From Rhodospirillales bacterium URHD0017 (lineage in GTDB: Bacteria; Pseudomonadota; Alphaproteobacteria; Reyranellales; Reyranellaceae), in NCBI GenBank assembly GCA_900110395.1, contig FODP01000010.1:1-64000 (forward strand): a stretch of DNA of 64,000 bases, in the 5' to 3' direction. Position 1 is the first letter of the stretch; each line of letters starts with the position of its first letter. Made by a program: the position numbers and the translations under genes. The notes beneath the pieces were generated by a model. That model was given only the letters and a program-made list of their open reading frames with translations, made no database searches and had not been told where the DNA came from. Shown piece after piece: positions 1-64,000 of this stretch.

Positions 1-1
1 G

Positions 2-262
2 TTCAACGCCGACCCCAACATCGGCGCGGTCTACGGCTACGTCGCCGCCGACCTCGCGGTGCAGGGCCTGAAGAACGCCGGCAAGGACCTGACGCTCGAC
101 GGCTTCATCAAGGGCATGGAAGCGATCAAGAACCACAAGGACATCTTCAACGGACCGGCGGTCACTTTCGGCCCCAACATCCGCCAGGGTGCGAACTCCT
201 CGTTCCTGGCAGAGGTCAAGGGAGGCAAGTGGGTTCGTGTGACCGAGCCGCTGGCCTTCTGA
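2..262 (+). CDS. ABC transporter substrate-binding protein, branched-chain amino acid type (C-terminal fragment)
   Basis: Only the last 86 codons are inside the window; the reading frame enters from the left edge and stops at TGA 260-262. The tail, with GPAVTFGPNIRQGANSS followed by FLAEVKGGKWV, is the usual closing strand of LivK-type periplasmic receptors (peripla_BP_6), where a segment reading 'gpv.fgpn.rqg.n...l.ev.dGkw' recurs. The protein should bind a small amino-acid-like solute in the periplasm and deliver it to a LivHMGF-type importer. A strong hairpin terminator follows 22 bp after the stop, so this gene ends its transcript. The specific ligand cannot be judged from the fragment. 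Confidence 0.85.
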   Translation, partial: FNADPNIGAVYGYVAADLAVQGLKNAGKDLTLDGFIKGMEAIKNHKDIFNGPAVTFGPNIRQGANSSFLAEVKGGKWVRVTEPLAF

Positions 263-284
263 TCCTCTGAAACGAAGACGACAG

Positions 285-315
285 AAACCCGGGTGGGCGA
301 CCACCCGGGTTTTTC
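285..315 (+). terminator. Rho-independent terminator after the ABC receptor gene
   Basis: A perfect 12-bp stem (285-296 with 301-312) and a GCGA loop are followed by a T-rich run at 310-314. It lies 22 bp past the receptor stop codon and just before the convergent lipoprotein gene. This is the cleanest intrinsic terminator in the window. Confidence 0.9.
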
Positions 316-345
316 TTTGGCCGGGCATTTATTTGGGTGGTGCGA

Positions 346-693
346 TCAGCCGGCCGGCGGCGGCGGCACCGTGACCTTGGCGTCGCGCAGTTTCTGCTGC
401 AGCACCGGGATGCCGGCGGCGTAGTTGCCGTCCTGGCAGTTGGCGATGGCCACACGGGCGTCGAGATCGGCCGCCTCGCCGCCCCGCGAATCGCCGCCTA
501 GATAGCCGCCGAACGTGCCGACATATTCGCCGTAGGTCTGGGAGAGCTTCGAGCAATAGGCGGCGCCCTGGGCTGCCGTCATGCCAGGCGGTGCCGCCTG
601 CACACTCGCCGCTCCTCCGCCCTGCCCTGTCTGGCATGCCGACAGACCGAGCGCTGCAAGTGCCGACAGAACCAATCCCCCGAGCTTCGCCAT
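346..693 (-). CDS. Small lipoprotein, 115 aa, function unknown
   Basis: The protein opens with a lysine-bearing hydrophobic signal ending in the lipobox LSAC (Cys20), so it should be lipidated and held in the envelope. The mature part is Gly/Ala rich, has two further cysteines about 40 residues apart, and ends in a proline run (VPPPPAG). Its C-terminal half (NYAAGIPVLQQKLRDAK then VPPPP) matches the end of the secreted protein at 12530-12808, which also keeps the two cysteines. The two are therefore probably members of one small family. It is convergent with the upstream receptor gene. No enzymatic motif is visible. Confidence 0.7.
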   Translation of the reverse strand: MAKLGGLVLSALAALGLSACQTGQGGGAASVQAAPPGMTAAQGAAYCSKLSQTYGEYVGTFGGYLGGDSRGGEAADLDARVAIANCQDGNYAAGIPVLQQKLRDAKVTVPPPPAG

Positions 694-726
694 GCGATCC
701 TCCGTTCGCCGCCGAGGCTACTGCAG

Positions 727-1548
727 ATGAACGCGGCCCGCTATGGTCCCGTCCGCATGAGCGGGGAACTTTCCGGACAGGTGGCGATCGTCACCGGCGG
801 CGCGTCGGGCATCGGCGCGGCAACGGCCGCGTTGCTGGCCGAGGCCGGCGCGGCGGTGGTCGTGGCCGATCTCAACGCCGCCAAGGACGGTGTCGGCCGC
901 TTCGTGCAACACGACGTCACCAATGAGCACTCCTGGCAGGCGCTGCTGGCCGACGTGCTGAAGGGCGAAGGCCGGCTCGACATCATGGTCAACAATGCCG
1001 GCATCACGGGCGGCGCGGGCAACGTCGAGAGCACCGACGTCGCGACCTGGCAGCGCGTGCAGGCGGTCAATTCCGAGGGCGTGTTCCTGGGCTGCAAGTA
1101 CGCCATCCAGGGCATGAAGCGGACCGGGCCGAACAAGGCGAGATCGAAGGGCTCGATCGTCAATCTCTCGTCGGTCGCCGGCCTGCAGGCCGGCGCCGGC
1201 GCGATCGCCTACACGGCGAGCAAGGGCGCCGTGCGACTCCTGAGCAAGAGCGTGGCGCTCTATTGCGCCGAGCAGAAGTACGACATCCGCGGCAACTCGG
1301 TGCATCCGGGCGGCGTCGACACGCCGATCTTCGATCCGCTGTGGCAGATGGTCGGCCGCGAGCCCGGCAAGGCCTTCCTCGATGCCCGCCATCCCATCGG
1401 CCACATGGCGGCGCCGACCGAAATCGGCGAGGTCATCCTGTGGCTCGCCTCCGACCGCTCGGGCTTCGTGACCGGCGCGGAGATCGCCGCCGACGGCGGC
1501 CTCACCACCGGCCTGATGAGGAGGCAGCCCTTTGTCGCGCCTCGCTGA
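727..1548 (+). CDS. SDR-family NAD(P)-dependent oxidoreductase (first of a tandem pair)
   Basis: This is a classical short-chain dehydrogenase of 273 aa, or 263 aa if translation begins at the second ATG (757). The cofactor loop TGGASGIG is at residues 23-30, NNAG at 89-92, and the catalytic Ser149, Tyr162 and Lys166 (YTASK) are all present. The C-terminus has the usual DGGLTTG. It would oxidise or reduce a hydroxyl/carbonyl in the cytosol; the substrate is unknown. The next SDR starts inside its last codons (17-bp overlap), so the two are translationally coupled and perhaps act together or as a heteromer. Confidence 0.9.
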   Translation: MNAARYGPVRMSGELSGQVAIVTGGASGIGAATAALLAEAGAAVVVADLNAAKDGVGRFVQHDVTNEHSWQALLADVLKGEGRLDIMVNNAGITGGAGNVESTDVATWQRVQAVNSEGVFLGCKYAIQGMKRTGPNKARSKGSIVNLSSVAGLQAGAGAIAYTASKGAVRLLSKSVALYCAEQKYDIRGNSVHPGGVDTPIFDPLWQMVGREPGKAFLDARHPIGHMAAPTEIGEVILWLASDRSGFVTGAEIAADGGLTTGLMRRQPFVAPR

Positions 1549-2290
1549 CAAGGTCGTGCTCATCAGCGGCGGCGCCTCCGGTATCGGCGCGGCGACCGCG
1601 CGCCTGGTCGTGCGCGAGGGCGGCAAGGCGGTGCTGGCCGACCGCGACGGGGCCAAGGGCCGCGCGCTCGCGCGCGAGCTCGGCGATGCCGTCCTCTTCG
1701 CGCCGCTCGACGTCACCGACGAGACGGCATGGAACAAAGCCGTCGCGGCAACGGTCGAGACGTTCGGCAGCCTGCATGGTCTCCTGAACGCGGCCGGCGT
1801 CGGCGTGCGCAACTCGATCGAGGACTGCAGCCTCGCCGAATACCGTCGCGTCAACGACATCAACGGGCTCGGCACCTTCCTCGGCTGCCAGGCTGCGATC
1901 CCGGCGATGAAGCAAGCGGGCGGCGGCTCGATCGTCAACATCTCCTCGGTGCTCGGCCTGCGCGGCGCCTCCTATGCCATGGCCTACTGCGCCAGCAAGG
2001 GCGCGGTGCGGCTGCTCACCAAGCACGTGGCGCTGCACTGTGCGCAGATGAAGTACGGCATCCGCTGCAACTCGGTGCATCCGGGCTACATCGACACCCC
2101 GATGATCGCGCCGCGGCTCGACCAGCCGGTCGGCAACATGAGCGGCCGCCAGTGGCTCGAGGAGCTGCATCCGCTGGGCCGCCTCGGCCGCGCCGAGGAA
2201 GTCGCGGCCATGATCCTGTTCCTGCTGTCGGACGAGAGCTCGTTCTCGACCGGCTCGGAATTCGTCTGCGACGGCGGGCTGACGGCCTAG
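1532..2290 (+). CDS. SDR-family NAD(P)-dependent oxidoreductase (second of a tandem pair)
   Basis: Classical SDR of 252 aa with SGGASGIG at residues 12-19, NAAG at 86-89, Ser139, Tyr152 and Lys156 (YCASK), and a closing CDGGLTA. It starts at a TTG codon inside the preceding gene; a GAGGAGG Shine-Dalgarno at 1518-1524 supports that start. It resembles its neighbour closely enough (HPGxxDTP, SVHPG segments) to be an old tandem duplicate. Bile-acid or cyclic-alcohol dehydrogenases look similar, but the sequence alone does not fix the substrate. The last 4 bp overlap the convergent hydrolase gene. Confidence 0.9.
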   Translation: MSRLADKVVLISGGASGIGAATARLVVREGGKAVLADRDGAKGRALARELGDAVLFAPLDVTDETAWNKAVAATVETFGSLHGLLNAAGVGVRNSIEDCSLAEYRRVNDINGLGTFLGCQAAIPAMKQAGGGSIVNISSVLGLRGASYAMAYCASKGAVRLLTKHVALHCAQMKYGIRCNSVHPGYIDTPMIAPRLDQPVGNMSGRQWLEELHPLGRLGRAEEVAAMILFLLSDESSFSTGSEFVCDGGLTA

Positions 2291-3168
2291 CGCATCCCCG
2301 TGATCGAGGCGCTGAGCGCGCGGGGATCGCGCTTGGGCCAGCGGCCGGCCTCGACCTGGACGATGAAGTCGCCGACCAGGCGGTTGAACTGGTCGGGGTC
2401 CTCGATGTTGATGGTGTGGCCGCAGTTCGGCATCACCGCCAGCGCCGCCGACGGGATCTCGCGCTTCATCAGCACCGAGGGTGCGAGGCAGGGCCAGTCC
2501 TCGTCGCCAGTCAGGATCAAGGTCGGGATGGTCAGCGCGCGCATCTTGTCCAGAAGGTCGTAGAGCGAGGGCCGCTGGCCCTGCACGCCGACCTGGGTGT
2601 TGGCCGAGCCCAGGGCCGAATGCTCGCCGAGCTCCTTCTTGAACTGGGCGAAGCCGCGCGGGTCCTTGTTCTCGAACTGCACGCGCGTCGGACCATAGGC
2701 GTACTTCTCGGCGAACTTGGCCATGCCCTCGTCCTTGAGGGACTTGGCGACGACCTCGACCTCGGCGCGGAACTTGGCCTGCTGCTCCTTCTCCGCGCCG
2801 TAGCCGCAGCCGGCAACGACCAGCGACAGCGCCCGCGACGGGTGGCGGAAGCCGAAATGCAGGGTGGCGAAGCCGCCCATCGACAGGCCGACGACGTGCG
2901 CCTTGTCGATCTTGAGATGGTCCATGACCGAAGCGATGTCGTCGGTGGCGCGGTTCTGGGAATAGCTGTCGGGCTTTTCCGGCACGTCGGACGGCGGATA
3001 GCCCCGCGCGCTGAAAGTGACGCAGCGGTAGCGCTGGCCGAAGTGGCGCATCTGCGGTTCCCACGAACGGTGGTCGGCCGCGAACTCGTGGACGAACACG
3101 ATGGGCTGGCCGGCGCCGGTCTCCTCGTACCAGAGCTTCACGCGGTCGTCGGTGGTGGCGTATGGCAT
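2287..3168 (-). CDS. Alpha/beta-fold hydrolase
   Basis: A 293-aa alpha/beta hydrolase with the nucleophile elbow GLSMGG (Ser96), an acid in TGDED (Asp222 or Asp224) and the histidine in NCGHTINIEDP (His251). There is no signal peptide, so it is cytosolic. The N-terminal oxyanion region reads VFVHEFAADHRSW. This layout is shared by enol-lactone, epoxide and carboxyl-ester hydrolases. It is divergent from the dioxygenase at 3239 and convergent with the SDR pair. The substrate is unknown; a role in ring- or ester-cleavage following the SDRs is only an inference from proximity. Confidence 0.88.
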   Translation of the reverse strand: MPYATTDDRVKLWYEETGAGQPIVFVHEFAADHRSWEPQMRHFGQRYRCVTFSARGYPPSDVPEKPDSYSQNRATDDIASVMDHLKIDKAHVVGLSMGGFATLHFGFRHPSRALSLVVAGCGYGAEKEQQAKFRAEVEVVAKSLKDEGMAKFAEKYAYGPTRVQFENKDPRGFAQFKKELGEHSALGSANTQVGVQGQRPSLYDLLDKMRALTIPTLILTGDEDWPCLAPSVLMKREIPSAALAVMPNCGHTINIEDPDQFNRLVGDFIVQVEAGRWPKRDPRALSASITGMR

Positions 3169-3238
3169 CGTTTTCTCCGGGTCGGCCCTGACTTTAGATC
3201 ATATGCCGGCGTTGTACCGGGGTGGTAGCTTTGCACCC

Positions 3239-3979
3239 ATGAGCGAGATCGGAACCGGCCTGCAGAACGCCACGGGCATCCGCGACGGCCTTGCCCGCGC
3301 CGGCTATGCCTTCGTCGAAGCCTCCGACATGCGCAATGCGCTCAGCCGCTTCGGCACCCTGGCCGACTGGCCGGCCTTCGCCGGGAGCTGGGACGACCTC
3401 GAGGTCGACACCTACATGGCCGATGGCGGCCGCTACCGGCGGCGCCGCTTCGGCGTATGGTTGGCCGGACGCCTGGGCCCGATCCTGCGCGGGCCGCACC
3501 AGCCGCACTATCAGACCCTCGACTACAACCGCCTGAACGGCGGCGTCGAGCGCTGGTTCAAGCCGATCACCGACGAGACCGGCGACGGCGCCAGCATGCG
3601 CACCATTCTGGAGTACTGCCGCGCCCTGTTCGGGCGCCTCGCGCCGGAGACCACGCGCTGGCACGTCGAGGCCCACCAGTTCCGCATCGAGGCGCGCCAG
3701 GGCGAGCATGGCAAGCCCACGCCCGAGGGCATGCACCGCGACGGCGTCGACTACGTGCTGGTGCTGCTAGTCAACCGCCGCAACATCCAGAGCGGCACAA
3801 CGACGGTGCACGACCTCGACAAGCGTGCGCTGGGCAGCTTCACGCTCACCGACCCTCTCGACTCCGCTTTGGTCGATGACGCGCGCTGCTATCACGGCGT
3901 CACGCCGGTCGAGCCCGAGAATCCGGCGCAGCACGCGTATCGCGACGTGCTGGTCGTGACCTTCCGCAAGACCGCCTAA
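3239..3979 (+). CDS. Fe(II)/2-oxoglutarate dioxygenase, PF10014-like
   Basis: The ATG at 3239 gives a 246-aa protein; an upstream in-frame extension runs back over the divergent gene's promoter and is unlikely to be translated. The iron triad is visible as MHRDGVDYV (His166, Asp168) and YHGVTPV (His219), with Arg235 (YRDVLV) placed to bind 2-oxoglutarate. The EGMHRDG block and the NRxNIQSG stretch are typical of the 2OG-Fe_Oxy_2 family, which includes amino-acid hydroxylases such as IDO-type isoleucine dioxygenase. That suggests free amino-acid hydroxylation, but the exact substrate is not determined. The 3' end overlaps the convergent SDR by 4 bp. Confidence 0.85.
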   Translation: MSEIGTGLQNATGIRDGLARAGYAFVEASDMRNALSRFGTLADWPAFAGSWDDLEVDTYMADGGRYRRRRFGVWLAGRLGPILRGPHQPHYQTLDYNRLNGGVERWFKPITDETGDGASMRTILEYCRALFGRLAPETTRWHVEAHQFRIEARQGEHGKPTPEGMHRDGVDYVLVLLVNRRNIQSGTTTVHDLDKRALGSFTLTDPLDSALVDDARCYHGVTPVEPENPAQHAYRDVLVVTFRKTA

Positions 3980-4746
3980 CCTCCGATCGTGACGCCGGCA
4001 TCGGCGATGATGGTCTGGCCGGTGATGAAGGCGCCGGCCTTGCCGGCCAGCATGACGGCGATGCCGCCGATGTCGTCGGGCTCGCCGATGCGGCGCAGCG
4101 GCGCCGTCTGCAGGCGCTTGTCGAGATACTTCGGATCCTCCCACAGCGCGCGGGCGAAGTCGGTGCGCACCAGGCCGGGCGCGATGGTGTTGACGCGGAT
4201 GTTGTCGGGCCCGAGCTCGGCCGCGAGGTTGCGCGCCAGCTGCATGTCGGCGGCCTTGGAGATGCAGTAGGCGCCGATCACCGTGCTCGCCCGCACCCCG
4301 CCGATCGACGACACGATGATCACCGAGCCGTCCTTCTTGGCCTTCATGTCGGGGGCGCAGAGATTGATCAGCCAGATGTTGGAGAGGATGTTGTTCTGCA
4401 TGATCTTGGTGAAGACCTCGTCCGGCATCTTGTCGGTCGGGCCGTAGTAGGGATTGCTGGCCGCGTTCAGGACCAGCACGTCGACCGGGCCGAGCTGCTT
4501 CCTGGTCTCGGCGATCAGGTTCTCGCACTGCGCCTTGTCGGAGATGTTGCACGGGATGACGATCGCCTCGCCGCCCGCCTTGCGGATCTCGGCGGCGGCG
4601 TCGTCGCAGGCCGGCTTCTTGCGCGACGACACCACGACCTTGGCGCCCTGCAGGGCAAGATGCAGGGCGATCGACTTGCCGATGCCCTTGCTCGAGCCGG
4701 TGACGACGGCGACCTTGCCGGTGAGATCGAAGAGCGGCGATGCCAT
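3976..4746 (-). CDS. SDR-family oxidoreductase
   Basis: The start at 4746 is chosen because GGAGG (complement of 4756-4760) lies nine bases upstream and it gives a normal 256-aa SDR; a longer open frame to 4923 has no family similarity. TGSSKGIG occupies residues 16-23, the third motif is NAAS rather than NNAG, and YCISK holds the catalytic Tyr and Lys. The end reads ADAGVTIGG. The NAAS variant is common in the glucose dehydrogenase/DHRS4-like branch. It is cytosolic with unknown substrate, and is convergent with the PF10014 dioxygenase. Confidence 0.88.
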   Translation of the reverse strand: MASPLFDLTGKVAVVTGSSKGIGKSIALHLALQGAKVVVSSRKKPACDDAAAEIRKAGGEAIVIPCNISDKAQCENLIAETRKQLGPVDVLVLNAASNPYYGPTDKMPDEVFTKIMQNNILSNIWLINLCAPDMKAKKDGSVIIVSSIGGVRASTVIGAYCISKAADMQLARNLAAELGPDNIRVNTIAPGLVRTDFARALWEDPKYLDKRLQTAPLRRIGEPDDIGGIAVMLAGKAGAFITGQTIIADAGVTIGG

Positions 4747-4919
4747 GAAAAACGTCCTCCAGAAGTGACTCGCCTTGTGTCGCATGAAACGCGGCCGCCG
4801 GAAAACGGATCGTGTTCGAGCCGCATGACGACATCGGCGCGCAAGCCCTTGAGCTTGCTCGCCGAAAGCGCTCCGGGGCGCCCGATCGCGTGTCCCCTGA
4901 ATGGGGACGCGCGCGACAA

Positions 4920-5462
4920 TCATTCTTCCTCCCGCTCGCTCGGGATGTCCTGATGCCGCGCACGCTCGCTGGCTGCGTCGAGCAAGGCGATATCGTCGAT
5001 GTCGTCTTGCCCGCCACCAGAGAGCGCGCGCGCCTGCAGCGCCTCGCGCTCGCGCAGGCGGTCGAAGCGCGCAAGCAGGCGCATCAGCATGACGTCGTTG
5101 TGCCGCTCGACCGACGCGATCTGCTTGCCGCGATGGAAGACCGGCCGGCGGTCGGCGCCCAGCGCCCGGCGCATGGCCAGGTCCTCCAGGATCTCCAGGC
5201 GGCCTCCCAGCGTCTCCTCGTAGCGGCGGGCGAAGGCGACATTGGCGGCGCGCCAGCGCCGCACGGTGCGCGGCGTGGTGCCCGCCTGCGCCGCGGCCTC
5301 GGCAACCGAACCCGATATCGCCAGCCGGCGCAGGAAGTAGGTCTGCAGGCGGGCGGGGGTCGCCCGACGCGGCGGGCGGGCGTCGCCGGGCGACCAGGCC
5401 GGCGGCGCGGCCGGAATGACGGGAAGGCTGTCGGTGGCAGGTCGCTTGCGAGAGCTGGTCAT
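4920..5462 (-). CDS. Helix-turn-helix protein, terminase-small-subunit-like
   Basis: A 180-aa soluble protein. Residues about 47-75 (AISGSVAEAAAQAGTT then PRTVRRWRA) form a helix-turn-helix of the type found in phage terminase small subunits and in some transposase-like regulators. The N-terminus is proline-rich and disordered; the C-terminus is acidic (EREEE). No terminase large subunit or other phage gene is nearby, so packaging is unlikely and a DNA-binding regulatory role is more plausible. An AT-rich 34-bp palindrome at 5490-5523 sits over a TATAGT -10-like element just upstream, suggesting autoregulation. Confidence 0.6.
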   Translation of the reverse strand: MTSSRKRPATDSLPVIPAAPPAWSPGDARPPRRATPARLQTYFLRRLAISGSVAEAAAQAGTTPRTVRRWRAANVAFARRYEETLGGRLEILEDLAMRRALGADRRPVFHRGKQIASVERHNDVMLMRLLARFDRLREREALQARALSGGGQDDIDDIALLDAASERARHQDIPSEREEE

Positions 5463-5489
5463 GGCTGTTCCGTAAGAGTGGCCGCAGAC

Positions 5490-5523
5490 TATACCATAGT
5501 TATTGATAAATAACTATGGTATA
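5490..5523. promoter_or_regulatory. AT-rich 34-bp palindrome (15-bp perfect arms), putative operator
   Basis: Arms 5490-5504 and 5509-5523 are perfect inverted repeats around a GATA centre, containing ACCATAGTTATT and its complement. It is almost entirely A/T in a GC-rich region. It lies 28-61 bp upstream of the helix-turn-helix gene and two bases from the stop codon of the Hsp70-like gene. A TATAGT hexamer (complement of 5488-5493) overlaps its edge and could be the -10 of the HTH gene promoter. The low GC content argues against an intrinsic terminator. Confidence 0.6.
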
Positions 5524-5525
5524 TT

Positions 5526-6773
5526 TCAGGCCATACGGCCCGCCATGCGCGTCAATCCCGATGCGACGGAAAGAAGGTCCGAGCCCGAGGCGAGGTGCGC
5601 GGCAGGCGCGGCCTCCGCGATCGCGGCTCGCACCGCCGGCACGCGGCTCGAACCGCCGGTGAGGAAGATGGTGTCGATCGCTGCACCGCCGAGGCCCGCC
5701 GCAGCGATGCAGTCGCGCGCCGTCCGATACAGCCGATCCGTCCTGCTGTGAATCGCCCGTTGGAAACCGCAGCGCGTCGCCGCCGCGGCGAGGTCCTGCT
5801 CGACGAAGTCGAGGGCGACGGTGGCATCGCTGTCGGCGCTGAGCGCGATCTTGGCGTCCTCGACCGCGAAGGCGACGCGGTGGCCGAGCCGCTTGGCGAT
5901 CACGGCCAGCAGCCGGCCGACCTTATTCGGCTCGGCCGCCTCGAGGGCCAGCGCGCCGACCTCGCGCTCGTTCTTGTGAGTGTAGGCGAAATTGATCGTC
6001 GCCCAGGTCGCGAGCTCATGATAAAGCGCGTTCGGCATGGGCAGGTCCTTCTCGACCAGCCTCGTGCCGAGGCCCAGCAGCGGCATCACCGCGGCGAGGC
6101 TGAGCGCGCTGTCGAAGTCCGTGCCGCCGACACGCAGACCCGCCGTCGCCAGAATGTCCTCGGTGCGATCGATGCGCCCGCGCCGCTGCGGGCCGATACG
6201 GACGACCGAGAAGTCGCTGGTGCCACCGCCGATGTCGGCGATCAACACCAGCTCCTCGGCCTGCACCGTCTGTTCGTAGTGCCAGGCGGCGGCGATCGGC
6301 TCGGGGACGAAGGCGATGTGACGAAACCCCGCCTGCCGGGCGATGGTCTCGAGCACGGTCTGCGCCCGCGCATCGGCCTCATCGTCGCCGTCGACGAAAC
6401 GCACCGGACGGCCGTGCACGACCGCCGTGATCTCCTGCCCGGCGAAGGCCTCGGCCTTCTGCTTCAGATGGCGCACGAACAGGCCGACGACCTCGGCGAG
6501 CGGCACCATGCGACCGCCCAGGCTGGTCTTCTCATCGATCAGGGGCGAGCCCAGGATCGTCTTCAGGGCCCGCATCAGCCGGCCCTCGGTCTGGCCGACA
6601 TAGGCGGTGATGGCATCGCTGCCGAAGCGGGCCCGATGCGCTTCGTAGTCGAAGAACACCGCGCTCGGCATCAGCGTCTTGTCGTCCTCGAGCGGCGCCA
6701 GCGCGATCCCATCGCCACGGGCGATGCCGATTGCCGAGTTCGACGTTCCGAAATCCAGTCCGCAGGCGATCAT
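5526..6773 (-). CDS. yegD: Hsp70-family protein, YegD-like
   Basis: A 415-aa actin-fold ATPase without the substrate-binding domain of DnaK. The phosphate-1 motif is LDFGTSNS near the N-terminus, the phosphate-2 motif is IADIGGGTSDFS near residue 195, and the adenosine motif is FLTGGSSRVPAV close to the C-terminus. This domain-only form and length match E. coli YegD. It is cytosolic and presumed chaperone-like, with no established client. A hairpin at 6870-6896 lies upstream. The assignment to the YegD group is from length and motif spacing only. Confidence 0.82.
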   Translation of the reverse strand: MIACGLDFGTSNSAIGIARGDGIALAPLEDDKTLMPSAVFFDYEAHRARFGSDAITAYVGQTEGRLMRALKTILGSPLIDEKTSLGGRMVPLAEVVGLFVRHLKQKAEAFAGQEITAVVHGRPVRFVDGDDEADARAQTVLETIARQAGFRHIAFVPEPIAAAWHYEQTVQAEELVLIADIGGGTSDFSVVRIGPQRRGRIDRTEDILATAGLRVGGTDFDSALSLAAVMPLLGLGTRLVEKDLPMPNALYHELATWATINFAYTHKNEREVGALALEAAEPNKVGRLLAVIAKRLGHRVAFAVEDAKIALSADSDATVALDFVEQDLAAAATRCGFQRAIHSRTDRLYRTARDCIAAAGLGGAAIDTIFLTGGSSRVPAVRAAIAEAAPAAHLASGSDLLSVASGLTRMAGRMA

Positions 6774-6869
6774 CCGGTTCCCCTTCCATGGGCGAAGGGG
6801 TTCTCATTTATTGGGATATTCGCGACGTTGCCAGACTGTTTCTTTTCGCTTAGGCTATCTCCCGATAGT

Positions 6870-6896
6870 GGGATGTCCGGCAGCGCCGGACATCCC
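6870..6896. terminator. Strong GC hairpin between the DUF3618 gene and yegD-like gene
   Basis: A perfect 12-bp stem (6870-6881 with 6885-6896) with a three-base loop lies in the 149-bp gap. A pyrimidine-rich tract follows on the plus strand, whereas both flanking genes run on the minus strand. It may still mark the end of the minus-strand stress operon as a stable 3' hairpin, but it lacks a proper U-tract in that direction. A smaller stem (CTATC/GATAG, 6856-6869) lies next to it. Confidence 0.4.
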
Positions 6897-6922
6897 TTCT
6901 TCTTTCGCGCCGCTCTGTCGTC

Positions 6923-7849
6923 TCAGCCTCTCGCGGCACTGTCGCTCACGCTCTTCACCACCTTGTCGGCAAGGTCACCGACCTTGGCACCCAGATCGGC
7001 CTGCGCCACTTCATTGCGCAGCACGCCGGCGGCACTCGACAGCGCGTCACGGCCGGCACCGACGGCGGTTGCCCCGACGCCGCCCAGCAGTTCCTTCTCC
7101 TGGCGCGACAACGGTAGCGCCGCGCCGACGGCGGCGCCGAGAGCGGCTCCCAGCGCGGCCATCAGGATCGGCTGTTCCTCCAGCAGTCGCTTGAGACTCT
7201 GGGTCGTCTCATCGGCCATCGACTGAGCCTTGTTCCGGGCGTCCTGCGCGAGCGCGTAGGCCTGGTCCTGTCGGTCGTGCAGCGTGCGGCGGCCTTGATC
7301 GGCAGCATCCTGCACCTTGTCACGCATCTCCGCATAGCGGCCGCTCACGGCGTCACCCGCCGCCTCGACTTCGCCGCTCACCCGCCCTCGCCAGGCGCCA
7401 GCCGCCTCGCTGACGGATGTTGCGGCACGCCCGGCCACGTCGCGCACCCCGTCGCTCGCAGCCGCGGCCGCCGAAGAAGCGGCACCAGCAGCGGCCGAGG
7501 CCGCGCCCTTCATGGTCTGGCCGGCGGCGCTGGCGGCTTGCCGCGCAGCGTCGGCCCCGGTCGATGCCGCGCTCTTGAGCACCGTCCCCGCCGCACTGGC
7601 GACATCACCGCCCGTCGTGCGGGTGAGCAGCATCGCCAGTCCCGCGCCGATCAGCAAAGCCGGCACCGGATTGGCGCGGGCCTGCTCGCTCAGCGACTTG
7701 ACTAGCGAAAGGCCCGTGTCCTTGGCGAGCGCAAGCGCCTCGCTGGACAGCGCCGACGGTGCCATGCCGCTTCGCAGCTGGCCTAGCGTGTCGGCCAGGC
7801 CGACGCGGGCCGCATCGGCCTCGCGCTGAAGGTGGGCAGATGAGGTCAT
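6923..7849 (-). CDS. DUF3618-type membrane-associated stress protein
   Basis: A 308-aa protein whose N-terminal segment (READAARVGLADTLGQLRSG) matches the DUF3618 pattern, followed by a short hydrophobic span (PALLIGAGLAMLL). A long Ala/Ser/Gly and Ala/Asp/Lys-rich amphipathic region resembles LEA or apolipoprotein repeats, and a second glycine-rich hydrophobic stretch (AALGAALGAAVGAALPL) follows. Such proteins are membrane-tethered and linked to stationary-phase or osmotic stress. Its start overlaps the stop of the holin-like gene by 4 bp (ATGA), making it the third member of a coupled operon. Confidence 0.75.
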   Translation of the reverse strand: MTSSAHLQREADAARVGLADTLGQLRSGMAPSALSSEALALAKDTGLSLVKSLSEQARANPVPALLIGAGLAMLLTRTTGGDVASAAGTVLKSAASTGADAARQAASAAGQTMKGAASAAAGAASSAAAAASDGVRDVAGRAATSVSEAAGAWRGRVSGEVEAAGDAVSGRYAEMRDKVQDAADQGRRTLHDRQDQAYALAQDARNKAQSMADETTQSLKRLLEEQPILMAALGAALGAAVGAALPLSRQEKELLGGVGATAVGAGRDALSSAAGVLRNEVAQADLGAKVGDLADKVVKSVSDSAARG

Positions 7850-8247
7850 GACAATGTCTCCTTGACCATGCGGCTATCGGCCGACAGTGAATCGATCGTG
7901 CGATCGGGAGCGAGCGTGGTCGGTTCGAGGCGCTTCTGGCCCATGAGGAACACGACCAGGCCGATCACCGCCGTGCCGCCGGCGACCAGCAGGATGGCGA
8001 CGGGCGGCGACACGCCGGCGGCAATCAGGGCGCTGACCAGCGCCTGCAGCAGCATGCCGAGCGACACGATCAGCAGGATTGCGCCCACGGCCATCATCAC
8101 CAGGCCATGGCGCAGCTTGGCAAGTTTCTCGGCCAGTTCGACGCGTGCCAGCCGGAATTCCGCCTGCAGCAGGTCGGCGGACTGCGCCAGGGCCGCGGTC
8201 ATCAAGGTGATGACGCCAGGCCGGCGGAGGGGAGATTCGGCGATCAT
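7846..8247 (-). CDS. Phage-holin-superfamily III / YqjE-like membrane protein
   Basis: A 133-aa inner-membrane protein. An N-terminal amphipathic helix (LLQAEFRLARVELAEKLAKL) is followed by two closely spaced transmembrane segments (about residues 50-75 and 80-105) and a short polar tail. This is the layout of the Phage_holin_3_6/DUF1469 family, including E. coli YqjE, which has no proven lytic function. Both its start and stop overlap neighbouring genes by 4 bp, so the three genes are translated together. It is probably a structural partner of the DUF3618 and YqjD-like proteins. Confidence 0.8.
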   Translation of the reverse strand: MIAESPLRRPGVITLMTAALAQSADLLQAEFRLARVELAEKLAKLRHGLVMMAVGAILLIVSLGMLLQALVSALIAAGVSPPVAILLVAGGTAVIGLVVFLMGQKRLEPTTLAPDRTIDSLSADSRMVKETLS

Positions 8248-8663
8248 GACAGGTCCTTCATCGGTTCGTATTCGGGGTCGGCTTCCTTGGTCGCAGCGGG
8301 TGCGGCAACGCCCACCTTGATGACGCGGGAAAGCGCGAAGCCGACCAGAGCAGCGCCGGCCAGCATGGCGACGGGCTGAGAGCGGCCGAAATCGGCCGCC
8401 GAGGACAAGAGCTCACCCACCTTCTTATCGCGCAGGTCGCCCGCCAACCGGTCGATCTTTGCAGCGGCGCCACGGACATATTCCGCCACTGCCGGTGCTT
8501 CGCCCGCGACGGCGTCGGCGACCGCCGTGGCTGTCTGCGCGGCGCGAGCCACGCCTTCGGCGCCGGCCTGTCGTGATCGATCGGCGACCTCTTCGGCCTT
8601 GTGACCGACGGCTTCGCCAACGGCACGGGCCGCACTCGACGTCTGTTGCTTGATGTCTCCCAT
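8244..8663 (-). CDS. YqjD-like / nutrient-deprivation-type membrane-anchored protein
   Basis: The ATG at 8663, preceded by GGGAGA, gives 139 aa; an alternative ATG at 8690 would add nine residues. The protein is mostly an Ala/Glu/Arg-rich amphipathic helix (AVGEAVGHKAEEVADRSRQA) with one hydrophobic anchor (VAMLAGAALVGFALSRVI) near the C-terminus. That organisation is shared with YqjD/ElaB, which tether ribosomes at the inner membrane in E. coli; whether it does so here is unknown. It heads the operon with the holin-like and DUF3618 genes and overlaps the next gene by 4 bp. Confidence 0.7.
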   Translation of the reverse strand: MGDIKQQTSSAARAVGEAVGHKAEEVADRSRQAGAEGVARAAQTATAVADAVAGEAPAVAEYVRGAAAKIDRLAGDLRDKKVGELLSSAADFGRSQPVAMLAGAALVGFALSRVIKVGVAAPAATKEADPEYEPMKDLS

Positions 8664-8800
8664 GAGATGTCTCCCGAAAGGGTTTGCCATCTGGGAACGA
8701 GGCGGCGGGTTGGCGGTTGCAACGGGGGCGCAATAAGGCGGAAGCGAGATGACACCGCGCGCCCGCCCTGCCACTCTTGCCCCTGGGATGTCCGGGGGTC

Positions 8801-9067
8801 ATGCGTCCATACGGGCTTATCGCAATCGTCATTGGCGCGGCGTTGTTCGCCTACCTGGCATGGCGCCGGACGACTTCCACGATGTATTACCGCTCGGCGA
8901 ATTCCTCGATCCGGCCGCCGCACGTCCGGCCCGAGGACTACGAAGAGTGGGTGATGGCGCGCCGCAAGCGTTGGCGCCTGATCAAGACGGCCGGCGCCGC
9001 CGCCCTGGGTGCCATCGTCGGCGGCATGCTGTTCGCCATGATCGACAGCGGCCTGTCGCAGCGCTGA
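8801..9067 (+). CDS. Small two-helix membrane protein, 88 aa
   Basis: The ATG at 8801 is preferred over an upstream TTG at 8777. The protein has an N-terminal transmembrane helix (YGLIAIVIGAALFAYLAW), a charged cytosolic loop (RPEDYEEWVMARRKRWR) and a second helix (AAALGAIVGGMLFAMI). No known family is recognised. It is divergent from the stress operon and seven bases ahead of another small membrane reading frame of the same design, so the two may be a co-expressed pair. Confidence 0.6.
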   Translation: MRPYGLIAIVIGAALFAYLAWRRTTSTMYYRSANSSIRPPHVRPEDYEEWVMARRKRWRLIKTAGAAALGAIVGGMLFAMIDSGLSQR

Positions 9068-9074
9068 GCGAACC

Positions 9075-9337
9075 GTGAACTGGCTCATCGGCACGCTATT
9101 GGTCTTGTTCTCGGTCGCCGGCAGCAGCCTGGGATGGTGGAAGGGCTCACGCGATCTCGCCCGGCCACCGGATCGTTATGACCGTCCGATCGGGTCGGCC
9201 GGCGCGAGCACGAACGCGATATACAGAGGCGCTATCGGCTGCGACGAACGGTGCTGACAGTTGCCGGCATCCTCGGCGGCGCCACCGGCGGCTTCGCCCT
9301 GCTCATGCTTGCCGCCATCCGCCGCTGGTTCGGCTGA
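9075..9337 (+). pseudogene. Small two-helix membrane protein split by a frameshift
   Basis: A GTG at 9075 starts a frame encoding a hydrophobic helix (WLIGTLLVLFSVAGSSLGWW) and basic linker, which ends at 9257. From about 9182, another frame carries a charged linker (REHERDIQRRYRLRR) and then a second helix (LTVAGILGGATGGFALLMLA) that ends with TGA at 9335-9337. Joined by one frameshift around 9180, they give a roughly 85-aa protein shaped like its neighbour at 8801. Either the gene is broken or the sequence has an indel error here. If unbroken, the first frame alone would be a 60-aa membrane peptide. Confidence 0.5.
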
Positions 9338-9370
9338 GCCCATCGTCGGCGTGGCGCTGCGGCGAGGCCG

Positions 9371-10214
9371 TCAGAGGTCGATCGCCAGCCTGATCTTGAA
9401 GGTGTGCCGTTCGAAGACCGCGAGATCGAGCCCAGCCCGGTGGTTTGGCCCCATGCCTGGATGTTCCAGGCGCCGGACAGCGAGGCGCCGCGCCCCAAGG
9501 CGATATAGAAGGTCGGCCCGACGAAGACCGCCTGACCCGACCAGGTTTCCGAAGGCCATGCTGTCGAACGCACGCAGGTAACGCACTTCGCCGCCGAGAT
9601 AGACGCCGTCCGCCACCCTGGCGGTGGCCGCCGCCGCCATGCCCATCTCCGAGCGTCGACGATCAGGCCGGTGGCGTAGTCGCGCGCCCGCCCGAAGTCG
9701 TAGAAGAGGTTGAGCGCGGCGAACAGGCGGTCGGGAATCAGCGCACGATCGGCGGCGGCGATGAAGGTTCCACCTCAGCTGTTCCCGGCAGCACCGGTCA
9801 ACTCATTGATGAAGCCGACGAAGGGCGTTGCCACGAAGGTCAGCCCGACAGGGACGTCTCGCGGTCGAATGGCCGCCAGCGGAACTCGAGGGCCACGCGC
9901 TCCAGACCGATCACGTTGCGATCCTCGAAGTCGGGAACGCCCGAGACGTCGAAGCGCGTGAAGGTGACCGCCGGGGCAACGCGAAAGGATTCGCTCAGCG
10001 GATACTTCAGCGCCGCGGTCAGGGACGTGGCGCTGCAGTTGCCGGCGGCGCGGCCAAGACGTCCGAGCAGCTCGACCTCCGCCTCAGGCTGGAAGGGCGT
10101 GCCGATGTCGGTACCTTCGGTGAAGCCGAACAAGTGTTCGCTGTCGACGTCGGCACTTGCCGGCATTGCCGTAGCGAGCAGTGGAAGCGCGAGGGCGGCG
10201 GCTATCCCGCGCAT
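9371..10214 (-). pseudogene. Decayed outer-membrane beta-barrel protein gene
   Basis: Reading the minus strand, an ATG at 10214 begins a signal peptide (MRGIAAALALPLLATAMPASA) and then amphipathic barrel-like strands down to 9840 (FEDRNVIGLERVALEFRWRP). Similar sequence continues in a different frame (LTFVATPFVGFINELTG), meets an in-frame TGA near 9779, and resumes with barrel strands (RLFAALNLFYDFGRARDYAT). It then shifts frame twice more (GGEVRYLRAFDSMAFG, then VFVGPTFYIALGRGASLSG) before ending with FKIRLAIDL at 9371. At least three frameshifts and a nonsense codon mean no intact product. It probably once encoded a porin-like or transporter-type barrel of about 270 aa. Confidence 0.65.
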
Positions 10215-10342
10215 GCAGAAGCAGCTCAATGGACGTTCCCCTGGTCGCCGCAGGTTATTCCGGCAAGCGACCGCACGCCAACACGGCGACCGCCGTCGCA
10301 AATGTTGCTATGCTTGCCTCGACACAAGCGAAGGTCGACCCG

Positions 10343-11425
10343 ATGCTTCAGCAATCCGCCCACAGTACCGCCGCCGATGCGCCGCCGATCCTGATCGGCG
10401 GCGAGATTCCGCTTATCGATGTGTCGGGCTTCCTGGCAGGGGAGTCCGGCGCCGCCGAGCGTGCTGCTCAGCAGCTGCGCTTCGCCTTCGAGAATGTCGG
10501 CTTCTACTATCTTGCCGGCCACGGCGTGCCGCAGGCGCTGATCGACACCGCCTATGCCGAGGCTGCGCGCTTTCATGCGCTGCCTATCGAGACCAAGCTC
10601 GCGGTCAAGGTCGACGAGCACAATATCGGCTACATGCCGATCGCACGGAAGCCGCCACCCAACGCCGCCGCGCAGGGCAAGAAGCCGAGCCAGAACGAGG
10701 CCTACTTCCTGCGCCGCGAGAAGACGCCCGATCATCCCGACGTGCTCTCCAACCGGCGCTTCCACGCCATGAACAAATGGCCGGACGAAGCCGCCATCCC
10801 GGGCTTCCGCGCCAACATGCTGGCCTACATGGGGACGATGGAGGGGCTGTGCCGCAAGCTGGTGCGGCTCTATGCGCTGGCGCTCGGCCTGCCGGAAACC
10901 TTCTTCGACGCCTGCTTCGCCGAGCCGCACGTCATCCAGCGCATGTCGCGCTATCCGGCGATCGACGGGGCCGACGTCTCGGTCAACAGCCTGGTGGCGC
11001 ACACCGATTCGGGGTTCATGACGCTCCTGCCGCCCAACAAGGTGCAGGGGCTGGAGATCAACCTGCCCGACGGCCGCTGGCTCGAAGCGCCGGGCGTGCC
11101 GGACGCCTTCGTGGTCAACGGCGGCGACATGCTGCACCGCTGGACCAACGAACGCTTCCTGTCGACGCCGCACCGCGTGCGCAACCTGTCGGGGCAACTG
11201 CGCTACGCCGTGCCGTTCTTCTGCGATCCCAACCACGACACCGTGATCGAGTGCCTGCCGTCCTGCGAGTCGGCCGACATGCCGGCGAAGTATCCGCCGA
11301 TCAAGATGGGCGACTACGCGTTGTGGTTCGCCGCCCAGCGCTACGAGCACATGGCCAAGGTGCAGGCCCCCAGCGAAGCCGATATCGCGCCGGGCGCGCG
11401 CGCCACCTCCCGCTGGCAGAGCTGA
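10343..11425 (+). CDS. Isopenicillin-N-synthase-like Fe(II)/2OG dioxygenase (copy 1)
   Basis: The ATG at 10343 gives 360 aa; more upstream ATGs add sequence overlapping the decayed barrel gene. The N-terminal DIOX_N domain carries IPLIDVSGFLAG and NVGFYYLAGHGVP. The jelly roll has the iron ligands His220 and Asp222 (AHTDSGF) and His277 (STPHRV), with Arg in LRYAVPFF for 2-oxoglutarate. Members of this group hydroxylate or desaturate small acids and are also annotated as ethylene-forming-enzyme relatives. The tandem pair at 17796 and 18782 are clear paralogues. The substrate is unknown. Confidence 0.9.
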   Translation: MLQQSAHSTAADAPPILIGGEIPLIDVSGFLAGESGAAERAAQQLRFAFENVGFYYLAGHGVPQALIDTAYAEAARFHALPIETKLAVKVDEHNIGYMPIARKPPPNAAAQGKKPSQNEAYFLRREKTPDHPDVLSNRRFHAMNKWPDEAAIPGFRANMLAYMGTMEGLCRKLVRLYALALGLPETFFDACFAEPHVIQRMSRYPAIDGADVSVNSLVAHTDSGFMTLLPPNKVQGLEINLPDGRWLEAPGVPDAFVVNGGDMLHRWTNERFLSTPHRVRNLSGQLRYAVPFFCDPNHDTVIECLPSCESADMPAKYPPIKMGDYALWFAAQRYEHMAKVQAPSEADIAPGARATSRWQS

Positions 11426-11434
11426 GCTCATGTT

Positions 11435-11512
11435 TCTCTTCCCCGCCAGGGGGAAAAGGTTGGGTGAGGGGGTTGCACGAGCTGTCGAAGCCCCCTCCCA
11501 GCCTCTCCCCCT
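11435..11512 (+). repeat. Intergenic palindromic repeat family A, copy 1 (right end truncated)
   Basis: It carries the left arm (CCCCGCCAGGGGG), the GGTTGGGTGAGGGGG block, the TTGCACGAGCTGTCGAAG centre and part of the right arm, where it runs straight into repeat family B. Copies 2 (14021-14111) and 3 (54784-54876) are full length. It follows the dioxygenase stop by 10 bp. Confidence 0.85.
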
Positions 11513-11603
11513 AGCCACCTACGCTGCGGTGCAGCTTCGGTGGCTTTAGCGGCAAGCCCGATCCAGATCCTCCGAAGCTCCGCAGGAGCGAAGGGGGACT
11601 AGC
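11511..11603 (+). repeat. Intergenic palindromic repeat family B, copy 1
   Basis: A 93-bp element bounded by CTAG at both ends, with TACGCTGC..GCAGCTTCGG on the left and CCTCCGAAGCTCCGCAGGAG on the right. The second copy is at 52086-52180 on the opposite strand, where it lies inside a coding region. The two copies agree at both ends but differ in the middle third. It fuses directly to the family A element. Confidence 0.85.
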
Positions 11604-11636
11604 GGGGCAGAGGAGCATGAAGCCATAGTCGGTGCG

Positions 11637-12518
11637 ATGAGTATACGCACCGTCCGACGGCGCAGCTTCGCTGCCGGCGCCGCAGCACTCACAATCGCGC
11701 CGGCGGCGCGTGCCGCCGAACCGGCCTGGATCGACGCCCACACCCATGTCCTGATGCGCAGCCTGCCAATGGCGATCGATGCGCGCTACCGGCCGGATTA
11801 CGACGCCTCGTGGGAAACGCTGCTGGCGCTGGCGGAAAAGAACGGCGTCGGCCGCGCCGTGATCCTGCAGCCGTCCTTCCTGGGTTTCGACAATTCCTAC
11901 CTGTTCGAGGCGCTGCGTGCCCAACCCAACCGCTTTCGCGGCGTGCCCTGGATATCGCCGTCGGTCAGCGTGACCGCGGACGATTGGGAGAGCCTGGCAA
12001 AGATCGGCGCGCGCGGCCTGCGCTTTCCGATCTACGGCCTGCCGACGCCGCAATGGTCCTTCTACAAGGACATGCTGGCGGAGGCGAGGAAACGCGACTG
12101 GCCGATCCACCTCTATGTCGAGAGCAAGCGTCTGCCCGAGATCCTGCCCGTGCTGCTCGATGGCGGGAACAAGGTGGTGATCCCGCACTACGGCATGTTC
12201 GATCGCACGCTGGGGCCGGCGCGTGATCCGGGCTTCAAGGTCCTGCTGGAAAGCGCGCCGAGCCGCAGTGTCTGGGTCGTGATGTGCGGCGCCTACCGCG
12301 TCGGTCCCGAGCGCGCCCGCTCAGCCACGCCGATGCTGCTTGACGCCTTCGGTCCGGATCGCCTGATGTGGGCCAGCGACTGGCCGCATACCGACACGGG
12401 GCTAGACCGCGTCACGACCTATCCCCAGACCCTGCGCTGGTTCGAGGAATGGGTGCCTGACAAGGCGACGCGGCAGACGATTCTGGTCGATACGCCGGCC
12501 AAGCTGTACGGATTCTGA
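11637..12518 (+). CDS. Exported amidohydrolase (amidohydrolase 2 / TIM-barrel lactonase-type)
   Basis: A 293-aa protein with a Tat-like leader (TVRRRSFAAGAAALTIAP, ending ARA), so it is likely folded before export. The metal site begins with DAHTH near residue 34, and the C-terminal barrel strand MWASDWPHTDTG carries the conserved Asp. The family (PF04909) includes dicarboxylate lactonases and decarboxylases. The second histidine pair is less obvious (HYGMFDRT). It is followed after 11 bp by a small secreted protein gene, probably in the same transcript. The substrate is unknown; periplasmic location is inferred from the leader. Confidence 0.82.
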   Translation: MSIRTVRRRSFAAGAAALTIAPAARAAEPAWIDAHTHVLMRSLPMAIDARYRPDYDASWETLLALAEKNGVGRAVILQPSFLGFDNSYLFEALRAQPNRFRGVPWISPSVSVTADDWESLAKIGARGLRFPIYGLPTPQWSFYKDMLAEARKRDWPIHLYVESKRLPEILPVLLDGGNKVVIPHYGMFDRTLGPARDPGFKVLLESAPSRSVWVVMCGAYRVGPERARSATPMLLDAFGPDRLMWASDWPHTDTGLDRVTTYPQTLRWFEEWVPDKATRQTILVDTPAKLYGF

Positions 12519-12529
12519 AGGAGCAACCG

Positions 12530-12808
12530 ATGCGTCGTGTTGGCGTCCTCGCCGTGATCCTCGTGCTCGCGATGCCAATCGCGGCTTTCGGTCAGCAAGC
12601 CGAGATGGAGCCCAAGGCTCGTTGCGCGCAATTGCTGGCGTACTGGGACCAGCGCTCGGCAAGCAAGGGCGAAGGTGCGAGCGGGTCGGACATGGCGCGC
12701 AAGTCGGCGGGACTCGATTGCGACAATCGCCGCTATGGCGACGGCATCAAAAGGATGGAGGATCTGCTGCGGCAGAACCGATATCCGGTGCCGCCGCCGC
12801 AGCCTTAG
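12530..12808 (+). CDS. Small secreted cysteine-pair protein, 92 aa
   Basis: It has a Sec signal (VLAVILVLAMPIAAFG) and a mature part of about 70 residues with two cysteines 33 apart, likely disulfide-bonded in the periplasm. It ends in LLRQNRYPVPPPQP. The last half matches the lipoprotein at 346-693 (Cys, then YxxGI, then LLxxLR-like and VPPP), so they belong to one unnamed family. It lies 11 bp behind the amidohydrolase gene and ends just before a large palindromic repeat. Function unknown. Confidence 0.65.
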   Translation: MRRVGVLAVILVLAMPIAAFGQQAEMEPKARCAQLLAYWDQRSASKGEGASGSDMARKSAGLDCDNRRYGDGIKRMEDLLRQNRYPVPPPQP

Positions 12809-12816
12809 TTCTTGCC

Positions 12817-12889
12817 GGAGCGCGGACCTCCAGGTCCGCTCCTGGTCCGGAAGAGCATGAGCATGAGCGGACCTGGAGGTCCGCGCTCC
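12817..12889. repeat. Palindromic repeat family C, paired copy (25-bp perfect arms)
   Basis: Arms 12817-12841 and 12865-12889 are exact inverted copies around a 23-base spacer containing GAGCATGAGCAT. Each arm itself folds (GCGGACCT/AGGTCCGC). It fills the gap between convergent genes, ending two bases before the stop of the MBL-rhodanese gene, so it could act as a two-way terminator. A solo unit (23 of 25 bases identical to the right arm) is at 26927-26951. Confidence 0.85.
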
Positions 12890-12890
12890 G

Positions 12891-13964
12891 TCAAGATGAA
12901 CCACCCTCCACGCCGCGGCCTTCGGCGCGCCAGCGCAGCATGCCGCCGGGCAGGTTGGCGATGTCGGCGAAGCCCGCCTTCTGCAGGATCGCGGTGGCGT
13001 GGGCCGAGCGGCTGCCGGCGCGGCACACCGCGACGATCGGCTTGTCGCTGGGCAGTTCCTTGGCGCGCTGGGCGAGCTCGCCCAGCGGGACCAGCGTGGC
13101 GCCGCGGATGTGACCCAAGGGTCCGCTGAACTCGTTGGGCTCGCGCACGTCGAGCACCTGCACCTTGGCGAGGTTCTCCTCCAGCCAGTGCGGCTCGACC
13201 TCCCAGACGCCACCGAAGGTGAAGCGCAGCGGCGCCCAGTGCGGATCGGGTGGCGCGGCGCTCTCGTTGCCCGGCTGGCCGCAGCGCAGGTTGGCTGGCA
13301 CCGCCTCGTCGATCTTCTTGGGATGCGGCAGGTCGAGGTTCTTCATGTAGCCGACGTAGTCGCCCTCGCCGACCTCGCCACCAAGCCGCGGATTGAACTT
13401 CTTCTCCTCGGCGACGCTGGTGGCGGTGAGCCCGCGATAGTCGTGCGCGGGATAGAGCAGGCAGGTCTCGGGCAGCGAGAAGATGCGCGACCGCACCGAG
13501 CGGTAGAGCGCGCGCGGATCGCCCTGCTGGAAGTCGGTGCGGCCCGAGCCGCGGATCATGATGCAGTCGCCGGTGAAGGCCATGCTCTCGTCGTCGAGCA
13601 CGTAGGTGACGCAGCCGCTGGTGTGGCCGGGCGTGGCGCGGACTTCGAGCGAGCGGCGGCCGAATTCGATGCGATCGCCGTCGGCCAGCAGCCGGTCGGC
13701 GCCCGATGCGCCGGCCGCCGCCGAGAGGGCGATATCGCTGCCGAGCTTCTGCTTCAGGAGCCAGGCGCCGGTCACGTGGTCGGCATGAACGTGGGTGTCG
13801 AGCGTCCATTTGAGTTGCAGGCCGAGCTCACCGATCAGCGCCGCGTCGCGGCGGACCTGCTCGAACACCGGATCGATCAGGACGGCTTCGCGGGTCGACG
13901 AGCAGCCCAGCAGATAGGTGTAGGTCGAGGAGGTCGGATCGAAGAGCTGGCGGAAGACGAGCAT
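12891..13964 (-). CDS. Persulfide dioxygenase-rhodanese fusion (ETHE1-like MBL domain)
   Basis: A 357-aa cytosolic protein with two domains. The metallo-beta-lactamase part has THVHADH (His58, His60, Asp62, His63), His114, Asp133 and His174, the set used by ETHE1-type persulfide dioxygenases, which bind one iron and oxidise glutathione persulfide to sulfite. The rhodanese part (about 255-350) ends in the active loop CRAGSRS with Cys314. The fusion links sulfur transfer to persulfide oxidation in one chain. It ends next to a family C repeat. The start at 13964 is the only sensible one. Confidence 0.88.
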   Translation of the reverse strand: MLVFRQLFDPTSSTYTYLLGCSSTREAVLIDPVFEQVRRDAALIGELGLQLKWTLDTHVHADHVTGAWLLKQKLGSDIALSAAAGASGADRLLADGDRIEFGRRSLEVRATPGHTSGCVTYVLDDESMAFTGDCIMIRGSGRTDFQQGDPRALYRSVRSRIFSLPETCLLYPAHDYRGLTATSVAEEKKFNPRLGGEVGEGDYVGYMKNLDLPHPKKIDEAVPANLRCGQPGNESAAPPDPHWAPLRFTFGGVWEVEPHWLEENLAKVQVLDVREPNEFSGPLGHIRGATLVPLGELAQRAKELPSDKPIVAVCRAGSRSAHATAILQKAGFADIANLPGGMLRWRAEGRGVEGGSS

Positions 13965-14020
13965 TCGGAGAGTGTAGCACCGCGGGCTGTGACTTTTGCC
14001 ACTCTCTCGATGTTCTTCTT

Positions 14021-14111
14021 CCTCTCCCCGCCAGGGGGAGAGGTTGGGTGAGGGGTTACAGACAGTCTTCGAAGCCCCCTCACCTGACCTCTCCCCCTGG
14101 CGGGGGAGAGG
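14021..14111 (+). repeat. Intergenic palindromic repeat family A, copy 2
   Basis: A 91-bp element with inverted ends (CCTCTCCCC..GGGGAGAGG) and the TTGGGTGAGGGG and CCCCCTCACC inner blocks that also pair. The centre reads TTACAGACAGTCTTCGAAG instead of the TTGCACGAGCTGTCGAAG of the other copies. It lies between the MBL-rhodanese start and the aldo/keto reductase stop. Confidence 0.88.
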
Positions 14112-14136
14112 AACATGAGGCGTGGAGGACCTTTAG

Positions 14137-15093
14137 TCAGCCCGGGGCGCTCGCCTTGTCGATGGCGGCCACCGACTCGGGGTCGAGCTTGATCCGGGGC
14201 GCGGCAATCAGGTCCTTGAGCTGGTCGAGGCTGGTGGCGCTGACGATCGGGGCAGTGATGGCCTTGCGCTGCATCAGCCAGGCGAGCGCCACCTGGGTCG
14301 AGTTGGCGTTGTGCTTCTTGGCCGCCGCGTCGAGCGCCTTCAGGACGCCAAAGCCCTTGTCGTTGATGTACTTCTTCACACCCGCGCCGCGCGCCTTGTC
14401 GGCGGCGTCGGCCTCCGAGCGGTATTTGCCGCTCAAAAAGCCGCTGGCCAGAGAGTAGTACGGGATCACGCCGATCCCCTCCTTCAGGCACTCGTCCTCG
14501 AGCGCACCCTCGAACAGGCCGCGCTCCATCAGATTGTAATGCGGCTGCAGGCTCTCATAGCGCGGCAGGCCCTTCTCCTTGGCGATCTTCGCCGCCTCGG
14601 CGAGCCGCGGCGCCTCGAAGTTGGAGGCGCCGATGAAGCGCAGCTTGCCCGCCTTCACGAGCTCGCCATAGGTCGCGAGCGTCTCCTCTTGCGGCGTGGT
14701 CTTGTCGTCGCGGTGCGACTGGAAGAGGTCGATGCGGTCGGTGTTGAGCCGCTTCAGGGAGTCCTCGACCGAGCGCTTGATGTGCGCTGACGACAGGCCT
14801 TGGCCGACATTGGGCATGTCCATGCCGCACTTGGTGGCGATCAGCACCTTGTCGCGCTTGGCCGGGCTCTTCTTCAGCCAGCTGCCGATCACGGTCTCCG
14901 ATTCGCCGCCCTTGTTGCCGGGCTTCCAGCGCGAATAGACGTCGGCGGTGTCGACGAAGGAGAAGCCGGCATCGACAAAGGCGTCGAGGATCCTGTGCGA
15001 GGTGGCCTCGTCGGCCGTCCAACCGAAGACGTTGCCGCCGAAGGCGATGGGGGCGAATTCGAGGTTCGAATGGCCGAGCTTGCGCTTCTCCAT
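14137..15093 (-). CDS. Aldo/keto reductase
   Basis: The ATG at 15093, with GGGAGAA upstream, gives 318 aa. The catalytic tetrad is in place: Asp48 and Tyr53 (VDTADVYS), Lys88 (IATKCG) and His127 (FQSHRDD). The C-terminal NADPH region (IVSATSLDQLKDLIAA) is of the usual AKR11/AKR-tas type. It would reduce aldehydes or ketones in the cytosol; the substrate is not predictable. It stands alone between two minus-strand genes with a family A repeat at its 3' side. Confidence 0.9.
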   Translation of the reverse strand: MEKRKLGHSNLEFAPIAFGGNVFGWTADEATSHRILDAFVDAGFSFVDTADVYSRWKPGNKGGESETVIGSWLKKSPAKRDKVLIATKCGMDMPNVGQGLSSAHIKRSVEDSLKRLNTDRIDLFQSHRDDKTTPQEETLATYGELVKAGKLRFIGASNFEAPRLAEAAKIAKEKGLPRYESLQPHYNLMERGLFEGALEDECLKEGIGVIPYYSLASGFLSGKYRSEADAADKARGAGVKKYINDKGFGVLKALDAAAKKHNANSTQVALAWLMQRKAITAPIVSATSLDQLKDLIAAPRIKLDPESVAAIDKASAPG

Positions 15094-15189
15094 GATCGTT
15101 CTCCCATGAGCGAGTAAAAAGGAGCCCACCCCCTCGAGGCCCGAGGGGGGAGCTTGCCTCCCGATCATAGCCGCTGGGGCGTGTCCCGC

Positions 15190-17217
15190 CTACTCCGCGG
15201 CTTTTGCCGGCGCCGGCGGTGCTTCCGGGGCCGTGGCGGCGGGCGGTGGCGCAACGGCCGTCGTGGACACGGCGCTGGGCATGGGCATGGGCATGGCAAA
15301 CGGGTAGGTCGGCGTGGCGAACTGGATACCGAGCTTGGGCAGCTGTTCGTACATGCGGCGGACGCCCATGCGCTGGATGGCGCTGGGGTTCTTGGGCCGC
15401 GCCATGAACTTGAAGCGCACGATCAGCGAGGAGTCCTTGATATCGACCACGCCCTGCATCTTGAGCGGCTGCATCAGGATCGGCTTGAAGGCCGGCTCCT
15501 CCATCATGTCGGTGCCGATCTTCTTCACCGCCTTGCGCAGAAGCTCGACGTCGGTGCCCGGCGCGAAGGCGAGGTTGAACTTCACCACCGTCCAGTCGCG
15601 GCTGAAGTTGGTGATGTGCATGACCTGGCCGAACGGCACGATATGGAGCTGGCCGTTCTGGTGGCGCAGCTTCAGGCAGCGCACGCTGAAACCCTCGACC
15701 GTGCCCTTGACCTTGCTGCAGTCGACATACTCGCCGATGCGGAACGCGTCCTCGGCCAGGAAGAAGATGCCGGAGACGACGTCGCGCACCAGGGACTGGC
15801 TGCCGAACGACACGGCGAGGCCGAACACCGAGGCGCCGGCTATCAGCGGCGTGATGTTGACGCCGAGCTCCGACAGCACCAGCAGGCCGCCGACCACCAG
15901 GATGATCGAGCCGGCCATGGCGCGCAGCAGGGGCATCAGCGTGCGCAGCCGCGACGCCGCGACCTTGACGTCATCCTCGGAGTCGGCCGCGGCATCGGCT
16001 GACGGCAACGGGTTGGCGGCGATGTAGGAATCCATGCGGAAGCGCAGGAAGCGCCAGAAGGCGTAGATCGCCACCAGGGAGATCGCCGCGATCTTGGCGC
16101 CGCGGTCGTGCACGACCCACTCCTCGGCGGTCATGGCGCCCAGCGTCCTCACCATCAGGGCATCGGCGATCAGGATGACGGCGTAGAGCCGGGCTATCAG
16201 GCGCAGGCAGTCGGCGACGACGTCGCCCGCCATCGGCAGTTCCGAGACGATATGACGGGTGATGCGATGCATCAGCGTCTCGAACAGCAGCAGCACCAGC
16301 AAGGTCGTTTCGATCGTCGCCAGGCCGCGCGCGGCGGTGCCGCTCTCGGTCAGGGCGGCGTAGACGGCCGCCACGCCCATCGCGGCGTAGAAGGCGAGAC
16401 CGAACATCCACCAGCGGCGCGCCGCGTCGAGCTTGAGCTGGCGGCCGACCTTGCGGTCCGACACCATCGCCGACAGCCAGGCCGCCATCTCCTTGTGCCA
16501 GTGCCAGACCACCCACAACAGGGCGGCCGCGATCAGCGGCGCATAGAGGATAATGGCGGCGCTCACGATGTCCTTGGTGGCGCCGGTGTTCAGCAGGGCG
16601 CGGCCGAGATGACTGGCGATCAGCGGCAGCACGACCACCCAGTTGAGCGCAATCAGGAGGCTACGTGCCGTCGCATCGTCAACCGGGGCGATGCGGCCTT
16701 CCGGCGTGGCCGGCCGCAGGAAGGCGCGGAACAGAAGATTGAAGGAGCGCCAGACGAGCAGCGCCTGGAAGACCTGCTGGCCGAGCACATGGCCGACGCT
16801 TTGGGCCTCGCCGAGGCGGGCCAACACAACGCGACCGGCGATGAACAACGCCACCAGGGCGACGATGTCGAGCAGCAGGGCCGCCCCGAAGGCACGAAGC
16901 GGCGAATGGCCGACCAGGCGGTCGATGGTGCGGACCCGCAGCCGGCTCAACAACAGCCGGGCGATGAGCTCCGCCGCCAGACCCGCGACCACGATGCCCA
17001 GCAGCAGCAGGGCCGGGCGGCCGTCGACGATGTTGGGCAGCTGCCATAGGTGCCGGCCCAGGGCGGGGATCTGGTTGACGGTGAAATCGACCCGCTCGGT
17101 CAGGACTTTCAGGAAGGCGCTGTCGGCGGCGTAGGCCGACTGGGCGGCGGCCGAGCACGCCCATTCGCCGACGAAGCCGCCGATCATTGCCGCGAAGCCA
17201 AATCTAGACCGTTTCAT
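15190..17217 (-). CDS. MscS-family mechanosensitive ion channel, large type
   Basis: The start at 17217 (an ATG at 17232 adds five residues) gives 675 aa with a signal-like N-terminus, a periplasmic stretch and about ten hydrophobic segments. The MscS core is in the last third: a glycine/alanine pore helix (LIAGASVFGLAVSFGSQSLV), then the beta domain with FFLAEDAFRIGEYVD and LKLRHQNGQLHIVPFGQV. A proline/alanine-rich tail follows. Large MscS relatives of this kind (YbdG/YjeP-like) release solutes on osmotic downshock. It sits downstream of a DUF1772 gene on the same strand. Confidence 0.88.
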   Translation of the reverse strand: MKRSRFGFAAMIGGFVGEWACSAAAQSAYAADSAFLKVLTERVDFTVNQIPALGRHLWQLPNIVDGRPALLLLGIVVAGLAAELIARLLLSRLRVRTIDRLVGHSPLRAFGAALLLDIVALVALFIAGRVVLARLGEAQSVGHVLGQQVFQALLVWRSFNLLFRAFLRPATPEGRIAPVDDATARSLLIALNWVVVLPLIASHLGRALLNTGATKDIVSAAIILYAPLIAAALLWVVWHWHKEMAAWLSAMVSDRKVGRQLKLDAARRWWMFGLAFYAAMGVAAVYAALTESGTAARGLATIETTLLVLLLFETLMHRITRHIVSELPMAGDVVADCLRLIARLYAVILIADALMVRTLGAMTAEEWVVHDRGAKIAAISLVAIYAFWRFLRFRMDSYIAANPLPSADAAADSEDDVKVAASRLRTLMPLLRAMAGSIILVVGGLLVLSELGVNITPLIAGASVFGLAVSFGSQSLVRDVVSGIFFLAEDAFRIGEYVDCSKVKGTVEGFSVRCLKLRHQNGQLHIVPFGQVMHITNFSRDWTVVKFNLAFAPGTDVELLRKAVKKIGTDMMEEPAFKPILMQPLKMQGVVDIKDSSLIVRFKFMARPKNPSAIQRMGVRRMYEQLPKLGIQFATPTYPFAMPMPMPSAVSTTAVAPPPAATAPEAPPAPAKAAE

Positions 17218-17282
17218 GCGCTTTGCCCCCATTAGACGGCCGGCAAAGCCTAAGCGAAATAGCCAGCCGCCGCCACGCCAGC

Positions 17283-17723
17283 CTAGCGGGCTGCGACCAC
17301 CGCCCAGAAGAAGAGTGCCGTCGCCACCACGCCGAGCGCCGTGCGCCCGGCATGCAGGCGACCCCAGCGCTCGATCAGGGCCCGGCTCTCGGTGCCGGCG
17401 CGCTCCGGGGTCATGGCCTTCAGCCGGTCGTTGACCGGCTTGATGACCAGCAGTGTCCAGGGCCACGGCGCCAGCATGACAAGAGCCCCCACCAGCCACG
17501 TCGCGTCCCGCCCTTGCCACCACCAGGCGGCCAGGCCGAGGAAGAAGCCGACCATCGCCAGGCTGGCCTGCATCAGGGCCGCGCGCTCGTAGGAGCGCTG
17601 CCATTGCAGCAGGGCGGCGCGATCGTCGGTGGCGAGCCGCGCCGGCTGCTCGGCAAAATTCACGTAGAAAGCGGCACTGGCGAACAACGCTGCCGCGACC
17701 AACGCCAGATACCCGAGGATCAT
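17283..17723 (-). CDS. DUF1772 membrane protein
   Basis: A 146-aa protein with four predicted transmembrane helices. Its pattern FYVNFAEQPAR..WQRSYERAALMQA followed by PVNDRL is that of the DUF1772 family, which includes the anthrone oxygenase-like fungal proteins and many uncharacterised bacterial ones. It is inner-membrane located. A gap of 65 bp separates it from the downstream MscS gene on the same strand, so co-transcription is possible. No function is established. Confidence 0.8.
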   Translation of the reverse strand: MILGYLALVAAALFASAAFYVNFAEQPARLATDDRAALLQWQRSYERAALMQASLAMVGFFLGLAAWWWQGRDATWLVGALVMLAPWPWTLLVIKPVNDRLKAMTPERAGTESRALIERWGRLHAGRTALGVVATALFFWAVVAAR

Positions 17724-17795
17724 GCCTGCCTCCTCCGCTACGCACTGGACCGTCCTGCCGACGCAGCATTATCGTCGACGTTTACAGGAGTAACC

Positions 17796-18785
17796 ATGGC
17801 CACCGAGACCATTCCCGTCATCGACCTTGGACCCTTCCTCGCGGGTGAGCCGGGGGCACTGGACCGCACGGCCAAAGAGTTGAAGTTCGCGCTGACGGAG
17901 ATCGGCTTCTATTTCATCGTCAATCACGGCGTGCCGCGGGAAAAGATCCAACGCACCTTCGCCGAGGTGAAGCGCTTCCACGCGCTGCCGGTCGACAAGA
18001 AGCTCGACCTCAAGATCGACCTGCACAGCACGGGCTACATGCCGATGCGCGGCAATACGTTGCGCACCTCGACGGTGCAGGCGGGCACCAAGCCCAACCT
18101 CAACGAGGCGTTCTTCGTGAAGCGCGAGATGGCGGCCGACCATCCCGACGTTGTGGCCGACCGCCGCTTCCGCGGCCGCAACCGCTGGCCCGAAGGCCTG
18201 CCCGGCTTCCGCGAGACCGTGGTCGACTACTGCAACACCATGGAAGCACTGGTGCTCAAGATGGTGCGGCTCTACGCCCGCGCGCTCGACCTGCCGGCCG
18301 AGTATTTCGACGGGCCGTTCCGCGACTGCCAGTATTCGCTGCGCATGACGCACTATCCGCACCAGGACGGCCCGATCGAGGACGAATTCGGCCTCGCTCC
18401 TCACACCGACACCAGTTTCCTCACGCTACTCGCGCCCAACGACGTGCCGGGCCTCTCCATCCGCACTCAGAGCGGCAAGTGGATCGATGCGCCAGCGATC
18501 CCGGACGCCTATGTCGTGAACGGCGGGCAGATGCTGCAGCGTTGGACCAACGACGTCTTCCTGGCGACACCGCATCGTGCGGTCAACAGGAGCGGCGGCG
18601 AGCGCTACGCCATCCCGTTCTTCTGCGACAGCAACATCGACTGGCCCGTCGCCGCCGTCCCCACCACGGTGGGCCCGGACAAGCCGCCCAAGTACCCGAC
18701 GACCTACTACAGCGACTACATGGTCTGGTACCAGAAGCGGAACTACGACGTGCTCAACGACGCCAACCGGCAAGCAGCCGAGTGA
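17796..18785 (+). CDS. Isopenicillin-N-synthase-like Fe(II)/2OG dioxygenase (tandem copy A)
   Basis: The ATG at 17796 follows an ACAGGAG ribosome site and gives 329 aa. It has IPVIDLGPFLAGEPGA at the N-terminus, iron ligands His203 and Asp205 (APHTDTSF) and the distal histidine in ATPHRAV. The arginine in ERYAIPFF binds 2-oxoglutarate. It overlaps the next gene by 4 bp (GTGA), and that gene encodes a very similar protein, so this is a recent tandem duplication. Both probably act on related small acids in the cytosol; the substrate is unknown. Confidence 0.92.
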   Translation: MATETIPVIDLGPFLAGEPGALDRTAKELKFALTEIGFYFIVNHGVPREKIQRTFAEVKRFHALPVDKKLDLKIDLHSTGYMPMRGNTLRTSTVQAGTKPNLNEAFFVKREMAADHPDVVADRRFRGRNRWPEGLPGFRETVVDYCNTMEALVLKMVRLYARALDLPAEYFDGPFRDCQYSLRMTHYPHQDGPIEDEFGLAPHTDTSFLTLLAPNDVPGLSIRTQSGKWIDAPAIPDAYVVNGGQMLQRWTNDVFLATPHRAVNRSGGERYAIPFFCDSNIDWPVAAVPTTVGPDKPPKYPTTYYSDYMVWYQKRNYDVLNDANRQAAE

Positions 18786-19774
18786 GCGACACCAGAACCA
18801 TTCCCATCGTCGACCTGGGTCCCTACCTGGCAGGGGAACCCGGCGCGCTCGAACGCACGGCGCGCGAGCTGCGCTTTGCGCTGACCGAGATCGGATTCTA
18901 TTTCATCGTCAATCACGGCGTGCCCGAGGCGCTGATCCGCGGCGCCTTCGAGCAGGCCGCGCGGTTCCATGGCCAGCCGCTCGACAAGAAGATGGAGGTC
19001 AGGGTCGACAAGCACAATGTCGGCTACCTGCCGATGCGCGGCGACACCCTGCGCACCTCGACCGTGCAGCCCGTCACCAAGGCCAACCTCAACGAAGCCT
19101 TCTTCATGGCGCGCGACCTGCCGGACGATCATCCGGAGGTCTTGGCCGACCGACGCTTCCGCAGCGCCAACCGCTGGCCGAAGGACCTGCCCGGCTTCCG
19201 CGAGGGCGTCGTCGGCTATTGCGATGCGCTGGAGCAGCTGGTGATGAAGCTGGTGCGGCTCTACGCCGTCGCCCTCGAGCTGCCGGCCGCGTACTTCGAC
19301 GATCCGTTCCGCCAGTTCCAGTACAAGCTGCGCATGACGCACTATCCCTACCAGGAGGCTTTGGCCGACGATGAATTCGGTATCGCCCCGCACACGGACA
19401 CCAGCTTTTTGACGCTGCTCGCGCCCAACGACGTGCCCGGCCTCTCGATCCGCACGCAGGGTGGCCAATGGATCGACGCCCCGGTCGTTCCCGGCGCCTT
19501 TGTCGTGAATGGCGGGCAGATGCTGCAGCGTTGGACCAACGATTTCTTCCTGGCAACGCCGCACCGGGCGGTGAACAGGAGCGGCGGCGAACGCTATGCG
19601 CTCGCCTTCTTCTGCGACAGCCACATCGACTGGCCGGTCGCCTCGGTGCCGACCACGGTGGGGCCCGACCGGCCGCCGAAATACCCGACGACCTGGTACA
19701 CCGACTACATGATCCAGTACCAGAAGCGAACCTACGACCTGTTGGCCGACGCCAACCGGCAGGCGGCCGAGTAG
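18782..19774 (+). CDS. Isopenicillin-N-synthase-like Fe(II)/2OG dioxygenase (tandem copy B)
   Basis: The GTG at 18782 overlaps the previous stop, giving 330 aa. Most residues match copy A from IPIVDLGPYLAGEPGA through the shared ending DANRQAAE. The iron site APHTDTSF, ATPHRAV and ERYALAFF are all intact, so both copies should be active. Differences cluster around residues 85-120, which may line the pocket and point to divergent substrates. It is translationally coupled to copy A and convergent with the MipA-like gene seven bases downstream. Confidence 0.92.
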   Translation: MSDTRTIPIVDLGPYLAGEPGALERTARELRFALTEIGFYFIVNHGVPEALIRGAFEQAARFHGQPLDKKMEVRVDKHNVGYLPMRGDTLRTSTVQPVTKANLNEAFFMARDLPDDHPEVLADRRFRSANRWPKDLPGFREGVVGYCDALEQLVMKLVRLYAVALELPAAYFDDPFRQFQYKLRMTHYPYQEALADDEFGIAPHTDTSFLTLLAPNDVPGLSIRTQGGQWIDAPVVPGAFVVNGGQMLQRWTNDFFLATPHRAVNRSGGERYALAFFCDSHIDWPVASVPTTVGPDRPPKYPTTWYTDYMIQYQKRTYDLLADANRQAAE

Positions 19775-19781
19775 GCGCCTC

Positions 19782-20597
19782 CTACCAGGCGAAGCGCCAC
19801 GAGAGCGCGGCACCCGCCACGAACTGATTGGGCGAACCCGCCGGCCCGCTCACGAGCGGCGAGTTGGCGGCGACGTCGGCCAGGCGGTTGTAGGCGCCGA
19901 ACGCCACGAAGTTCAACTTGTCGGTGACGCGCCACAGCGCGCTCGCGCCCACACCGTAGCTGCGCAGACCGGCACCCGGATAGTACTGGGCGTAACCCGA
20001 ATTGAACGACTGCGTGGCGTCGATTCCGAAATAGGCCTGGTTGAAGGTAGCGTCGGTCACCGACAGCCGTGGCCCGCCCGACAGGAAGACACTGTCGCCG
20101 AGCCTGAGCTTGCCGTCGAGCAGCGCGTCGAACACCAGCCCGTTGCTGCCGCCCAGGCCGCGCCGCAGCTCCACCTTGGCGGCGAGGAACGGCAGGTCGT
20201 AGCGTACGAAGCCGCCACCCTCGACGGTGAAGGGCACGAAGCCCGTCCCGTAGAGTCCGGGCCCGTTCCAGTCGTTGCGCGCGAAGCGGTAGCGCAGAAT
20301 GGGACCCGCCTTGAAGCCCTCGAGATCGAGCAGCGTGGCGCCAACGCCATCGCGCGCCGAGACGAAGAACTTGTCGCGCTGATAGCGCAAATCGAGATTG
20401 GGGACGGGTAGCGCTCGATAGTAGGCGCCGCCCTCGAACCAGGGCGCGACCACCACGCCAGGCCCGACATCGAAGGTCCAGTCCCTGGGCGGCGGGCCAC
20501 TGGGCTCGCTGCCGATGCTCGAGGGCTGGGCCAACGCCGTTCCGGCGACAGAGGCCAAGAGGACGGCACACAAAACGAACAACTGACGCAAACGCAC
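19782..20597 (-). CDS. MipA/OmpV-family outer-membrane protein
   Basis: A GTG start at 20597 is chosen because GGAAGGGGAG precedes it and the signal peptide (LRQLFVLCAVLLASVAGTALA) begins right there; a longer frame to 20660 has a poor leader. The 271-aa product has the amphipathic barrel pattern and the family hallmarks DVGPGVVVAPWFEGG near the N-terminus and FVAGAALSWRFAW at the end. MipA/OmpV proteins form small outer-membrane barrels, some scaffolding murein enzymes. It is convergent with the dioxygenase pair. Confidence 0.85.
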   Translation of the reverse strand: MRLRQLFVLCAVLLASVAGTALAQPSSIGSEPSGPPPRDWTFDVGPGVVVAPWFEGGAYYRALPVPNLDLRYQRDKFFVSARDGVGATLLDLEGFKAGPILRYRFARNDWNGPGLYGTGFVPFTVEGGGFVRYDLPFLAAKVELRRGLGGSNGLVFDALLDGKLRLGDSVFLSGGPRLSVTDATFNQAYFGIDATQSFNSGYAQYYPGAGLRSYGVGASALWRVTDKLNFVAFGAYNRLADVAANSPLVSGPAGSPNQFVAGAALSWRFAW

Positions 20598-20749
20598 GGC
20601 CAACTCCCCTTCCGGACGATCAACTACGCGAGGGGCGCGCCGGCGGATCACTGAGGTCACGCGGGCAGCGTTTCCGGAAGGTCAGGCGTTGCACATCCAC
20701 CCGATGCGTCGGGGCGTAAGTGAAGCAAAAGTGGACGAAGAGGTGTCAA

Positions 20750-21232
20750 ATGGCCGACGTGGCGTTGAAGCGAGGCAACATCGGCGGACTGATCGCCTTC
20801 ATAGCGCTGGCCCTGGGCGGCGGCATCGCAATCGGCGCGGCGACCGGCCCGGATGCCTGGTTCGCCGCGCTCGCCAAGCCGTCGTTCAACCCGCCCAACT
20901 GGGTGTTCGCACCGGTCTGGTCCACCCTCTACGTCATGATCGGCGTCGCCGGCTGGCTGGTGTGGACGCATGCCCGCTCCTCGCTGGCAATGAAGCTGTG
21001 GTGGCTGCAGCTCGTGCTGAACTTTTCCTGGTCCCCTACCTTCTTCTCCCTGCACCGGCCCGGGCTCGCGCTGGCGATCATCGTGGTCCTGTTGGGCACC
21101 ATCTGGGCGTTCGTCGCGGCCACCGCCCGCCGGCTGCCGGTCGCCGCACTGCTGTTCGTCCCCTACGGGCTGTGGGTGCTGTTCGCTACGGCCCTCAATG
21201 CCGCGTTGTTCATACTGAATCGCGCCGGCTGA
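20750..21232 (+). CDS. tspO: TspO/MBR-family membrane protein
   Basis: The ATG at 20750 follows GAGGTG and gives 160 aa with five transmembrane helices. The family marks KPSFNPPNWVFAPVW, LVLNFSWSPTFF and the C-terminal ATALNAALFILN are present. TspO binds porphyrins and related tetrapyrroles in the membrane and, in alphaproteobacteria such as Rhodobacter, modulates photopigment or stress gene expression in response to oxygen. No pigment genes are seen nearby, so a general stress or haem-related role is more likely here. Confidence 0.9.
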   Translation: MADVALKRGNIGGLIAFIALALGGGIAIGAATGPDAWFAALAKPSFNPPNWVFAPVWSTLYVMIGVAGWLVWTHARSSLAMKLWWLQLVLNFSWSPTFFSLHRPGLALAIIVVLLGTIWAFVAATARRLPVAALLFVPYGLWVLFATALNAALFILNRAG

Positions 21233-21357
21233 ACGACTTCCCGGCAGGTCGCTGCAGAAAGATCGTTCCGCACGTCGGCGGGGATCGCCGACGCTTTGCG
21301 CGCCCAGTGCCTGTTCCGCTATAGAGAGCGGCAACAACCAACCAACACGGGAACGCC

Positions 21358-22989
21358 ATGCTCGGCCTGATGCAAGACCGTCCGCTGCTGATTTCGCAGA
21401 TCATCGACTTTGCCGGAAGGTACTACCCCGACGTCGAGATCGTGACCCGCACGGTCGAGGGGCCGATCCACCGCTACGGCTACGGGGCCGCCCTGAAGCG
21501 CTCCAAGCAGCTGGCCGAGGCCCTGCAGGCGCTGGACATCAAGCTCGGTGACCGGGTGGGCACCATCGCCTGGAACACCTATCGCCACTTCGAGCTCTAT
21601 TTCGGCATCTCGGGCATCGGCGCCGTGCTGCACACGATCAACCCGCGGCTGGCGCCCGAGCACGTCGCCTACATCGCCAACCACGCCGAGGACAAGGCGA
21701 TCTTCGTCGACCTCAACCTGCTGCCGATCGTCGAGGGCGTGTACCCGCACCTCAAGACCGTGAAGCATGTCGTGGTCATGACCGACCGCGCCCACATGCC
21801 GGCCTCGTCCAAGATCCCCAACCTGCTGTGCTACGAGGAGCTGGTCGCCAAGCAACCGGGCACGCTCAAGTGGGCCGACTTCGACGAGAAGACGGCATCC
21901 TCGCTCTGCTACACCTCGGGCACGACGGGGAATCCGAAGGGCGTGCTCTATTCGCACCGCTCGACGATGATCCATTCGATCATGGCGTCGAACGGCTCGA
22001 CGATCCCGATGAATCCGGACACCACCCTGCTGCCGGTGGTGCCGATGTTCCACGCCAATGCCTGGGGCCTGGTCTATGCCGCGCCGATGTGCGGCGGCAA
22101 GCTGGTGTTCCCCGGCCCCAAGCTCGACGGTGCCAGCATCTACGAGCTTCTCGACAAGGAGCAGGTCACGATCAGCGCCGGCGTGCCGACGGTGTGGCTG
22201 GCCCTGCTCGACTACTGCGCCCAGAACAAGCTCAAGATGTCGTCGGTCAAGCGCACCCTGATCGGCGGCTCGGCCGTGCCGCTCGCCATGATCGAGCGGT
22301 TCTGGAAGGACCACGGCGTCGAAGTCATCCAGGGCTGGGGCATGACGGAGATGAGCCCGCTCGGCACGGTGACCCGCTTCAACAGGGGCGAGCGCGAGCT
22401 GCCCGACGCCGAGCGCTTCGCCATCACCGCCAAGGCCGGCCGGCCGGTGTTCGGCTGCGAGATGAAGATCATCGACGATGCCGGCAACGACCTGCCGCAG
22501 GACGGCAGCGTGTCGGGCAATCTCGTGGTGCGCGGCCCGTGGATCGTGAAGGGCTACATGAAGGGCGACGGCAAGGGCCAGTTCCTCGAGGACGACTGGT
22601 TCATGACCGGCGACGTCTGCAAGATCGAAGCCGACGGCTCGGTGGTGATCACCGACCGCTCGAAGGACGTGATAAAGTCGGGCGGCGAATGGATCAGCTC
22701 GATCGACCTCGAGAACGCCGCCATGGGCTGCCCCGGCGTCGCCGAGGCCGCCGTGATCGGCGTGGCGCATCCGAAGTGGGACGAGCGGCCATTGATGGTC
22801 GTGGTCAAGCGGCCCGACGCCGACGTCACCAAGGCCGACATCCTCAAGTTCCTGGAAGGCAAGATCGCCAAGTGGTGGATGCCCGACGACGTGCAGTTCA
22901 TCGACGCCATCCCGCACGGCGCCACCGGCAAGATCCTGAAGACCGCGCTGCGCAAGCAGTTCGAGGACTACAAGCTGCCGACCGCCTAG
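21358..22989 (+). CDS. Fatty-acyl-CoA ligase (ANL superfamily)
   Basis: A 543-aa cytosolic enzyme. The AMP-binding P-loop is [12 protein letters not shown], followed by [11 protein letters not shown], the hinge motif [17 protein letters not shown] and the catalytic lysine near the C-terminus in GATGKILK. The close match of these motifs to medium/long-chain FadD-like ligases suggests it activates a fatty or aryl-alkanoic acid to its CoA thioester. It could feed the beta-oxidation genes at 32759-36069, but the distance makes that an inference. It is preceded by a 125-bp gap without other features. Confidence 0.9.
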
Positions 22990-23005
22990 GGCGCCACGAC
23001 GGCGG

Positions 23006-24040
23006 TCACGGTGGCGTGGCCGGGCACAGGACCAGCTTGCCGTCGAGACCACCCGCCTCCAGGCGGCGGTGGGCGTCGGCAACCCCGTTGAAGGAGATCC
23101 GCTCGGCGACGCGAGGGCGGATGGCGCCTGTCGTCAGCATTCCGAGGAGCTTCTCCAGGTCTTGGCGGAACCAGACGGGGTGTCGCGCCCGCATTGCATT
23201 GATGGAATAGAGCCGCAGCCGCTTGCCCCCCGGCAGCCAGCTCTGCAGTTGCCGTCGGAGATAGACGCGCGCCATTCCCATCAAGAGGGCCGGCAAGCGA
23301 CTCCCGCCGTGCACATTTGCCGAGTAGCCGTAGGCGCAGAGCAAGCCACCGCTCTTGAGCGCCGCGAACGAGCGGCGATAGTCGTCTTCGCCCACTCCGT
23401 CGAAGATGACGTCGAACCCGCCCGGCAACACCCGCGTGAAGTCTTCCCGTTGATAGTCGATCGGCGTGGCGCCGAGGGCGCGAACCAGCGCCGCATCGGC
23501 GCCACGCGCGGTGCCCCAGACCTCGAGCCCGGCCATCCGGCCGAGGACGACCAGCGCCTGGCCGACAGCGCCGGCGGCGCCCTGCACGAGTACCCGCTGG
23601 CCTTGCCGCACCCGTGCCGTGCGGTGAAGGAGCTGCCAAGCGGTCGTCCAGCTCAGGATCAGCGCCGCCGCCTCCGCCGCATCGACGCCCGGCGGCACGC
23701 GGGCCACCTGGTTGGCGCGGAGCGTACGGTAGGCGGCGTTGGACCCGACCACCGTCATGTCAGCGACACGGTCGCCGATCCGAAATCCGCTCACGCCCTC
23801 GCCAAGCTGGTCGATTTCTCCCACGACATCGTAGCCCATCGTGAAGGGCGGCCGGAGCATCATGGTTTGCGGGTAGAGGTGGCGGCGGATCACGACATCG
23901 GTGAATTCCAAGCCCGAGGCCAGCACGCGGACCCGTACCTCGCCGGGACCGGCCGTCGGCAAGGGAGCGTCCGCCACCTCCAGCCCGTCGGGATCACCGA
24001 AGCGCCTGACCTGGACGACCTGATTGCGCAGCTCTGTCAT
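23006..24040 (-). CDS. Quinone oxidoreductase-like medium-chain dehydrogenase
   Basis: A 344-aa zinc-free MDR. The GroES-like N-terminal half has GYDVVGEIDQLGEGV, and the Rossmann motif is VQGAAGAVGQALV. No structural or catalytic zinc cysteine cluster is visible. These features match NADPH:quinone reductase (QOR) or zeta-crystallin-type enoyl reductases. It would reduce quinones or enones in the cytosol. It is convergent with the acyl-CoA ligase and 147 bp from the metal transporter gene downstream. Confidence 0.88.
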   Translation of the reverse strand: MTELRNQVVQVRRFGDPDGLEVADAPLPTAGPGEVRVRVLASGLEFTDVVIRRHLYPQTMMLRPPFTMGYDVVGEIDQLGEGVSGFRIGDRVADMTVVGSNAAYRTLRANQVARVPPGVDAAEAAALILSWTTAWQLLHRTARVRQGQRVLVQGAAGAVGQALVVLGRMAGLEVWGTARGADAALVRALGATPIDYQREDFTRVLPGGFDVIFDGVGEDDYRRSFAALKSGGLLCAYGYSANVHGGSRLPALLMGMARVYLRRQLQSWLPGGKRLRLYSINAMRARHPVWFRQDLEKLLGMLTTGAIRPRVAERISFNGVADAHRRLEAGGLDGKLVLCPATPP

Positions 24041-24186
24041 GGGCGAATGGATTCGCAGCTAAGACCAACCGCTACCCATCGCACCTAAAACAACTCCCGA
24101 CGTTGCGATGGATCAAAGCGTCAACATAGGTGTCCCACTCTGCCGGCCATGCGCTCAGCCGGCTGGAACCGGCGATCTGCCTGAGG

Positions 24187-24822
24187 CTATTCCGCCGGCG
24201 CCGCTGCCCTGGTGTGTGCGAGTTCGGCCAGCGCGTGGCGCGTCACCTGGACGGCGCCGGTCAGGGCGAGGCCCGACATGATCGCGGCAACGATGTAGTC
24301 GGGCCAGCCGGTGCCTGAGCCGAACACACCCGCGGCCGCCACCAGCACCGCGAGGTTGCCGATCGCGTCGTTGCGCGTGCAGATCCACACCGAGCGCATG
24401 TTGCTGTCGCCGTCGCGCCAGCGGTAGAGCAGCGCGGCAACGCCGAGGTTGGCGAGCAGGGCCAGCACGCCGACCACGCCCATGACGGGGGCCGCGGGCA
24501 CGGTACCGGCGAGCGCATGCTGGATGGTGGTGCCGGCGACCCACAGGCCGAAGAGGCCCATGCTGGCGGCCTTGATCAGTGCGGCCCGGGCGCGCCACTG
24601 CAGCGCCATGCCCAGCACGAACAGGGCCAGGCCGTAGTTGGCGGCGTCGCCCAGAAAGTCGAGCGAGTCGGCCAGTAGCGATACCGACTGCGCCGTGAGG
24701 CCGGCACCGATCTCGACGGCGAACATGGCGAGGTTTACCGCGAGCGCGATCCACAGGATGCGGCGATAGACCGGCGATGCCGCCCCGTGATCGTGGCCGT
24801 GACCGCAGCAATGCGCACTCAT
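24187..24822 (-). CDS. Cation diffusion facilitator, short form
   Basis: A 211-aa transporter with a His/Cys-rich start (HCCGHGHDHG) and six hydrophobic segments. The TM2 metal site reads DFLGD (Asp55, Asp59), and the TM5 counterpart is NDAIGN, so one carboxylate is replaced by Asn. It lacks the C-terminal cytosolic domain of classical CDFs. It should export a divalent metal such as Zn or Co from the cytosol in exchange for protons. It lies one base after the ArsR regulator gene with a matching operator, so the pair is a metal-responsive operon. Confidence 0.85.
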   Translation of the reverse strand: MSAHCCGHGHDHGAASPVYRRILWIALAVNLAMFAVEIGAGLTAQSVSLLADSLDFLGDAANYGLALFVLGMALQWRARAALIKAASMGLFGLWVAGTTIQHALAGTVPAAPVMGVVGVLALLANLGVAALLYRWRDGDSNMRSVWICTRNDAIGNLAVLVAAAGVFGSGTGWPDYIVAAIMSGLALTGAVQVTRHALAELAHTRAAAPAE

Positions 24823-24823
24823 C

Positions 24824-25132
24824 TCAATGCTCCGCGACGTGGCTAACCATGTCCTCGACCATGCGCCGCACGTGGGCGTCGTCGGCTTCGTAGTAGACCT
24901 GCTTGCCCTGCCGGTCGGCCCGCACCAAGCGTGCGCCTTTCAGCAGACGCAGGTGGTGGCTTACCAATGATACCGAGAGGCCGAGCCGGTCTGCGATATC
25001 GGACACCGCGAGCGGGGTGCGCAGGCAGGAGACGACGATGCGCAGCCGCGTCGGGTCGCCCAGCAGGCGGAACAGGTCGGCCAGCGCCGTGGCGTGGTCG
25101 TCGGACAGCAGGGTCTTCTTGGCTTTGGACAT
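24824..25132 (-). CDS. ArsR/SmtB-family metal sensor, alpha-5 zinc-site type
   Basis: A 102-aa winged-helix repressor. The recognition helix is SVSLVSHHLRLLK. The alpha-5 ligand set D-x-H-x10-H-x2-E is exactly conserved (Asp85, His87, His98, Glu101), the signature of SmtB/CzrA/NmtR-type Zn, Co or Ni sensors; the alpha-3 cysteine site of arsenic sensors is absent. A TTGAACA..TGTTCAA operator abuts its start codon. Derepression on metal binding would switch on the downstream CDF exporter. No Shine-Dalgarno is visible, because the operator occupies that space. Confidence 0.92.
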   Translation of the reverse strand: MSKAKKTLLSDDHATALADLFRLLGDPTRLRIVVSCLRTPLAVSDIADRLGLSVSLVSHHLRLLKGARLVRADRQGKQVYYEADDAHVRRMVEDMVSHVAEH

Positions 25133-25148
25133 TTGAACAACTGTTCAA
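25133..25148. promoter_or_regulatory. SmtB/ArsR-type operator
   Basis: TTGAACA-AC-TGTTCAA is a perfect 7-bp inverted repeat with a two-base centre. It matches the TGAACA-N2-TGTTCA core used by alpha-5 zinc-site ArsR repressors. It lies directly upstream of the ArsR start codon, and a TACACT -10-like element is just beyond it, so bound repressor would block polymerase. Confidence 0.85.
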
Positions 25149-25259
25149 GTGTATGCGGCCACCCGGAGGCCCGTCAAGGCGGTTCTTCCGGGCCTGCCAT
25201 GCAGTGTTATAATGTCCGTCGTCTCGCCGTCCCCCGTCCTCCGCGCTAGGCTCCGTGCC

Positions 25260-26150
25260 ATGACCGTCAGCATCAAACCCATCGATCCCGCCAATCGCGC
25301 CTTCTTTGCCGGCGAAGTGTCAGGCCTCGACCTGCGCAAGCCGCTTACGAAGGAGGAAGTTGCCGCCGTCCATGCCGGCATGGATGAGTTCGGCGTGCTG
25401 GTGTTTCACGACCAGAAGATCGACGACGACCAGCAGCTCGTTTTCAGCCGCAGCCTGGGGCCGCTCGAGCAGGCCACCGGCGACATCGCCGCGCCGCAGG
25501 ACCGGCGCATGAGCATGGACCTGAACGACATCTCCAACCTCGACAAGAACAACAAGATCCTGGCGCGCGACGACCGCCGACGGCTGTTCGGTCTGGGCAA
25601 CCAGCTCTGGCACTCGGACAGCTCGTTCAAGGATGTGCCGGCCAAGTATTCGCTCCTGTCGGCGCGGACCATCCCGGAGGCCGGCGGCAACACCGAGTTC
25701 GCCGACATGCGTGCGGCCTACGATGCGCTCGACGAGGCGGCCAAGCGCGAGGTGCACGACCTCGTCTGCCGGCACAGCCAGATCTTCTCCCGCGGCATCC
25801 TGGGCTTCACCGACTTCACCGCCGAGGAGCGCGTGAAGTGGGCGCCGGTGCGCCAGCGCCTGGTGCGCCGCCATCCGACGACGGGCCGGCTATCACTCTA
25901 TCTCGCGAGCCACGCCGGCGAGATCGAAGGCTGGCCGGTGCCCGAGGCGCGGGCCTTCCTGCGCGACCTCAACGAGCACGCGACGCAGCGCAAGTTCGTC
26001 TACGCCCATGTCTGGCGCCTGCATGACCTCGTGATGTGGGACAACCGCGTCACCATGCACCGCGCCCGGCGCTACGACCACACCGAGGTGCGCGACATGC
26101 GGCGCACCACGCTCACCAACGAAGTGTCGAGTTTAGAACAGGCGCCGTGA
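25260..26150 (+). CDS. TauD/TfdA-family Fe(II)/2OG dioxygenase
   Basis: The ATG at 25260 gives 296 aa; an in-frame extension to 25149 would overlap the ArsR operator. Iron ligands are His118 and Asp120 (WHSDSSF) and His267 (TMHRAR), with Arg in RRTTL for 2-oxoglutarate. The HDQKIDDDQQLVFSRSLGPLE segment is typical of TfdA-like 2,4-D/alpha-ketoglutarate dioxygenases. Family members cleave sulfonates, aryloxyalkanoates or hydroxylate small acids. It is followed after 33 bp by an MBL hydrolase gene on the same strand. Confidence 0.92.
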   Translation: MTVSIKPIDPANRAFFAGEVSGLDLRKPLTKEEVAAVHAGMDEFGVLVFHDQKIDDDQQLVFSRSLGPLEQATGDIAAPQDRRMSMDLNDISNLDKNNKILARDDRRRLFGLGNQLWHSDSSFKDVPAKYSLLSARTIPEAGGNTEFADMRAAYDALDEAAKREVHDLVCRHSQIFSRGILGFTDFTAEERVKWAPVRQRLVRRHPTTGRLSLYLASHAGEIEGWPVPEARAFLRDLNEHATQRKFVYAHVWRLHDLVMWDNRVTMHRARRYDHTEVRDMRRTTLTNEVSSLEQAP

Positions 26151-26183
26151 TCAACGCCGCTGTCGGGGTGACAGAGTCGTCTG

Positions 26184-26921
26184 ATGCGTCTTCAATTCCT
26201 CGGCTCCGGCGATGCCTTCGGCAGCGGCGGGCGCTTCAATACCTGCTTTCACCTGGAGCGCGCCGCGCACGGCAACGTGCTGATCGATTGCGGTGCTTCC
26301 TCGATGGTGGCGATCCGCAAATGGCAGGTCGATCCCAGCGCCGTCTCGACGGTGCTGGTAAGCCATCTGCATGGCGACCATTTCGCCGGCCTGCCCTTCT
26401 TCCTGCTCGACGCCCAACTCGTCAGCCGCCGCACCGCGCCGCTCGTGCTGGCAGGACCCCCGGGCTTCCGCGAGCGGCTGGACATGGTCATGGAGGCGAT
26501 GTTCGCGGGCTCGACCAAGGTCGAGCGCCGGTTTGCGCTCGAGGTGCGCGAGCTCGCCCTGCACGAGCGCGTCGAGCTGAACGGGCTCGCCGTGACGCCT
26601 TACCTCATGAAGCACTATAGCGGCGCACCGTCCTATGCCCTGCGCATCGAGACCGAGGGCAAGGTGCTCACCTACTCCGGAGACACCGAATGGGTCGACG
26701 AGCTGATCCCGGCGGGGCGCGGCGCCGACCTCTTCATCTGCGAGGCCTACTTCTTCGACAAGGTGATGAAGTACCACATCGACTATTCGACGCTCGCCCG
26801 CCATCTGCCCGACATCGGCGCCAAGCGCACCATCGTCACCCACATGAGCGCCGAGCTTCTGGCCCGCCAGAGCGAAATCGCGCTGGAGGCGGCACACGAC
26901 GGGCTCGTGGTCGAATTCTGA
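26184..26921 (+). CDS. MBL-fold metal-dependent hydrolase, RNase Z-like
   Basis: A 245-aa cytosolic protein with HLHGDH (His61, His63, Asp65, His66), Asp167 in TYSGDTEW and a terminal THMS histidine. The LGSGDAFGSGGRFNT start is typical of the RNase Z/ElaC and PqqB-like branch, but the long exosite arm of RNase Z is missing. It is therefore more likely a phosphodiesterase- or esterase-type hydrolase than a tRNA 3' processing enzyme. It lies behind the TauD gene and ahead of a solo family C repeat. Confidence 0.85.
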   Translation: MRLQFLGSGDAFGSGGRFNTCFHLERAAHGNVLIDCGASSMVAIRKWQVDPSAVSTVLVSHLHGDHFAGLPFFLLDAQLVSRRTAPLVLAGPPGFRERLDMVMEAMFAGSTKVERRFALEVRELALHERVELNGLAVTPYLMKHYSGAPSYALRIETEGKVLTYSGDTEWVDELIPAGRGADLFICEAYFFDKVMKYHIDYSTLARHLPDIGAKRTIVTHMSAELLARQSEIALEAAHDGLVVEF

Positions 26922-26926
26922 TCGGA

Positions 26927-26951
26927 GAGTGGACCTGGAGGTTCGCGCTCC
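26927..26951 (+). repeat. Solo unit of palindromic repeat family C
   Basis: These 25 bases match the right arm of the paired element at 12865-12889 in 23 positions. The unit begins six bases after the MBL hydrolase stop and sits between convergent genes, where a partner arm is not present. It still folds as a short hairpin (GGACC/GGTTC). Confidence 0.75.
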
Positions 26952-26960
26952 GATGAGCTG

Positions 26961-27293
26961 TTACCCCGTCTTCCCGTGGCTGGTGAGCAGCCGGATGATC
27001 TGCACCGACTTCGGCAACTCGATGAGGAACTCCGGGTCGCGGTCGAGATGGTGGATGTCGGTGGGATCGCGGCCGGTGAAGCGCGCCATCGCCGGGATGT
27101 CCTCCCAGTAGGAGATGGTCATGAACTCGCTCTCGTGCTCGCGGTCCTCGCGGAAGGTCTGTACGCCCAGCGCCTTCTCGATCAGGGGCGCTATGCCGAC
27201 GTCGTAATTGTACTTCTCGTACTCGTCGGCGCGCTCGCGCCGTACGCGGCCACGCCAGATGCGGGCGATGGTCGGGCGCTTCGCATCGCTCAC
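26961..27293 (-). CDS. ABM-type dimeric alpha/beta-barrel protein
   Basis: A GTG at 27293 overlapping the upstream TGA (GTGA) is taken as start, giving 110 aa. The segments IARIWRGRVRRERADEYEKY and FMTISYWEDIPAMARFTG follow the pattern of antibiotic biosynthesis monooxygenase/DUF4188-type ferredoxin-like barrels. These small proteins act as dimers, either as cofactor-free oxygenases or simply as ligand-binding barrels. It is coupled to the DHFR-like gene upstream. The function is unproven. Confidence 0.75.
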   Translation of the reverse strand: MSDAKRPTIARIWRGRVRRERADEYEKYNYDVGIAPLIEKALGVQTFREDREHESEFMTISYWEDIPAMARFTGRDPTDIHHLDRDPEFLIELPKSVQIIRLLTSHGKTG

Positions 27294-27850
27294 TTCGGAC
27301 CCCATTCCTGGACCACCGTCTCGCTCACCGGATCGAGCATGCGCGTCTCCTTCAGCACCAGCCCGTGCTGCTTCAACGGCTCCTCGGCCGCCACGCCGTT
27401 GCCGACGCCGGGAAAGACCGGCCGGCCGCGCGGTACGCTGGCCAACGCGCGCGAGAGGAAGAAGGCGTCGTAGCCGATCGACAGGAACAGCCCGAACACA
27501 TCGGTGCCGCCCACCACCGCCAGGATGCCGTCGTCGGCGCCGAGCTTCTGCCAGGCCTCGTCGAACGGCGCGGTCGCGGGATTCCACAGGATCATGTTGG
27601 GATTGTCGGCATCGTGCACGATGCGCTGCACGCGGCGCGTCACCAGGATGCGCTTGCGGCCCTTCTCCTTGGGCCCGCCTTCGGCCGAGTGCCGGCCATT
27701 GGCGACCGCCGCGGCCCGGTCGAGCGACCCCTGATAGAACTGCTGGTCGGCCGGGATCTTCAGTTCCTCGGGGAAGGAGCCGTCGGACTTGGCGATCATG
27801 CCTTCGCGGCTGACGATGGCGTAGCCTACGATACGGGGACGGTTGCTCAT
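27290..27850 (-). CDS. RibD C-terminal/DHFR-like reductase
   Basis: The ATG at 27850 (a GTG at 27862 is also possible) gives 186 aa. The IVGYAIVSREGMIAKSDG start and AVVGGTDVFGLFL motif match RibD_C (PF01872), the fold of dihydrofolate reductase and the riboflavin deaminase-reductase. No deaminase domain is attached, so it is a stand-alone NADPH reductase of unknown substrate. It overlaps the ABM-type gene by 4 bp, and a DUF1761 gene lies 18 bp upstream on the same strand. Confidence 0.82.
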   Translation of the reverse strand: MSNRPRIVGYAIVSREGMIAKSDGSFPEELKIPADQQFYQGSLDRAAAVANGRHSAEGGPKEKGRKRILVTRRVQRIVHDADNPNMILWNPATAPFDEAWQKLGADDGILAVVGGTDVFGLFLSIGYDAFFLSRALASVPRGRPVFPGVGNGVAAEEPLKQHGLVLKETRMLDPVSETVVQEWGPK

Positions 27851-27868
27851 CAGATCACACACCCCAAT

Positions 27869-28288
27869 TCATACTCCGAGGGCGCCGACGATAGCGCCCT
27901 GGATAACGAGCACGCCCAGCCAATGGATGCCATCGATAATTGTCAGCGAGGCCTTGCGCTGACCGAACGCGTTGTTGACGGCCATGGTGGTGACGACGAA
28001 GCCCAGCCACATGAAGAGCGCGCTGATGATGCCGTTCCGGAGCGTCACCTGGCCGGGACCGAGATGGGCGATGCCGCCCGCCAGCACCCAGGCCATGACG
28101 GCGAGCGCCACGATCGAGACGATGAAGGGCACGGGCGTGCCCCCGCCCTCGGCCACGATCTGCTCCTTGGTCTTGCCGATCGCGGCGAGCCACGGCTTGG
28201 ACAGCGACATGTAATAGGCCGCGCCGAAGGCGAAGCCCGCGATGGTCGCGATCGGGATCGCGAGATAGTTGATGCCGGCGAAAGTCAT
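27869..28288 (-). CDS. DUF1761 membrane protein
   Basis: A 139-aa protein with four hydrophobic segments. The NYLAIPIATIAGFAFGAAYY opening and the FVVTTMAVNNAFGQRKASL then DGIHWLG stretch are the pattern of DUF1761. It is an inner-membrane protein without known function. It lies 18 bp before the DHFR-like gene and may share its transcript. Confidence 0.82.
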   Translation of the reverse strand: MTFAGINYLAIPIATIAGFAFGAAYYMSLSKPWLAAIGKTKEQIVAEGGGTPVPFIVSIVALAVMAWVLAGGIAHLGPGQVTLRNGIISALFMWLGFVVTTMAVNNAFGQRKASLTIIDGIHWLGVLVIQGAIVGALGV

Positions 28289-28324
28289 GGCTCCTCCCTC
28301 TCGGGCTGAGCTTAGCGCGGACCG

Positions 28325-29209
28325 TCACTCAGGATCGAGATGCTCCGTGAGAAAAGCGATCTGGTCGGCGACGATGCGCTCGACGAACGGCGGGTGATAG
28401 ACCTGGAAGTGGTCCGTCGGATAGCGGATCGCGCGGCCCAGTGGCGCCTCGGCTGCGACCCTGAGCGCGATCTCAGGCTTCGTCAGGTTCTCCCGGTCGC
28501 TGACGCAGACCAGCAGCGGACAGCGGACCTGCCGCGCCTTTGCCGAGGCGTCATAGAGGAGCATGGACAGGCCCGCGCCCGCGGTGATGCGTCCGTCGAA
28601 CATCACACCCGGCGGCACGACCGACATCCAGCCTTCGTAGGCGCCCGCGACGTTGACGAAGGCCAGCTCGCCCGGCCGGCCAACGATCTGTACATAGCGC
28701 CGCCCCAGGCCCAGGGCCGCGCACAAGAGGTCGGAGACGATCGGGCCGGTGAAGCGCAGCAGATGGCCAAAGCCACCGCTCAGCGCCGGCGCCCGGCCCT
28801 GCAGGATCGGGCACTGGATGACGGCGGCGGCGATGCCGTCACGCCGTGCGGCGGTCGCCACGACGTGGCTCGCGCCGAATGATGTGCCCCACAGCGCCAC
28901 ACGCGCGGCATCGAGCTCGGGCCTGGTGCGGATGAAGGCGAGCGCCGCATCGATGTCCTGGAAATAGCGGCTGAGGCTCATGAGCTGGCGCGGCTCGCCA
29001 TCCGATTCGCCGAGATGGCGGAAATCGAAGGCGAGCACGGCGAAGCCCGCCGCCGAGAACCAGCGCTCGTATTGGTCGAGCATCATGGCGTGGGTGGCGC
29101 CGCCGCCGTGGATCAGCAGCACGACAGGATGCGGCGCCGCGGCCTGCGGCAGCGTGAGCCACGCGGCGCAGCGTTCGCCGCCGGAGGGGAACGTCAAACG
29201 GGTGGTCAT
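28325..29209 (-). CDS. Alpha/beta-fold hydrolase, acyl-ester type
   Basis: A 294-aa cytosolic hydrolase with the oxyanion motif LLIHGGGATH, nucleophile elbow WGTSFGASH (Ser110), an acid in VSDRENL and the histidine in YPTDHFQVYH. The strand after the nucleophile is followed by a helical cap. It resembles the dienelactone/S9-like hydrolases COG1073. It is divergent from a TetR gene with two shared operator palindromes between them, so it is probably that regulator's target. Confidence 0.88.
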   Translation of the reverse strand: MTTRLTFPSGGERCAAWLTLPQAAAPHPVVLLIHGGGATHAMMLDQYERWFSAAGFAVLAFDFRHLGESDGEPRQLMSLSRYFQDIDAALAFIRTRPELDAARVALWGTSFGASHVVATAARRDGIAAAVIQCPILQGRAPALSGGFGHLLRFTGPIVSDLLCAALGLGRRYVQIVGRPGELAFVNVAGAYEGWMSVVPPGVMFDGRITAGAGLSMLLYDASAKARQVRCPLLVCVSDRENLTKPEIALRVAAEAPLGRAIRYPTDHFQVYHPPFVERIVADQIAFLTEHLDPE

Positions 29210-29224
29210 CCCAGTCTCCTTTCA

Positions 29225-29235
29225 GTACAGTGTAC
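29225..29235. promoter_or_regulatory. TetR operator half 1 in the hydrolase-TetR divergon
   Basis: GTACA-G-TGTAC is a perfect dyad, flanked by AGTACA..TGTACGTT. Its centre is 32 bp from that of the second site, about three helical turns, which places both on one face of the DNA. It lies 16 bp upstream of the hydrolase start. Confidence 0.72.
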
Positions 29236-29254
29236 GTTATTGAGGCGATTTATT

Positions 29255-29269
29255 ACGTACATTGTACGT
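29255..29269. promoter_or_regulatory. TetR operator half 2 in the hydrolase-TetR divergon
   Basis: ACGTACA-T-TGTACGT is a perfect 7-bp inverted repeat around one base, sharing the GTACA/TGTAC core with the first site. It ends 17 bp before the TetR start codon, between the promoter region and the ribosome site. Binding here would repress both divergent genes. Confidence 0.75.
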
Positions 29270-29286
29270 TGTCAAGGAGCAGGAAG

Positions 29287-29916
29287 ATGGCGCCCAAGGC
29301 GAAATTCACGCGCGCACAGCTCCAGGAAGCGGCGCTCGCCCTGGTCGACAAACCGGGCCTGGCGGCGCTGTCCATGCGCACGCTGGCCGGTGCGCTCGGC
29401 ACCGGGCCGATGACGCTCTACAACTACGTCAAGGATCGCGGCGAACTCGACGCGCTCGTGGTCGAGGCCGTGCTGTCCGAGGTCAAGCCGGCTGGCTCGC
29501 GCGGCGAGTGGCAGGCCGACGTGCGCGCCATCGTCGAGGCGACGTGGCGCACCGTGCGGCGCCATCCCGGCGTCATCCCGCTGCTCCTGACGCGGCGCAC
29601 CCTGCACGATACGACGCTGCGCTGGGCCGAGGGCCTGCTGGAAGCTTTGGCGCGAAGCGGACGGCGCGACAGAGAGCTGCTGATCGCCTTCCGCACCGTG
29701 TCGGGCTTCGTCATGGGCCTGGCGCAGGCGCAGCTTTCCGGGCCCACCGTCGACAACCCGGACGTCGCGCGCGCTGAGGTGCTGCCGGCCGACCGCTATC
29801 CGCGATTGATCGAGATCGCCAAGGCCGCGCGCGGGCTCGGCCCGGATCGCGAATTCCGGGCCGGACTCGACATCGTGATGGCGGGCCTTGCGGCCGGTCG
29901 GCTCAGGAAGTCCTGA
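29287..29916 (+). CDS. TetR-family transcriptional regulator
   Basis: The ATG at 29287 with AAGGAG upstream gives 209 aa. The N-terminal helix-turn-helix runs about residues 8-50, with LSMRTLAGALGTGPMTLYNYV as the core. The C-terminal ligand domain is of the TetR_C/TetR_C33 type (WRTVRRHPGVIPLLL). The twin GTACA/TGTAC palindromes upstream suggest it controls itself and the divergent hydrolase. The 3' end overlaps the convergent NTF2-like gene by 14 bp. The inducer is unknown. Confidence 0.9.
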   Translation: MAPKAKFTRAQLQEAALALVDKPGLAALSMRTLAGALGTGPMTLYNYVKDRGELDALVVEAVLSEVKPAGSRGEWQADVRAIVEATWRTVRRHPGVIPLLLTRRTLHDTTLRWAEGLLEALARSGRRDRELLIAFRTVSGFVMGLAQAQLSGPTVDNPDVARAEVLPADRYPRLIEIAKAARGLGPDREFRAGLDIVMAGLAAGRLRKS

Positions 29917-30349
29917 AAGCCTGTCGCGCCAGAAGCTTCCAGGCGCCGCCGTCCTTCACCCAGACCTGCATGACGCCGATCTTGGCCGAGCCCGGCTTGC
30001 CCTCGGATTCGAATTCGACGGCGTAGGTGTGGCGGGCGACGGCGTTGTTGCCGGTCACCTGGACCTTGGGGTCGCTGATGGTGATCGACTTGTAGGTCGT
30101 CTTCTTGCCGGCGACGACGTCGACGAACTCCTTCTTGGTCTCGACACGGCCGGCGGAATGGCCGTAGCTCAACTGGTCGGCGACCAGCGCCTCGAGCTTG
30201 GCCTTGTCGGCGGCGATCATCGCCTTGTTGAGATCGTCGACGGCCTTGGCGACGGCCGCCTCGTCGGCGGATTCGGCGCGGGCAATCGTTGGCAAGGTCG
30301 CGAGCGCCAGCGCGCCGGCGGCGGCCAGGTGACGACGAGTGATACGCAT
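29903..30349 (-). CDS. Exported NTF2-like (DUF4440) protein
   Basis: A 148-aa protein with a twin-arginine-like leader (RITRRHLAAAGALALA, ending ARA), so it is exported. The mature part is one NTF2/SnoaL-type cone (DLNKAMIAADKAKLEALVAD, then MQVWVKDGGAWKLLARQ). Such folds bind small ligands or catalyse simple isomerisation. Together with the receptor gene upstream it may belong to a tricarboxylate-type uptake locus. A stem with bulge (about 30376-30418) separates the two genes. Confidence 0.78.
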   Translation of the reverse strand: MRITRRHLAAAGALALATLPTIARAESADEAAVAKAVDDLNKAMIAADKAKLEALVADQLSYGHSAGRVETKKEFVDVVAGKKTTYKSITISDPKVQVTGNNAVARHTYAVEFESEGKPGSAKIGVMQVWVKDGGAWKLLARQAFRTS

Positions 30350-30421
30350 GATGGTTCACTCCCTAGGAGATTGTTTTTGGGCGTTGCGGCCGGCGACGCT
30401 ACGCGGCCGGCCGCCCAAAGC

Positions 30422-31414
30422 CTACTCCGGTGTGATGCCGAGCGCCACGATGCGCGGGATGACGGTGGCCTTGAGGACCTCATAGTCCTTCATGACCTCC
30501 TCGTGGTTCAGCGGCTTCTCGGTGAGGCCGAAGCTCTCCATCATCTTGCGGCCGGGCTCGGAATCGGCGGCGGCGACCCAGAGATCCGACATCTTCTGCA
30601 CGATCGGCTTGGGTGTGGCCGCCGGCGCCGCCAGCGCCAGCCAGCCGCGCACGGTGAACATGTCGTCGGTGAACCCCTGCTCGGCCGAGGTCGGCAGGTC
30701 GGGGAACTTACCGGCGCGCACGCGCGAGGGCGCCACGATCGGCTTGATCTCGCCTTTGACCAGCAGCGCATTGAAGGCCTGCGGGCTGCCCATGGCGGCC
30801 TGCAGCTGGCCGGCACCCATGTCCTGCCACATCGGCGCTTCGCCCTTGTAGGTCACGACCTCGATCTGCAGCCCGAACTTCTCGTTCAGGCCCTGGGCGA
30901 AGATGTGCGCCGAGGAACCGAGCGCCCACGAGCCGAAGTTCACCTTGTTCTTCTTGGCGTACTCGACGAACTCCTTGAGGTTGGAGACCGGCACCGACTT
31001 GTGCACCACGACCGGCAGCACGCCCGACGAGGTGCCGGAGACAATGGTGAGGTCCTTGTCCGGATCGAAGCCCATCGACTTGAACATCACGCGGTTCTGC
31101 ACCAGCGTGCTCGAAACCGAGTGCAGGAAGGTGTAGCCGTCGGCCGGCGCGCGGGCGACCAGGGCGGCGCCGATGTTGCCGCTGGCGCCGGGCTTGTTGT
31201 CGATGATGACCTGCTGTCCGGTCGCCTGCTGCACGCTCTGGGCGAATGCGCGGGCGATGCCGTCGGTCAGGCCGCCCGCTGGGAAGTTCACCACGATGGT
31301 GATCGGCTTGGCCGGCCAGGCCGGCTGGGCCCTCAATATCTCAGGACGGAGGATGGCGGGGCTTGCGACGGCGAAGCCTGCGGTGGCGCGAAGAAGGGTG
31401 CGTCTCGTCGTCAT
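30422..31414 (-). CDS. Bug/TctC-family solute-binding protein
   Basis: The ATG at 31414 gives 330 aa with a twin-arginine-like leader (TRRTLLRATAGFAVAS). Family marks are WPAKPITIVVNFPAGGLTD, VIIDNKPGASGNIG, ADGYTFLHSVSST and AEQGF. Bug receptors bind carboxylates such as citrate, succinate or aromatic acids in the periplasm and feed TctAB-type carriers. No tctA or tctB gene is in the window, so it is an orphan receptor, as is very common in this family. The ligand is unknown. Confidence 0.9.
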   Translation of the reverse strand: MTTRRTLLRATAGFAVASPAILRPEILRAQPAWPAKPITIVVNFPAGGLTDGIARAFAQSVQQATGQQVIIDNKPGASGNIGAALVARAPADGYTFLHSVSSTLVQNRVMFKSMGFDPDKDLTIVSGTSSGVLPVVVHKSVPVSNLKEFVEYAKKNKVNFGSWALGSSAHIFAQGLNEKFGLQIEVVTYKGEAPMWQDMGAGQLQAAMGSPQAFNALLVKGEIKPIVAPSRVRAGKFPDLPTSAEQGFTDDMFTVRGWLALAAPAATPKPIVQKMSDLWVAAADSEPGRKMMESFGLTEKPLNHEEVMKDYEVLKATVIPRIVALGITPE

Positions 31415-31529
31415 TCCAGTCACTGCCTCTTGAGTTCTTTTTGCGCGGCGATGCATAGCGACTGCGTGCCGGGAGTGCTAGCGTGATCGCTCATCGCACG
31501 GCGGAACCGTTCGCCACGACGAGGCCACG

Positions 31530-31775
31530 ATGCGTCTAGCCCCCTTGCTGCTTGCGCTTGTCGTGTTTTCAGCGCCCGCCCTCGCCGAAGACGCGGCAAC
31601 CTCCGTCGTCATCCTGCGCGGCAGCAGCGCGCCGCCGACGCCCTGGTACGAGCCGCCCCCGGAGCCCACGGTCATCGTTCAGCCGGTTTACGTGCCCGTC
31701 TACTACCCGATGCCGGGCTATGGCGGCTTCATTCATCGTCACGGCCATGCGCCCAGCGCGCGGCGGAGTCGCTGA
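31530..31775 (+). CDS. Small secreted proline/tyrosine-rich protein, 81 aa
   Basis: A Sec signal (RLAPLLLALVVFSAPALA) is followed by a mature chain rich in Pro and Tyr (PTPWYEPPPEPTVIVQPVYV) and His near the end. There is no domain match. The stop overlaps the next gene's start (TGATG), so it is coupled to the HD phosphohydrolase gene. It may be an envelope or metal-binding peptide; the function is unknown. Confidence 0.6.
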   Translation: MRLAPLLLALVVFSAPALAEDAATSVVILRGSSAPPTPWYEPPPEPTVIVQPVYVPVYYPMPGYGGFIHRHGHAPSARRSR

Positions 31776-32686
31776 TGCTCCAGACCTCTTCCCTCCTGGC
31801 CGATTCCATGGCCGAGCGCCTCGTCAGGACGTTCGTGCGCAGCTACGGGCAGTCGGTATCGCCACAGGCCGAGCTCCTGGGAGAAGCGGCGCGGCTGGTG
31901 ATCGAACGGCTGTCGCTCAGCGACGCGCTTTATCACACAGCCGAGCACACCGCCCTGGTGACGCTGGTGGCGCAGGACATCCTGCGCGGGCGGCGCCTGC
32001 GCACCGACGTGCCGCCCGACATGTGGCTGCATGTCGTCCTGGCGGCCCTGACGCACGATATCGGCTACCTGCGCGGCATCTGCCAGGCCGACACCGAGCA
32101 CCGCTTCGTGGCCAACGAACAGGGCGACATGATCGAGTTGCCGCGCGGCGCCTCCGACGCTGCCCTCGCGCCCTACCACGTCGACCGCTCCAAGATCTGC
32201 GTGCGCGAGCGCTTCGTCTTCAATCCGCTGATCGAGCCCGACCGGCTGGCGCACAACATCGAGCTGACGCGTTTCCCGGTGCCGGACGACGACGACCACG
32301 CCGAGACCGACACCGAGGCGGCGTTCGTGCGCGCCGCCGACCTCATCGGTCAGCTCGGCGATCCGCTTTATCCCCGCAAGCTCAACGCCCTGTTCCACGA
32401 ATTCGAGGAAATCGGCGTCAACAAGCTCCTGGGCTACGCCACGCCGGCGGACGTCGCGGATCACTATCCGCGCTTCTTCTGGTCCAAGGTCGAGCCGTTC
32501 CTGGGCGCCGCCGTCGAGGCCCTCAACATGACCGCGGAAGGCCGGCTGTGGCTGGCAAACCTTTATTCTCATGTCTGCGTGATCGAGCACGGCCGCCGCG
32601 CGATGGGGCCGAACCCGGCGCGCGAGGCGGCCAACAAGGGTCTCGTCGTTCGGGACATCACGACCTCCGCACCGCGGAACCGTTGA
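31775..32686 (+). CDS. HD-domain metal-dependent phosphohydrolase-like protein
   Basis: A 303-aa cytosolic protein. An HD-type site is visible as YHTAEHT and LAALTHDIGYLRG, with further His/Asp (DPLYPRK, HYPRFFW) in helical segments. HD proteins hydrolyse nucleotides or cyclic nucleotides, but no sensory domain is attached here, and the spacing is not that of HD-GYP. It is coupled to the small secreted protein gene upstream. The substrate is unknown. Confidence 0.72.
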   Translation: MLQTSSLLADSMAERLVRTFVRSYGQSVSPQAELLGEAARLVIERLSLSDALYHTAEHTALVTLVAQDILRGRRLRTDVPPDMWLHVVLAALTHDIGYLRGICQADTEHRFVANEQGDMIELPRGASDAALAPYHVDRSKICVRERFVFNPLIEPDRLAHNIELTRFPVPDDDDHAETDTEAAFVRAADLIGQLGDPLYPRKLNALFHEFEEIGVNKLLGYATPADVADHYPRFFWSKVEPFLGAAVEALNMTAEGRLWLANLYSHVCVIEHGRRAMGPNPAREAANKGLVVRDITTSAPRNR

Positions 32687-32758
32687 CCGCTGGGCGGCGT
32701 GCCCGCGTGTTGCTATGAGAGGCCAACGCCAACGGCTCCGATTTCAGGGAAGAACGCC

Positions 32759-34852
<2,094 letters not shown>

Positions 34853-34878
34853 TCAAATTTCGAACCGGAGGAAATCCA

Positions 34879-36069
34879 ATGGCTGATGCCGTCATCGTCT
34901 CAACCGCCCGCACGCCGATCGGCCGTGCCTTCCGCGGCGCCTTCAACGACACCCACGGCGCCGACCTGGGCGCCCACGTCATCAAGCACGCCGCCGAGCG
35001 CGCCAAGGTCGAGCTGGGCGAGGTCGAGGACGTGATCCTGGGCTGCGCCGCGCCCGAAGGCACGACGGGCTCCAACGTCGCCCGTGTCTCGGCGATGCGC
35101 GCCGGCGCGCCGGTCAGCGTCTCGGGCGTCACGGTGAACCGCTTCTGCTCGTCGGGCCTGCAGACCATCTCGATGGCTGCCCAGCGCGTGCTGGTCGACA
35201 AGGTGCCGGTGATGGTCGCGGGTGGCCTCGAGTCGGTGTCGCTGGTGCAGGGTCCGCCGGGCGGCAACAAGAACCGCCTGGTCAATCCCTGGGTGCAGGA
35301 GCACGTGCCCGGCATCTACCATGCCATGATCACCACCGCCGACACCGTGGCGGCACGCTACAAGATCAGCCGCGAGTACCAGGACGAGTATTCGCTGCAG
35401 AGCCAGCTGCGCACCGCGGCGGCCCAGCAGGCCGGCAAGTTCGACGACGAGATCGTGCCGATGGAAACCACCATGCTGGTCACCGACAAGAACACAAACG
35501 AGGTGTCGAAGAAGACGGTGAAGCTCACCAAGGACGAAGGCAACCGCCCCGACACGAACAAGGAAGGCCTCGCCAAGCTGCAGCCGGTGATGGGGCCCGA
35601 CAAGTGGATCACCGCCGGCAATGCGAGCCAACTCTCCGACGGCGCCTCGGCCGCGGTCATCATGAGTGATGCCGAAGCTGCCAAGCGTGGGCTGAAGCCG
35701 CTCGGCATCTACAAGGGCCTGGTCGTCGCTGGTTGCGAGCCCGACGAAATGGGCATCGGCCCGGTCTACGCCATCCCCAAGCTGCTGAAGCGCTTCGGGC
35801 TCAAGATGGACGACATCGACCTGTGGGAGCTGAACGAGGCCTTCGCGGTGCAAGTGCTGTACTGCCGCGACAAGCTCGGCATCCCCAACGAGAAGCTCAA
35901 CGTCAACGGCGGCTCGATCTCGATCGGCCATCCCTTCGGCATGACCGGCGCGCGCTGCACCGGCCACGCCCTGATCGAGGGCCGCCGCCGCAAGGCCAAG
36001 AACGTCGTCGTCACCATGTGCATCGGCGGCGGCATGGGCGCGGCCGGCCTGTTCGAGGTCGTGCAGTAG
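34879..36069 (+). CDS. fadA: Acetyl-CoA C-acyltransferase (thiolase)
   Basis: The ATG at 34879 follows CGGAGG and gives 396 aa. The nucleophile is Cys90 (NRFCSSG), the catalytic His is in [16 protein letters not shown] near 350, and the second Cys is in MCIGGGMGA near 380. It cleaves 3-ketoacyl-CoA to acetyl-CoA and a shortened acyl-CoA, completing beta-oxidation with the preceding fusion. The last 106 bp before the terminal codon are duplicated 948 bp downstream, beyond an unknown gene. Confidence 0.93.
35958..36063 (+). repeat. 106-bp direct repeat, left copy (3' end of thiolase gene)
   Basis: This stretch encodes the thiolase C-terminus from the TGHALIEG region to the penultimate codons. 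It recurs at 36906-37011 with 105 of 106 bases identical (one difference at 36015/36963). The copies bracket the unknown membrane protein gene. Confidence 0.95.
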
Positions 36070-36076
36070 GCACGGG

Positions 36077-36886
36077 TTGCCGAACGGCTCCCCGACACCA
36101 AATGCTCAACCCGGCATCCCCGCGGATGCCGGGCCCGCCCTTGATGAGCCCGCGCTCGAAGCGGCGCTTCGGGCCGCCGAACAGAAAGCGGAGGCGGCCG
36201 AGCGAGGACGGCGCAACTGGAGCTGGGTGAACCGCCCGATCACGCTGTGGCTCCTCAGCACGGTTGCCGTCGGGATCCTGACCTTCACCTACGGCCAATA
36301 CTCGGCCTGTCGCGCCAGCCTGGCGGTCGACTCGTCACGCTTCGCCCGGCTGTCCGAAGAGCTGGTGTTCCGCGTCGGCGGCATCTATGGCCTCACCCTC
36401 GTGAACAACGTACAGGCCAGCAGCTACCTTCTCGTCCTCGATCCTGATCGCCATTTCCTGTTCAGCGAATTCAAGGGCCGGGTACCGAACGAGTTGGTGG
36501 CTGAAGTCAAACAGCTGTTGCGCAAGTGGCATCCCTCCGGTGTTGCCGAAATCACGGCAGCGGACCGCCGGGGCGTGTCCAATCCAGAGAGCAAAGCCGT
36601 GCCTTCAACTGTTCCGCTGAATGAGCCCGGCCTTACGACGCCCAGGACCATCGCTGAATTTGTGCAGCAGTTGCAGACCGAACCTGACGACATCTTCGGC
36701 TTGGTCGATGGCTGGATCGTCATGCATCGCACCCTGCCGCTGGCGAGCACTCCGGAAAGCGTCGCGGCCATCACCACCTGGGGCCGGGCCCTGGGAAAGA
36801 CAGCGCTGCCCTATTTCGACAATAGTCGAGAGAGGCTCGGATCGACGTCGACCTGCTTCAAGCGCGCCTTCTGGCCGTTCGCTTGA
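36077..36886 (+). CDS. Uncharacterised single-pass membrane protein, 269 aa
   Basis: The protein has an Ala/Glu/Arg-rich N-terminal helix (residues 25-47, possible coiled coil), one transmembrane helix ([20 protein letters not shown], about 54-73) and a large C-terminal soluble domain with no recognised motif ([17 protein letters not shown]). The membrane helix should leave the C-terminal domain periplasmic. Base composition is visibly less GC-rich than the neighbouring fad genes. It sits exactly in the gap between two copies of the thiolase 3' end, which suggests it arrived by insertion or by recombination between thiolase copies. Function unknown. Confidence 0.65.
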
Positions 36887-36905
36887 AGCGGGATCGCCAC
36901 GGCAT

Positions 36906-37017
36906 CACCGGCCACGCCCTGATCGAGGGCCGCCGCCGCAAGGCCAAGAACGTCGTCGTCACGATGTGCATCGGCGGCGGCATGGGCGCGGCCGGCCTGT
37001 TCGAGGTCGTGAACTAG
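36906..37017 (+). pseudogene. Thiolase 3'-end remnant (right copy of the 106-bp repeat)
   Basis: Bases 36906-37011 repeat the thiolase 3' end and continue to an in-frame TAG after AAC, so the encoded tail would end in VVN instead of VVQ. No upstream thiolase sequence precedes it. The remnant overlaps the stop codon of the convergent serine hydrolase gene. It is either the tail of a lost paralogue or a duplication made during insertion of the 36077 gene. Confidence 0.88.
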
Positions 37018-38204
37018 GTCTTCGGCTGGCTGCCGCTGCGGGCGCGCAGCCAGCCGCTCTCCTTTTCGCGTCCCTTCGCATTCAGGCCGTGGGCGATCCA
37101 GCGCAGCTCTGCTTCGGTGAGCCCGCTCTGCTGCATCTCGGGCCACGTCGCTTCCACGCCATCGAGAAGTGCCGCCCTGAACAGGCGCCGCACAGGCGCG
37201 TCGTTGGCTACATAGCCGAGCAACTTCAACGAGGGCCGCTCTCCCGCGAACAGGCTCGCCATCAGCTCCGGCATGATCGACATGCCCGAATTGGCGTTGG
37301 TGAACACCACGATCGCCTTTCGTAGCGTCGCCGAGCCCAGGGTGAACGCGGTGAAAGGCCCGTTGTCGCCCCACTGGAAGAACGTGCCGGCGCTTGGCTC
37401 CAGTCCCCAGCCCAGCCCCCACGCCACGCCGGTGACGACGTCCTCGGCACTCGGTTCGAGCCGTTGGGCGCCCGCGTGCCTCACCTCGACCTGCGGCGAC
37501 AACCACAGGCGTGACGTCTCCGTCTTGAGCCCCCCGCCCGCCAGCACGGCCCGCAGGAAGCGGGCGAAGTCCGCAGCGCAGGTCTGCAGCGACCACGCGG
37601 CATTGGCCTCGGCGGGCTTGTTGCCCAGCGCCGGCATGCCGAAGGCATCGTGCGGCCAGGCTCGGTTGTCGTTGAAGCGCGATTGCCAGACGAAGCTCGA
37701 ACGTTCCATGCCAAGCGGCTGAAACACCAGGCGTGTCGCCAGGTCGTCGAGCGTCACGCCCGTGACGGCCTCGACGGCACGCTGAAGATAGAGGTAGCCC
37801 TCGCCGGAGTAGCTGAAGCGCTCACCCGGCTCGAACCAGGGGCGCAGTGGATAGTCGGCATTTCGCCAGTTCGGCAGGCCGCCGCTGTGGCTGAGCAGAT
37901 GGCGAACCGTGATCGACGCCGATCTTCCGTCCTGCTGAAGATAACCCGGAAGATACTTCTCGATCCGGGCGTCGAGCGCGAGATCGCCGCGATCGACCAG
38001 TTGCAGGACGACGTGGGCGAAGACCGGCTTGCTGAGCGACGCTGCATCGAAGATCGTGAGCTCGTCCACCGGCGCCTCGGTCCGGCCGCCGCGCACGCCG
38101 CCATTCACGAAACTGGCCTTGTCTGCCTCGACGAGCGCGATGGCCGCGCCCGGCACGGCGGCTTCGTTCAGCAGGCGCAGGAACGCCGGTTCCCATGAAT
38201 GCAT
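37014..38204 (-). CDS. Serine hydrolase, beta-lactamase class C-like
   Basis: The ATG at 38204 gives 396 aa with no signal peptide. The class C fold motifs are SLSK (Ser56, Lys59) and YSGEGY near residue 132; the third motif is not a clear KTG. Family members are esterases, D-aminopeptidases or penicillin-binding relatives. The lack of a leader points to a cytosolic esterase. It starts six bases after the MATE gene stop on the same strand, so the two are co-transcribed. Its stop overlaps the thiolase remnant. Confidence 0.85.
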
Positions 38205-38209
38205 TGTCG

Positions 38210-39580
38210 TCACCTGCCGCGGGGTCGCCACGGCGCGACGAGTAGCAGTCCCGCCATCAGGCCGCCATAGACGGCCATGCCGACGGCGATCGCCGCGAAC
38301 ACGCCTTCCAGCCCCAGATCGAGCTCCTCGACGGCGATCCAGCCGCCGACGACGGTCGCGGCCATGCGCAGGGCGGCGGCGAACACCGGCGCGGCCATGC
38401 GGCCCGCGCCCTGGCTTGCGAAGTAGAGCGTGAGGCCGAGCCCGAACAGGCAATAGAACGGCGCGACGCGCGTGATGTAGGAGACACTGGCATGGATGAC
38501 CGCCGGGTCGCTGGCGAACAGGCCGGCCCAAGCCTCCGGCACCACCGCGACTGTCCAGCCGATCAGGCCCATCGAGGCGAACGACACCAGCCCGCCCAGC
38601 CATGCTGCCCGGACCGCGCGTTGCCAGGCGCCGGCGCCCACGGCGACACCGACCATTGTCGTGAGCCCGATGCCGATGCCGAAGGCGATCGGCGTCGCCA
38701 TGAACTCCAGCCGCACGCCGATGCCGTAACCCGCGAGCGCCGCGACGCCGAAGCGGCCGACCAGGCCCGCCATCACCATGGCGGTGGCGTTGGACATCAG
38801 CGTCGTCAGCGAGCTGAGCAGGCCGACGCGCAGGATCTCGGCAAACAGCCGGCGCTGCAGCCGGACGCCGGCGAAGGCGGGCACGAAGCCCAGCCCGCTG
38901 CGCCACAGCACGCGGCCGAGCAGCAGCACGTTCGTTCCCGTGGTTATAATTCCTGCCAGCGCCAGTCCCACCAGCCCAAGTCCCGGCCAGGAGCCGATGC
39001 CGAGCGCCAGCACGCCGGCCAGCGGCATGTAGACCAGCGACCCGCCGACGCCGTAAAGGCCCGGCGTCACGGCATCGCCCGCACCGCGCAGCAGTGACGA
39101 CTGCACGGCGATAATCCAGAGCAGCACGGCGCCGGCGAACCACAGGTTGCTGTAGACGACAGCCTGCCGCAGCGCGCCGCCGACGCCGCCCATCAGGCGG
39201 TAGAGCCAGGGCGCCATCGTCCAGGCAAAGGTCGTGAAGGCGAGCGCAAGCACCACGGCGATGACGCCGGCGTGCAGCACCAGGGCGCGGGCGTCGTCAT
39301 GGCGGCCCGACCCCAGAGCACGTGCCAACGACGAGGCAACGCCGCCGCCCATGCCGCCGAAAGCGATGTTCATCATCAGCATCTGCAACGGGAAGACCAG
39401 CGCGATGGCGGCAAGCGCATCGGTGCCGAGGCGACTGATGAAGTAGACGTCGATCGCCGCGACCAGGATCTGGATCGCCATGAGCCCGGTGGTGGGACCG
39501 GCCAGCCGCAACAGAGTCCGGCCGATTGGTGCGGTGACGAGTGGATGAGACAAAGGGACTCCGGAGAACAGCGGCTGCAC
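38210..39580 (-). CDS. MATE-family efflux transporter
   Basis: A 456-aa protein with twelve hydrophobic segments in two similar halves. DVYFISRLGTDALAAIALVFP in the first half and AMVMAGLVGRFGVAALAGYGIG in the second are the repeat marks of MATE transporters. It exports cationic drugs or metabolites using a Na or H gradient. It is followed by a serine hydrolase gene, perhaps for a modified substrate of the pump. A GC hairpin (39597-39616) lies upstream. Confidence 0.92.
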   Translation of the reverse strand: MQPLFSGVPLSHPLVTAPIGRTLLRLAGPTTGLMAIQILVAAIDVYFISRLGTDALAAIALVFPLQMLMMNIAFGGMGGGVASSLARALGSGRHDDARALVLHAGVIAVVLALAFTTFAWTMAPWLYRLMGGVGGALRQAVVYSNLWFAGAVLLWIIAVQSSLLRGAGDAVTPGLYGVGGSLVYMPLAGVLALGIGSWPGLGLVGLALAGIITTGTNVLLLGRVLWRSGLGFVPAFAGVRLQRRLFAEILRVGLLSSLTTLMSNATAMVMAGLVGRFGVAALAGYGIGVRLEFMATPIAFGIGIGLTTMVGVAVGAGAWQRAVRAAWLGGLVSFASMGLIGWTVAVVPEAWAGLFASDPAVIHASVSYITRVAPFYCLFGLGLTLYFASQGAGRMAAPVFAAALRMAATVVGGWIAVEELDLGLEGVFAAIAVGMAVYGGLMAGLLLVAPWRPRGR

Positions 39581-39713
39581 GGCTTCGCCGTGCCTTGTCC
39601 CGTCCGGCGACGGGACGTCGAAAAGAGTGACTAGCGCTGACTCACGTGAGGATTCCTTCCCCGGTCACGGCACTGTGCCGGATCACGCCGGCCGCGGCAA
39701 GGCAGGCGGCGCG

Positions 39714-40472
39714 CTACAGATTGGCGGTGGTGAAGCCGCCATCGGCCGCCACCGTCTGGCCGGTCAAGAAGCCGCTCTCGTCGCCTGCCAGGAAGCAGAT
39801 GACGCGAGCGATATCGTCGACCGTACCAAGCCGACCCAACGGTGTGCGCGCAATGCGACCAGCATCGCGCTCGGCGTTACGGTTGCGTTGCGTACCCTCC
39901 GTCGGCACAGCCCCCGGCGCCACGGCGTTGACGCGGATCCTGCGGGCGCCAAGCTCGGCCGCCGCCGCGCGCGTGATGCCCATGACGCCGGCCTTGATGC
40001 CGCTATAGACGATGCTGTTGCGCTGCGAGACGATGCCGGCAACGGAAGCCAGGTTGACGATGGCGCCGCCGCGCTCGGGATGCATCACGTCGGCGGCGGC
40101 CTGAATGCCCCAGATCACCGCCTTGAAACCGATCTCGACCATGCGGTCCACCGTTGCGGGCGCCACGTCCGGGATCGCCTGGTAGCGCACCCAGGCGGCG
40201 TTGTTGACCAGGACATCGAGGCGGCCCGCGCGCTCCGCCAGGCCGAGGACAGCCTTGCGCATGCCGTCACGGCTAGAGACGTTCTCGGTGATGGCAATCG
40301 CCTTGCCGCCGGCCGCACCTACTTCACTCACGACCCTGTCGACGAACTCCGGCTTGAGATCGTTGATACCCACGGTGGCGCCGAGCGAGGCGAGTCTCAG
40401 CGCCGTGGCGCGGCCGATGCCGTGGCCCGATCCCGTGATCAGCGCCACCCGGCCGGCAAAGAGCTGAGACAT
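39714..40472 (-). CDS. SDR-family oxidoreductase
   Basis: The ATG at 40472 with GGGGGA upstream gives 252 aa. Motifs are TGSGHGIG near the N-terminus, NNAA, Ser in NLASVAG, and YSGIK with catalytic Tyr and Lys. The end is ADGGFTTANL. It is a classical SDR of unknown substrate, transcribed after the DsbA-type isomerase gene with a 20-bp gap. Confidence 0.88.
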   Translation of the reverse strand: MSQLFAGRVALITGSGHGIGRATALRLASLGATVGINDLKPEFVDRVVSEVGAAGGKAIAITENVSSRDGMRKAVLGLAERAGRLDVLVNNAAWVRYQAIPDVAPATVDRMVEIGFKAVIWGIQAAADVMHPERGGAIVNLASVAGIVSQRNSIVYSGIKAGVMGITRAAAAELGARRIRVNAVAPGAVPTEGTQRNRNAERDAGRIARTPLGRLGTVDDIARVICFLAGDESGFLTGQTVAADGGFTTANL

Positions 40473-40492
40473 CGGTTTCCCCCTTCGTCGGT

Positions 40493-41110
40493 TCAAGCCG
40501 CCAACGCCGCCTCGAGCAGCACGAGGCGGTCGTTGCCCCAGAACATCCGATCGCCGAGGAAGAACGTCGGCACGCCAAAGGCGCCGCGTGCGCGCGCCTC
40601 GTCCAGCAGGCCGTCATGCCGCGTCCGCGTCTGCGATGCCGCGAGGTCGCGGCGGAATGTCTGCTCATCCAGGCCGAGGTGCTTGGGCAACCGTGAGATC
40701 GCCTCATCGTCAATCGCCACGCCATCGACGAAGATCAACTTCTGCATCAGCCGACAGCATGGCACCAGTGCACCCTGCCCGTCGGCCGCGAGGCAGGCGA
40801 GCGCCAGCCTGTCAGGATCGACCCGGAATGCGATGGGCTCGCGGAACGGGATGCCGTAGTAGTCTGCCCAACACTTGGCGTCGTATTCGCGGTAGCCCCA
40901 GTCGTACTGGCCGGAGAGCGGTTCGCCGCGGAACGGGTTGCCGCCGCGACGGTCCATCAGCGCGCCGCTGGCGATCGGCTTCCAGACGAAGCGGCAGTCG
41001 TGCGTCTTCTCGATGCGCTCGACCTGGCTCGCCGCCAGGTAAGAGTAGCGGCTGCCCAACCCGAGATAGAAATCGACGGCAACGGATTCGGCCGCCCACT
41101 CTACGGGCAT
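40493..41110 (-). CDS. DsbA-fold 2-hydroxychromene-2-carboxylate isomerase-like protein
   Basis: A 205-aa cytosolic thioredoxin-fold protein. DFYLGLGSRYSYLA at the start and GAFGVPTFFLGDRMFWGNDRL at the end are the family marks of HCCA isomerases and kappa-class glutathione transferases. The active position after the first strand is Ser rather than Cys, as in HCCA isomerase. It would isomerise an aromatic ring-cleavage product with glutathione. The start at 41110 overlaps the upstream gene; a TTG at 41125 is an alternative. Confidence 0.8.
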   Translation of the reverse strand: MPVEWAAESVAVDFYLGLGSRYSYLAASQVERIEKTHDCRFVWKPIASGALMDRRGGNPFRGEPLSGQYDWGYREYDAKCWADYYGIPFREPIAFRVDPDRLALACLAADGQGALVPCCRLMQKLIFVDGVAIDDEAISRLPKHLGLDEQTFRRDLAASQTRTRHDGLLDEARARGAFGVPTFFLGDRMFWGNDRLVLLEAALAA

Positions 41111-42249
41111 GTCGGGGTCTTGCAATGAGGTGGCGCGGGAAAGTCGGACCGATCCGCCGTCTGTTCGCGCAAGGCTCCCAGCAGCTTCCGGCCGGCAGTG
41201 GTGAGCGCGCCACCCGCGGTGCCGCCGCTGGTGTTGCCCAGCAACACGAGTCCCCAGGTAGAAGTCGGATCGAACGCCATATACGATTCGTAGCCGGCGA
41301 GGCCGCCGTTCTTGTCGAAGTAGCCGTTGCCGATCTGCCAGCCGAGACCCATCGACAAGTTGTCGCCATGAGGCTGCTGTGTCTGGGTGATCGCTTCGCC
41401 GAGCCAGCCCGGCGGCGGCGCGATCTGATTCACCAGGAACGTCAGCATGTCGGTTAGCGTCGACGACATGGCGCCGGCGGCGAGGCCGGCGGAGTCCATC
41501 CCCCAGGTCGGCGGGTCGGCCAACTGGTAGGTCGACTCACCCTCCTGGTAGGCGTATCCCTGGGCCACTTGGTTGGCGACGCCGGAATAATCGACCTGCG
41601 TCGCCGGCATATTAAGGCGTGGCGTTATGTATTTCGTGATCAAGCCAGGCCAGCCCCAGTACGTCAAATCCCAGGTCGAACTGGTGCCGCTGGTGTAGGT
41701 GTATGCGTGCGAGAGCAGCACCCCTAGCAGGGCGTATGCCTGGTTGCTGTAGACCCAGTACTCGTTGGGTCCGTACTTCGGATGGAATGCCTCCAGGAAG
41801 ACCTGCATTGCCGTGAAGGGATAGTCGCCGAACGTGTGCGTGCCGCAGACGCCCTCGGGAAAACCGGAGCTGTGGGTCGCCAGGTGCCACAGTTTGATGA
41901 CGTAGTCCGGGTCGTTCTCGTAGTAGTGGATCTTGGCACAGCTGGGCAGCAGATCGGCAACCGCCGTGTTGCCCGAGATCGGGATCGCGGTCTTCTCGAA
42001 GTCGGCGAGCGCCAGAAGCGTTGCCGTAAACACCTTGGTGTTCGAGCCGATGAAGGACACGATGTTTTCGGGCTGGACGCCGCTGCCGGTGTGCAGCCCG
42101 ACCGATCCGAACGAGTAGTAGGCGCGGGCGCCGACGAACGTCAGGCCGACCAGGATGCCGACCGACTTGTCGGGCTCGGACGTACTGCCGGCAATCAGCG
42201 GCTGGATATACTGGGAGACGGTGCTGGCGAACGATTGAATGTCGGTCAT
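41101..42249 (-). CDS. Serine hydrolase, beta-lactamase-like, of atypical composition
   Basis: A 382-aa protein with SNTK (Ser69, Lys72) and YSN (Tyr167, Asn169) as in class C beta-lactamases and D-aminopeptidases. It lacks an N-terminal signal and is unusually rich in Thr, Tyr and Trp. Its DNA is visibly lower in GC than the neighbours, which suggests acquisition. Its closing part ends HCKTPTCP. It overlaps the isomerase start by 10 bp. The substrate is unknown. Confidence 0.82.
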   Translation of the reverse strand: MTDIQSFASTVSQYIQPLIAGSTSEPDKSVGILVGLTFVGARAYYSFGSVGLHTGSGVQPENIVSFIGSNTKVFTATLLALADFEKTAIPISGNTAVADLLPSCAKIHYYENDPDYVIKLWHLATHSSGFPEGVCGTHTFGDYPFTAMQVFLEAFHPKYGPNEYWVYSNQAYALLGVLLSHAYTYTSGTSSTWDLTYWGWPGLITKYITPRLNMPATQVDYSGVANQVAQGYAYQEGESTYQLADPPTWGMDSAGLAAGAMSSTLTDMLTFLVNQIAPPPGWLGEAITQTQQPHGDNLSMGLGWQIGNGYFDKNGGLAGYESYMAFDPTSTWGLVLLGNTSGGTAGGALTTAGRKLLGALREQTADRSDFPAPPHCKTPTCP

Positions 42250-42267
42250 GTCACCCCCGTGACGAGC

Positions 42268-43437
42268 CTAGCGCCGGTTGCGGCGCAGATCCTCCTCGTC
42301 CTTCCACATCAGGAACTGCGGTCCGAGGTCGGAGATCTTGGGAGCGCCCATCTGCGCCATGCTGAGGTCGATCTCGCGGCGGAAGATGTTGAGCGCCATC
42401 TTGGCGCCCGGGATTCCTCCCGCGGTCACGCCGTAGAGCGTCGGCCGGCCGACGAACACGAACTTGGCGCCCATGCAGATCGCGATCAGCGCATCGAGCC
42501 CGCGGCGCACGCCGCCGTCGAGCATCAGGGTCATCTTGTCGCCGACCGCCGAGTTGATCGCCGGCAGCACTTCCAGCGGCGATGGCGCATTGTCGAGCTG
42601 CCGCGCGCCATGGTTCGACACCATGAGGCCGTCGACGCCCAGCGAATGGGCGCGCATCGCATCGTCGGGATGCATGATGCCCTTCAGCACGAAGTTGCCC
42701 TTCCACAGCTCGCGGAAGCGCTCGACGTGTTTCCAGGTCATCGGCGCGCGGTTCTGGTAGGCGACGAGGTCGGCGATCTTCTCGGCCGAGGCGCCGGGCT
42801 CGACATACTTCGCCCAGTTGTTGAAGTACGGCGTCCCGTGCTTCATCCATTCCATCATCCAGGCCGGATGCCTCAGCGCCTCGAACTTGGTCTTCCAGGT
42901 GAGCTTGAGCGGCCGGCCCCAGCCATTACGGACGTTGCGCTCGCGGTTGGAGCCTTCCGGCACGTCCACGGTGAAGACCAGGGTCTTGAGCCCGGCATCG
43001 CCCGCCCGCTTGATCATGTCCTCCGACACGGCCTGGTCCTTGGCGGAATAGAGCTGGTACCAGCCGTGGTCAGGGGCGAGCTTGCCGAGTTCCTCGATCG
43101 AACCGGTGGCGGAGCCCGACATGATGAAGGGCACGTTGGCGTCGCGCGCCGCCTCGGCCAGCATCAGGTCGGCGCCGCGCCGGAACAGGCCCGCGAGACC
43201 GGTCGGGGCAATGCCGATCACACTCGAATAGGTGCGCCCGAACAGCGTCGTCGACTGGTCGCGTACCGACACGTCGACCAGGTAGCGCGGCACGATGCGC
43301 GCCTTGCGGAAGGCCTGCTCGTTGGTGACCAGCCCGACCTCGTCGTCGGTGCCACCTTCGATGAAGTCGTATGCGATCTTGGGCAGCCGCTTCTTGGCGA
43401 GCTTGCGCAGGTCTTCGATGTTCACCACGCCATCCAT
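42268..43437 (-). CDS. FMN-dependent alpha-hydroxy-acid oxidase/dehydrogenase
   Basis: A 389-aa TIM-barrel flavoprotein. Tyr24 (IAYDFIEGG), Tyr130 (YQLY), Lys252 (VLKGIMHP), His276 and Arg279 (SNHGARQ) and the phosphate loop LDGGVRRGLD/FVGRPTLYG form the complete LldD/glycolate-oxidase active site. It oxidises an L-2-hydroxy acid to the keto acid, passing electrons to oxygen or quinone. No membrane loop is obvious, so it is probably a soluble oxidase or peripheral dehydrogenase. The class II aldolase gene lies 13 bp upstream in the same orientation. Confidence 0.92.
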   Translation of the reverse strand: MDGVVNIEDLRKLAKKRLPKIAYDFIEGGTDDEVGLVTNEQAFRKARIVPRYLVDVSVRDQSTTLFGRTYSSVIGIAPTGLAGLFRRGADLMLAEAARDANVPFIMSGSATGSIEELGKLAPDHGWYQLYSAKDQAVSEDMIKRAGDAGLKTLVFTVDVPEGSNRERNVRNGWGRPLKLTWKTKFEALRHPAWMMEWMKHGTPYFNNWAKYVEPGASAEKIADLVAYQNRAPMTWKHVERFRELWKGNFVLKGIMHPDDAMRAHSLGVDGLMVSNHGARQLDNAPSPLEVLPAINSAVGDKMTLMLDGGVRRGLDALIAICMGAKFVFVGRPTLYGVTAGGIPGAKMALNIFRREIDLSMAQMGAPKISDLGPQFLMWKDEEDLRRNRR

Positions 43438-43450
43438 CTGTCGTCCGCTC

Positions 43451-44236
43451 CTACTCGGGCTTCATCGCTTTTCGTTTCCACAGTTCCCACGGCCGCATCA
43501 CCTGGCCGTCGTTGGTCTTGGCGGCCGCCGCGGCCTCCTCGGCCGTGAGGTAGGTCACCTCGCCGAGCCTCATCGCCTCGGACTGCAGCCTCGCATTCAT
43601 CTCGGTATAGTAGGCACGGAACACCACCTGCGGGATCGAGGTGCCCACCGTCACCGAACCGTGGCCGCGCATCAGCGCCACCGTGTTGTCCGACAGCACC
43701 TTGGCGAGGTCCGCCCCCAGGCCTGCGTTGCGCACCAGAAGGTCGCTCGCCGGGCCCGCGACGTCGCGGATCTCGAATACCGGAACGTCGACACCCAGGA
43801 ACGAGCTCATGTGGTAGATCGTCTTGAGCCGCGTCTTCGAGACGCCGAAGGGGATCACCGACGGCGAATGGCTGTGCACCACCGCCTTCACATCGGGCCG
43901 CGCCTTGTAGATCTCGCCATGGATGAAACGCTCGAGGAAGACGGCCTGGCCCTTGGCGTCGACCGCCGCGTTGTCGAGGTCGAACTCCAGGATGTCGTCG
44001 GCCTTTACCAGCGCCGGCGCCATGCTGCGCGACATCAGATAGCGGCTGGCGTCCTTGTCGTGACGCACCGAGACATGGCCGAAGCCGTCGAGCACGCCGA
44101 GCTCAACCAGCACGCGGTTGGCAGCGACCAGGTCCTCGACCAGGCTGGGATCGGGCGTGCCGGCCGACTTCGGCTGCGCCAGGGCAGCCGTGCTGCCCAG
44201 AGCCAATCCGATCGCCAGCACCACGAAGGCGCGCAT
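43451..44236 (-). CDS. Exported class II aldolase/adducin-family protein
   Basis: The ATG at 44236 has an ideal AGGAGG site and begins with a Sec signal (MRAFVVLAIGLALGSTAALA), giving 261 aa. The zinc ligands of the FucA/AraD fold are present: His121 and His123 (VVHSHSPSV) and His192 (RGHGSVTVG), with Glu108 in position for catalysis. FucA-type enzymes are normally cytosolic, so export is unusual. It is followed by the FMN hydroxy-acid oxidase gene, so both may process a sugar-derived hydroxy acid. Confidence 0.85.
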   Translation of the reverse strand: MRAFVVLAIGLALGSTAALAQPKSAGTPDPSLVEDLVAANRVLVELGVLDGFGHVSVRHDKDASRYLMSRSMAPALVKADDILEFDLDNAAVDAKGQAVFLERFIHGEIYKARPDVKAVVHSHSPSVIPFGVSKTRLKTIYHMSSFLGVDVPVFEIRDVAGPASDLLVRNAGLGADLAKVLSDNTVALMRGHGSVTVGTSIPQVVFRAYYTEMNARLQSEAMRLGEVTYLTAEEAAAAAKTNDGQVMRPWELWKRKAMKPE

Positions 44237-44311
44237 CTTCCTCCTGCTTGTTCGTTGCCCGGATTTTGCCGGGCTTTGCCGCTGCCTGCCAGCGGTGTTA
44301 GACGAGCCGCC

Positions 44312-44755
44312 ATGCAAATCAGGCACGCAAAACCGGGTGACGAAGCACAGCTCGCGGCCCTCCTGGAGGACAACCAGCGCCACTACGGCCATGCGGTGGA
44401 GGACGGCGACGGCGCGGCCGATGCGGCTCTTCTCGTCGAGCCACCGCCTGGCAGCACCGCGTGCCTGGTTGCTGACGATGGCGGCAAGCTGGCGGGATTC
44501 GCCGTTCTTCATCCCTATTTCCCGGGCCCCCGGTTCACACACGGGCTCTACCTCAAGGAGCTCTACGTCACATCCGCCACCCGTTCGGCCGGCGTGGGCG
44601 AGAAACTGATCGAGGCTATACGGGCGCTCGCCAGGAAGCGCGGCGACACGCGCGTGCTATGGACGACCACCGAAGACAATGTCGGCGCGCAACGCTTCTA
44701 TGACCGGTTGGGCATGCGTCGCGAGAAAAAGGTCTACTACGTGACGGACGTGTAA
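44312..44755 (+). CDS. GNAT-family N-acetyltransferase
   Basis: A 147-aa protein, divergent from the aldolase gene. The acetyl-CoA loop is RSAGVGEKLIEAI in the QxxGxG/A position, preceded by LYLKELYVT and followed by DNVGAQRFYDRLGM. It acetylates an amine; the acceptor is unknown. The start of this protein (MQIRHAKPGDEAQLAALLED) resembles the short truncated frame at 45583. A 33-bp gap leads to the PhyH gene. Confidence 0.88.
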   Translation: MQIRHAKPGDEAQLAALLEDNQRHYGHAVEDGDGAADAALLVEPPPGSTACLVADDGGKLAGFAVLHPYFPGPRFTHGLYLKELYVTSATRSAGVGEKLIEAIRALARKRGDTRVLWTTTEDNVGAQRFYDRLGMRREKKVYYVTDV

Positions 44756-44788
44756 GTTAGCCTCGCCATGACGTGAGGAGGAAGCGTC

Positions 44789-45586
44789 ATGGAATTGAGC
44801 ACCCAACAGCTCGAACAGTTCGATCGCGACGGTTTCCTGGTCTTTCCAGACCTCTTTTCGCGCAACGAGGTCGCGGTGCTGCGCCGCGAGGTGGCGCGAC
44901 TGAGCCAAGTCACGAGCGAAGAGGTCGTACGCGAGCATAGCGGTGGCGTGCGCACGATCTTCCGGGTGCACGAGAATGACGGATCGACGCGCTCGCGGCC
45001 ATTCCGCGCCCTGGTCCGCACGCCACGGCTGTTGCGGCCTGTGCAGCAGGTCCTGAAGGACGATGCCGTCTACGTCTATCACACCAAGATCAACACCAAG
45101 CCCGCGATTGAGGGCACGGTGTGGCAGTGGCACCAGGACTACGGCTCGTGGATGCGCGACGGCTGTGCACGGCCCGACATGGCCACCTTCAACGTGATGA
45201 TGACCGACACTACCGAGATGGGCGGCGCGCTCTACCTGATCCCGGGCAGCCACAAGCTCGGGCGCATCGAACCGGTCTGGGACGAATCGACTTCGTACAA
45301 GTTCTGGGCGATGCCCAAGCAGCGCATGATCGAGATCCTCAAGAGCTCGCCCGAGCCGGTCGCCGTCACCGGCCGCGCCGGCACCTGCGTGCTGTTCCAT
45401 TGCAACGCGCTGCACGCCTCCGGCCACAATCTCTCAGCCGAGGACCGTTGGCACATCTACGTGTCGTGCAACACGGTCGCCAACAAGCCGCAGCTCGGCG
45501 ACAAGCCGCGTCCCGACTGGGTGGTCTCGCGCAATTGGCACGCCCTGCCACTCGAAGCCGACGACGGCGTGCTGAAGGCCGCGTGA
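44789..45586 (+). CDS. Phytanoyl-CoA dioxygenase (PhyH) family protein
   Basis: A 265-aa Fe(II)/2OG enzyme. The metal site is His115 and Asp117 (WQWHQDYGSW) and His209 (LHASGHN), with Arg in EDRWHIYVS for the co-substrate. The YLIPGSHKLG block is typical of PhyH/EctD. Known members hydroxylate ectoine, phytanoyl-CoA or small metabolites; the WHQDYGSW form is close to EctD, but no ectoine genes are here. The stop overlaps the next reading frame by 4 bp. Confidence 0.88.
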   Translation: MELSTQQLEQFDRDGFLVFPDLFSRNEVAVLRREVARLSQVTSEEVVREHSGGVRTIFRVHENDGSTRSRPFRALVRTPRLLRPVQQVLKDDAVYVYHTKINTKPAIEGTVWQWHQDYGSWMRDGCARPDMATFNVMMTDTTEMGGALYLIPGSHKLGRIEPVWDESTSYKFWAMPKQRMIEILKSSPEPVAVTGRAGTCVLFHCNALHASGHNLSAEDRWHIYVSCNTVANKPQLGDKPRPDWVVSRNWHALPLEADDGVLKAA

Positions 45587-45738
45587 GCGCCGTCACCGCC
45601 CGCCACGCTGGCGCCGCCGACCGGGTCGTGCTGGCGCGCCTTCTGTCCGACATGCAGACGCATTATCGATCGCCCGATCCGCCGGGCGGCGCGTCGGAAA
45701 TGGCGGGCGACGACCTCGAGATGCTCGCGGCAGGATGA
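45583..45738 (+). pseudogene. Truncated GNAT N-terminus (51 codons) between phyH-like and GST genes
   Basis: A GTG overlapping the PhyH stop (GTGA) opens a 51-codon frame that ends in the ATGA overlap of the next gene. Its start (VTARHAGAADRVVLARLLSD) matches the first strand and helix of GNAT enzymes, after which acetyl-CoA motifs are missing. It is a remnant or a deliberately kept coupling peptide. Perfect start/stop overlaps on both sides argue it is still translated. Confidence 0.5.
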
Positions 45739-46655
45739 GCGATCTCATCCTGCATCACTACGACTTCTCGAACTTCGCCGAGAAGGCACGGCTGATGCTG
45801 GGCTTCAAGCGTCTGGCGTGGCGGAGCGTCGAGCAGCCGCCGATCCTGCCCAAGCCCAACCTGACGCCGCTGACCGGCGGCTATCGCCGCATTCCCGTGC
45901 TGCAGGACGGCGCCGACCTGTGGTGCGACACGCGCCTGATCGCCCGCGAGCTCGAGCGGCGCGTGCCCTCGCCCAGCCTGTTTCAGCAAAGGACACGCGG
46001 GTTCGCCGACGCCATCGCCTGGTGGGCCGAGCACCAGTTCATGCGGCCGGTGGCGCTGTTCGTGTCGGGCATCAACGCCGACCACATGCCGGCCGGGCTG
46101 CACGAGGACCGCGCCCGCCTGCACGGCCTGCCGCCGCCCTCGATCGAGGCGGTGCGCAGGGCGGCCACGCGCAACCTCCATCTCGTGCGTCCGCAGATTG
46201 CCTGGCTCAGCGACATGCTGCAGGACGGCCGGCCGTTCCTGTTGGGCGGCACGCCCTGCATCGCCGATTTTGCCGCCTATCACGTTGTATGGTTCTTCAA
46301 GGGCCGACACATCGACTGCCGGCAGGAGCTCGCGCCCTACCCGCGGCTGCTCGCCTGGCGCGACCGTATGGCGGCGATCGGCCACGGCCAGCGCATCGAC
46401 ATCGACCCTGCGGAAGCGCTCGACAAGGCGCGCAATGCCGAGCCGGCAAAGCCGCGGCCATCACAGCCGCAGGATGGCGACCCGCAGCCCGGCGAGCTGG
46501 CCCGTGTGCGCTCGTCGGATAATGCCAAGGACTGGGTCGAAGGCGAGGTGAGTTTCATCGACGCCGGCGAGATCGCGCTGATACGCAACGACGGCCAAGT
46601 CGGCAACGTCGCCGTGCATTTTCCGCGGCTGGGCTACGACTGGCGGCGCGCCTGA
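45735..46655 (+). CDS. Glutathione S-transferase-like protein with C-terminal extension
   Basis: A 306-aa protein. The N-terminal thioredoxin-fold segment (HHYDFSNFAEKARLMLGF) and GST C-terminal helices (RPFLLGGTPCIADFAAYHVVWF) are clear to residue 225. The extra 80 residues form a Pro-rich linker and a small beta domain (GEVSFIDAGEIALIRNDG), unusual for GSTs. It probably conjugates or isomerises small electrophiles with glutathione. It is the last gene of a coupled plus-strand run that includes the PhyH gene. Confidence 0.82.
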   Translation: MSDLILHHYDFSNFAEKARLMLGFKRLAWRSVEQPPILPKPNLTPLTGGYRRIPVLQDGADLWCDTRLIARELERRVPSPSLFQQRTRGFADAIAWWAEHQFMRPVALFVSGINADHMPAGLHEDRARLHGLPPPSIEAVRRAATRNLHLVRPQIAWLSDMLQDGRPFLLGGTPCIADFAAYHVVWFFKGRHIDCRQELAPYPRLLAWRDRMAAIGHGQRIDIDPAEALDKARNAEPAKPRPSQPQDGDPQPGELARVRSSDNAKDWVEGEVSFIDAGEIALIRNDGQVGNVAVHFPRLGYDWRRA

Positions 46656-46659
46656 GCGT

Positions 46660-47913
46660 TCAACGGCAGGCGGCAGCGACGGCCGGCGCCAGTAGCGCGG
46701 CAAACTTGAGCGATCCTGCCGGCGTGAAGTGGCCGTGGTCGGCGAAATCGTCGGATGTGAAGTCCTGCGGCGTGACGTCGATGTAGACGTCACCGAGCGC
46801 TTCGGCTTCGCGTTTCAACAAGCCGTTGAGGCGCAGGATGAGGGGCGAGATGTCCTGCGGACGCAAGAACGGCACCCAGGCCCAGGGTTCGCCCGCCAGC
46901 AGCCGCCGATGGTCCATGACTTGCCCCACCCATAGGGTCTTGATGCCGCGTTGCCGGTTGATGGCCGAGACGGTGCGCACATTGCGCAGGTAGATTTCCT
47001 CCATCGCCGGATCGGGTGCCGCGTCGGTGCGGTCGGAGGGTCTGCCGACGGGGCGCGCGGTGTCGACACCCTGCACCAGGAGGTATCTCGCGAGCATCAG
47101 CAGCGGCGAGAACGAGACGTACGACTCGCGCAGGCGACGCACCTGCAGATTGTCGATCTGGCCCGGTAGATGAAAATCTGCATAGCCCGGGTCGAGATTG
47201 CGGACGTGGCTGTTCCTGAGGTCATTCCAGCCGATGTAGTAGATCGAGCAGCGCGGCGGCACGCCGTGGGTGCGCTCGTAGAAGGCGGTCTGGATCACGT
47301 GCTCTGCCGTCGAGTAGCCCAGCACGCCGTGATTGATGACGGCCACGCGGTCGGAGCCCAGCATCTCCTCCAGGCGATCGCCCCAGGTCTCGCCCTCGCC
47401 GCCGGCCACGTCGTACGTGGTCGAGCCGCCGAACAGGGCGATCGTCGTCTTGCCCTTGAGCGACTGCGGCGTGCGCTCGCGCCCGCGTTGGCCGAGCGCA
47501 TTGTGGTGGATGTCGTCGGCGTCGGACGGGATCGGAACGCCCTGCAGCAGCGGGTGCCAGCGGAAACGGTGCTCGGCCTTTTCCACGCTCGGGAACACCG
47601 TCTGATCGAGCAGGCCGACCTTGTACAGATAGGCCGTGCCGAAACCGAAGGCCGCCTCAAGGGTGGCGAGCGACAGCACGACCGCGGCAAGCCGCGGCCA
47701 CGGCACCAGCAGCAACGCCAGCACGACAAGGGCGGCCGTGTAGATGAAGTACCAATAGCGCGGCGAATCGGTTGGCAGCTTGCCCGCGACATAGAAGTGA
47801 ACGGCCGCGGCAGCGATCACGACCGCCAGAGAGAAGGCGACTAGAACGGCAAGTGTGCGCTCGAAACGATACGGTCGTGCCAGCCCGGCGTAGGCAAGCA
47901 GCCGACGCTTCAA
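46660..47913 (-). CDS. Membrane-anchored SGNH/GDSL-type hydrolase
   Basis: A TTG start at 47913 overlapping the upstream TGA is inferred, giving 417 aa; no ATG fits. Two or three transmembrane helices open the chain (TLAVLVAFSLAVVIAAAAVHF and YWYFIYTAALVVLALLLVPW). The SGNH part has FGGSTTYDVAG (block I Ser), WNDLRN (Asn) and the closing DHGHFTPAG (Asp/His). These enzymes deacylate glycans or lipids, probably outside the membrane. It is the last gene of the long minus-strand catabolic operon. Confidence 0.75.
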   Translation of the reverse strand: MKRRLLAYAGLARPYRFERTLAVLVAFSLAVVIAAAAVHFYVAGKLPTDSPRYWYFIYTAALVVLALLLVPWPRLAAVVLSLATLEAAFGFGTAYLYKVGLLDQTVFPSVEKAEHRFRWHPLLQGVPIPSDADDIHHNALGQRGRERTPQSLKGKTTIALFGGSTTYDVAGGEGETWGDRLEEMLGSDRVAVINHGVLGYSTAEHVIQTAFYERTHGVPPRCSIYYIGWNDLRNSHVRNLDPGYADFHLPGQIDNLQVRRLRESYVSFSPLLMLARYLLVQGVDTARPVGRPSDRTDAAPDPAMEEIYLRNVRTVSAINRQRGIKTLWVGQVMDHRRLLAGEPWAWVPFLRPQDISPLILRLNGLLKREAEALGDVYIDVTPQDFTSDDFADHGHFTPAGSLKFAALLAPAVAAACR

Positions 47914-49025
47914 GTGCTGAACCTTTCGATCCCGAGCCCATCGATCGGCAGGTTGGTGTTGCCCGTCGCAACCAGCTCCGCCATCACCGCGCCGGTGGCG
48001 GGACCGAGCTGGAAGCCGTGCGCCGAGAAGCCGAACTGATGGAACACGCCCTCTGACGTGCGGCTGGGACCAACGACCGGGATCTCGTCGGGCATGCGCG
48101 CCTCGATGCCGGCCCAGGCGCGCACGATGGTGGCCTCGCGCATCGCCGGGAACAGCTCCCACACCGTGCGGGCGCTGGTCGCGAGCTTGGCCCAGTCGAG
48201 CACCGTGCGGTTCTCATCGCGATAGGGCACGGCGAGATGACCGCCGCCGATCACCACCGTGCCGTTGGCGAGCTGCTTGAAGGAGAGTTTGCGGCCGCGC
48301 AGGATCACCACCGGGTCGATGAAGGCCGGCACGCGGCTGCTGACCATCAACATGGGCGCGATCACTTCCAGCGGTACCGGCTCGCCGAGTTGCGCGGCGA
48401 TGCGGTCAGCCCAGGCACCGGCGGCGTTCACCACCTTGGGCGCCTCGATCGGCCCGTCGCTGGTTTCCACCTTCCACACCGAGCCGTTGCGCGCGAGGCC
48501 GGTCACCCGCACGCCCTCGATAACCTCGGCGCCGCGCTCTACGGCGCGCCGGCGGAAAGCCTGGGTGGTGCGGAACGGGTCGGCGGCGCCGTCACGGCGC
48601 GAGACCAAGCCGCCCGGGCAGTGGTCGGACACCGCGGGCACCAAGCGCTTCAGCTCGGTGTGGTCGATCAGCTCTTCGTGGCTAAAGCCCCTTAGCCGCA
48701 GATCGTCGACGCGGGCGCGAAAACCCGCCAACTCCTGCTCGCTCTCCGCCACCAGCACCGTGCCGTGGCTGGAGAATCCGCAATCGTCGCCGACCAGCTC
48801 TTCGACGTTTTCCCAGATCGCCATCGAAGCGATCGACAACGGGATCTCGGCGATATGGCGCGCCAGCTGGCGTACGCCGCCGGCATTGACGCCCGAGGCA
48901 TGGCGGCCAGCGTAGTCCTTCTCGACCAGGATCGGCTTCAGGCCGCGCAGCGCCAGATGCAGCGCCGTCGAGCAGCCGTGCAGGCCCCCGCCGATAACAA
49001 CGACGTCGGCGGTCCGCGCGCTCAT
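47910..49025 (-). CDS. FAD-dependent oxidoreductase, DAO/sarcosine-oxidase beta type
   Basis: A 371-aa flavoprotein starting with VVVIGGGLHGCSTALHLALRG for FAD binding and closing with RMPDEIPVVGPSR then GFSAHGFQLGPATGA, the hallmark end of sarcosine oxidase beta/glycine oxidase-like proteins. It resembles the catalytic subunit of opine or hydroxyproline dehydrogenases (LhpB/OoxB type). With the BFD-type partner and 2Fe-2S protein upstream it probably forms a heteromeric amine dehydrogenase. A family C cruciform repeat starts at its initiation codon. Confidence 0.9.
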   Translation of the reverse strand: MSARTADVVVIGGGLHGCSTALHLALRGLKPILVEKDYAGRHASGVNAGGVRQLARHIAEIPLSIASMAIWENVEELVGDDCGFSSHGTVLVAESEQELAGFRARVDDLRLRGFSHEELIDHTELKRLVPAVSDHCPGGLVSRRDGAADPFRTTQAFRRRAVERGAEVIEGVRVTGLARNGSVWKVETSDGPIEAPKVVNAAGAWADRIAAQLGEPVPLEVIAPMLMVSSRVPAFIDPVVILRGRKLSFKQLANGTVVIGGGHLAVPYRDENRTVLDWAKLATSARTVWELFPAMREATIVRAWAGIEARMPDEIPVVGPSRTSEGVFHQFGFSAHGFQLGPATGAVMAELVATGNTNLPIDGLGIERFST

Positions 49026-49188
49026 TGCTGGGAGCGCGCCACTCCGTGGCGCTCATGTTCATCCTCTTGCGGACCGCGAGCCTCCGGCTCGCTCATGATC
49101 ATGAGCGCGCAAGGAGGGCGCGTCAGACGCGACCCAGCGCGCAGTCCGGAAGAATATGAGCGCCACGGAATGGCGCGCTCCCGGCAAT
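49024..49188. repeat. Palindromic repeat family C, long cruciform copy
   Basis: Arms 49024-49060 and 49152-49188 (37 bp) pair with three mismatches. Between them lie smaller hairpins: GCGAGCC-TCC-GGCTCGC (49076-49092), the perfect 16-bp palindrome GCTCATGATCATGAGC (49091-49106) and CGCGT-CAG-ACGCG (about 49118-49130). The arms also contain GCGCCAC-TCC-GTGGCGC. The element fills the gap between a flavoprotein stop (8 bp away) and the next start codon, which it overlaps. Confidence 0.9.
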
Positions 49189-49196
49189 GAGTCATC

Positions 49197-50591
49197 CTAT
49201 CGCTCCACCGCCTTGCGCTCGGCTTCGCTGATCGGCAGCGAGGCGAGCTCGGCGAGCGTGATGGGCTTCACCGGCGGACGCAGGCGGTAGTAGCCGACCG
49301 CGGCCGGCGTCGACTTGCGCTGGGTCGCGATCAGTTCTGTGACGGTGAGGCCGCACAGCCGGCCCTGGCATGGCCCCATGCCGCAACGCAGGAAGGCCTT
49401 CATCTGGTTCGGTCCCTCGCAGCCCATGTCGGCCGTGGCACGGACCTGGGCTGCCGTGACCTCTTCGCAGCGGCAGACCAGCGTCTCGCCCTCGGGCTGG
49501 CGGAAGGAATCGGCCGGACGGTTCAGCCAGTCAAGGAAGGCGCGGCCCATCTCCTCGCGCTGCAGGCGCTGGCGCACGCTCTGCGGATCGGGCAGGCGCG
49601 CCTCGGGCCTGAGCGCGCGCACCGCAGCGATGGCGGCGAGGCGTCCGCGTTCGGCCGCCGCCGTGCCGCCGGCGATGCCCGCGCCGTCGCCCGCCACCGC
49701 GATGCCGGGCACCGAGCTGCTAAAGTCCTGGTCGAGCACGGGCTGGAAGCAGAGCTGGCGCTCGTTCCATTCATGCGTCGCGCCGGCAGCGAGGGCGAGG
49801 TTGACGTTGGGCACCACGCCCTGATGCAGCAGCAGCAGATCGGCCGGCATGCGGCCGCGATCGGAGACGACTTCGCTCAGCTTGCCGTCGCCCGCGGCCG
49901 CGACGCTCGCGACACGACGGACCGGCACCTTGGCCTTGACCTCGCGCAGCAGCGCCAGGCCCTTGGCGAAGTACGGCGACAGCATGAAGTCGGGCAGATG
50001 CGGCGCGGCACGCAGCAGATTGCGACGCGGCGTGGTGTCGAGGATCGCCTCGAGCCTGCCGCCGGCGCGCAGGATCTGCGCCGCCAGCAGCCACATCAGC
50101 GGGCCGGTGCCAGCCATGACCGTGCGGCCATCAGGCAGCAGGCCCTGCGCCTTCAGCACCGTCTGCGCCGCGCCGGCCGTCATCACGCCCGGCAAGGTCC
50201 AACCGGGGATCGGGAACGGCCGTTCCTGCGAGCCGGTGGCGATGATGACGCGCCTGGCCTCGATCATGCGCGCCTTGCCGGCAATCGAGACGCCGACGAT
50301 GCGCTCAGGGTCGAGGCTCCACACCGTGGCGCCATTGACGATCAGGGCGCCGCTCGCCTTGGCCTCGTTGGCAAGCGCCTCGCCCGCCCAATAGTCCTCG
50401 CCCAGGATCGAGCGGTTGATGACGGGCGTGGATGTAATGCCGCGGTAGATCTGGCCACCAACGCCGGGATTCTCGTCGAACAGGACAGTTGTAACGCCGG
50501 CGCGTGCCGCCAGCGACGCGGCGGCAAGACCGGCAGGCCCGCCGCCGATGACGACGAGGTCGTAGGAGGGAGCCAGGTCGACGGCATTCAT
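49197..50591 (-). CDS. FAD/NAD(P)-dependent oxidoreductase with C-terminal BFD-like 2Fe-2S domain
   Basis: A 464-aa protein with two dinucleotide-binding motifs (VIGGGPAGLAAASLAARAG at the start, MAGTGPLMWLLAAQIL near 160) and a C-terminal cysteine cluster (CRCEEVT, then CGMGPCQGRLCG) as in the BFD/[2Fe-2S] domain of opine oxidase OoxA and hydroxyproline dehydrogenase LhpE. It transfers electrons from the amine-oxidising subunit. Repeat family D lies just upstream, and the AGGAG ribosome site is at its edge. It is the alpha-type subunit of the operon's dehydrogenase. Confidence 0.9.
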   Translation of the reverse strand: MNAVDLAPSYDLVVIGGGPAGLAAASLAARAGVTTVLFDENPGVGGQIYRGITSTPVINRSILGEDYWAGEALANEAKASGALIVNGATVWSLDPERIVGVSIAGKARMIEARRVIIATGSQERPFPIPGWTLPGVMTAGAAQTVLKAQGLLPDGRTVMAGTGPLMWLLAAQILRAGGRLEAILDTTPRRNLLRAAPHLPDFMLSPYFAKGLALLREVKAKVPVRRVASVAAAGDGKLSEVVSDRGRMPADLLLLHQGVVPNVNLALAAGATHEWNERQLCFQPVLDQDFSSSVPGIAVAGDGAGIAGGTAAAERGRLAAIAAVRALRPEARLPDPQSVRQRLQREEMGRAFLDWLNRPADSFRQPEGETLVCRCEEVTAAQVRATADMGCEGPNQMKAFLRCGMGPCQGRLCGLTVTELIATQRKSTPAAVGYYRLRPPVKPITLAELASLPISEAERKAVER

Positions 50592-50603
50592 TTGACCACA
50601 CTC

Positions 50604-50673
50604 CTGTCACCCCGAGCGAAGCGAGGGGCCTTTATGCAGCGGGCAAGGTCCCTCGCTACGCTCGGGATGACAG
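50604..50673. repeat. Palindromic repeat family D
   Basis: Arms 50604-50630 and 50647-50673 (27 bp each) pair at 24 positions around a 16-base loop, with CGAGCGAAGCGAGGG as the core. It lies between the 2Fe-2S gene and the BFD-type flavoprotein gene, and the upstream arm edge supplies bases of the latter's ribosome site. Such stems often fold in mRNA and could modulate the ratio of subunits. Confidence 0.85.
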
Positions 50674-50697
50674 TGGTGGCGTCTCGGGCAGTGTGCA

Positions 50698-50991
50698 TCA
50701 TCGTCCGGCCTCTCGCCTGCCCTGCTGTGTCTCCACCGTCATCCCCTCGTGCACCGGCACCAGGCAGGCCTGGCGGCTGCCGACGCCGTCGATGGTGACC
50801 AGGCAGTCGAAGCAGACGCCCATCAGGCAATAAGGAAGACGCGGCGCGCCTGTTACCGGCGTGGTGCGGCAACGATCGATGCCAGCGGCCAGCAGGGCCG
50901 CGGCGACCGTATCGCAGCTCCTGGCCTGCACGGGCTTGCCGTCGACCGTCAGAGCGACGACCGCGCCGGCGTCAGCCAGCCTCTTGAACAT
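50698..50991 (-). CDS. 2Fe-2S ferredoxin-like subunit
   Basis: The ATG at 50991 with GGAGG upstream gives 97 aa. Four cysteines in C-x4-C-x2-C-x12-C order (YCLMGVCFDC then QAC) bind a plant-type [2Fe-2S] cluster. Such small subunits (HcnA/LhpF/OoxX-like) pass electrons between the flavin subunits of opine, hydroxyproline and cyanide-forming dehydrogenases. The first 20 bp overlap the end of the DAO gene upstream. Confidence 0.9.
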   Translation of the reverse strand: MFKRLADAGAVVALTVDGKPVQARSCDTVAAALLAAGIDRCRTTPVTGAPRLPYCLMGVCFDCLVTIDGVGSRQACLVPVHEGMTVETQQGRREAGR

Positions 50992-52186
50992 GGAACCTCC
51001 GCGCACTGAAGGGAGCGACCAGCGACTTGTCGAGGGCACCGCGCGCAATCATGGGCGCGATGGTGAGGGCATGATTGGCCGCGAGCGTCACGCCGGAATG
51101 ACAACACACCGTGAAGGCGCCGGGATGGCTCTCCGATTCATCGTAGATCGGGAAGCCGTCCTGGGTCATCACGCGGATGGCGCTCCAGGTCCGCACGACA
51201 TTGGCGCTGCCGAGCACAGGAAACATGCGCACCGCGCGCTCGGCTTCGGTGGCGCTGACGCCCAAGGTCAGGCCGGCCGGATCGGTGCGCTCCTCCTTGG
51301 AATCGCCGATCATCACCGTGCCCTCGTCGGTCTGGCGAAGGGTGACGACGGGATGGCGCAGGAATGGCCGCAGCCGCTCGGTGACGACGATCTGGCCGCG
51401 CTCGGGCCGCATCGGGCATTCCAGGCCGACCATCGGCGCCAGATGCATGTTGGCGTTGCCGGCTGCCAGCGCGACGCGGTTGGCGCGGATCTCGCGATGA
51501 GCCGTCGTGAGCCGGAACTCGCCACCTTCGCGCGTGATGTTCTCGACGCGATGGCTCGGGAGGTAGGTGACGCCGCGGGCCTTGATGGCGGTGTGCAGCG
51601 TCCGAAACAAGCGCAGCGAGTTCACATGGCCGTCGAGCGGGCAGTAGCTGCCGCCCACCACCTCGAGCCCGATGTCGGGCAGCATCCTGGCGACCTGGGC
51701 GTGGTCCATGATCTCGGTCTTGTAGTCGACGATGCCGGGCTGGTTGTGCAGGCGCTTCAGGCTGTTGGCGCGCGCCTCGAGCTCGCGCTCCGACAGCGAC
51801 AGGTGGAAGCCGCCCGGCCGCTGGAAGCAGACGTCGAGACCGGTCTCCTCCTTCAGCGTCTGGGCGAAACCTTCCCACGCGTTCGACGAGCGGATGGTCC
51901 AGCCGGCATAGGGCGCCAGGCCCAGGCCCTTGCTCTGCACCCACACCAAAGCGAAGTTGCCACGGCTGGCGCGCACGGCGCGGTCGCCCTCATCGAGCAC
52001 GACGACGCGGCAGCCCTCGCGCGCCAGGCCCCAGGCGGTGGCGACGCCGACCAGCCCGCCGCCGACAACGGCGACGTCGAACTCGCTAGCCCCCCTTCGC
52101 TCCTGCGGAGCTTCGGAGGGCATGCGTCGAGCGCCTTGCACAGGTCCTCCGAAGCTGCTCTGCAGCGTAGGGGGGCTAGCGGCCAT
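50972..52186 (-). CDS. FAD-dependent oxidoreductase, DAO type, with repeat-encoded N-terminus
   Basis: A 404-aa flavoprotein. The start at 52186 has a strong GGAAGGAG site. The FAD motif (FDVAVVGGGLVGVATAWGL) begins only near residue 34; the preceding residues (ASPPTLQSSFGGPVQGARR) are encoded by repeat family B, which lies in frame without a stop. The C-terminus has the family end (TVCCHSGVTLAANHA). It is the second DAO-type flavoprotein of the operon and overlaps the permease by 11 bp and the 2Fe-2S gene by 20 bp. Confidence 0.9.
   Translation of the reverse strand: MAASPPTLQSSFGGPVQGARRMPSEAPQERRGASEFDVAVVGGGLVGVATAWGLAREGCRVVVLDEGDRAVRASRGNFALVWVQSKGLGLAPYAGWTIRSSNAWEGFAQTLKEETGLDVCFQRPGGFHLSLSERELEARANSLKRLHNQPGIVDYKTEIMDHAQVARMLPDIGLEVVGGSYCPLDGHVNSLRLFRTLHTAIKARGVTYLPSHRVENITREGGEFRLTTAHREIRANRVALAAGNANMHLAPMVGLECPMRPERGQIVVTERLRPFLRHPVVTLRQTDEGTVMIGDSKEERTDPAGLTLGVSATEAERAVRMFPVLGSANVVRTWSAIRVMTQDGFPIYDESESHPGAFTVCCHSGVTLAANHALTIAPMIARGALDKSLVAPFSARRFHVQEAG
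52086..52180 (-). repeat. Palindromic repeat family B, copy 2 (inside the DAO gene start)
   Basis: A 95-bp element bounded by CTAG, sharing the TACGCTGC..GCAGCTTCGG and CCTCCGAAGCTCCGCAGGAG blocks of copy 1 (11511-11603). On the minus strand it begins with the permease stop codon (52176-52178) and ends just before the FAD motif of the DAO protein, so most of it is coding. The ATG at 52123 within it is an alternative but worse start. Confidence 0.88.
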
Positions 52187-52982
52187 CGGCGCTCCTTCCG
52201 ACCAGAAGGCGCTCCAGGCCATAGGCACGATCGAGCGCGATCAGCGCCAGCACGGTGACGGCGATGACGACGGCCGAGACCGACGTCACCAGCGGATCGA
52301 TATTGTCCTGGATGTAGAGGAACATGCGCACCGGCAGGGTCTCGGTGCCGGGCGCGGCGATGAACACCGTCATGGTCACTTCGTCGAACGAGTTGATGAA
52401 GGCGAGCGCCGAGCCGCTGATGAGGCCGGGCAACACCAGGGGCAGCGTGATGCGCCGCAGCACCGTGCGGTCCGAGGCGCCGAGCGAGATGGCGGCGTGC
52501 TCGATCGAGCGGTCGAGGCCGACCGCCGAAGCCAGCGTCAGGCGCAAGGCGAAGGGCAGCACGACCACAATGTGCGCCAGGACCAGGCCGACGAAGGTGC
52601 CGCCCAGCCCAAGCTCGGTGAAGAAGCGCAGGAAGGCGATGCCCAGCACCACGTGCGGGATCATGAGCGGCGACATGAACAGCGCCGTCATGGCGTCGCG
52701 GCCGCGGAAGCGATGGCGGCCGATGGCGAGGGCGGCCGGCACCGAGAAGGCGACGGCAATGGCCGAGCTCAGCGCGCCGAGCCACAGGCTGCGCCAGAAG
52801 GCCGAGATGAACTCGGGATAGCGGCCGATGGCATAGAACCAGCGCAGCGACCAGCGGTCGGTCGGGAACGAGAGATAGCCTTCGGGCGTGAAGGCGACGA
52901 AGCAGACGACCAGGATGGGTGCCAGCATGAAGATGACGAACAGCGTGTGGTAGACGAGCGCGACCGGTCCATTCTTGCTCAT
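52176..52982 (-). CDS. ABC transporter permease, PotC-like
   Basis: A 268-aa inner-membrane protein with six hydrophobic segments. The EAA loop (EHAAISLGASDRTVLRRITLPLVLPG) is well kept, and LVYHTLFVIFMLAPILVVCFVAF opens the chain. This is the second permease of a spermidine/putrescine-type importer. Its stop codon lies in a family B repeat and overlaps the DAO start by 11 bp. Confidence 0.93.
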   Translation of the reverse strand: MSKNGPVALVYHTLFVIFMLAPILVVCFVAFTPEGYLSFPTDRWSLRWFYAIGRYPEFISAFWRSLWLGALSSAIAVAFSVPAALAIGRHRFRGRDAMTALFMSPLMIPHVVLGIAFLRFFTELGLGGTFVGLVLAHIVVVLPFALRLTLASAVGLDRSIEHAAISLGASDRTVLRRITLPLVLPGLISGSALAFINSFDEVTMTVFIAAPGTETLPVRMFLYIQDNIDPLVTSVSAVVIAVTVLALIALDRAYGLERLLVGRSADGR

Positions 52983-52992
52983 GACGTGCGGC

Positions 52993-53844
52993 TCATCCGA
53001 ACACCTGTGCGTAGCGGCGTTCGACCAGGCGGCTGGCGCCGACCACGATCGCCACCAGGGCGACCAGCAGCAGCACGGCGACCGCAGCGCCCAGCGGCCA
53101 GTTGAGCGTGTTGAGGAATTCGTCGTAGGCCAGCGTCGAGGCGACTTTCAGCCGACGGCCGCCGATGATGGCGGGCGTGGCGAAGGCGCTGGCCGCCAGG
53201 GCGAAGACGATGATGGCGCCCGACAGGATGCCGGGCATGACCTGCGGCAGCACGATGCGGCGCACAACCGTGAACGGACTGGCGCCCAGCGCCACCGCCG
53301 CGTTCTCGACCTGCGGGTCGAGGCGCTGCAGCGCCGCCCACACCGCCAGCACCATGTAGGGCATCAGCACATGCGTCAGCGCCACGATGACGCCGGTCTC
53401 GGTGAACATGAACGGCAATGGGGCGGAGATCACGCCCATCGACACCAGCGCCTTGTTGATGAGCCCCGAGTTCCCGCCGAACAGCAGAGCCCAGCCCAGG
53501 GTGCGCGCGACCACCGAGATCAGCAGCGGGCCCAGGATCACCAGCAGGAAGAGGCCGCGCCACGGGCTCTTCATGCGATTGAGGATGTAGGCCTCGGGCG
53601 CGCCCAGCAGGGCGGCGAACAGCGTGACGAAGAAGGCGATGCGGAAGGTCCGCCAGAACATCTCCAGGAAGTAGGAGTCGGTAAAGACCTCGCGCCAGTT
53701 CTTAAGGGTGAACACCGGCTCGATGCCCTTGTACTGGCCCCAGTCGTGGAACGACAGCAGCACGGTCATGACCAGCGGGATGATCACGATGGCGCCGAAC
53801 AGCAGCAGCGCCGGGAGGCTGAGGAGGTAGGGCGTCGATTTCAT
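52993..53844 (-). CDS. ABC transporter permease, PotB-like
   Basis: The ATG at 53844 overlaps the ATPase stop by 4 bp, giving 283 aa with six membrane spans. The EAA loop (ENAAVALGASPFTVVRRIVLPQVMPG) contacts the ATPase. It forms the translocation pore with the PotC-like protein encoded 10 bp downstream. The family (2_aminoethylphosphonate/spermidine-type) transports amines and related compounds. Confidence 0.93.
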   Translation of the reverse strand: MKSTPYLLSLPALLLFGAIVIIPLVMTVLLSFHDWGQYKGIEPVFTLKNWREVFTDSYFLEMFWRTFRIAFFVTLFAALLGAPEAYILNRMKSPWRGLFLLVILGPLLISVVARTLGWALLFGGNSGLINKALVSMGVISAPLPFMFTETGVIVALTHVLMPYMVLAVWAALQRLDPQVENAAVALGASPFTVVRRIVLPQVMPGILSGAIIVFALAASAFATPAIIGGRRLKVASTLAYDEFLNTLNWPLGAAVAVLLLVALVAIVVGASRLVERRYAQVFG

Positions 53845-54764
53845 GTCGCGGCCCACGCGAGGTGTACCGCCTCACCCTCGCCCGGCATCGCCTCGCCGGT
53901 GTTCTGGCGGATGACCGTCACCAGGCCGCCAGCCGTCTCGACCTGATAGAGCCAATGGTTGCCCTGGAAGATGCGCGTGCGCACCTTGCCGGCGAGGCCC
54001 GACGTCGCGAACCAGATCTTCTCCGGCCGCACCGTCGTGCCGTTCACGAGATTGGTGCGGCCCAGGAAGTTCGCGACGAACGGCGTCGCCGGCCGCTCAT
54101 AGGCCTCGTGCGGCGGGCCGATCTGCTCGGCGCGGCCGTGGTTCATCACCACCACGCGGTCCGACAGCGCCATCGCCTCGGCCTGGTCGTGGGTCACCAG
54201 GATGGTCGTGGTGCCGACCGTGCGCTGGATCTGGCGCAGCTCGATCTGCATCTCCTCGCGCAGCTTGGCGTCGAGGTTCGAGAGCGGCTCATCGAGCAGC
54301 AGGATCTGCGGCCGGATGACCAGCGCGCGAGCGAGCGCCACGCGCTGCTGCTGGCCGCCCGACATCTGGCGCGGGTAGCGGCCGGTAAAGGCGCCGAGGC
54401 CGACCAGCTCCAACGTCTCGCCGACGCGCCGGGTGCGCTCGGCGGCGGCGACGCCCTGCATCTCGAGCCCGAACGCCACGTTCTCCACCACCGTCATGTG
54501 CGGGAAGAGCGCATAGCTCTGGAACACGATGCCGAGCCCGCGCTTGGCCGGCTTCACCGCCAGAAGGTCGCGGCCTTCCAGCCGGATCGCGCCGCCGCTC
54601 GGCTCGACGAAGCCCGCGATCATCTGCAGGGTCGTGGTCTTGCCGCAGCCCGACGGCCCCAGCAGGGAGACGAACTCACCTTTCTCGACGGACAAGGTCA
54701 GGCCGTCGACGGCGGTGTGGGTGCCGAAGCGCTTGCTCAGCCCTTCCAGCGACAGGAAGCTCAT
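53841..54764 (-). CDS. ABC transporter ATP-binding protein, PotA-like
   Basis: The ATG at 54764 gives 307 aa; sequence further upstream is repeat A in frame and is not protein-like. Walker A is GPSGCGKTT (36-44), followed by the Q-loop, signature MSGGQQQRVALARAL, Walker B ILLLDEPLSNLD and the switch VTHDQAEAM. A C-terminal TOBE-like domain follows (NGTTVRPEKIWFA). It powers the amine-type importer and is 4 bp overlapped by the permease gene. Confidence 0.94.
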   Translation of the reverse strand: MSFLSLEGLSKRFGTHTAVDGLTLSVEKGEFVSLLGPSGCGKTTTLQMIAGFVEPSGGAIRLEGRDLLAVKPAKRGLGIVFQSYALFPHMTVVENVAFGLEMQGVAAAERTRRVGETLELVGLGAFTGRYPRQMSGGQQQRVALARALVIRPQILLLDEPLSNLDAKLREEMQIELRQIQRTVGTTTILVTHDQAEAMALSDRVVVMNHGRAEQIGPPHEAYERPATPFVANFLGRTNLVNGTTVRPEKIWFATSGLAGKVRTRIFQGNHWLYQVETAGGLVTVIRQNTGEAMPGEGEAVHLAWAAT

Positions 54765-54783
54765 CGCACCGCTCGCTCGTGCT

Positions 54784-54876
54784 CCTCTCCCCCCGCCAGG
54801 GGGAGAGGTTGGGTGAGGGGATTGCACGAGCTGTCGAAGCCCCCTCACCTAGCCTCTCCCCCTGGCGGGGGAGAGG
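54784..54876 (-). repeat. Intergenic palindromic repeat family A, copy 3
   Basis: A full 93-bp copy with paired ends (CCTCTCCCC..GGGGAGAGG), sharing TTGCACGAGCTGTCGAAG with copy 1 and the CCCCCTCACCT block with copy 2. It lies between the receptor gene and the ATPase gene inside the operon, so it could act as a stem-loop that sets receptor transcripts above the downstream genes. Confidence 0.88.
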
Positions 54877-54900
54877 AACATGAGTCGAGGCAAGCAAGAA

Positions 54901-55938
54901 TCACCGCTCCACCTCGCGGTTCCAGCGCTTGGTCCAGTCCTCGCGCTGGGCGTTGATGACATCCCAGTCGGGTGAGATGATCAGCTTGGCGCGCTCGCCG
55001 ACCGGCGCCATCTTCAGCTCCGGCATGTTGACGTCGACCTTGGTGTTGACCGGGCCGTTGCCCATGTCCTTGGCCAGCGCGGTCTGCACCGGCGCTGAGA
55101 TCAGCGTCTTGATGAACTCGTGCGCCAGCGGATTGACGTTGGCCTTGGCGACCGGGCAGGCCGAGGCGAGCAGGATCGGGGCGCCTTCCTTGGGATAGAT
55201 GAAGTCGACCGGGAAGCCCGTGTTGGCGAAGGCTTGTACGCGGCCGGTGCCCCACACGGCGATCTGCGCCTGGTTGGACTGGAACAGCTCGGTCATCTTG
55301 CCCGGTGAGGGCTCGTAGACCAGCACGTTGGGATTGACGTCGGCCTTCATCACCTTGAAGCCCGGCTCGATGTTCTTCTCGCCGCCGCCGTTCATGCGGG
55401 CGAACATCATCAGCGTATAGAGGCCGTAAGTGTTGTTGATCGGCGGGATGACCAGCAGCTTCTTGAACTTGGGATCCTTGAGGTCGTTCCACGAGGTCGG
55501 CGTCGCCCAGCCCTTGTCCTTGAAGGTCTTGGTGTTGATCATGAAGCCGGTGCCGGTCTGGCCGACGGCGACCGCCTTGTCGTCCTTGAACAGGGCGGCG
55601 GGATAGAGCTGGCCCTTGTCGAGGCCGTCGATCTTGGCACAGAAGCCGAGCTGGATCGCCTGATACATTGGGCCGTCATCGACGATCGCCACGTCGATCA
55701 CCTGGTTGCCCTTCTGCGCCTGCAGCTTGGCCAGCGTGTCGGTCGAGTTGCCGGCGACGTACTCGACCTTGACGCCGTGCTTCTGCTCGAAGGCCGGGAT
55801 CATCTCCTTACGCAGCGTCTGCTCCCACGAGCCGCCATAGGAAGCGACCGTGAGCGTCTTGGATTGCGCGAATGCCGAAGTCGCCGCCAGCAGCGCGACC
55901 GTGCCCGCGACCGTGGCAGTAGTAATCGAACGCCCCAT
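54901..55938 (-). CDS. ABC transporter substrate-binding protein, polyamine/opine type
   Basis: A 345-aa periplasmic receptor with a Sec signal (TATVAGTVALLAATSAFA). TLTVASYGGSWEQTLRKEMI and YVAGNSTDTLAKLQAQ are typical of the PotD/SBP_bac_6 family for spermidine, putrescine and opine-like ligands. It is the first gene of the long minus-strand operon, followed by ATPase, two permeases and the flavoprotein set. The divergent LysR gene is 112 bp away. The ligand is unknown; the oxidases suggest a secondary amine, imino acid or opine. Confidence 0.93.
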   Translation of the reverse strand: MGRSITTATVAGTVALLAATSAFAQSKTLTVASYGGSWEQTLRKEMIPAFEQKHGVKVEYVAGNSTDTLAKLQAQKGNQVIDVAIVDDGPMYQAIQLGFCAKIDGLDKGQLYPAALFKDDKAVAVGQTGTGFMINTKTFKDKGWATPTSWNDLKDPKFKKLLVIPPINNTYGLYTLMMFARMNGGGEKNIEPGFKVMKADVNPNVLVYEPSPGKMTELFQSNQAQIAVWGTGRVQAFANTGFPVDFIYPKEGAPILLASACPVAKANVNPLAHEFIKTLISAPVQTALAKDMGNGPVNTKVDVNMPELKMAPVGERAKLIISPDWDVINAQREDWTKRWNREVER

Positions 55939-56027
55939 GTCCCCTCCTCCGGCGGCACCCTGCTGCCGCAGCCGGCATGGTTTCGGTCCGTCATCGTGGC
56001 GTCAAATTCGATTTTTCCGGCCGTTTC

Positions 56028-56042
56028 ATAACAAGATGTTAT
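56028..56042. promoter_or_regulatory. LysR-type operator (ATAACA-N3-TGTTAT)
   Basis: A perfect 6-bp inverted repeat around AGA in the gap between the receptor gene and the divergent LysR gene. In the other notation it is ATAA-N7-TTAT, a common LysR box form of the T-N11-A type. It lies eight bases before the LysR start and about 90 bp from the receptor start, so it could serve both autorepression and operon activation. Confidence 0.75.
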
Positions 56043-56050
56043 AAAGGGGT

Positions 56051-56965
56051 ATGCGCGGCCTCAATCCCCGCCAGATCGAGGCGTTCCGGGCCGTCGTCCT
56101 CACCGGCGGCGTGGGGGCGGCGGCGTCGCTGATCAATGTCACCCAACCTGCGGTCAGCCGCCTGATTCGCGACCTGCAGAACCACCTCGGCCTGGTGCTG
56201 TTCGAGCGCCGCGGCACCGGGCTGGTGCCGACCAGCGAGGCGTTGTCGCTTTACGCCGAGGTCGAGCGGGCGTTCGTCGGGTTGGAGCGCATCCAGCAGA
56301 TGGCGACCGAGCTGCGCACGCGCCGCGCCGGCTTCCTGCGCATCGCGGCCCTGCCGGCGCTGGCCAATGGCTTCCTGCCGCGCTTCGTCGGGCAGTTCCT
56401 GCAGGACCGGCCGAAGCTCGACATCGTGCTGTCGGGGCTGGTGTCGCATGCCGTGGTGGCGTCGGTCGCCCAGGGCCAGTGCGACCTCGGCTTCGCCGAG
56501 GCCTCGATGGAACACGCTGCGGTCGAGCGCGAACCCATGCCGCCGGCGCCCTTCGTCGCGGTGCTGCCGGAGCGTCATCGCCTGGCGCGCAAGAAGAAGC
56601 TCAGGCCGCGCGACTTCGAGGGCGAGAACTTCATCTCGCTCGGGCCCTCGACGCTGTCGCGCTTCCGCATCGACCGCCTGTTCGCCGAGCACGGCATCAC
56701 CCGCATCCTGCGCATCGAGACGCCCTTGTCGGAGATCGCCTGCGCGCTCGCGGGCTCGGGCGCCGGCGTAGTGCTGTGCGAGCCCTTCACCGCCACCGAG
56801 TACGCCACGCGCGGCATCGCGGTGCGCCCGTTCGAGCCGCAGATCGACTTCGAGTTCGCCGCGCTGTTCCCCGCCCATCGCAGCGTGCCGCCGGTGGCGC
56901 GCGAGTTCATCGACGGCTTCAAGGCCCACGTCGCGCAGTTCCTCCGGCGTGGGCCGTGGCGCTAG
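56051..56965 (+). CDS. LysR-family regulator, OccR/NocR-like
   Basis: A 304-aa protein. The helix-turn-helix region (RQIEAFRAVVLTGGVGAAAS then NVTQPAVSRLIRDLQ) and the segment LPALANGFLPRFVGQFL are characteristic of the OccR/NocR/ArgP-like branch that controls opine and arginine-family catabolism in Agrobacterium. The C-terminal ligand domain is complete. It is divergent from the receptor-oxidase operon, the usual place for its activator, with the LysR box between them. The inducer is presumably the transported compound. Confidence 0.9.
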   Translation: MRGLNPRQIEAFRAVVLTGGVGAAASLINVTQPAVSRLIRDLQNHLGLVLFERRGTGLVPTSEALSLYAEVERAFVGLERIQQMATELRTRRAGFLRIAALPALANGFLPRFVGQFLQDRPKLDIVLSGLVSHAVVASVAQGQCDLGFAEASMEHAAVEREPMPPAPFVAVLPERHRLARKKKLRPRDFEGENFISLGPSTLSRFRIDRLFAEHGITRILRIETPLSEIACALAGSGAGVVLCEPFTATEYATRGIAVRPFEPQIDFEFAALFPAHRSVPPVAREFIDGFKAHVAQFLRRGPWR

Positions 56966-56975
56966 TCTTGTGGAG

Positions 56976-57374
56976 CTAGCCGAAGCTCACGCCGTATTCG
57001 GCGGCGATGGCAGCGATGTCGGGCGGCGCCAGCGGACCGGACTTCGCGGCGCGGTCGAAGTGGCGGAACATCTCGGCCGCCTGCACGCCCGGCTTGGCGA
57101 TCACCATGAGCATCACCGTGCCGCCGCTATCGTTGCGGAAGCCGTGCAGATGGCCGGCCGCGAAGTGCAGGCAGGATCCCGCGGCGGCCCGGCTCTCGCC
57201 CGTCTCGTCGATCAGGGTGAGCTCGCCTTCCATGACGTAGAGCATCTCCTCGTCGTCGGCATGGCGGTGCGGCGGCACGAAATAGCCCGGCGGAATCGGC
57301 TGCTCGGCGAGGAACAGGCCAGCGTCCCGCATCACGGTCATCGGCGCACCCAACACATCCAGGATCTCAGTCAT
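56976..57374 (-). CDS. Cupin-domain protein
   Basis: The ATG at 57374 is preferred, as GAGGAG lies six bases upstream; ATG 57380 has none at a proper distance. The 132-aa single cupin has PPHRHADDEEMLYVMEGE (metal-binding His, His, Glu) and HLHG later. It binds a metal and probably a small carboxylate; no activity is fixed. It is divergent from a LysR gene with a GTTCGCC palindrome between them and is probably that regulator's target. Confidence 0.85.
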   Translation of the reverse strand: MTEILDVLGAPMTVMRDAGLFLAEQPIPPGYFVPPHRHADDEEMLYVMEGELTLIDETGESRAAAGSCLHFAAGHLHGFRNDSGGTVMLMVIAKPGVQAAEMFRHFDRAAKSGPLAPPDIAAIAAEYGVSFG

Positions 57375-57452
57375 GTCCATCTCCTCAAGTTGCGAGAGGA
57401 CCGGGATACGGCAGGCATTGGACGAAGCAGAGAGGCTGGTTCTGGACAGATC

Positions 57453-57468
57453 GTTCGCCCTGGCGAAC
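57453..57468. promoter_or_regulatory. Palindromic operator between cupin and LysR genes
   Basis: GTTCGCC-CT-GGCGAAC is a perfect 7-bp inverted repeat. It lies ten bases before the LysR start and about 80 bp from the cupin start, a position suitable for autorepression and activation of the divergent gene. Confidence 0.7.
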
Positions 57469-57477
57469 AATCGCCGG

Positions 57478-58365
57478 ATGGACAGCTTTGCCGGCATCGA
57501 AGCCTTCACCGCCGTCGTCGAGCGCGGCAGCTTCACCGCCGCCGCGACGGCGCTGCAGACCGCCAAGTCGTCGGTCAGCGAGACGGTGCGCGCCCTCGAG
57601 GAACGGATGGGCGTGCGCCTGCTCGAGCGCACGACGCGCCGCGTGCGCCCGACCGAAGCGGGCGCCGCGTTCTACCGCCACTGCCGGCGTCTGCTCGACG
57701 ATGTGGCAAGCGCGTGCAACGAGGCGCAGGTCGCACACAAGCAGCCCGCGGGCCGGCTTCGCATCGCCGCACCCGACGCCTTCGCCGAGCGCTACATCAT
57801 CCCGGGGCTCGGACTCTTTCTGCTGCAGTATCCGACCGTCGAGATCGAGCTGGTCGAGGCCGCCGCGGCCGCCAACCTGGTGGAACAGGGTCTCGACCTC
57901 GCCATTCGCATCGTCGAGAAGCCCGAGCCCACCCTGGTCGTGCGCCGGATCGCGACCTCGCGGACCGTCATTGTCGCGTCACCGATCTACATCGCGTCGA
58001 TGGGTATGCCCCGCAAGCCGAGCGACATCCAGAAACATCACCTGATCGGCTTCACGCCGATCACCTGGCGCGACACGTGGCGGATCGGCAAGGAGACGAT
58101 TGCCGTGCGGCCGCGCGTGCTCACCGACAACACCGAATCGGTGCGCGCCGCCGCTCTGGCGGGACTGGGACTCGCCGCCGCCCCCGAGTGGCTGGTCGCC
58201 GATGCCATGGTCGCCGGCCAGCTCACGCGCGTACTCGGCGAGCACGCGACGCCGTCGAGCGGCATTTACGCCGTCTATCCGACAAACCGGCTGCTCGCCT
58301 CGCGCGTCCGCCTGTTCGTCGACCATCTCGCGCGCGATCTCAGGCAGCGCGGCCTACCGCGCTGA
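57478..58365 (+). CDS. LysR-family transcriptional regulator
   Basis: The ATG at 57478 gives 295 aa; a longer frame to 57373 is not LysR-like. The N-terminal HTH (GSFTAAATALQTAKSSVSETV) and VRLLERTTRRVRPTEAG are of the DsdC/GcvA-like group in which a single short linker leads to the ligand domain. It probably controls itself and the divergent cupin gene. The 3' end overlaps the convergent methyltransferase by 12 bp. Confidence 0.9.
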   Translation: MDSFAGIEAFTAVVERGSFTAAATALQTAKSSVSETVRALEERMGVRLLERTTRRVRPTEAGAAFYRHCRRLLDDVASACNEAQVAHKQPAGRLRIAAPDAFAERYIIPGLGLFLLQYPTVEIELVEAAAAANLVEQGLDLAIRIVEKPEPTLVVRRIATSRTVIVASPIYIASMGMPRKPSDIQKHHLIGFTPITWRDTWRIGKETIAVRPRVLTDNTESVRAAALAGLGLAAAPEWLVADAMVAGQLTRVLGEHATPSSGIYAVYPTNRLLASRVRLFVDHLARDLRQRGLPR

Positions 58366-59265
58366 GGCAAGCAGGAACGTCAGCTCGTGCTTGTTGTGAT
58401 GCAGGTGCAGTACCCGCGCGCCGGGGATCGCGGCGAACGCGGCCGCTGACTCGTGATCTGTCTCGCCTTGGAACTTGAGCGTGCAGACGAAATTGCCGAC
58501 AAGGCCGGACGACCGCCACGTCTCGACGAGCCGCAACAGGCGAGCCGGATAGCAGACAATGTCGGAGAAGAGCCAGTCAACGGCGCCCACGCTCTCCGGC
58601 GCGAGCGCAAAGGCGCTTTCGCCACGCCAGGCGACGCCCGGCATCGCCGCCACCTTGGGATCGAGCGGCGCCTTGTCGACGGCGATCACCGACGCGCCGA
58701 GACCGGCCAGCACCCAGGTCCAGCCGCCCGGCGACGCCCCGAGATCGAGACAGCGTTCGCCCGGACCCGGCCAGCGGCCGAGGCGGACCAGGGCTTCCCA
58801 AAGTTTTAGATAGGCACGGTTGGGCGGGCCGGTCTTGTCCTCGACGAAGGCCACCTCGCCGTTGGCGAAAGGCGAGCTGCAGTACGCTGCGGCCAACATG
58901 CGGTCAGGTGACAACAGGGTCCATGAACCCAGCGGCGCCGAGGGCGCCTTCGCCGGGAACACGATGGGCTTGGCCGAGACGTGCGGCAGGCGCTCCTGGA
59001 TCAGCGCCGCACGGCGGTGATGCAGCGGCGCATACATTGCCCAATTGCGCTGGATGTCGCGCAACGTCTTGGCCGCGCTGCCGATCGAGCCGACGGGAAG
59101 CTCCTGGCAATCGTGCCAGATGTTGGCGGCCCAGGCTGCCGCGACCGCCGCGCCGTCGCACACGAACAGGCGTTCGTGACGATGATTTACGGCGACGCCG
59201 GCGCGCCGCAGCTCTTCCTGCAGCTGGTCCGTAAAGCCATCGGCGGCGAGGTAGGCGGTGGTCAT
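58354..59265 (-). CDS. RlmM-like SAM-dependent RNA methyltransferase (FtsJ type)
   Basis: A 303-aa protein with the RrmJ/FtsJ-type fold. The SAM motif is LDLGASPGGWTWVL, followed by IAVDKAPL, the catalytic-loop FSDIVCYPARLL and the K in CTLKFQGETD; the K-D-K-E tetrad of 2'-O methyltransferases is plausible. The first 120 residues resemble the RlmM N-terminal RNA-binding region. E. coli RlmM methylates C2498 of 23S rRNA and is longer (about 366 aa), so this is a shorter relative (COG2933). Confidence 0.82.
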   Translation of the reverse strand: MTTAYLAADGFTDQLQEELRRAGVAVNHRHERLFVCDGAAVAAAWAANIWHDCQELPVGSIGSAAKTLRDIQRNWAMYAPLHHRRAALIQERLPHVSAKPIVFPAKAPSAPLGSWTLLSPDRMLAAAYCSSPFANGEVAFVEDKTGPPNRAYLKLWEALVRLGRWPGPGERCLDLGASPGGWTWVLAGLGASVIAVDKAPLDPKVAAMPGVAWRGESAFALAPESVGAVDWLFSDIVCYPARLLRLVETWRSSGLVGNFVCTLKFQGETDHESAAAFAAIPGARVLHLHHNKHELTFLLASAR

Positions 59266-59322
59266 GCCGGCAACCTAAACCATCGCCCGTCGTTCGCAGG
59301 CAAGGAATTCCGGAGGATCATC

Positions 59323-59715
59323 ATGGCCAAGACATCGATGTCCCAGCGCAAGACCATGGGCCGCGTCATGCACGAATACGCGCACGGCGAGCTGAAGAGT
59401 GGGCCGCGTGGCAAGGGCGGCAAGGTGAGGAGCCGGCGCCAGGCGATCGCCATCGCGCTCGAGGAAGCCGGTGCTTCCAAGTACGAAAGCAAGGCCAAGA
59501 ACCGCCGCAACCTCGCGCGCAGCAAGGCCAAGGAAGCGACCGGCCGCACCGCCCAGCAGGAGACCGAGGGCAAGGCCCGCGTGGGTGCCCGCGGCAAGCG
59601 CGAGAGCTCGCGCGCGATGGGCGGCCAGAACGCCAAAACCAACGCCAAGACCAATGCCAAGACCACGACGCGGCGCTCGCCGCGCCGGCGGACTGCGCGG
59701 CGGGCGTCGCGATGA
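59323..59715 (+). CDS. DUF6496 basic protein
   Basis: The ATG at 59323 with CGGAGG upstream gives 130 aa, strongly basic. The N-terminal part (RKTMGRVMHEYAHGELKSG then RSRRQAIAIALEEAG) matches DUF6496. The C-terminal part is a low-complexity Lys/Arg/Ala tail containing an AKTN repeat (three units) and RRSPRRRTARRASR. It may bind nucleic acid; the function is unknown. It overlaps the cupin gene by 4 bp (ATGA). Confidence 0.78.
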   Translation: MAKTSMSQRKTMGRVMHEYAHGELKSGPRGKGGKVRSRRQAIAIALEEAGASKYESKAKNRRNLARSKAKEATGRTAQQETEGKARVGARGKRESSRAMGGQNAKTNAKTNAKTTTRRSPRRRTARRASR

Positions 59716-60212
59716 GCGGGCCGCAGCGCATCGTCAACATCGCCGAGCTGGTGATGGAGGACGGCGGCAACGGCAAGGCCTTTCAGGCCAGGCTCGGCCG
59801 GGCTGGGCCCATGCTCGGGCTGAAGAAGCTGGGCTGCTCGCTGACCGTCGTGCCGCCGGGCAAGCGCGCCTGGCCGTTCCATCGCCATCACGTGATGGAC
59901 GAGCTCTTCTACATCGTGTCGGGCAGCGGCGAGGTACGGTTGGACGACCGCACCCAGCCGGTGCGCGCCGGCGATCTCATCGCGAGCCCCGCCGGAGGCG
60001 AAGCCCACCAGATCATCAATACCGGTGCGAGCGAGCTCCGCTATCTCGCGATCTCCGACATCGCCACGGTCGACATCATCGAGTATCCGGATTCAAAAAA
60101 GGTCGGCATGGCGGCCGGTGTGAAGGATGGCGACTTGAAGAGCGCGACCTACAAGGCGATGGGCCGGGTCACCTCTGCCGATTATTTCGACGGCGAGACC
60201 GGCGGCTCCTGA
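59712..60212 (+). CDS. Cupin-domain protein, 166 aa
   Basis: A single cupin: PFHRHHVMDELFYIVSGSGE holds the metal-binding His and Glu, and HQIINTG the last His. The N-terminal VNIAELVMEDGGNGKAFQARLG precedes the barrel, and the C-terminus is an extra 45-residue tail. The pattern resembles the COG3837/ManC-like cupins that bind sugars or carboxylates. It is translationally coupled to the DUF6496 gene. No activity is assigned. Confidence 0.82.
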   Translation: MSGPQRIVNIAELVMEDGGNGKAFQARLGRAGPMLGLKKLGCSLTVVPPGKRAWPFHRHHVMDELFYIVSGSGEVRLDDRTQPVRAGDLIASPAGGEAHQIINTGASELRYLAISDIATVDIIEYPDSKKVGMAAGVKDGDLKSATYKAMGRVTSADYFDGETGGS

Positions 60213-60300
60213 AGTATTTTCAACTGTCCGCAAGGGACAGGCCATGGCTCGGCTGGCAAAGCTTGTGGTACCGTTTTTCCGAAGCAGGAGGAGGTACACC

Positions 60301-60885
60301 ATGCTTACCAGAAGAATTCTGATCGCCGCTTCGATGGCGGGCTCGATGCTCGCGGCCGGCTCGGCCTTCGCGCAAGGCCAGCCGGTCGTCGGCATCTCGA
60401 CCGTCACCACCTATTCGGCCGATGCGCGCATCACCGCTGTCGATCCCAATGCCCGCACCGTGTCGCTCGCCTTCACCAACGGCGCCACCGCCGTGCGCCA
60501 GGTGAGCCCGTCGGTCGCCAACTTCGCGCAGACCAAGGTGGGCGACATGGTCTCGCTTGCTTTCGAAGACAGGCTGACCTTCGTGCTGTCCGGCCCGAAC
60601 ACCAGGACGCCTGGCGATCGCGACACGAGCGTGACGGTCGCCACGGGCGGGGGCGGCAGCGTCGCCGGCGCCTCGGCCGGCCAAGCGGTCGCCAACTGGT
60701 GGGTGACCGGCGTCAATCCGTCAGCCGGCACGATCTCGCTGATCAATCCAGGCGGCGGCGAGGTCCGCACTTACAATGTCACCACGCCGGAAGGCCGCGC
60801 ACAGCTGCCGCGCGTCAAGCCGGGCGACTCCGTGACGGCGATCAACAGCAGCGTGGCCGTCATAGCGATTACGCCGAAGTCCTAA
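60301..60885 (+). CDS. Secreted protein of unknown function, 194 aa
   Basis: The ATG at 60301, with AGGAGG upstream, opens a signal peptide (LIAASMAGSMLAAGSAFA). The mature protein alternates short beta strands with G-rich loops and contains two similar blocks (ITAVDPNARTVSLAFTNG and VTGVNPSAGTISLINPGG), so it may be an internal duplication of a small OB- or beta-roll-like unit. It is convergent with the kinase gene. No family was recognised. Confidence 0.7.
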   Translation: MLTRRILIAASMAGSMLAAGSAFAQGQPVVGISTVTTYSADARITAVDPNARTVSLAFTNGATAVRQVSPSVANFAQTKVGDMVSLAFEDRLTFVLSGPNTRTPGDRDTSVTVATGGGGSVAGASAGQAVANWWVTGVNPSAGTISLINPGGGEVRTYNVTTPEGRAQLPRVKPGDSVTAINSSVAVIAITPKS

Positions 60886-60893
60886 GCGCCGAT

Positions 60894-62648
60894 TTAGGGC
60901 ATGTCGGTGCGCATGCCCGGAGGCCGCGCTGTATTTCCCGACGGCTGCGCACCGTGCGACGACAGCGTGCCGCGGAAGCTGACATCGGCGCCGCGCAGGT
61001 TGAGCGTCAGCGTGCCGCCCGACAGGCGGCCGCTTGCCGAAGCGGCGTTGGTCGTGCAGCCCGCCGCCTCGGGCAGACGCAGGCCGCCGCTCACCGTGCC
61101 GGCGGCATCGACCGCCAGCGAAACCGGCAGGCTGCCGCAAACGGGATGAACGATGCGGCCGCTGAGCTGGCCGCCAGCCAGGCGCAAGTCCGCTTCCATG
61201 GGCGCCAGCGGTGCGGCGCCGCCTCCTGTCGCCGATCCCGACAGCGACCCGACAAAGAAGCCGCTGCCCACCGGCGCTGCGGCCGGCCGGTCGGCCGCCG
61301 GTCGTGGCGAGGGCGGACTGGCGTCGCGCAGCGCCTGGCTTTCCGCCGCGGTCAGGTAGCCCGTCGCCGGATGCTTCTGCGCCTGCTGCCAGGCCGCGAT
61401 CATCTCGCGCGACCGCGGACCGAAGGTGCCATCCGAGCCGCGCGTGTCGAAGCCCTGCGCTGTCAGCGCGAGCTGGATGCGCCGACGGTCCGCGGTCGAG
61501 AGGTTCAACGCGGTTTCCGTCGCTTCCGCCGACGATGGCTGGTTCGCGCCGGCCGATGGAGACGTAGCCGGCTCCCCCTGGGGCGTCGGCGCGGGTGCAA
61601 AGGTGACGTAGGCACCGGCCATCGCTGCCAGGACAACGCCGACGCCGAGCGCCAGCCAACCGCGCCGCGCGGCGGAGCGGTGCGAGACGGCGTGCACGGC
61701 CGCGCTCGGGGCCGGTGGCATCACCAGCGTCGGCGCGCTGTCGGCGGGCACGTCGTGCGGCGCCCACCAGGCCGCGATGCTCGACGGCCGCTTTTCCAAG
61801 GCGAGCGACAGGCCGGCATCGATGCCACGCAGGACCCGGTCGTCGAATTCCCGCGGCGCCGAGCCGGCGAGCGGCACATAGGTATCCTCCATCAGGCGGT
61901 CGAAGGCGCTGGGCGGCGCCCGGCCGGTGATGGCGTAGTGAAGCGTGGCCGACAGGCCGTAGATGTCGGTCCACGGCCCCTGCTTGGCCGAGGTGAACTG
62001 CTCGGGCGCGGCGTAGCCCGGGGTGAAGATCGCCGTCATGGTCTTGGTGCGGTCGGCCATCGCGGCGCGCGCGGCGCCGAAATCGATCAGGGTCGGCTTG
62101 CCGTCGGTACCGAGCATGATGTTGGCGGGCTTGATGTCGCGATGCAGGAAGCCTGTCTCGTGCACCTTGTGCAGGCCGGCGAGCAGCGGGCCCAGGATCG
62201 CCTGCAGCGCGACCGGCGGCAGCGGCCCTTCGGCCTTGACCCGGTCCTCCAGGGTGCGGCCGCGTAACAGTTCCATGACGATGTAGGCCGTGCCGTTGGC
62301 TTCGAGGAAGTCGAACACCCGTACGATCGACGGCGCCTCGTGCAGGTTGGCGAGCGTGCGGCCTTCCTCGATGAACCGGCTGCGGCCCCAGCCGAAATCA
62401 TCGGCCACCTCGGTCGACCGCGGCAGCACCGAGCTGCCGTCGGGCCGGACCGCGAGCGCGGCGGGCAGGTATTCCTTGATCGCGACCTCGCGCCCGAGCT
62501 GCGTGTCGCGTACAAGATAAGTGATGCCGAAACCGCCCTGACCCAGAACGCTTGCAACCTGGTAGCGCCCGATCAGGGCGCCCGCCGGCAAGGCCACGTA
62601 ATCGACCTTCGTCGGGGTGTCGATCGGTCGAGGGGCGGCAGTGGACAT
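60894..62648 (-). CDS. Ser/Thr protein kinase with TM and peptidoglycan-binding-like domain
   Basis: A 584-aa protein. The kinase has the glycine loop LGQGGFG (35-41), Lys58 (AIKEY), HRD (169-171) and DFG (189-191). A transmembrane helix at about 330-352 is followed by a PG_binding_1-like domain (LSTADRRRIQLALTAQGFDT at about 385) and a C-terminal beta-rich region (residues 480-584). The kinase lies in the cytosol with the sensor part outside, a PknB-like design. Substrates are unknown; the preceding secreted protein may be related. Confidence 0.85.
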   Translation of the reverse strand: MSTAAPRPIDTPTKVDYVALPAGALIGRYQVASVLGQGGFGITYLVRDTQLGREVAIKEYLPAALAVRPDGSSVLPRSTEVADDFGWGRSRFIEEGRTLANLHEAPSIVRVFDFLEANGTAYIVMELLRGRTLEDRVKAEGPLPPVALQAILGPLLAGLHKVHETGFLHRDIKPANIMLGTDGKPTLIDFGAARAAMADRTKTMTAIFTPGYAAPEQFTSAKQGPWTDIYGLSATLHYAITGRAPPSAFDRLMEDTYVPLAGSAPREFDDRVLRGIDAGLSLALEKRPSSIAAWWAPHDVPADSAPTLVMPPAPSAAVHAVSHRSAARRGWLALGVGVVLAAMAGAYVTFAPAPTPQGEPATSPSAGANQPSSAEATETALNLSTADRRRIQLALTAQGFDTRGSDGTFGPRSREMIAAWQQAQKHPATGYLTAAESQALRDASPPSPRPAADRPAAAPVGSGFFVGSLSGSATGGGAAPLAPMEADLRLAGGQLSGRIVHPVCGSLPVSLAVDAAGTVSGGLRLPEAAGCTTNAASASGRLSGGTLTLNLRGADVSFRGTLSSHGAQPSGNTARPPGMRTDMP

Positions 62649-62731
62649 GTGATGGAGGGTTTCCGGCAGGGCAACGCCACCGCCTCGTCCGGCGTTGCAA
62701 CAGTGCCGGTGTCGTCATCCAGAGGTTTTGC

Positions 62732-62860
62732 ATGAAGGCCTCCGACCTCGAAAAGGAACCACCGCCTGCAGAAATGCCAACCGCCCGCGAATGGCTGCGC
62801 GCGGCCGGTGCGGCCGTCGCCATCATTGCAATCTGCGCCCTGTGGACCTTCTGGGCCTGA
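62732..62860 (+). CDS. Small membrane protein, 42 aa
   Basis: ATG 62732 follows AGAGG. The product has a charged N-terminus (MKASDLEKEPPPAEM) and one membrane helix (AAGAAVAIIAICALWTFWA). It is too short for domain assignment. It lies between the divergent kinase gene and the CoxL-like gene, 51 bp before the latter. It could be a kinase accessory or a stray membrane peptide. Confidence 0.5.
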   Translation: MKASDLEKEPPPAEMPTAREWLRAAGAAVAIIAICALWTFWA

Positions 62861-62911
62861 TGGCACAGTTGAGCGCACCTTGCTAACCTCCGGCCCGAAC
62901 GGAGGGAATTC

Positions 62912-64000
62912 ATGGCGAAGTTCGGTATCGGTCAATCGGTGCGTAGGCTCGAGGATCCCCGGCTGCTGACGGGCGGCGGGCGTTATACGGACGACACGAA
63001 GCTGAATGCCCCGACGGCCCGCATGTCCGTGCTGCGCTCGCCGCATGCCCATGCCGACATAAGGAAGATCGACACCACGGCCGCCGCCAAGGCACCGGGC
63101 GTGCTGCTGGTGCTGACCGGCCACGACGTCAAGAAGGCCGATTTCGGCGACGTGCCCTGCCTGGTGCCGCTGGAGAACCGCGATGGCACCCAGCGCGGCG
63201 AGACCCCGCGGCCGATGCTGATCGTCGACCGCGTGCGCCATGTCGGCGATCCGGTGGCGCTGGTCGTGGCCGAGACGCTGGAGCAGGCCAAGGATGCCGC
63301 CGAGCTGATCGAGGTTGACTACGCGGCGCGGCCGCACGTCGTCGGCACCTTCGAAGCGGCTCAGCCCGGCGCGCCCCTGGTCCACGACCACATCAAGAAC
63401 AACATCGTGTTCGACTGGCACATGGGCGACCAGGCCAAGACCGACGCCGCCTTCGCCAAGGCCGACAAGGTGGTCAAGCTGCAGCTCGTCAACCAGCGGC
63501 TGGTCGCCAATCCCATGGAGCCGCGCGGCGCGATCTGCGAGTACGACGCCAAGGACGACCGCTCGACCTTGTGGCTCTCGTCGCAGGGCGTGCACATGAT
63601 CCGGCCGGTGGTGGCCGACATGATCCTCAAGATCGGCTCGCCCAAGCTCCGCGTGCGCACGGGCGACGTCGGCGGCGGCTTCGGCATGAAGATCTTCGTG
63701 CATCCGGAATATCCCATGATCGTGTGGGCCTCGCGCCTGCTGAAGCGCACGGTGAAGTGGATTCCCGACCGCCAGGAGGCCTTCCAGTCCGATGTGCAGG
63801 GCCGCGACCATGTCTCGATCGCCGAGATGGCGCTCGACAAGGATTGCCGCTTCATCGGCAGCCGCATCACGACCTATGCGGCGCTGGGCGCCTATCTCAG
63901 CCATTTCAGCGCCTTCATCCCCACCCTGGCGGGCAGCCAGATGCTGGTCGGCCTCTACACGACGCCGACGTGCTACGTGAACGTCAAGGGCGTCATGACC
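62912..64000 (+). CDS. CoxL-like molybdenum hydroxylase large subunit (N-terminal part)
   Basis: The ATG at 62912 with GGAGGG upstream starts a frame open to the window end (363 codons seen). SVRRLEDPRLLTGGGRYTDD opens the first domain, VRHVGDPVALVVAE marks the first large-subunit domain, and the pterin-binding half shows MEPRGAICEYD and RTGDVGGGFGMK. These belong to the CoxL/xanthine-oxidase family that binds Mo-molybdopterin cytosine dinucleotide. The CO-specific active loop lies beyond the window, so the substrate (CO or other aldehyde/heterocycle) is open. Confidence 0.88.
   Translation, partial: MAKFGIGQSVRRLEDPRLLTGGGRYTDDTKLNAPTARMSVLRSPHAHADIRKIDTTAAAKAPGVLLVLTGHDVKKADFGDVPCLVPLENRDGTQRGETPRPMLIVDRVRHVGDPVALVVAETLEQAKDAAELIEVDYAARPHVVGTFEAAQPGAPLVHDHIKNNIVFDWHMGDQAKTDAAFAKADKVVKLQLVNQRLVANPMEPRGAICEYDAKDDRSTLWLSSQGVHMIRPVVADMILKIGSPKLRVRTGDVGGGFGMKIFVHPEYPMIVWASRLLKRTVKWIPDRQEAFQSDVQGRDHVSIAEMALDKDCRFIGSRITTYAALGAYLSHFSAFIPTLAGSQMLVGLYTTPTCYVNVKGVMT

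Follow-up and report, generated by a model that had tools for sequence, protein, structure and literature searches.

A palindromic MITE-like element in frame within the first codons of a DAO-family flavoprotein gene of Reyranella

Can a repeated palindrome have become the N-terminus of an otherwise ordinary flavoprotein, and if so, how did the overlapping genes at the site survive its arrival? The question is raised by a 64,000-nt stretch of the Rhodospirillales bacterium URHD0017 genome (contig FODP01000010.1; hereafter the window), where minus-strand ABC transporter genes are followed by genes for amine-oxidase-like flavoproteins. Positions 52086-52186 of this stretch were originally predicted, from sequence alone, to contain an intergenic repeat encoding about 31 of the first 33 residues of a DAO-family oxidoreductase and also supplying the stop codon of the upstream permease. 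The best NCBIfam match of this permease was PotC, at a score below the PotC cut-off, and a 2Fe-2S protein and a sarcosine-oxidase-alpha-like protein are encoded downstream of the DAO gene on the same strand. Comparison with orthologues makes it likely, with a probability of roughly 0.85, that the additional DAO segment is the result of an in-frame landing of a mobile MITE-like palindrome, which kept the ancestral start and stop codons and added 30 residues.

Filled and empty sites at the DAO gene

Features of the locus are collected in Table 1. The DAO frame, opening with the ATG at 52186-52184, stays open across the element and into the FAD motif, which places the repeat in frame between ribosome-binding site and FAD motif, as predicted.

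Table 1 Coordinates of the element and of neighbouring features in the window
Feature	Position	Strand	Basis
Palindrome of 88 nt, MITE-like (second copy of 'family B')	52089..52176	-	Fold and orthologue comparison
Permease-side copy of the duplicated TA, forming the first two bases of the TAG stop	52177..52178	.	Single TA in insert-free orthologues
TA duplication, DAO side	52087..52088	.	Orthologue comparison
Added codons: 90 nt = 30 codons, residues 5-34, PPTLQSSFGGPVQGARRMPSEAPQERRGAS	52085..52174	-	Orthologue comparison
DAO-family FAD-dependent oxidoreductase, 404 aa from ATG 52186, PF01266	50972..52186	-	
Ribosome-binding site GGAAGGAG, spaced 5 nt from the ATG and shared with close relatives that lack the insert	52192..52199	-	
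ABC transporter permease, PF00528; TAG stop overlaps DAO start	52176..52982	-	
Copy 1 of the element, between genes, nested in another repeat (CCTCTCCCCC...GGGGCAGAGG)	11512..11601	+	

The repeat is genuine. The palindrome region folds as DNA with -40.1 kcal/mol (z = -6.68, 0 of 200 shuffles as good), and a 107-nt stretch gave 27 matches in its own 8.18-Mb genome (E ≤ 0.001), a count in which the palindrome causes some copies to appear on both strands and which includes half copies. The match to copy 1 spans window positions 11508-11604 at 79% identity. A search of window positions 50000-54500 against Rfam produced no matches at the gathering score.

The DAO family was present in 70 of 75 genomes, and the 5' region was read at 30 fetched loci. 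The orthologue alignment that the original prediction had called for in advance bore it out: the segment was absent from 28 of the 30 loci, and at none of them were the same residues encoded by unrelated DNA. The two filled loci belong to separate assemblies, the window genome (G000) and a close relative (G030). The nearest insert-free relatives (G046, G015, G044, G025 and G057), with DAO cores 93-97% identical, all read GGAAGGAGCGCCGATGGCCGCTAGCGAGTTC at the junction, with small differences. In close insert-free relatives the ribosome site, the ATG and the permease TAG, the latter within GCTAGC, are found at the same place, and all three therefore predate the insertion. The 30 codons follow directly after MAAS and lengthen the protein from 374 to 404 residues, so that the predicted extent was near, if not exact. 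Among distant loci, four (L035, L037, L048 and L049) have a different gene upstream of DAO, and differences of up to roughly ten residues occur between N-termini, so this end of the protein tolerates change.

The site is not intergenic, as had been thought, and lies in the overlap of the permease and DAO genes (ATGGCCGCTAG). In the permease TAG at 52178-52176, the first two bases belong to the target dinucleotide and the G is contributed by the element, as its first base. With G at its start and C at its end, the element restores TAG on insertion, which explains why the repeat had seemed to supply the stop codon of the permease; the element gives only the G, and the stop codon itself is ancestral, being seen in insert-free relatives.

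In our reading, the TA of the permease TAG stop, which lies within the first codons of DAO, received a non-autonomous 88-nt element and was duplicated in the process. The G and C ends re-formed TAG and left the permease unchanged, and because 88 + 2 = 90 nt, the DAO frame was kept. DAO would start at its ancestral ATG and gain 30 residues ahead of the FAD domain. Mobilisation was presumably in trans, by a TA-targeting (IS630-like) transposase, and the added segment is probably a flexible tail, tolerated and with no role of its own. The insertion and the open frame are near certain; translation of the 30 residues is very likely, judging by the intact frame and start signals, and the predicted repeat-derived N-terminus is supported to the extent that genome comparison can do so. 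Were translation to start inside the element, at the ATG at 52123 (residue 22), only 13 element-derived residues would be left. Such an in-frame ATG does exist and is retained in G030, but no AGGAG-like site was seen by eye before it, while the ancestral ATG and its ribosome site are intact; the latter two make a start at residue 22 or later unlikely, and we give an internal start very little credence.

Two further repeats were observed near flavoprotein genes of the window. Another palindromic repeat (CCCCGAGCGAAGCGAGG...CCTCGCTACGCTCGGG; 50605-50675) is located just upstream of the next flavoprotein gene start (50591), and an inverted repeat with 44-nt arms, 91% complementary (49021-49064 and 49148-49191), adjoins a flavoprotein gene start at 49025.

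A MITE-like family in Reyranella

From 125 loci, 45 distinct full-length copies were drawn, some of which represent one insertion in two genomes (L083/L084, L087/L097, L089/L104, L096/L112). Both ends of full copies read G-CCNYCCTWCGCTSCNGNGSAGCTTCGG and the centre is variable; in many copies the two end arms, of ~30 nt, both follow the pattern TAGCCNYCCTWCGCTSCNGNGSAGCTTCGG. For 27 of the 45 it was possible to assign the end dinucleotides (TA/TA in 19, CA/CA in four, TG/TG in one, discordant in three), the other 18 being copies where fixed trimming missed the dinucleotide (several had CTAG one base off) or where the ends were degenerate. Comparison with empty sites at four coding sites gave target duplications of TA, TA, TG and TA. 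The element is shorter than 500 bp (88 nt), has no transposase and carries terminal inverted repeats; the family is MITE-like and duplicates 2 bp of its target, usually TA and rarely CA or TG. A 4-bp CTAG duplication of IS5-like kind was considered for the present family and dropped, as TTAG, GTAG and CTAT ends occur and CA/CA or TG/TG agree at both ends.

It could be argued that we are dealing with a REP/BIME or terminator hairpin rather than a mobile element, given that the hairpin is strong and often found at gene ends, that ~30-nt single-hairpin half copies exist, and that imperfect hairpins in several copies are a likeness to REP/BIME. Excerpts of PMC3733652 give REPs as 20-40 bp, however, and the present element, at ~88 nt, with a target duplication, TA-type ends on both sides and coding insertions, does not conform to a 20-40 bp unit with GTAG or CGTC at one end. 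For full-length copies at the four coding sites, the hairpin reading is already contradicted by precise empty sites and the 2-bp duplication; overall we find it scarcely credible. Half copies consisting of a single hairpin of ~30 nt (CCTCCGAAGCTCCGCAGGAGCGAAGG) were seen at L018-L027 and at many loci of the genus.

A search of the whole genus matched the element in 13 of 65 genomes, in some via half copies only. In a collection of named genomes, described as covering 84,980 species, the exact end pattern was found only in 13 stretches from six assemblies, namely Reyranella soli, two Reyranella MAGs and three MAGs labelled Rhodospirillales or Alphaproteobacteria. Shared DNA identified G015 as R. 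soli and G030, G044, G025, G046 and G029 as the five MAGs, and the window genome, being placed in the same genus, is a Reyranella. In a wider sample of 289 Alphaproteobacteria, the ends were matched at ≤ 2 mismatches in two, the window genome and G088. The latter, from another alphaproteobacterial family, has repeats whose left half (CTCCCTACGCTGCNGCGCAGCTTCGG) is similar and which adjoin a sequence that looks tRNA-like by inspection (L190, L192). Phage and plasmid collections searched with one G025 copy gave no match.

A second repeat family (CCTCTCCCCCTGGCGGGGGAGAGG type) is present at window positions 11427-11604, 14010-14106 and 54775-54884, and the present element is nested in it several times; at L005/L014 both ends of the element lie at CTGG inside this second family.

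The terminal repeat was absent from 20 IS630-type DDE_3 loci in six genomes, apart from one match with seven mismatches. Nor was any recognised transposase found between distant element ends at the loci examined. Inverted ends 300-4000 bp apart (≤ 4 mismatches) occurred at two loci, L021 and L125. Of two ORFs scanned at L125, one matched the phage adaptor family SU10_adaptor and the other matched nothing.

Coding insertions and stop codons

Scoring of ORFs around copies, followed by fetching of orthologues, revealed three more coding sites; all four sites, in unrelated genes, gain 90 nt and have empty orthologous counterparts. An ImuB-like Y-family polymerase (PF00817) reads MKRIVSLWFPKLSTDRLARATPDWS-[30 aa]-RAAATVVW in G044 and has a 90-nt insert in G025 as well, being filled at two of 11 loci and empty at nine (577 versus 547 aa); its target TA is part of the TAG stop of an overlapping upstream gene. 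In a metallophosphoesterase (PF12850) of G025, the insert lies inside the domain (GRVL-[30 aa]-VVNPGS) with a TG duplication, and the other eight of nine loci are empty. The third gene, without a Pfam match and named for a Tat-like signal by inspection, reads ATG-C-TA-[element]-TA-GGCCGG in G030 and has an empty CTAG counterpart, ATGCTAGGACGG, in G015 (212 versus 182 aa); it is filled at one of 11 loci, and the nine beyond G015 are also empty, but start differently there.

Seven further candidates (L064, L065, L061, L113, L093, L117 and L123) were rejected as coding insertions, being upstream extensions of genes that by inspection seem to start downstream. By inspection, L119 (G030:C92) may be a fifth in-frame insertion, N-terminal in a tail-collar-like phage protein; its ends are unclear and it was left uncounted.

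Net length modulo 3 was zero in all six coding copies (four sites) among 27 copies and split 7/7/7 in the remaining 21, a contrast which is suggestive only and partly selected, because coding copies were picked by their spanning ORFs. Over the 27 copies, frame +1 was open in 21, -1 in 19, +2 in 15, -2 in 13 and +0 in three. DAO and ImuB use +1, while the phosphoesterase and the Tat-signal-like protein use -2 on the other strand (by inspection), so no single conserved peptide comes from the element.

Counting shared insertions twice and weak copies as well, we found that a well-scored ORF ends in a stop codon beginning exactly at the element's terminal dinucleotide in 24 of the 45 copies. As background, stop codons made up seven of 27 CTAG sites in the window, including CTAG at the elements' own ends, and 22 of 756 TA sites. 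The excess likely reflects target choice, since C-TA-G is seldom met within GC-rich genes but often at TAG stops. More tentatively, the family may be a doubly neutral inserter, whose G...C ends re-form TAG at a TA target and whose 88 + 2 nt keep reading frames; this generalisation is possible, although we would not count on it. No description of stop-codon-restoring MITEs was found in openly licensed PMC literature.

The added segment and its relation to known elements

Codon usage log-odds were -12.3 over the 30 codons of the insert and +16.0 over the next 30 codons, with a training set that contained the DAO gene itself. Between G000 and G030, 5 of 90 nt of the DAO insert differ and four of the five alter amino acids. 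The insert changes more slowly than synonymous sites of the DAO core (75.5 of 283.5 differing, dS = 0.33; p = 6e-6 in Fisher's test with 75 of 283), and its 30-nt end arms show no change, though ~27% of core synonymous sites differ. Pure neutrality does not account for this slow change; constraint or conversion may act on the arms. In ImuB, dN and dS were 0.215 and 0.218 for the insert versus 0.045 and 0.218 for the core, the 18 differences over 96 nt compared amounting to the synonymous rate.

The low divergence of the DAO insert and the frame kept in both genomes would fit 30 residues that serve the enzyme and are under selection. We consider this improbable, as non-synonymous changes make up four of the five, the codons used are foreign, relatives manage without the segment and the insert in ImuB diverges as fast as synonymous sites do; with dN close to dS in ImuB and mostly non-synonymous change in DAO, the insert lacks a signature of amino-acid selection. 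In the AlphaFold model of DAO, residues 1-32 have pLDDT < 50 and no secondary structure, the first strand being 36-41, in a weak model (mean pLDDT 47.0); structure models (mean pLDDT 47.0 and 57.8) were too weak to judge fit. The insert probably has no function of its own, as far as these comparisons indicate.

The main rival explanation places the effect in the RNA: a hairpin just after the start codon would mainly lower or uncouple DAO translation, with the peptide incidental. As RNA, the region forms a strong fold (-92.9 kcal/mol, z = -3.78, one of 200 shuffles as good), and the mean unpaired probability over +1 to +15 was 0.12 in G000 and 0.01 in G030 compared to 0.25-0.43 in five insert-free relatives; identity of the end arms between the two genomes points the same way. 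Openness of the ribosome site (0.27 in G000 versus 0.25-0.67 in relatives) and of the start codon (0.56 and 0.06 versus 0.06-0.63) was not clearly lower, however, ribosomes that re-initiate after translating the permease could unfold the hairpin, and the ImuB element lies ~77 nt inside its gene and has freely diverged. A mainly regulatory role of this kind is conceivable but, in our judgement, doubtful.

With the DAO insert taken as an in-frame landing of a mobile element, Rickettsia RPE, invoked from the start, proved an apt comparison in light of the three other sites, if not the sole precedent: Correia 107-bp (Neisseria) and ERIC 127-bp forms also take part in in-frame ORF fusions, according to excerpts of PMC2229807. 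RPE are described in excerpts of PMC10969869 and PMC2229807 as palindromes of ~100-150 bp, located in frame inside unrelated conserved genes and between genes, with 19 reading frames cited in the latter. The present element likewise sits in frame in unrelated conserved genes, a likeness in mode of action; it differs in host, in TA duplication at empty sites, in the many copies on stop codons, in the use of two frames with no single conserved peptide and in having four sites versus 19. Correia/NEMIS, ERIC and RUP-type MITEs are bounded by inverted repeats and by 5'TA3', which is duplicated, and RUP is linked to IS630-Spn1 (same excerpts of PMC2229807). Compared by description only, these share TA ends, inverted repeats and (Correia, ERIC) in-frame fusion with our element, for which no partner IS was found. 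QMITE1 of Coxiella burnetii, a MITE often overlapping annotated ORFs, is set apart by its 300-400 bp, 2-3 nt repeats of variable sequence and own promoters, as given in excerpts of PMC5896051. No published work on repeats of Reyranella was found in openly licensed PMC literature. By these descriptions, the family appears to be a new one of a known kind, RPE/Correia/ERIC-like in action, with no earlier description found.

In-frame palindrome insertions are best known from Rickettsia, and a 2024 MITE review (PMC10969869) calls similar MITE-mediated protein evolution in other prokaryotes 'conceivable'. The present 8-Mb genome and related ones supply four orthologue-controlled cases in ordinary enzymes, each with its exact empty site, so that tolerated versus useful inserts are directly testable. 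If the family is indeed a doubly neutral inserter, it could enter compact overlapping operons with the upstream gene ended correctly and the downstream protein lengthened, a way in which new protein segments could arise repeatedly outside Rickettsia.
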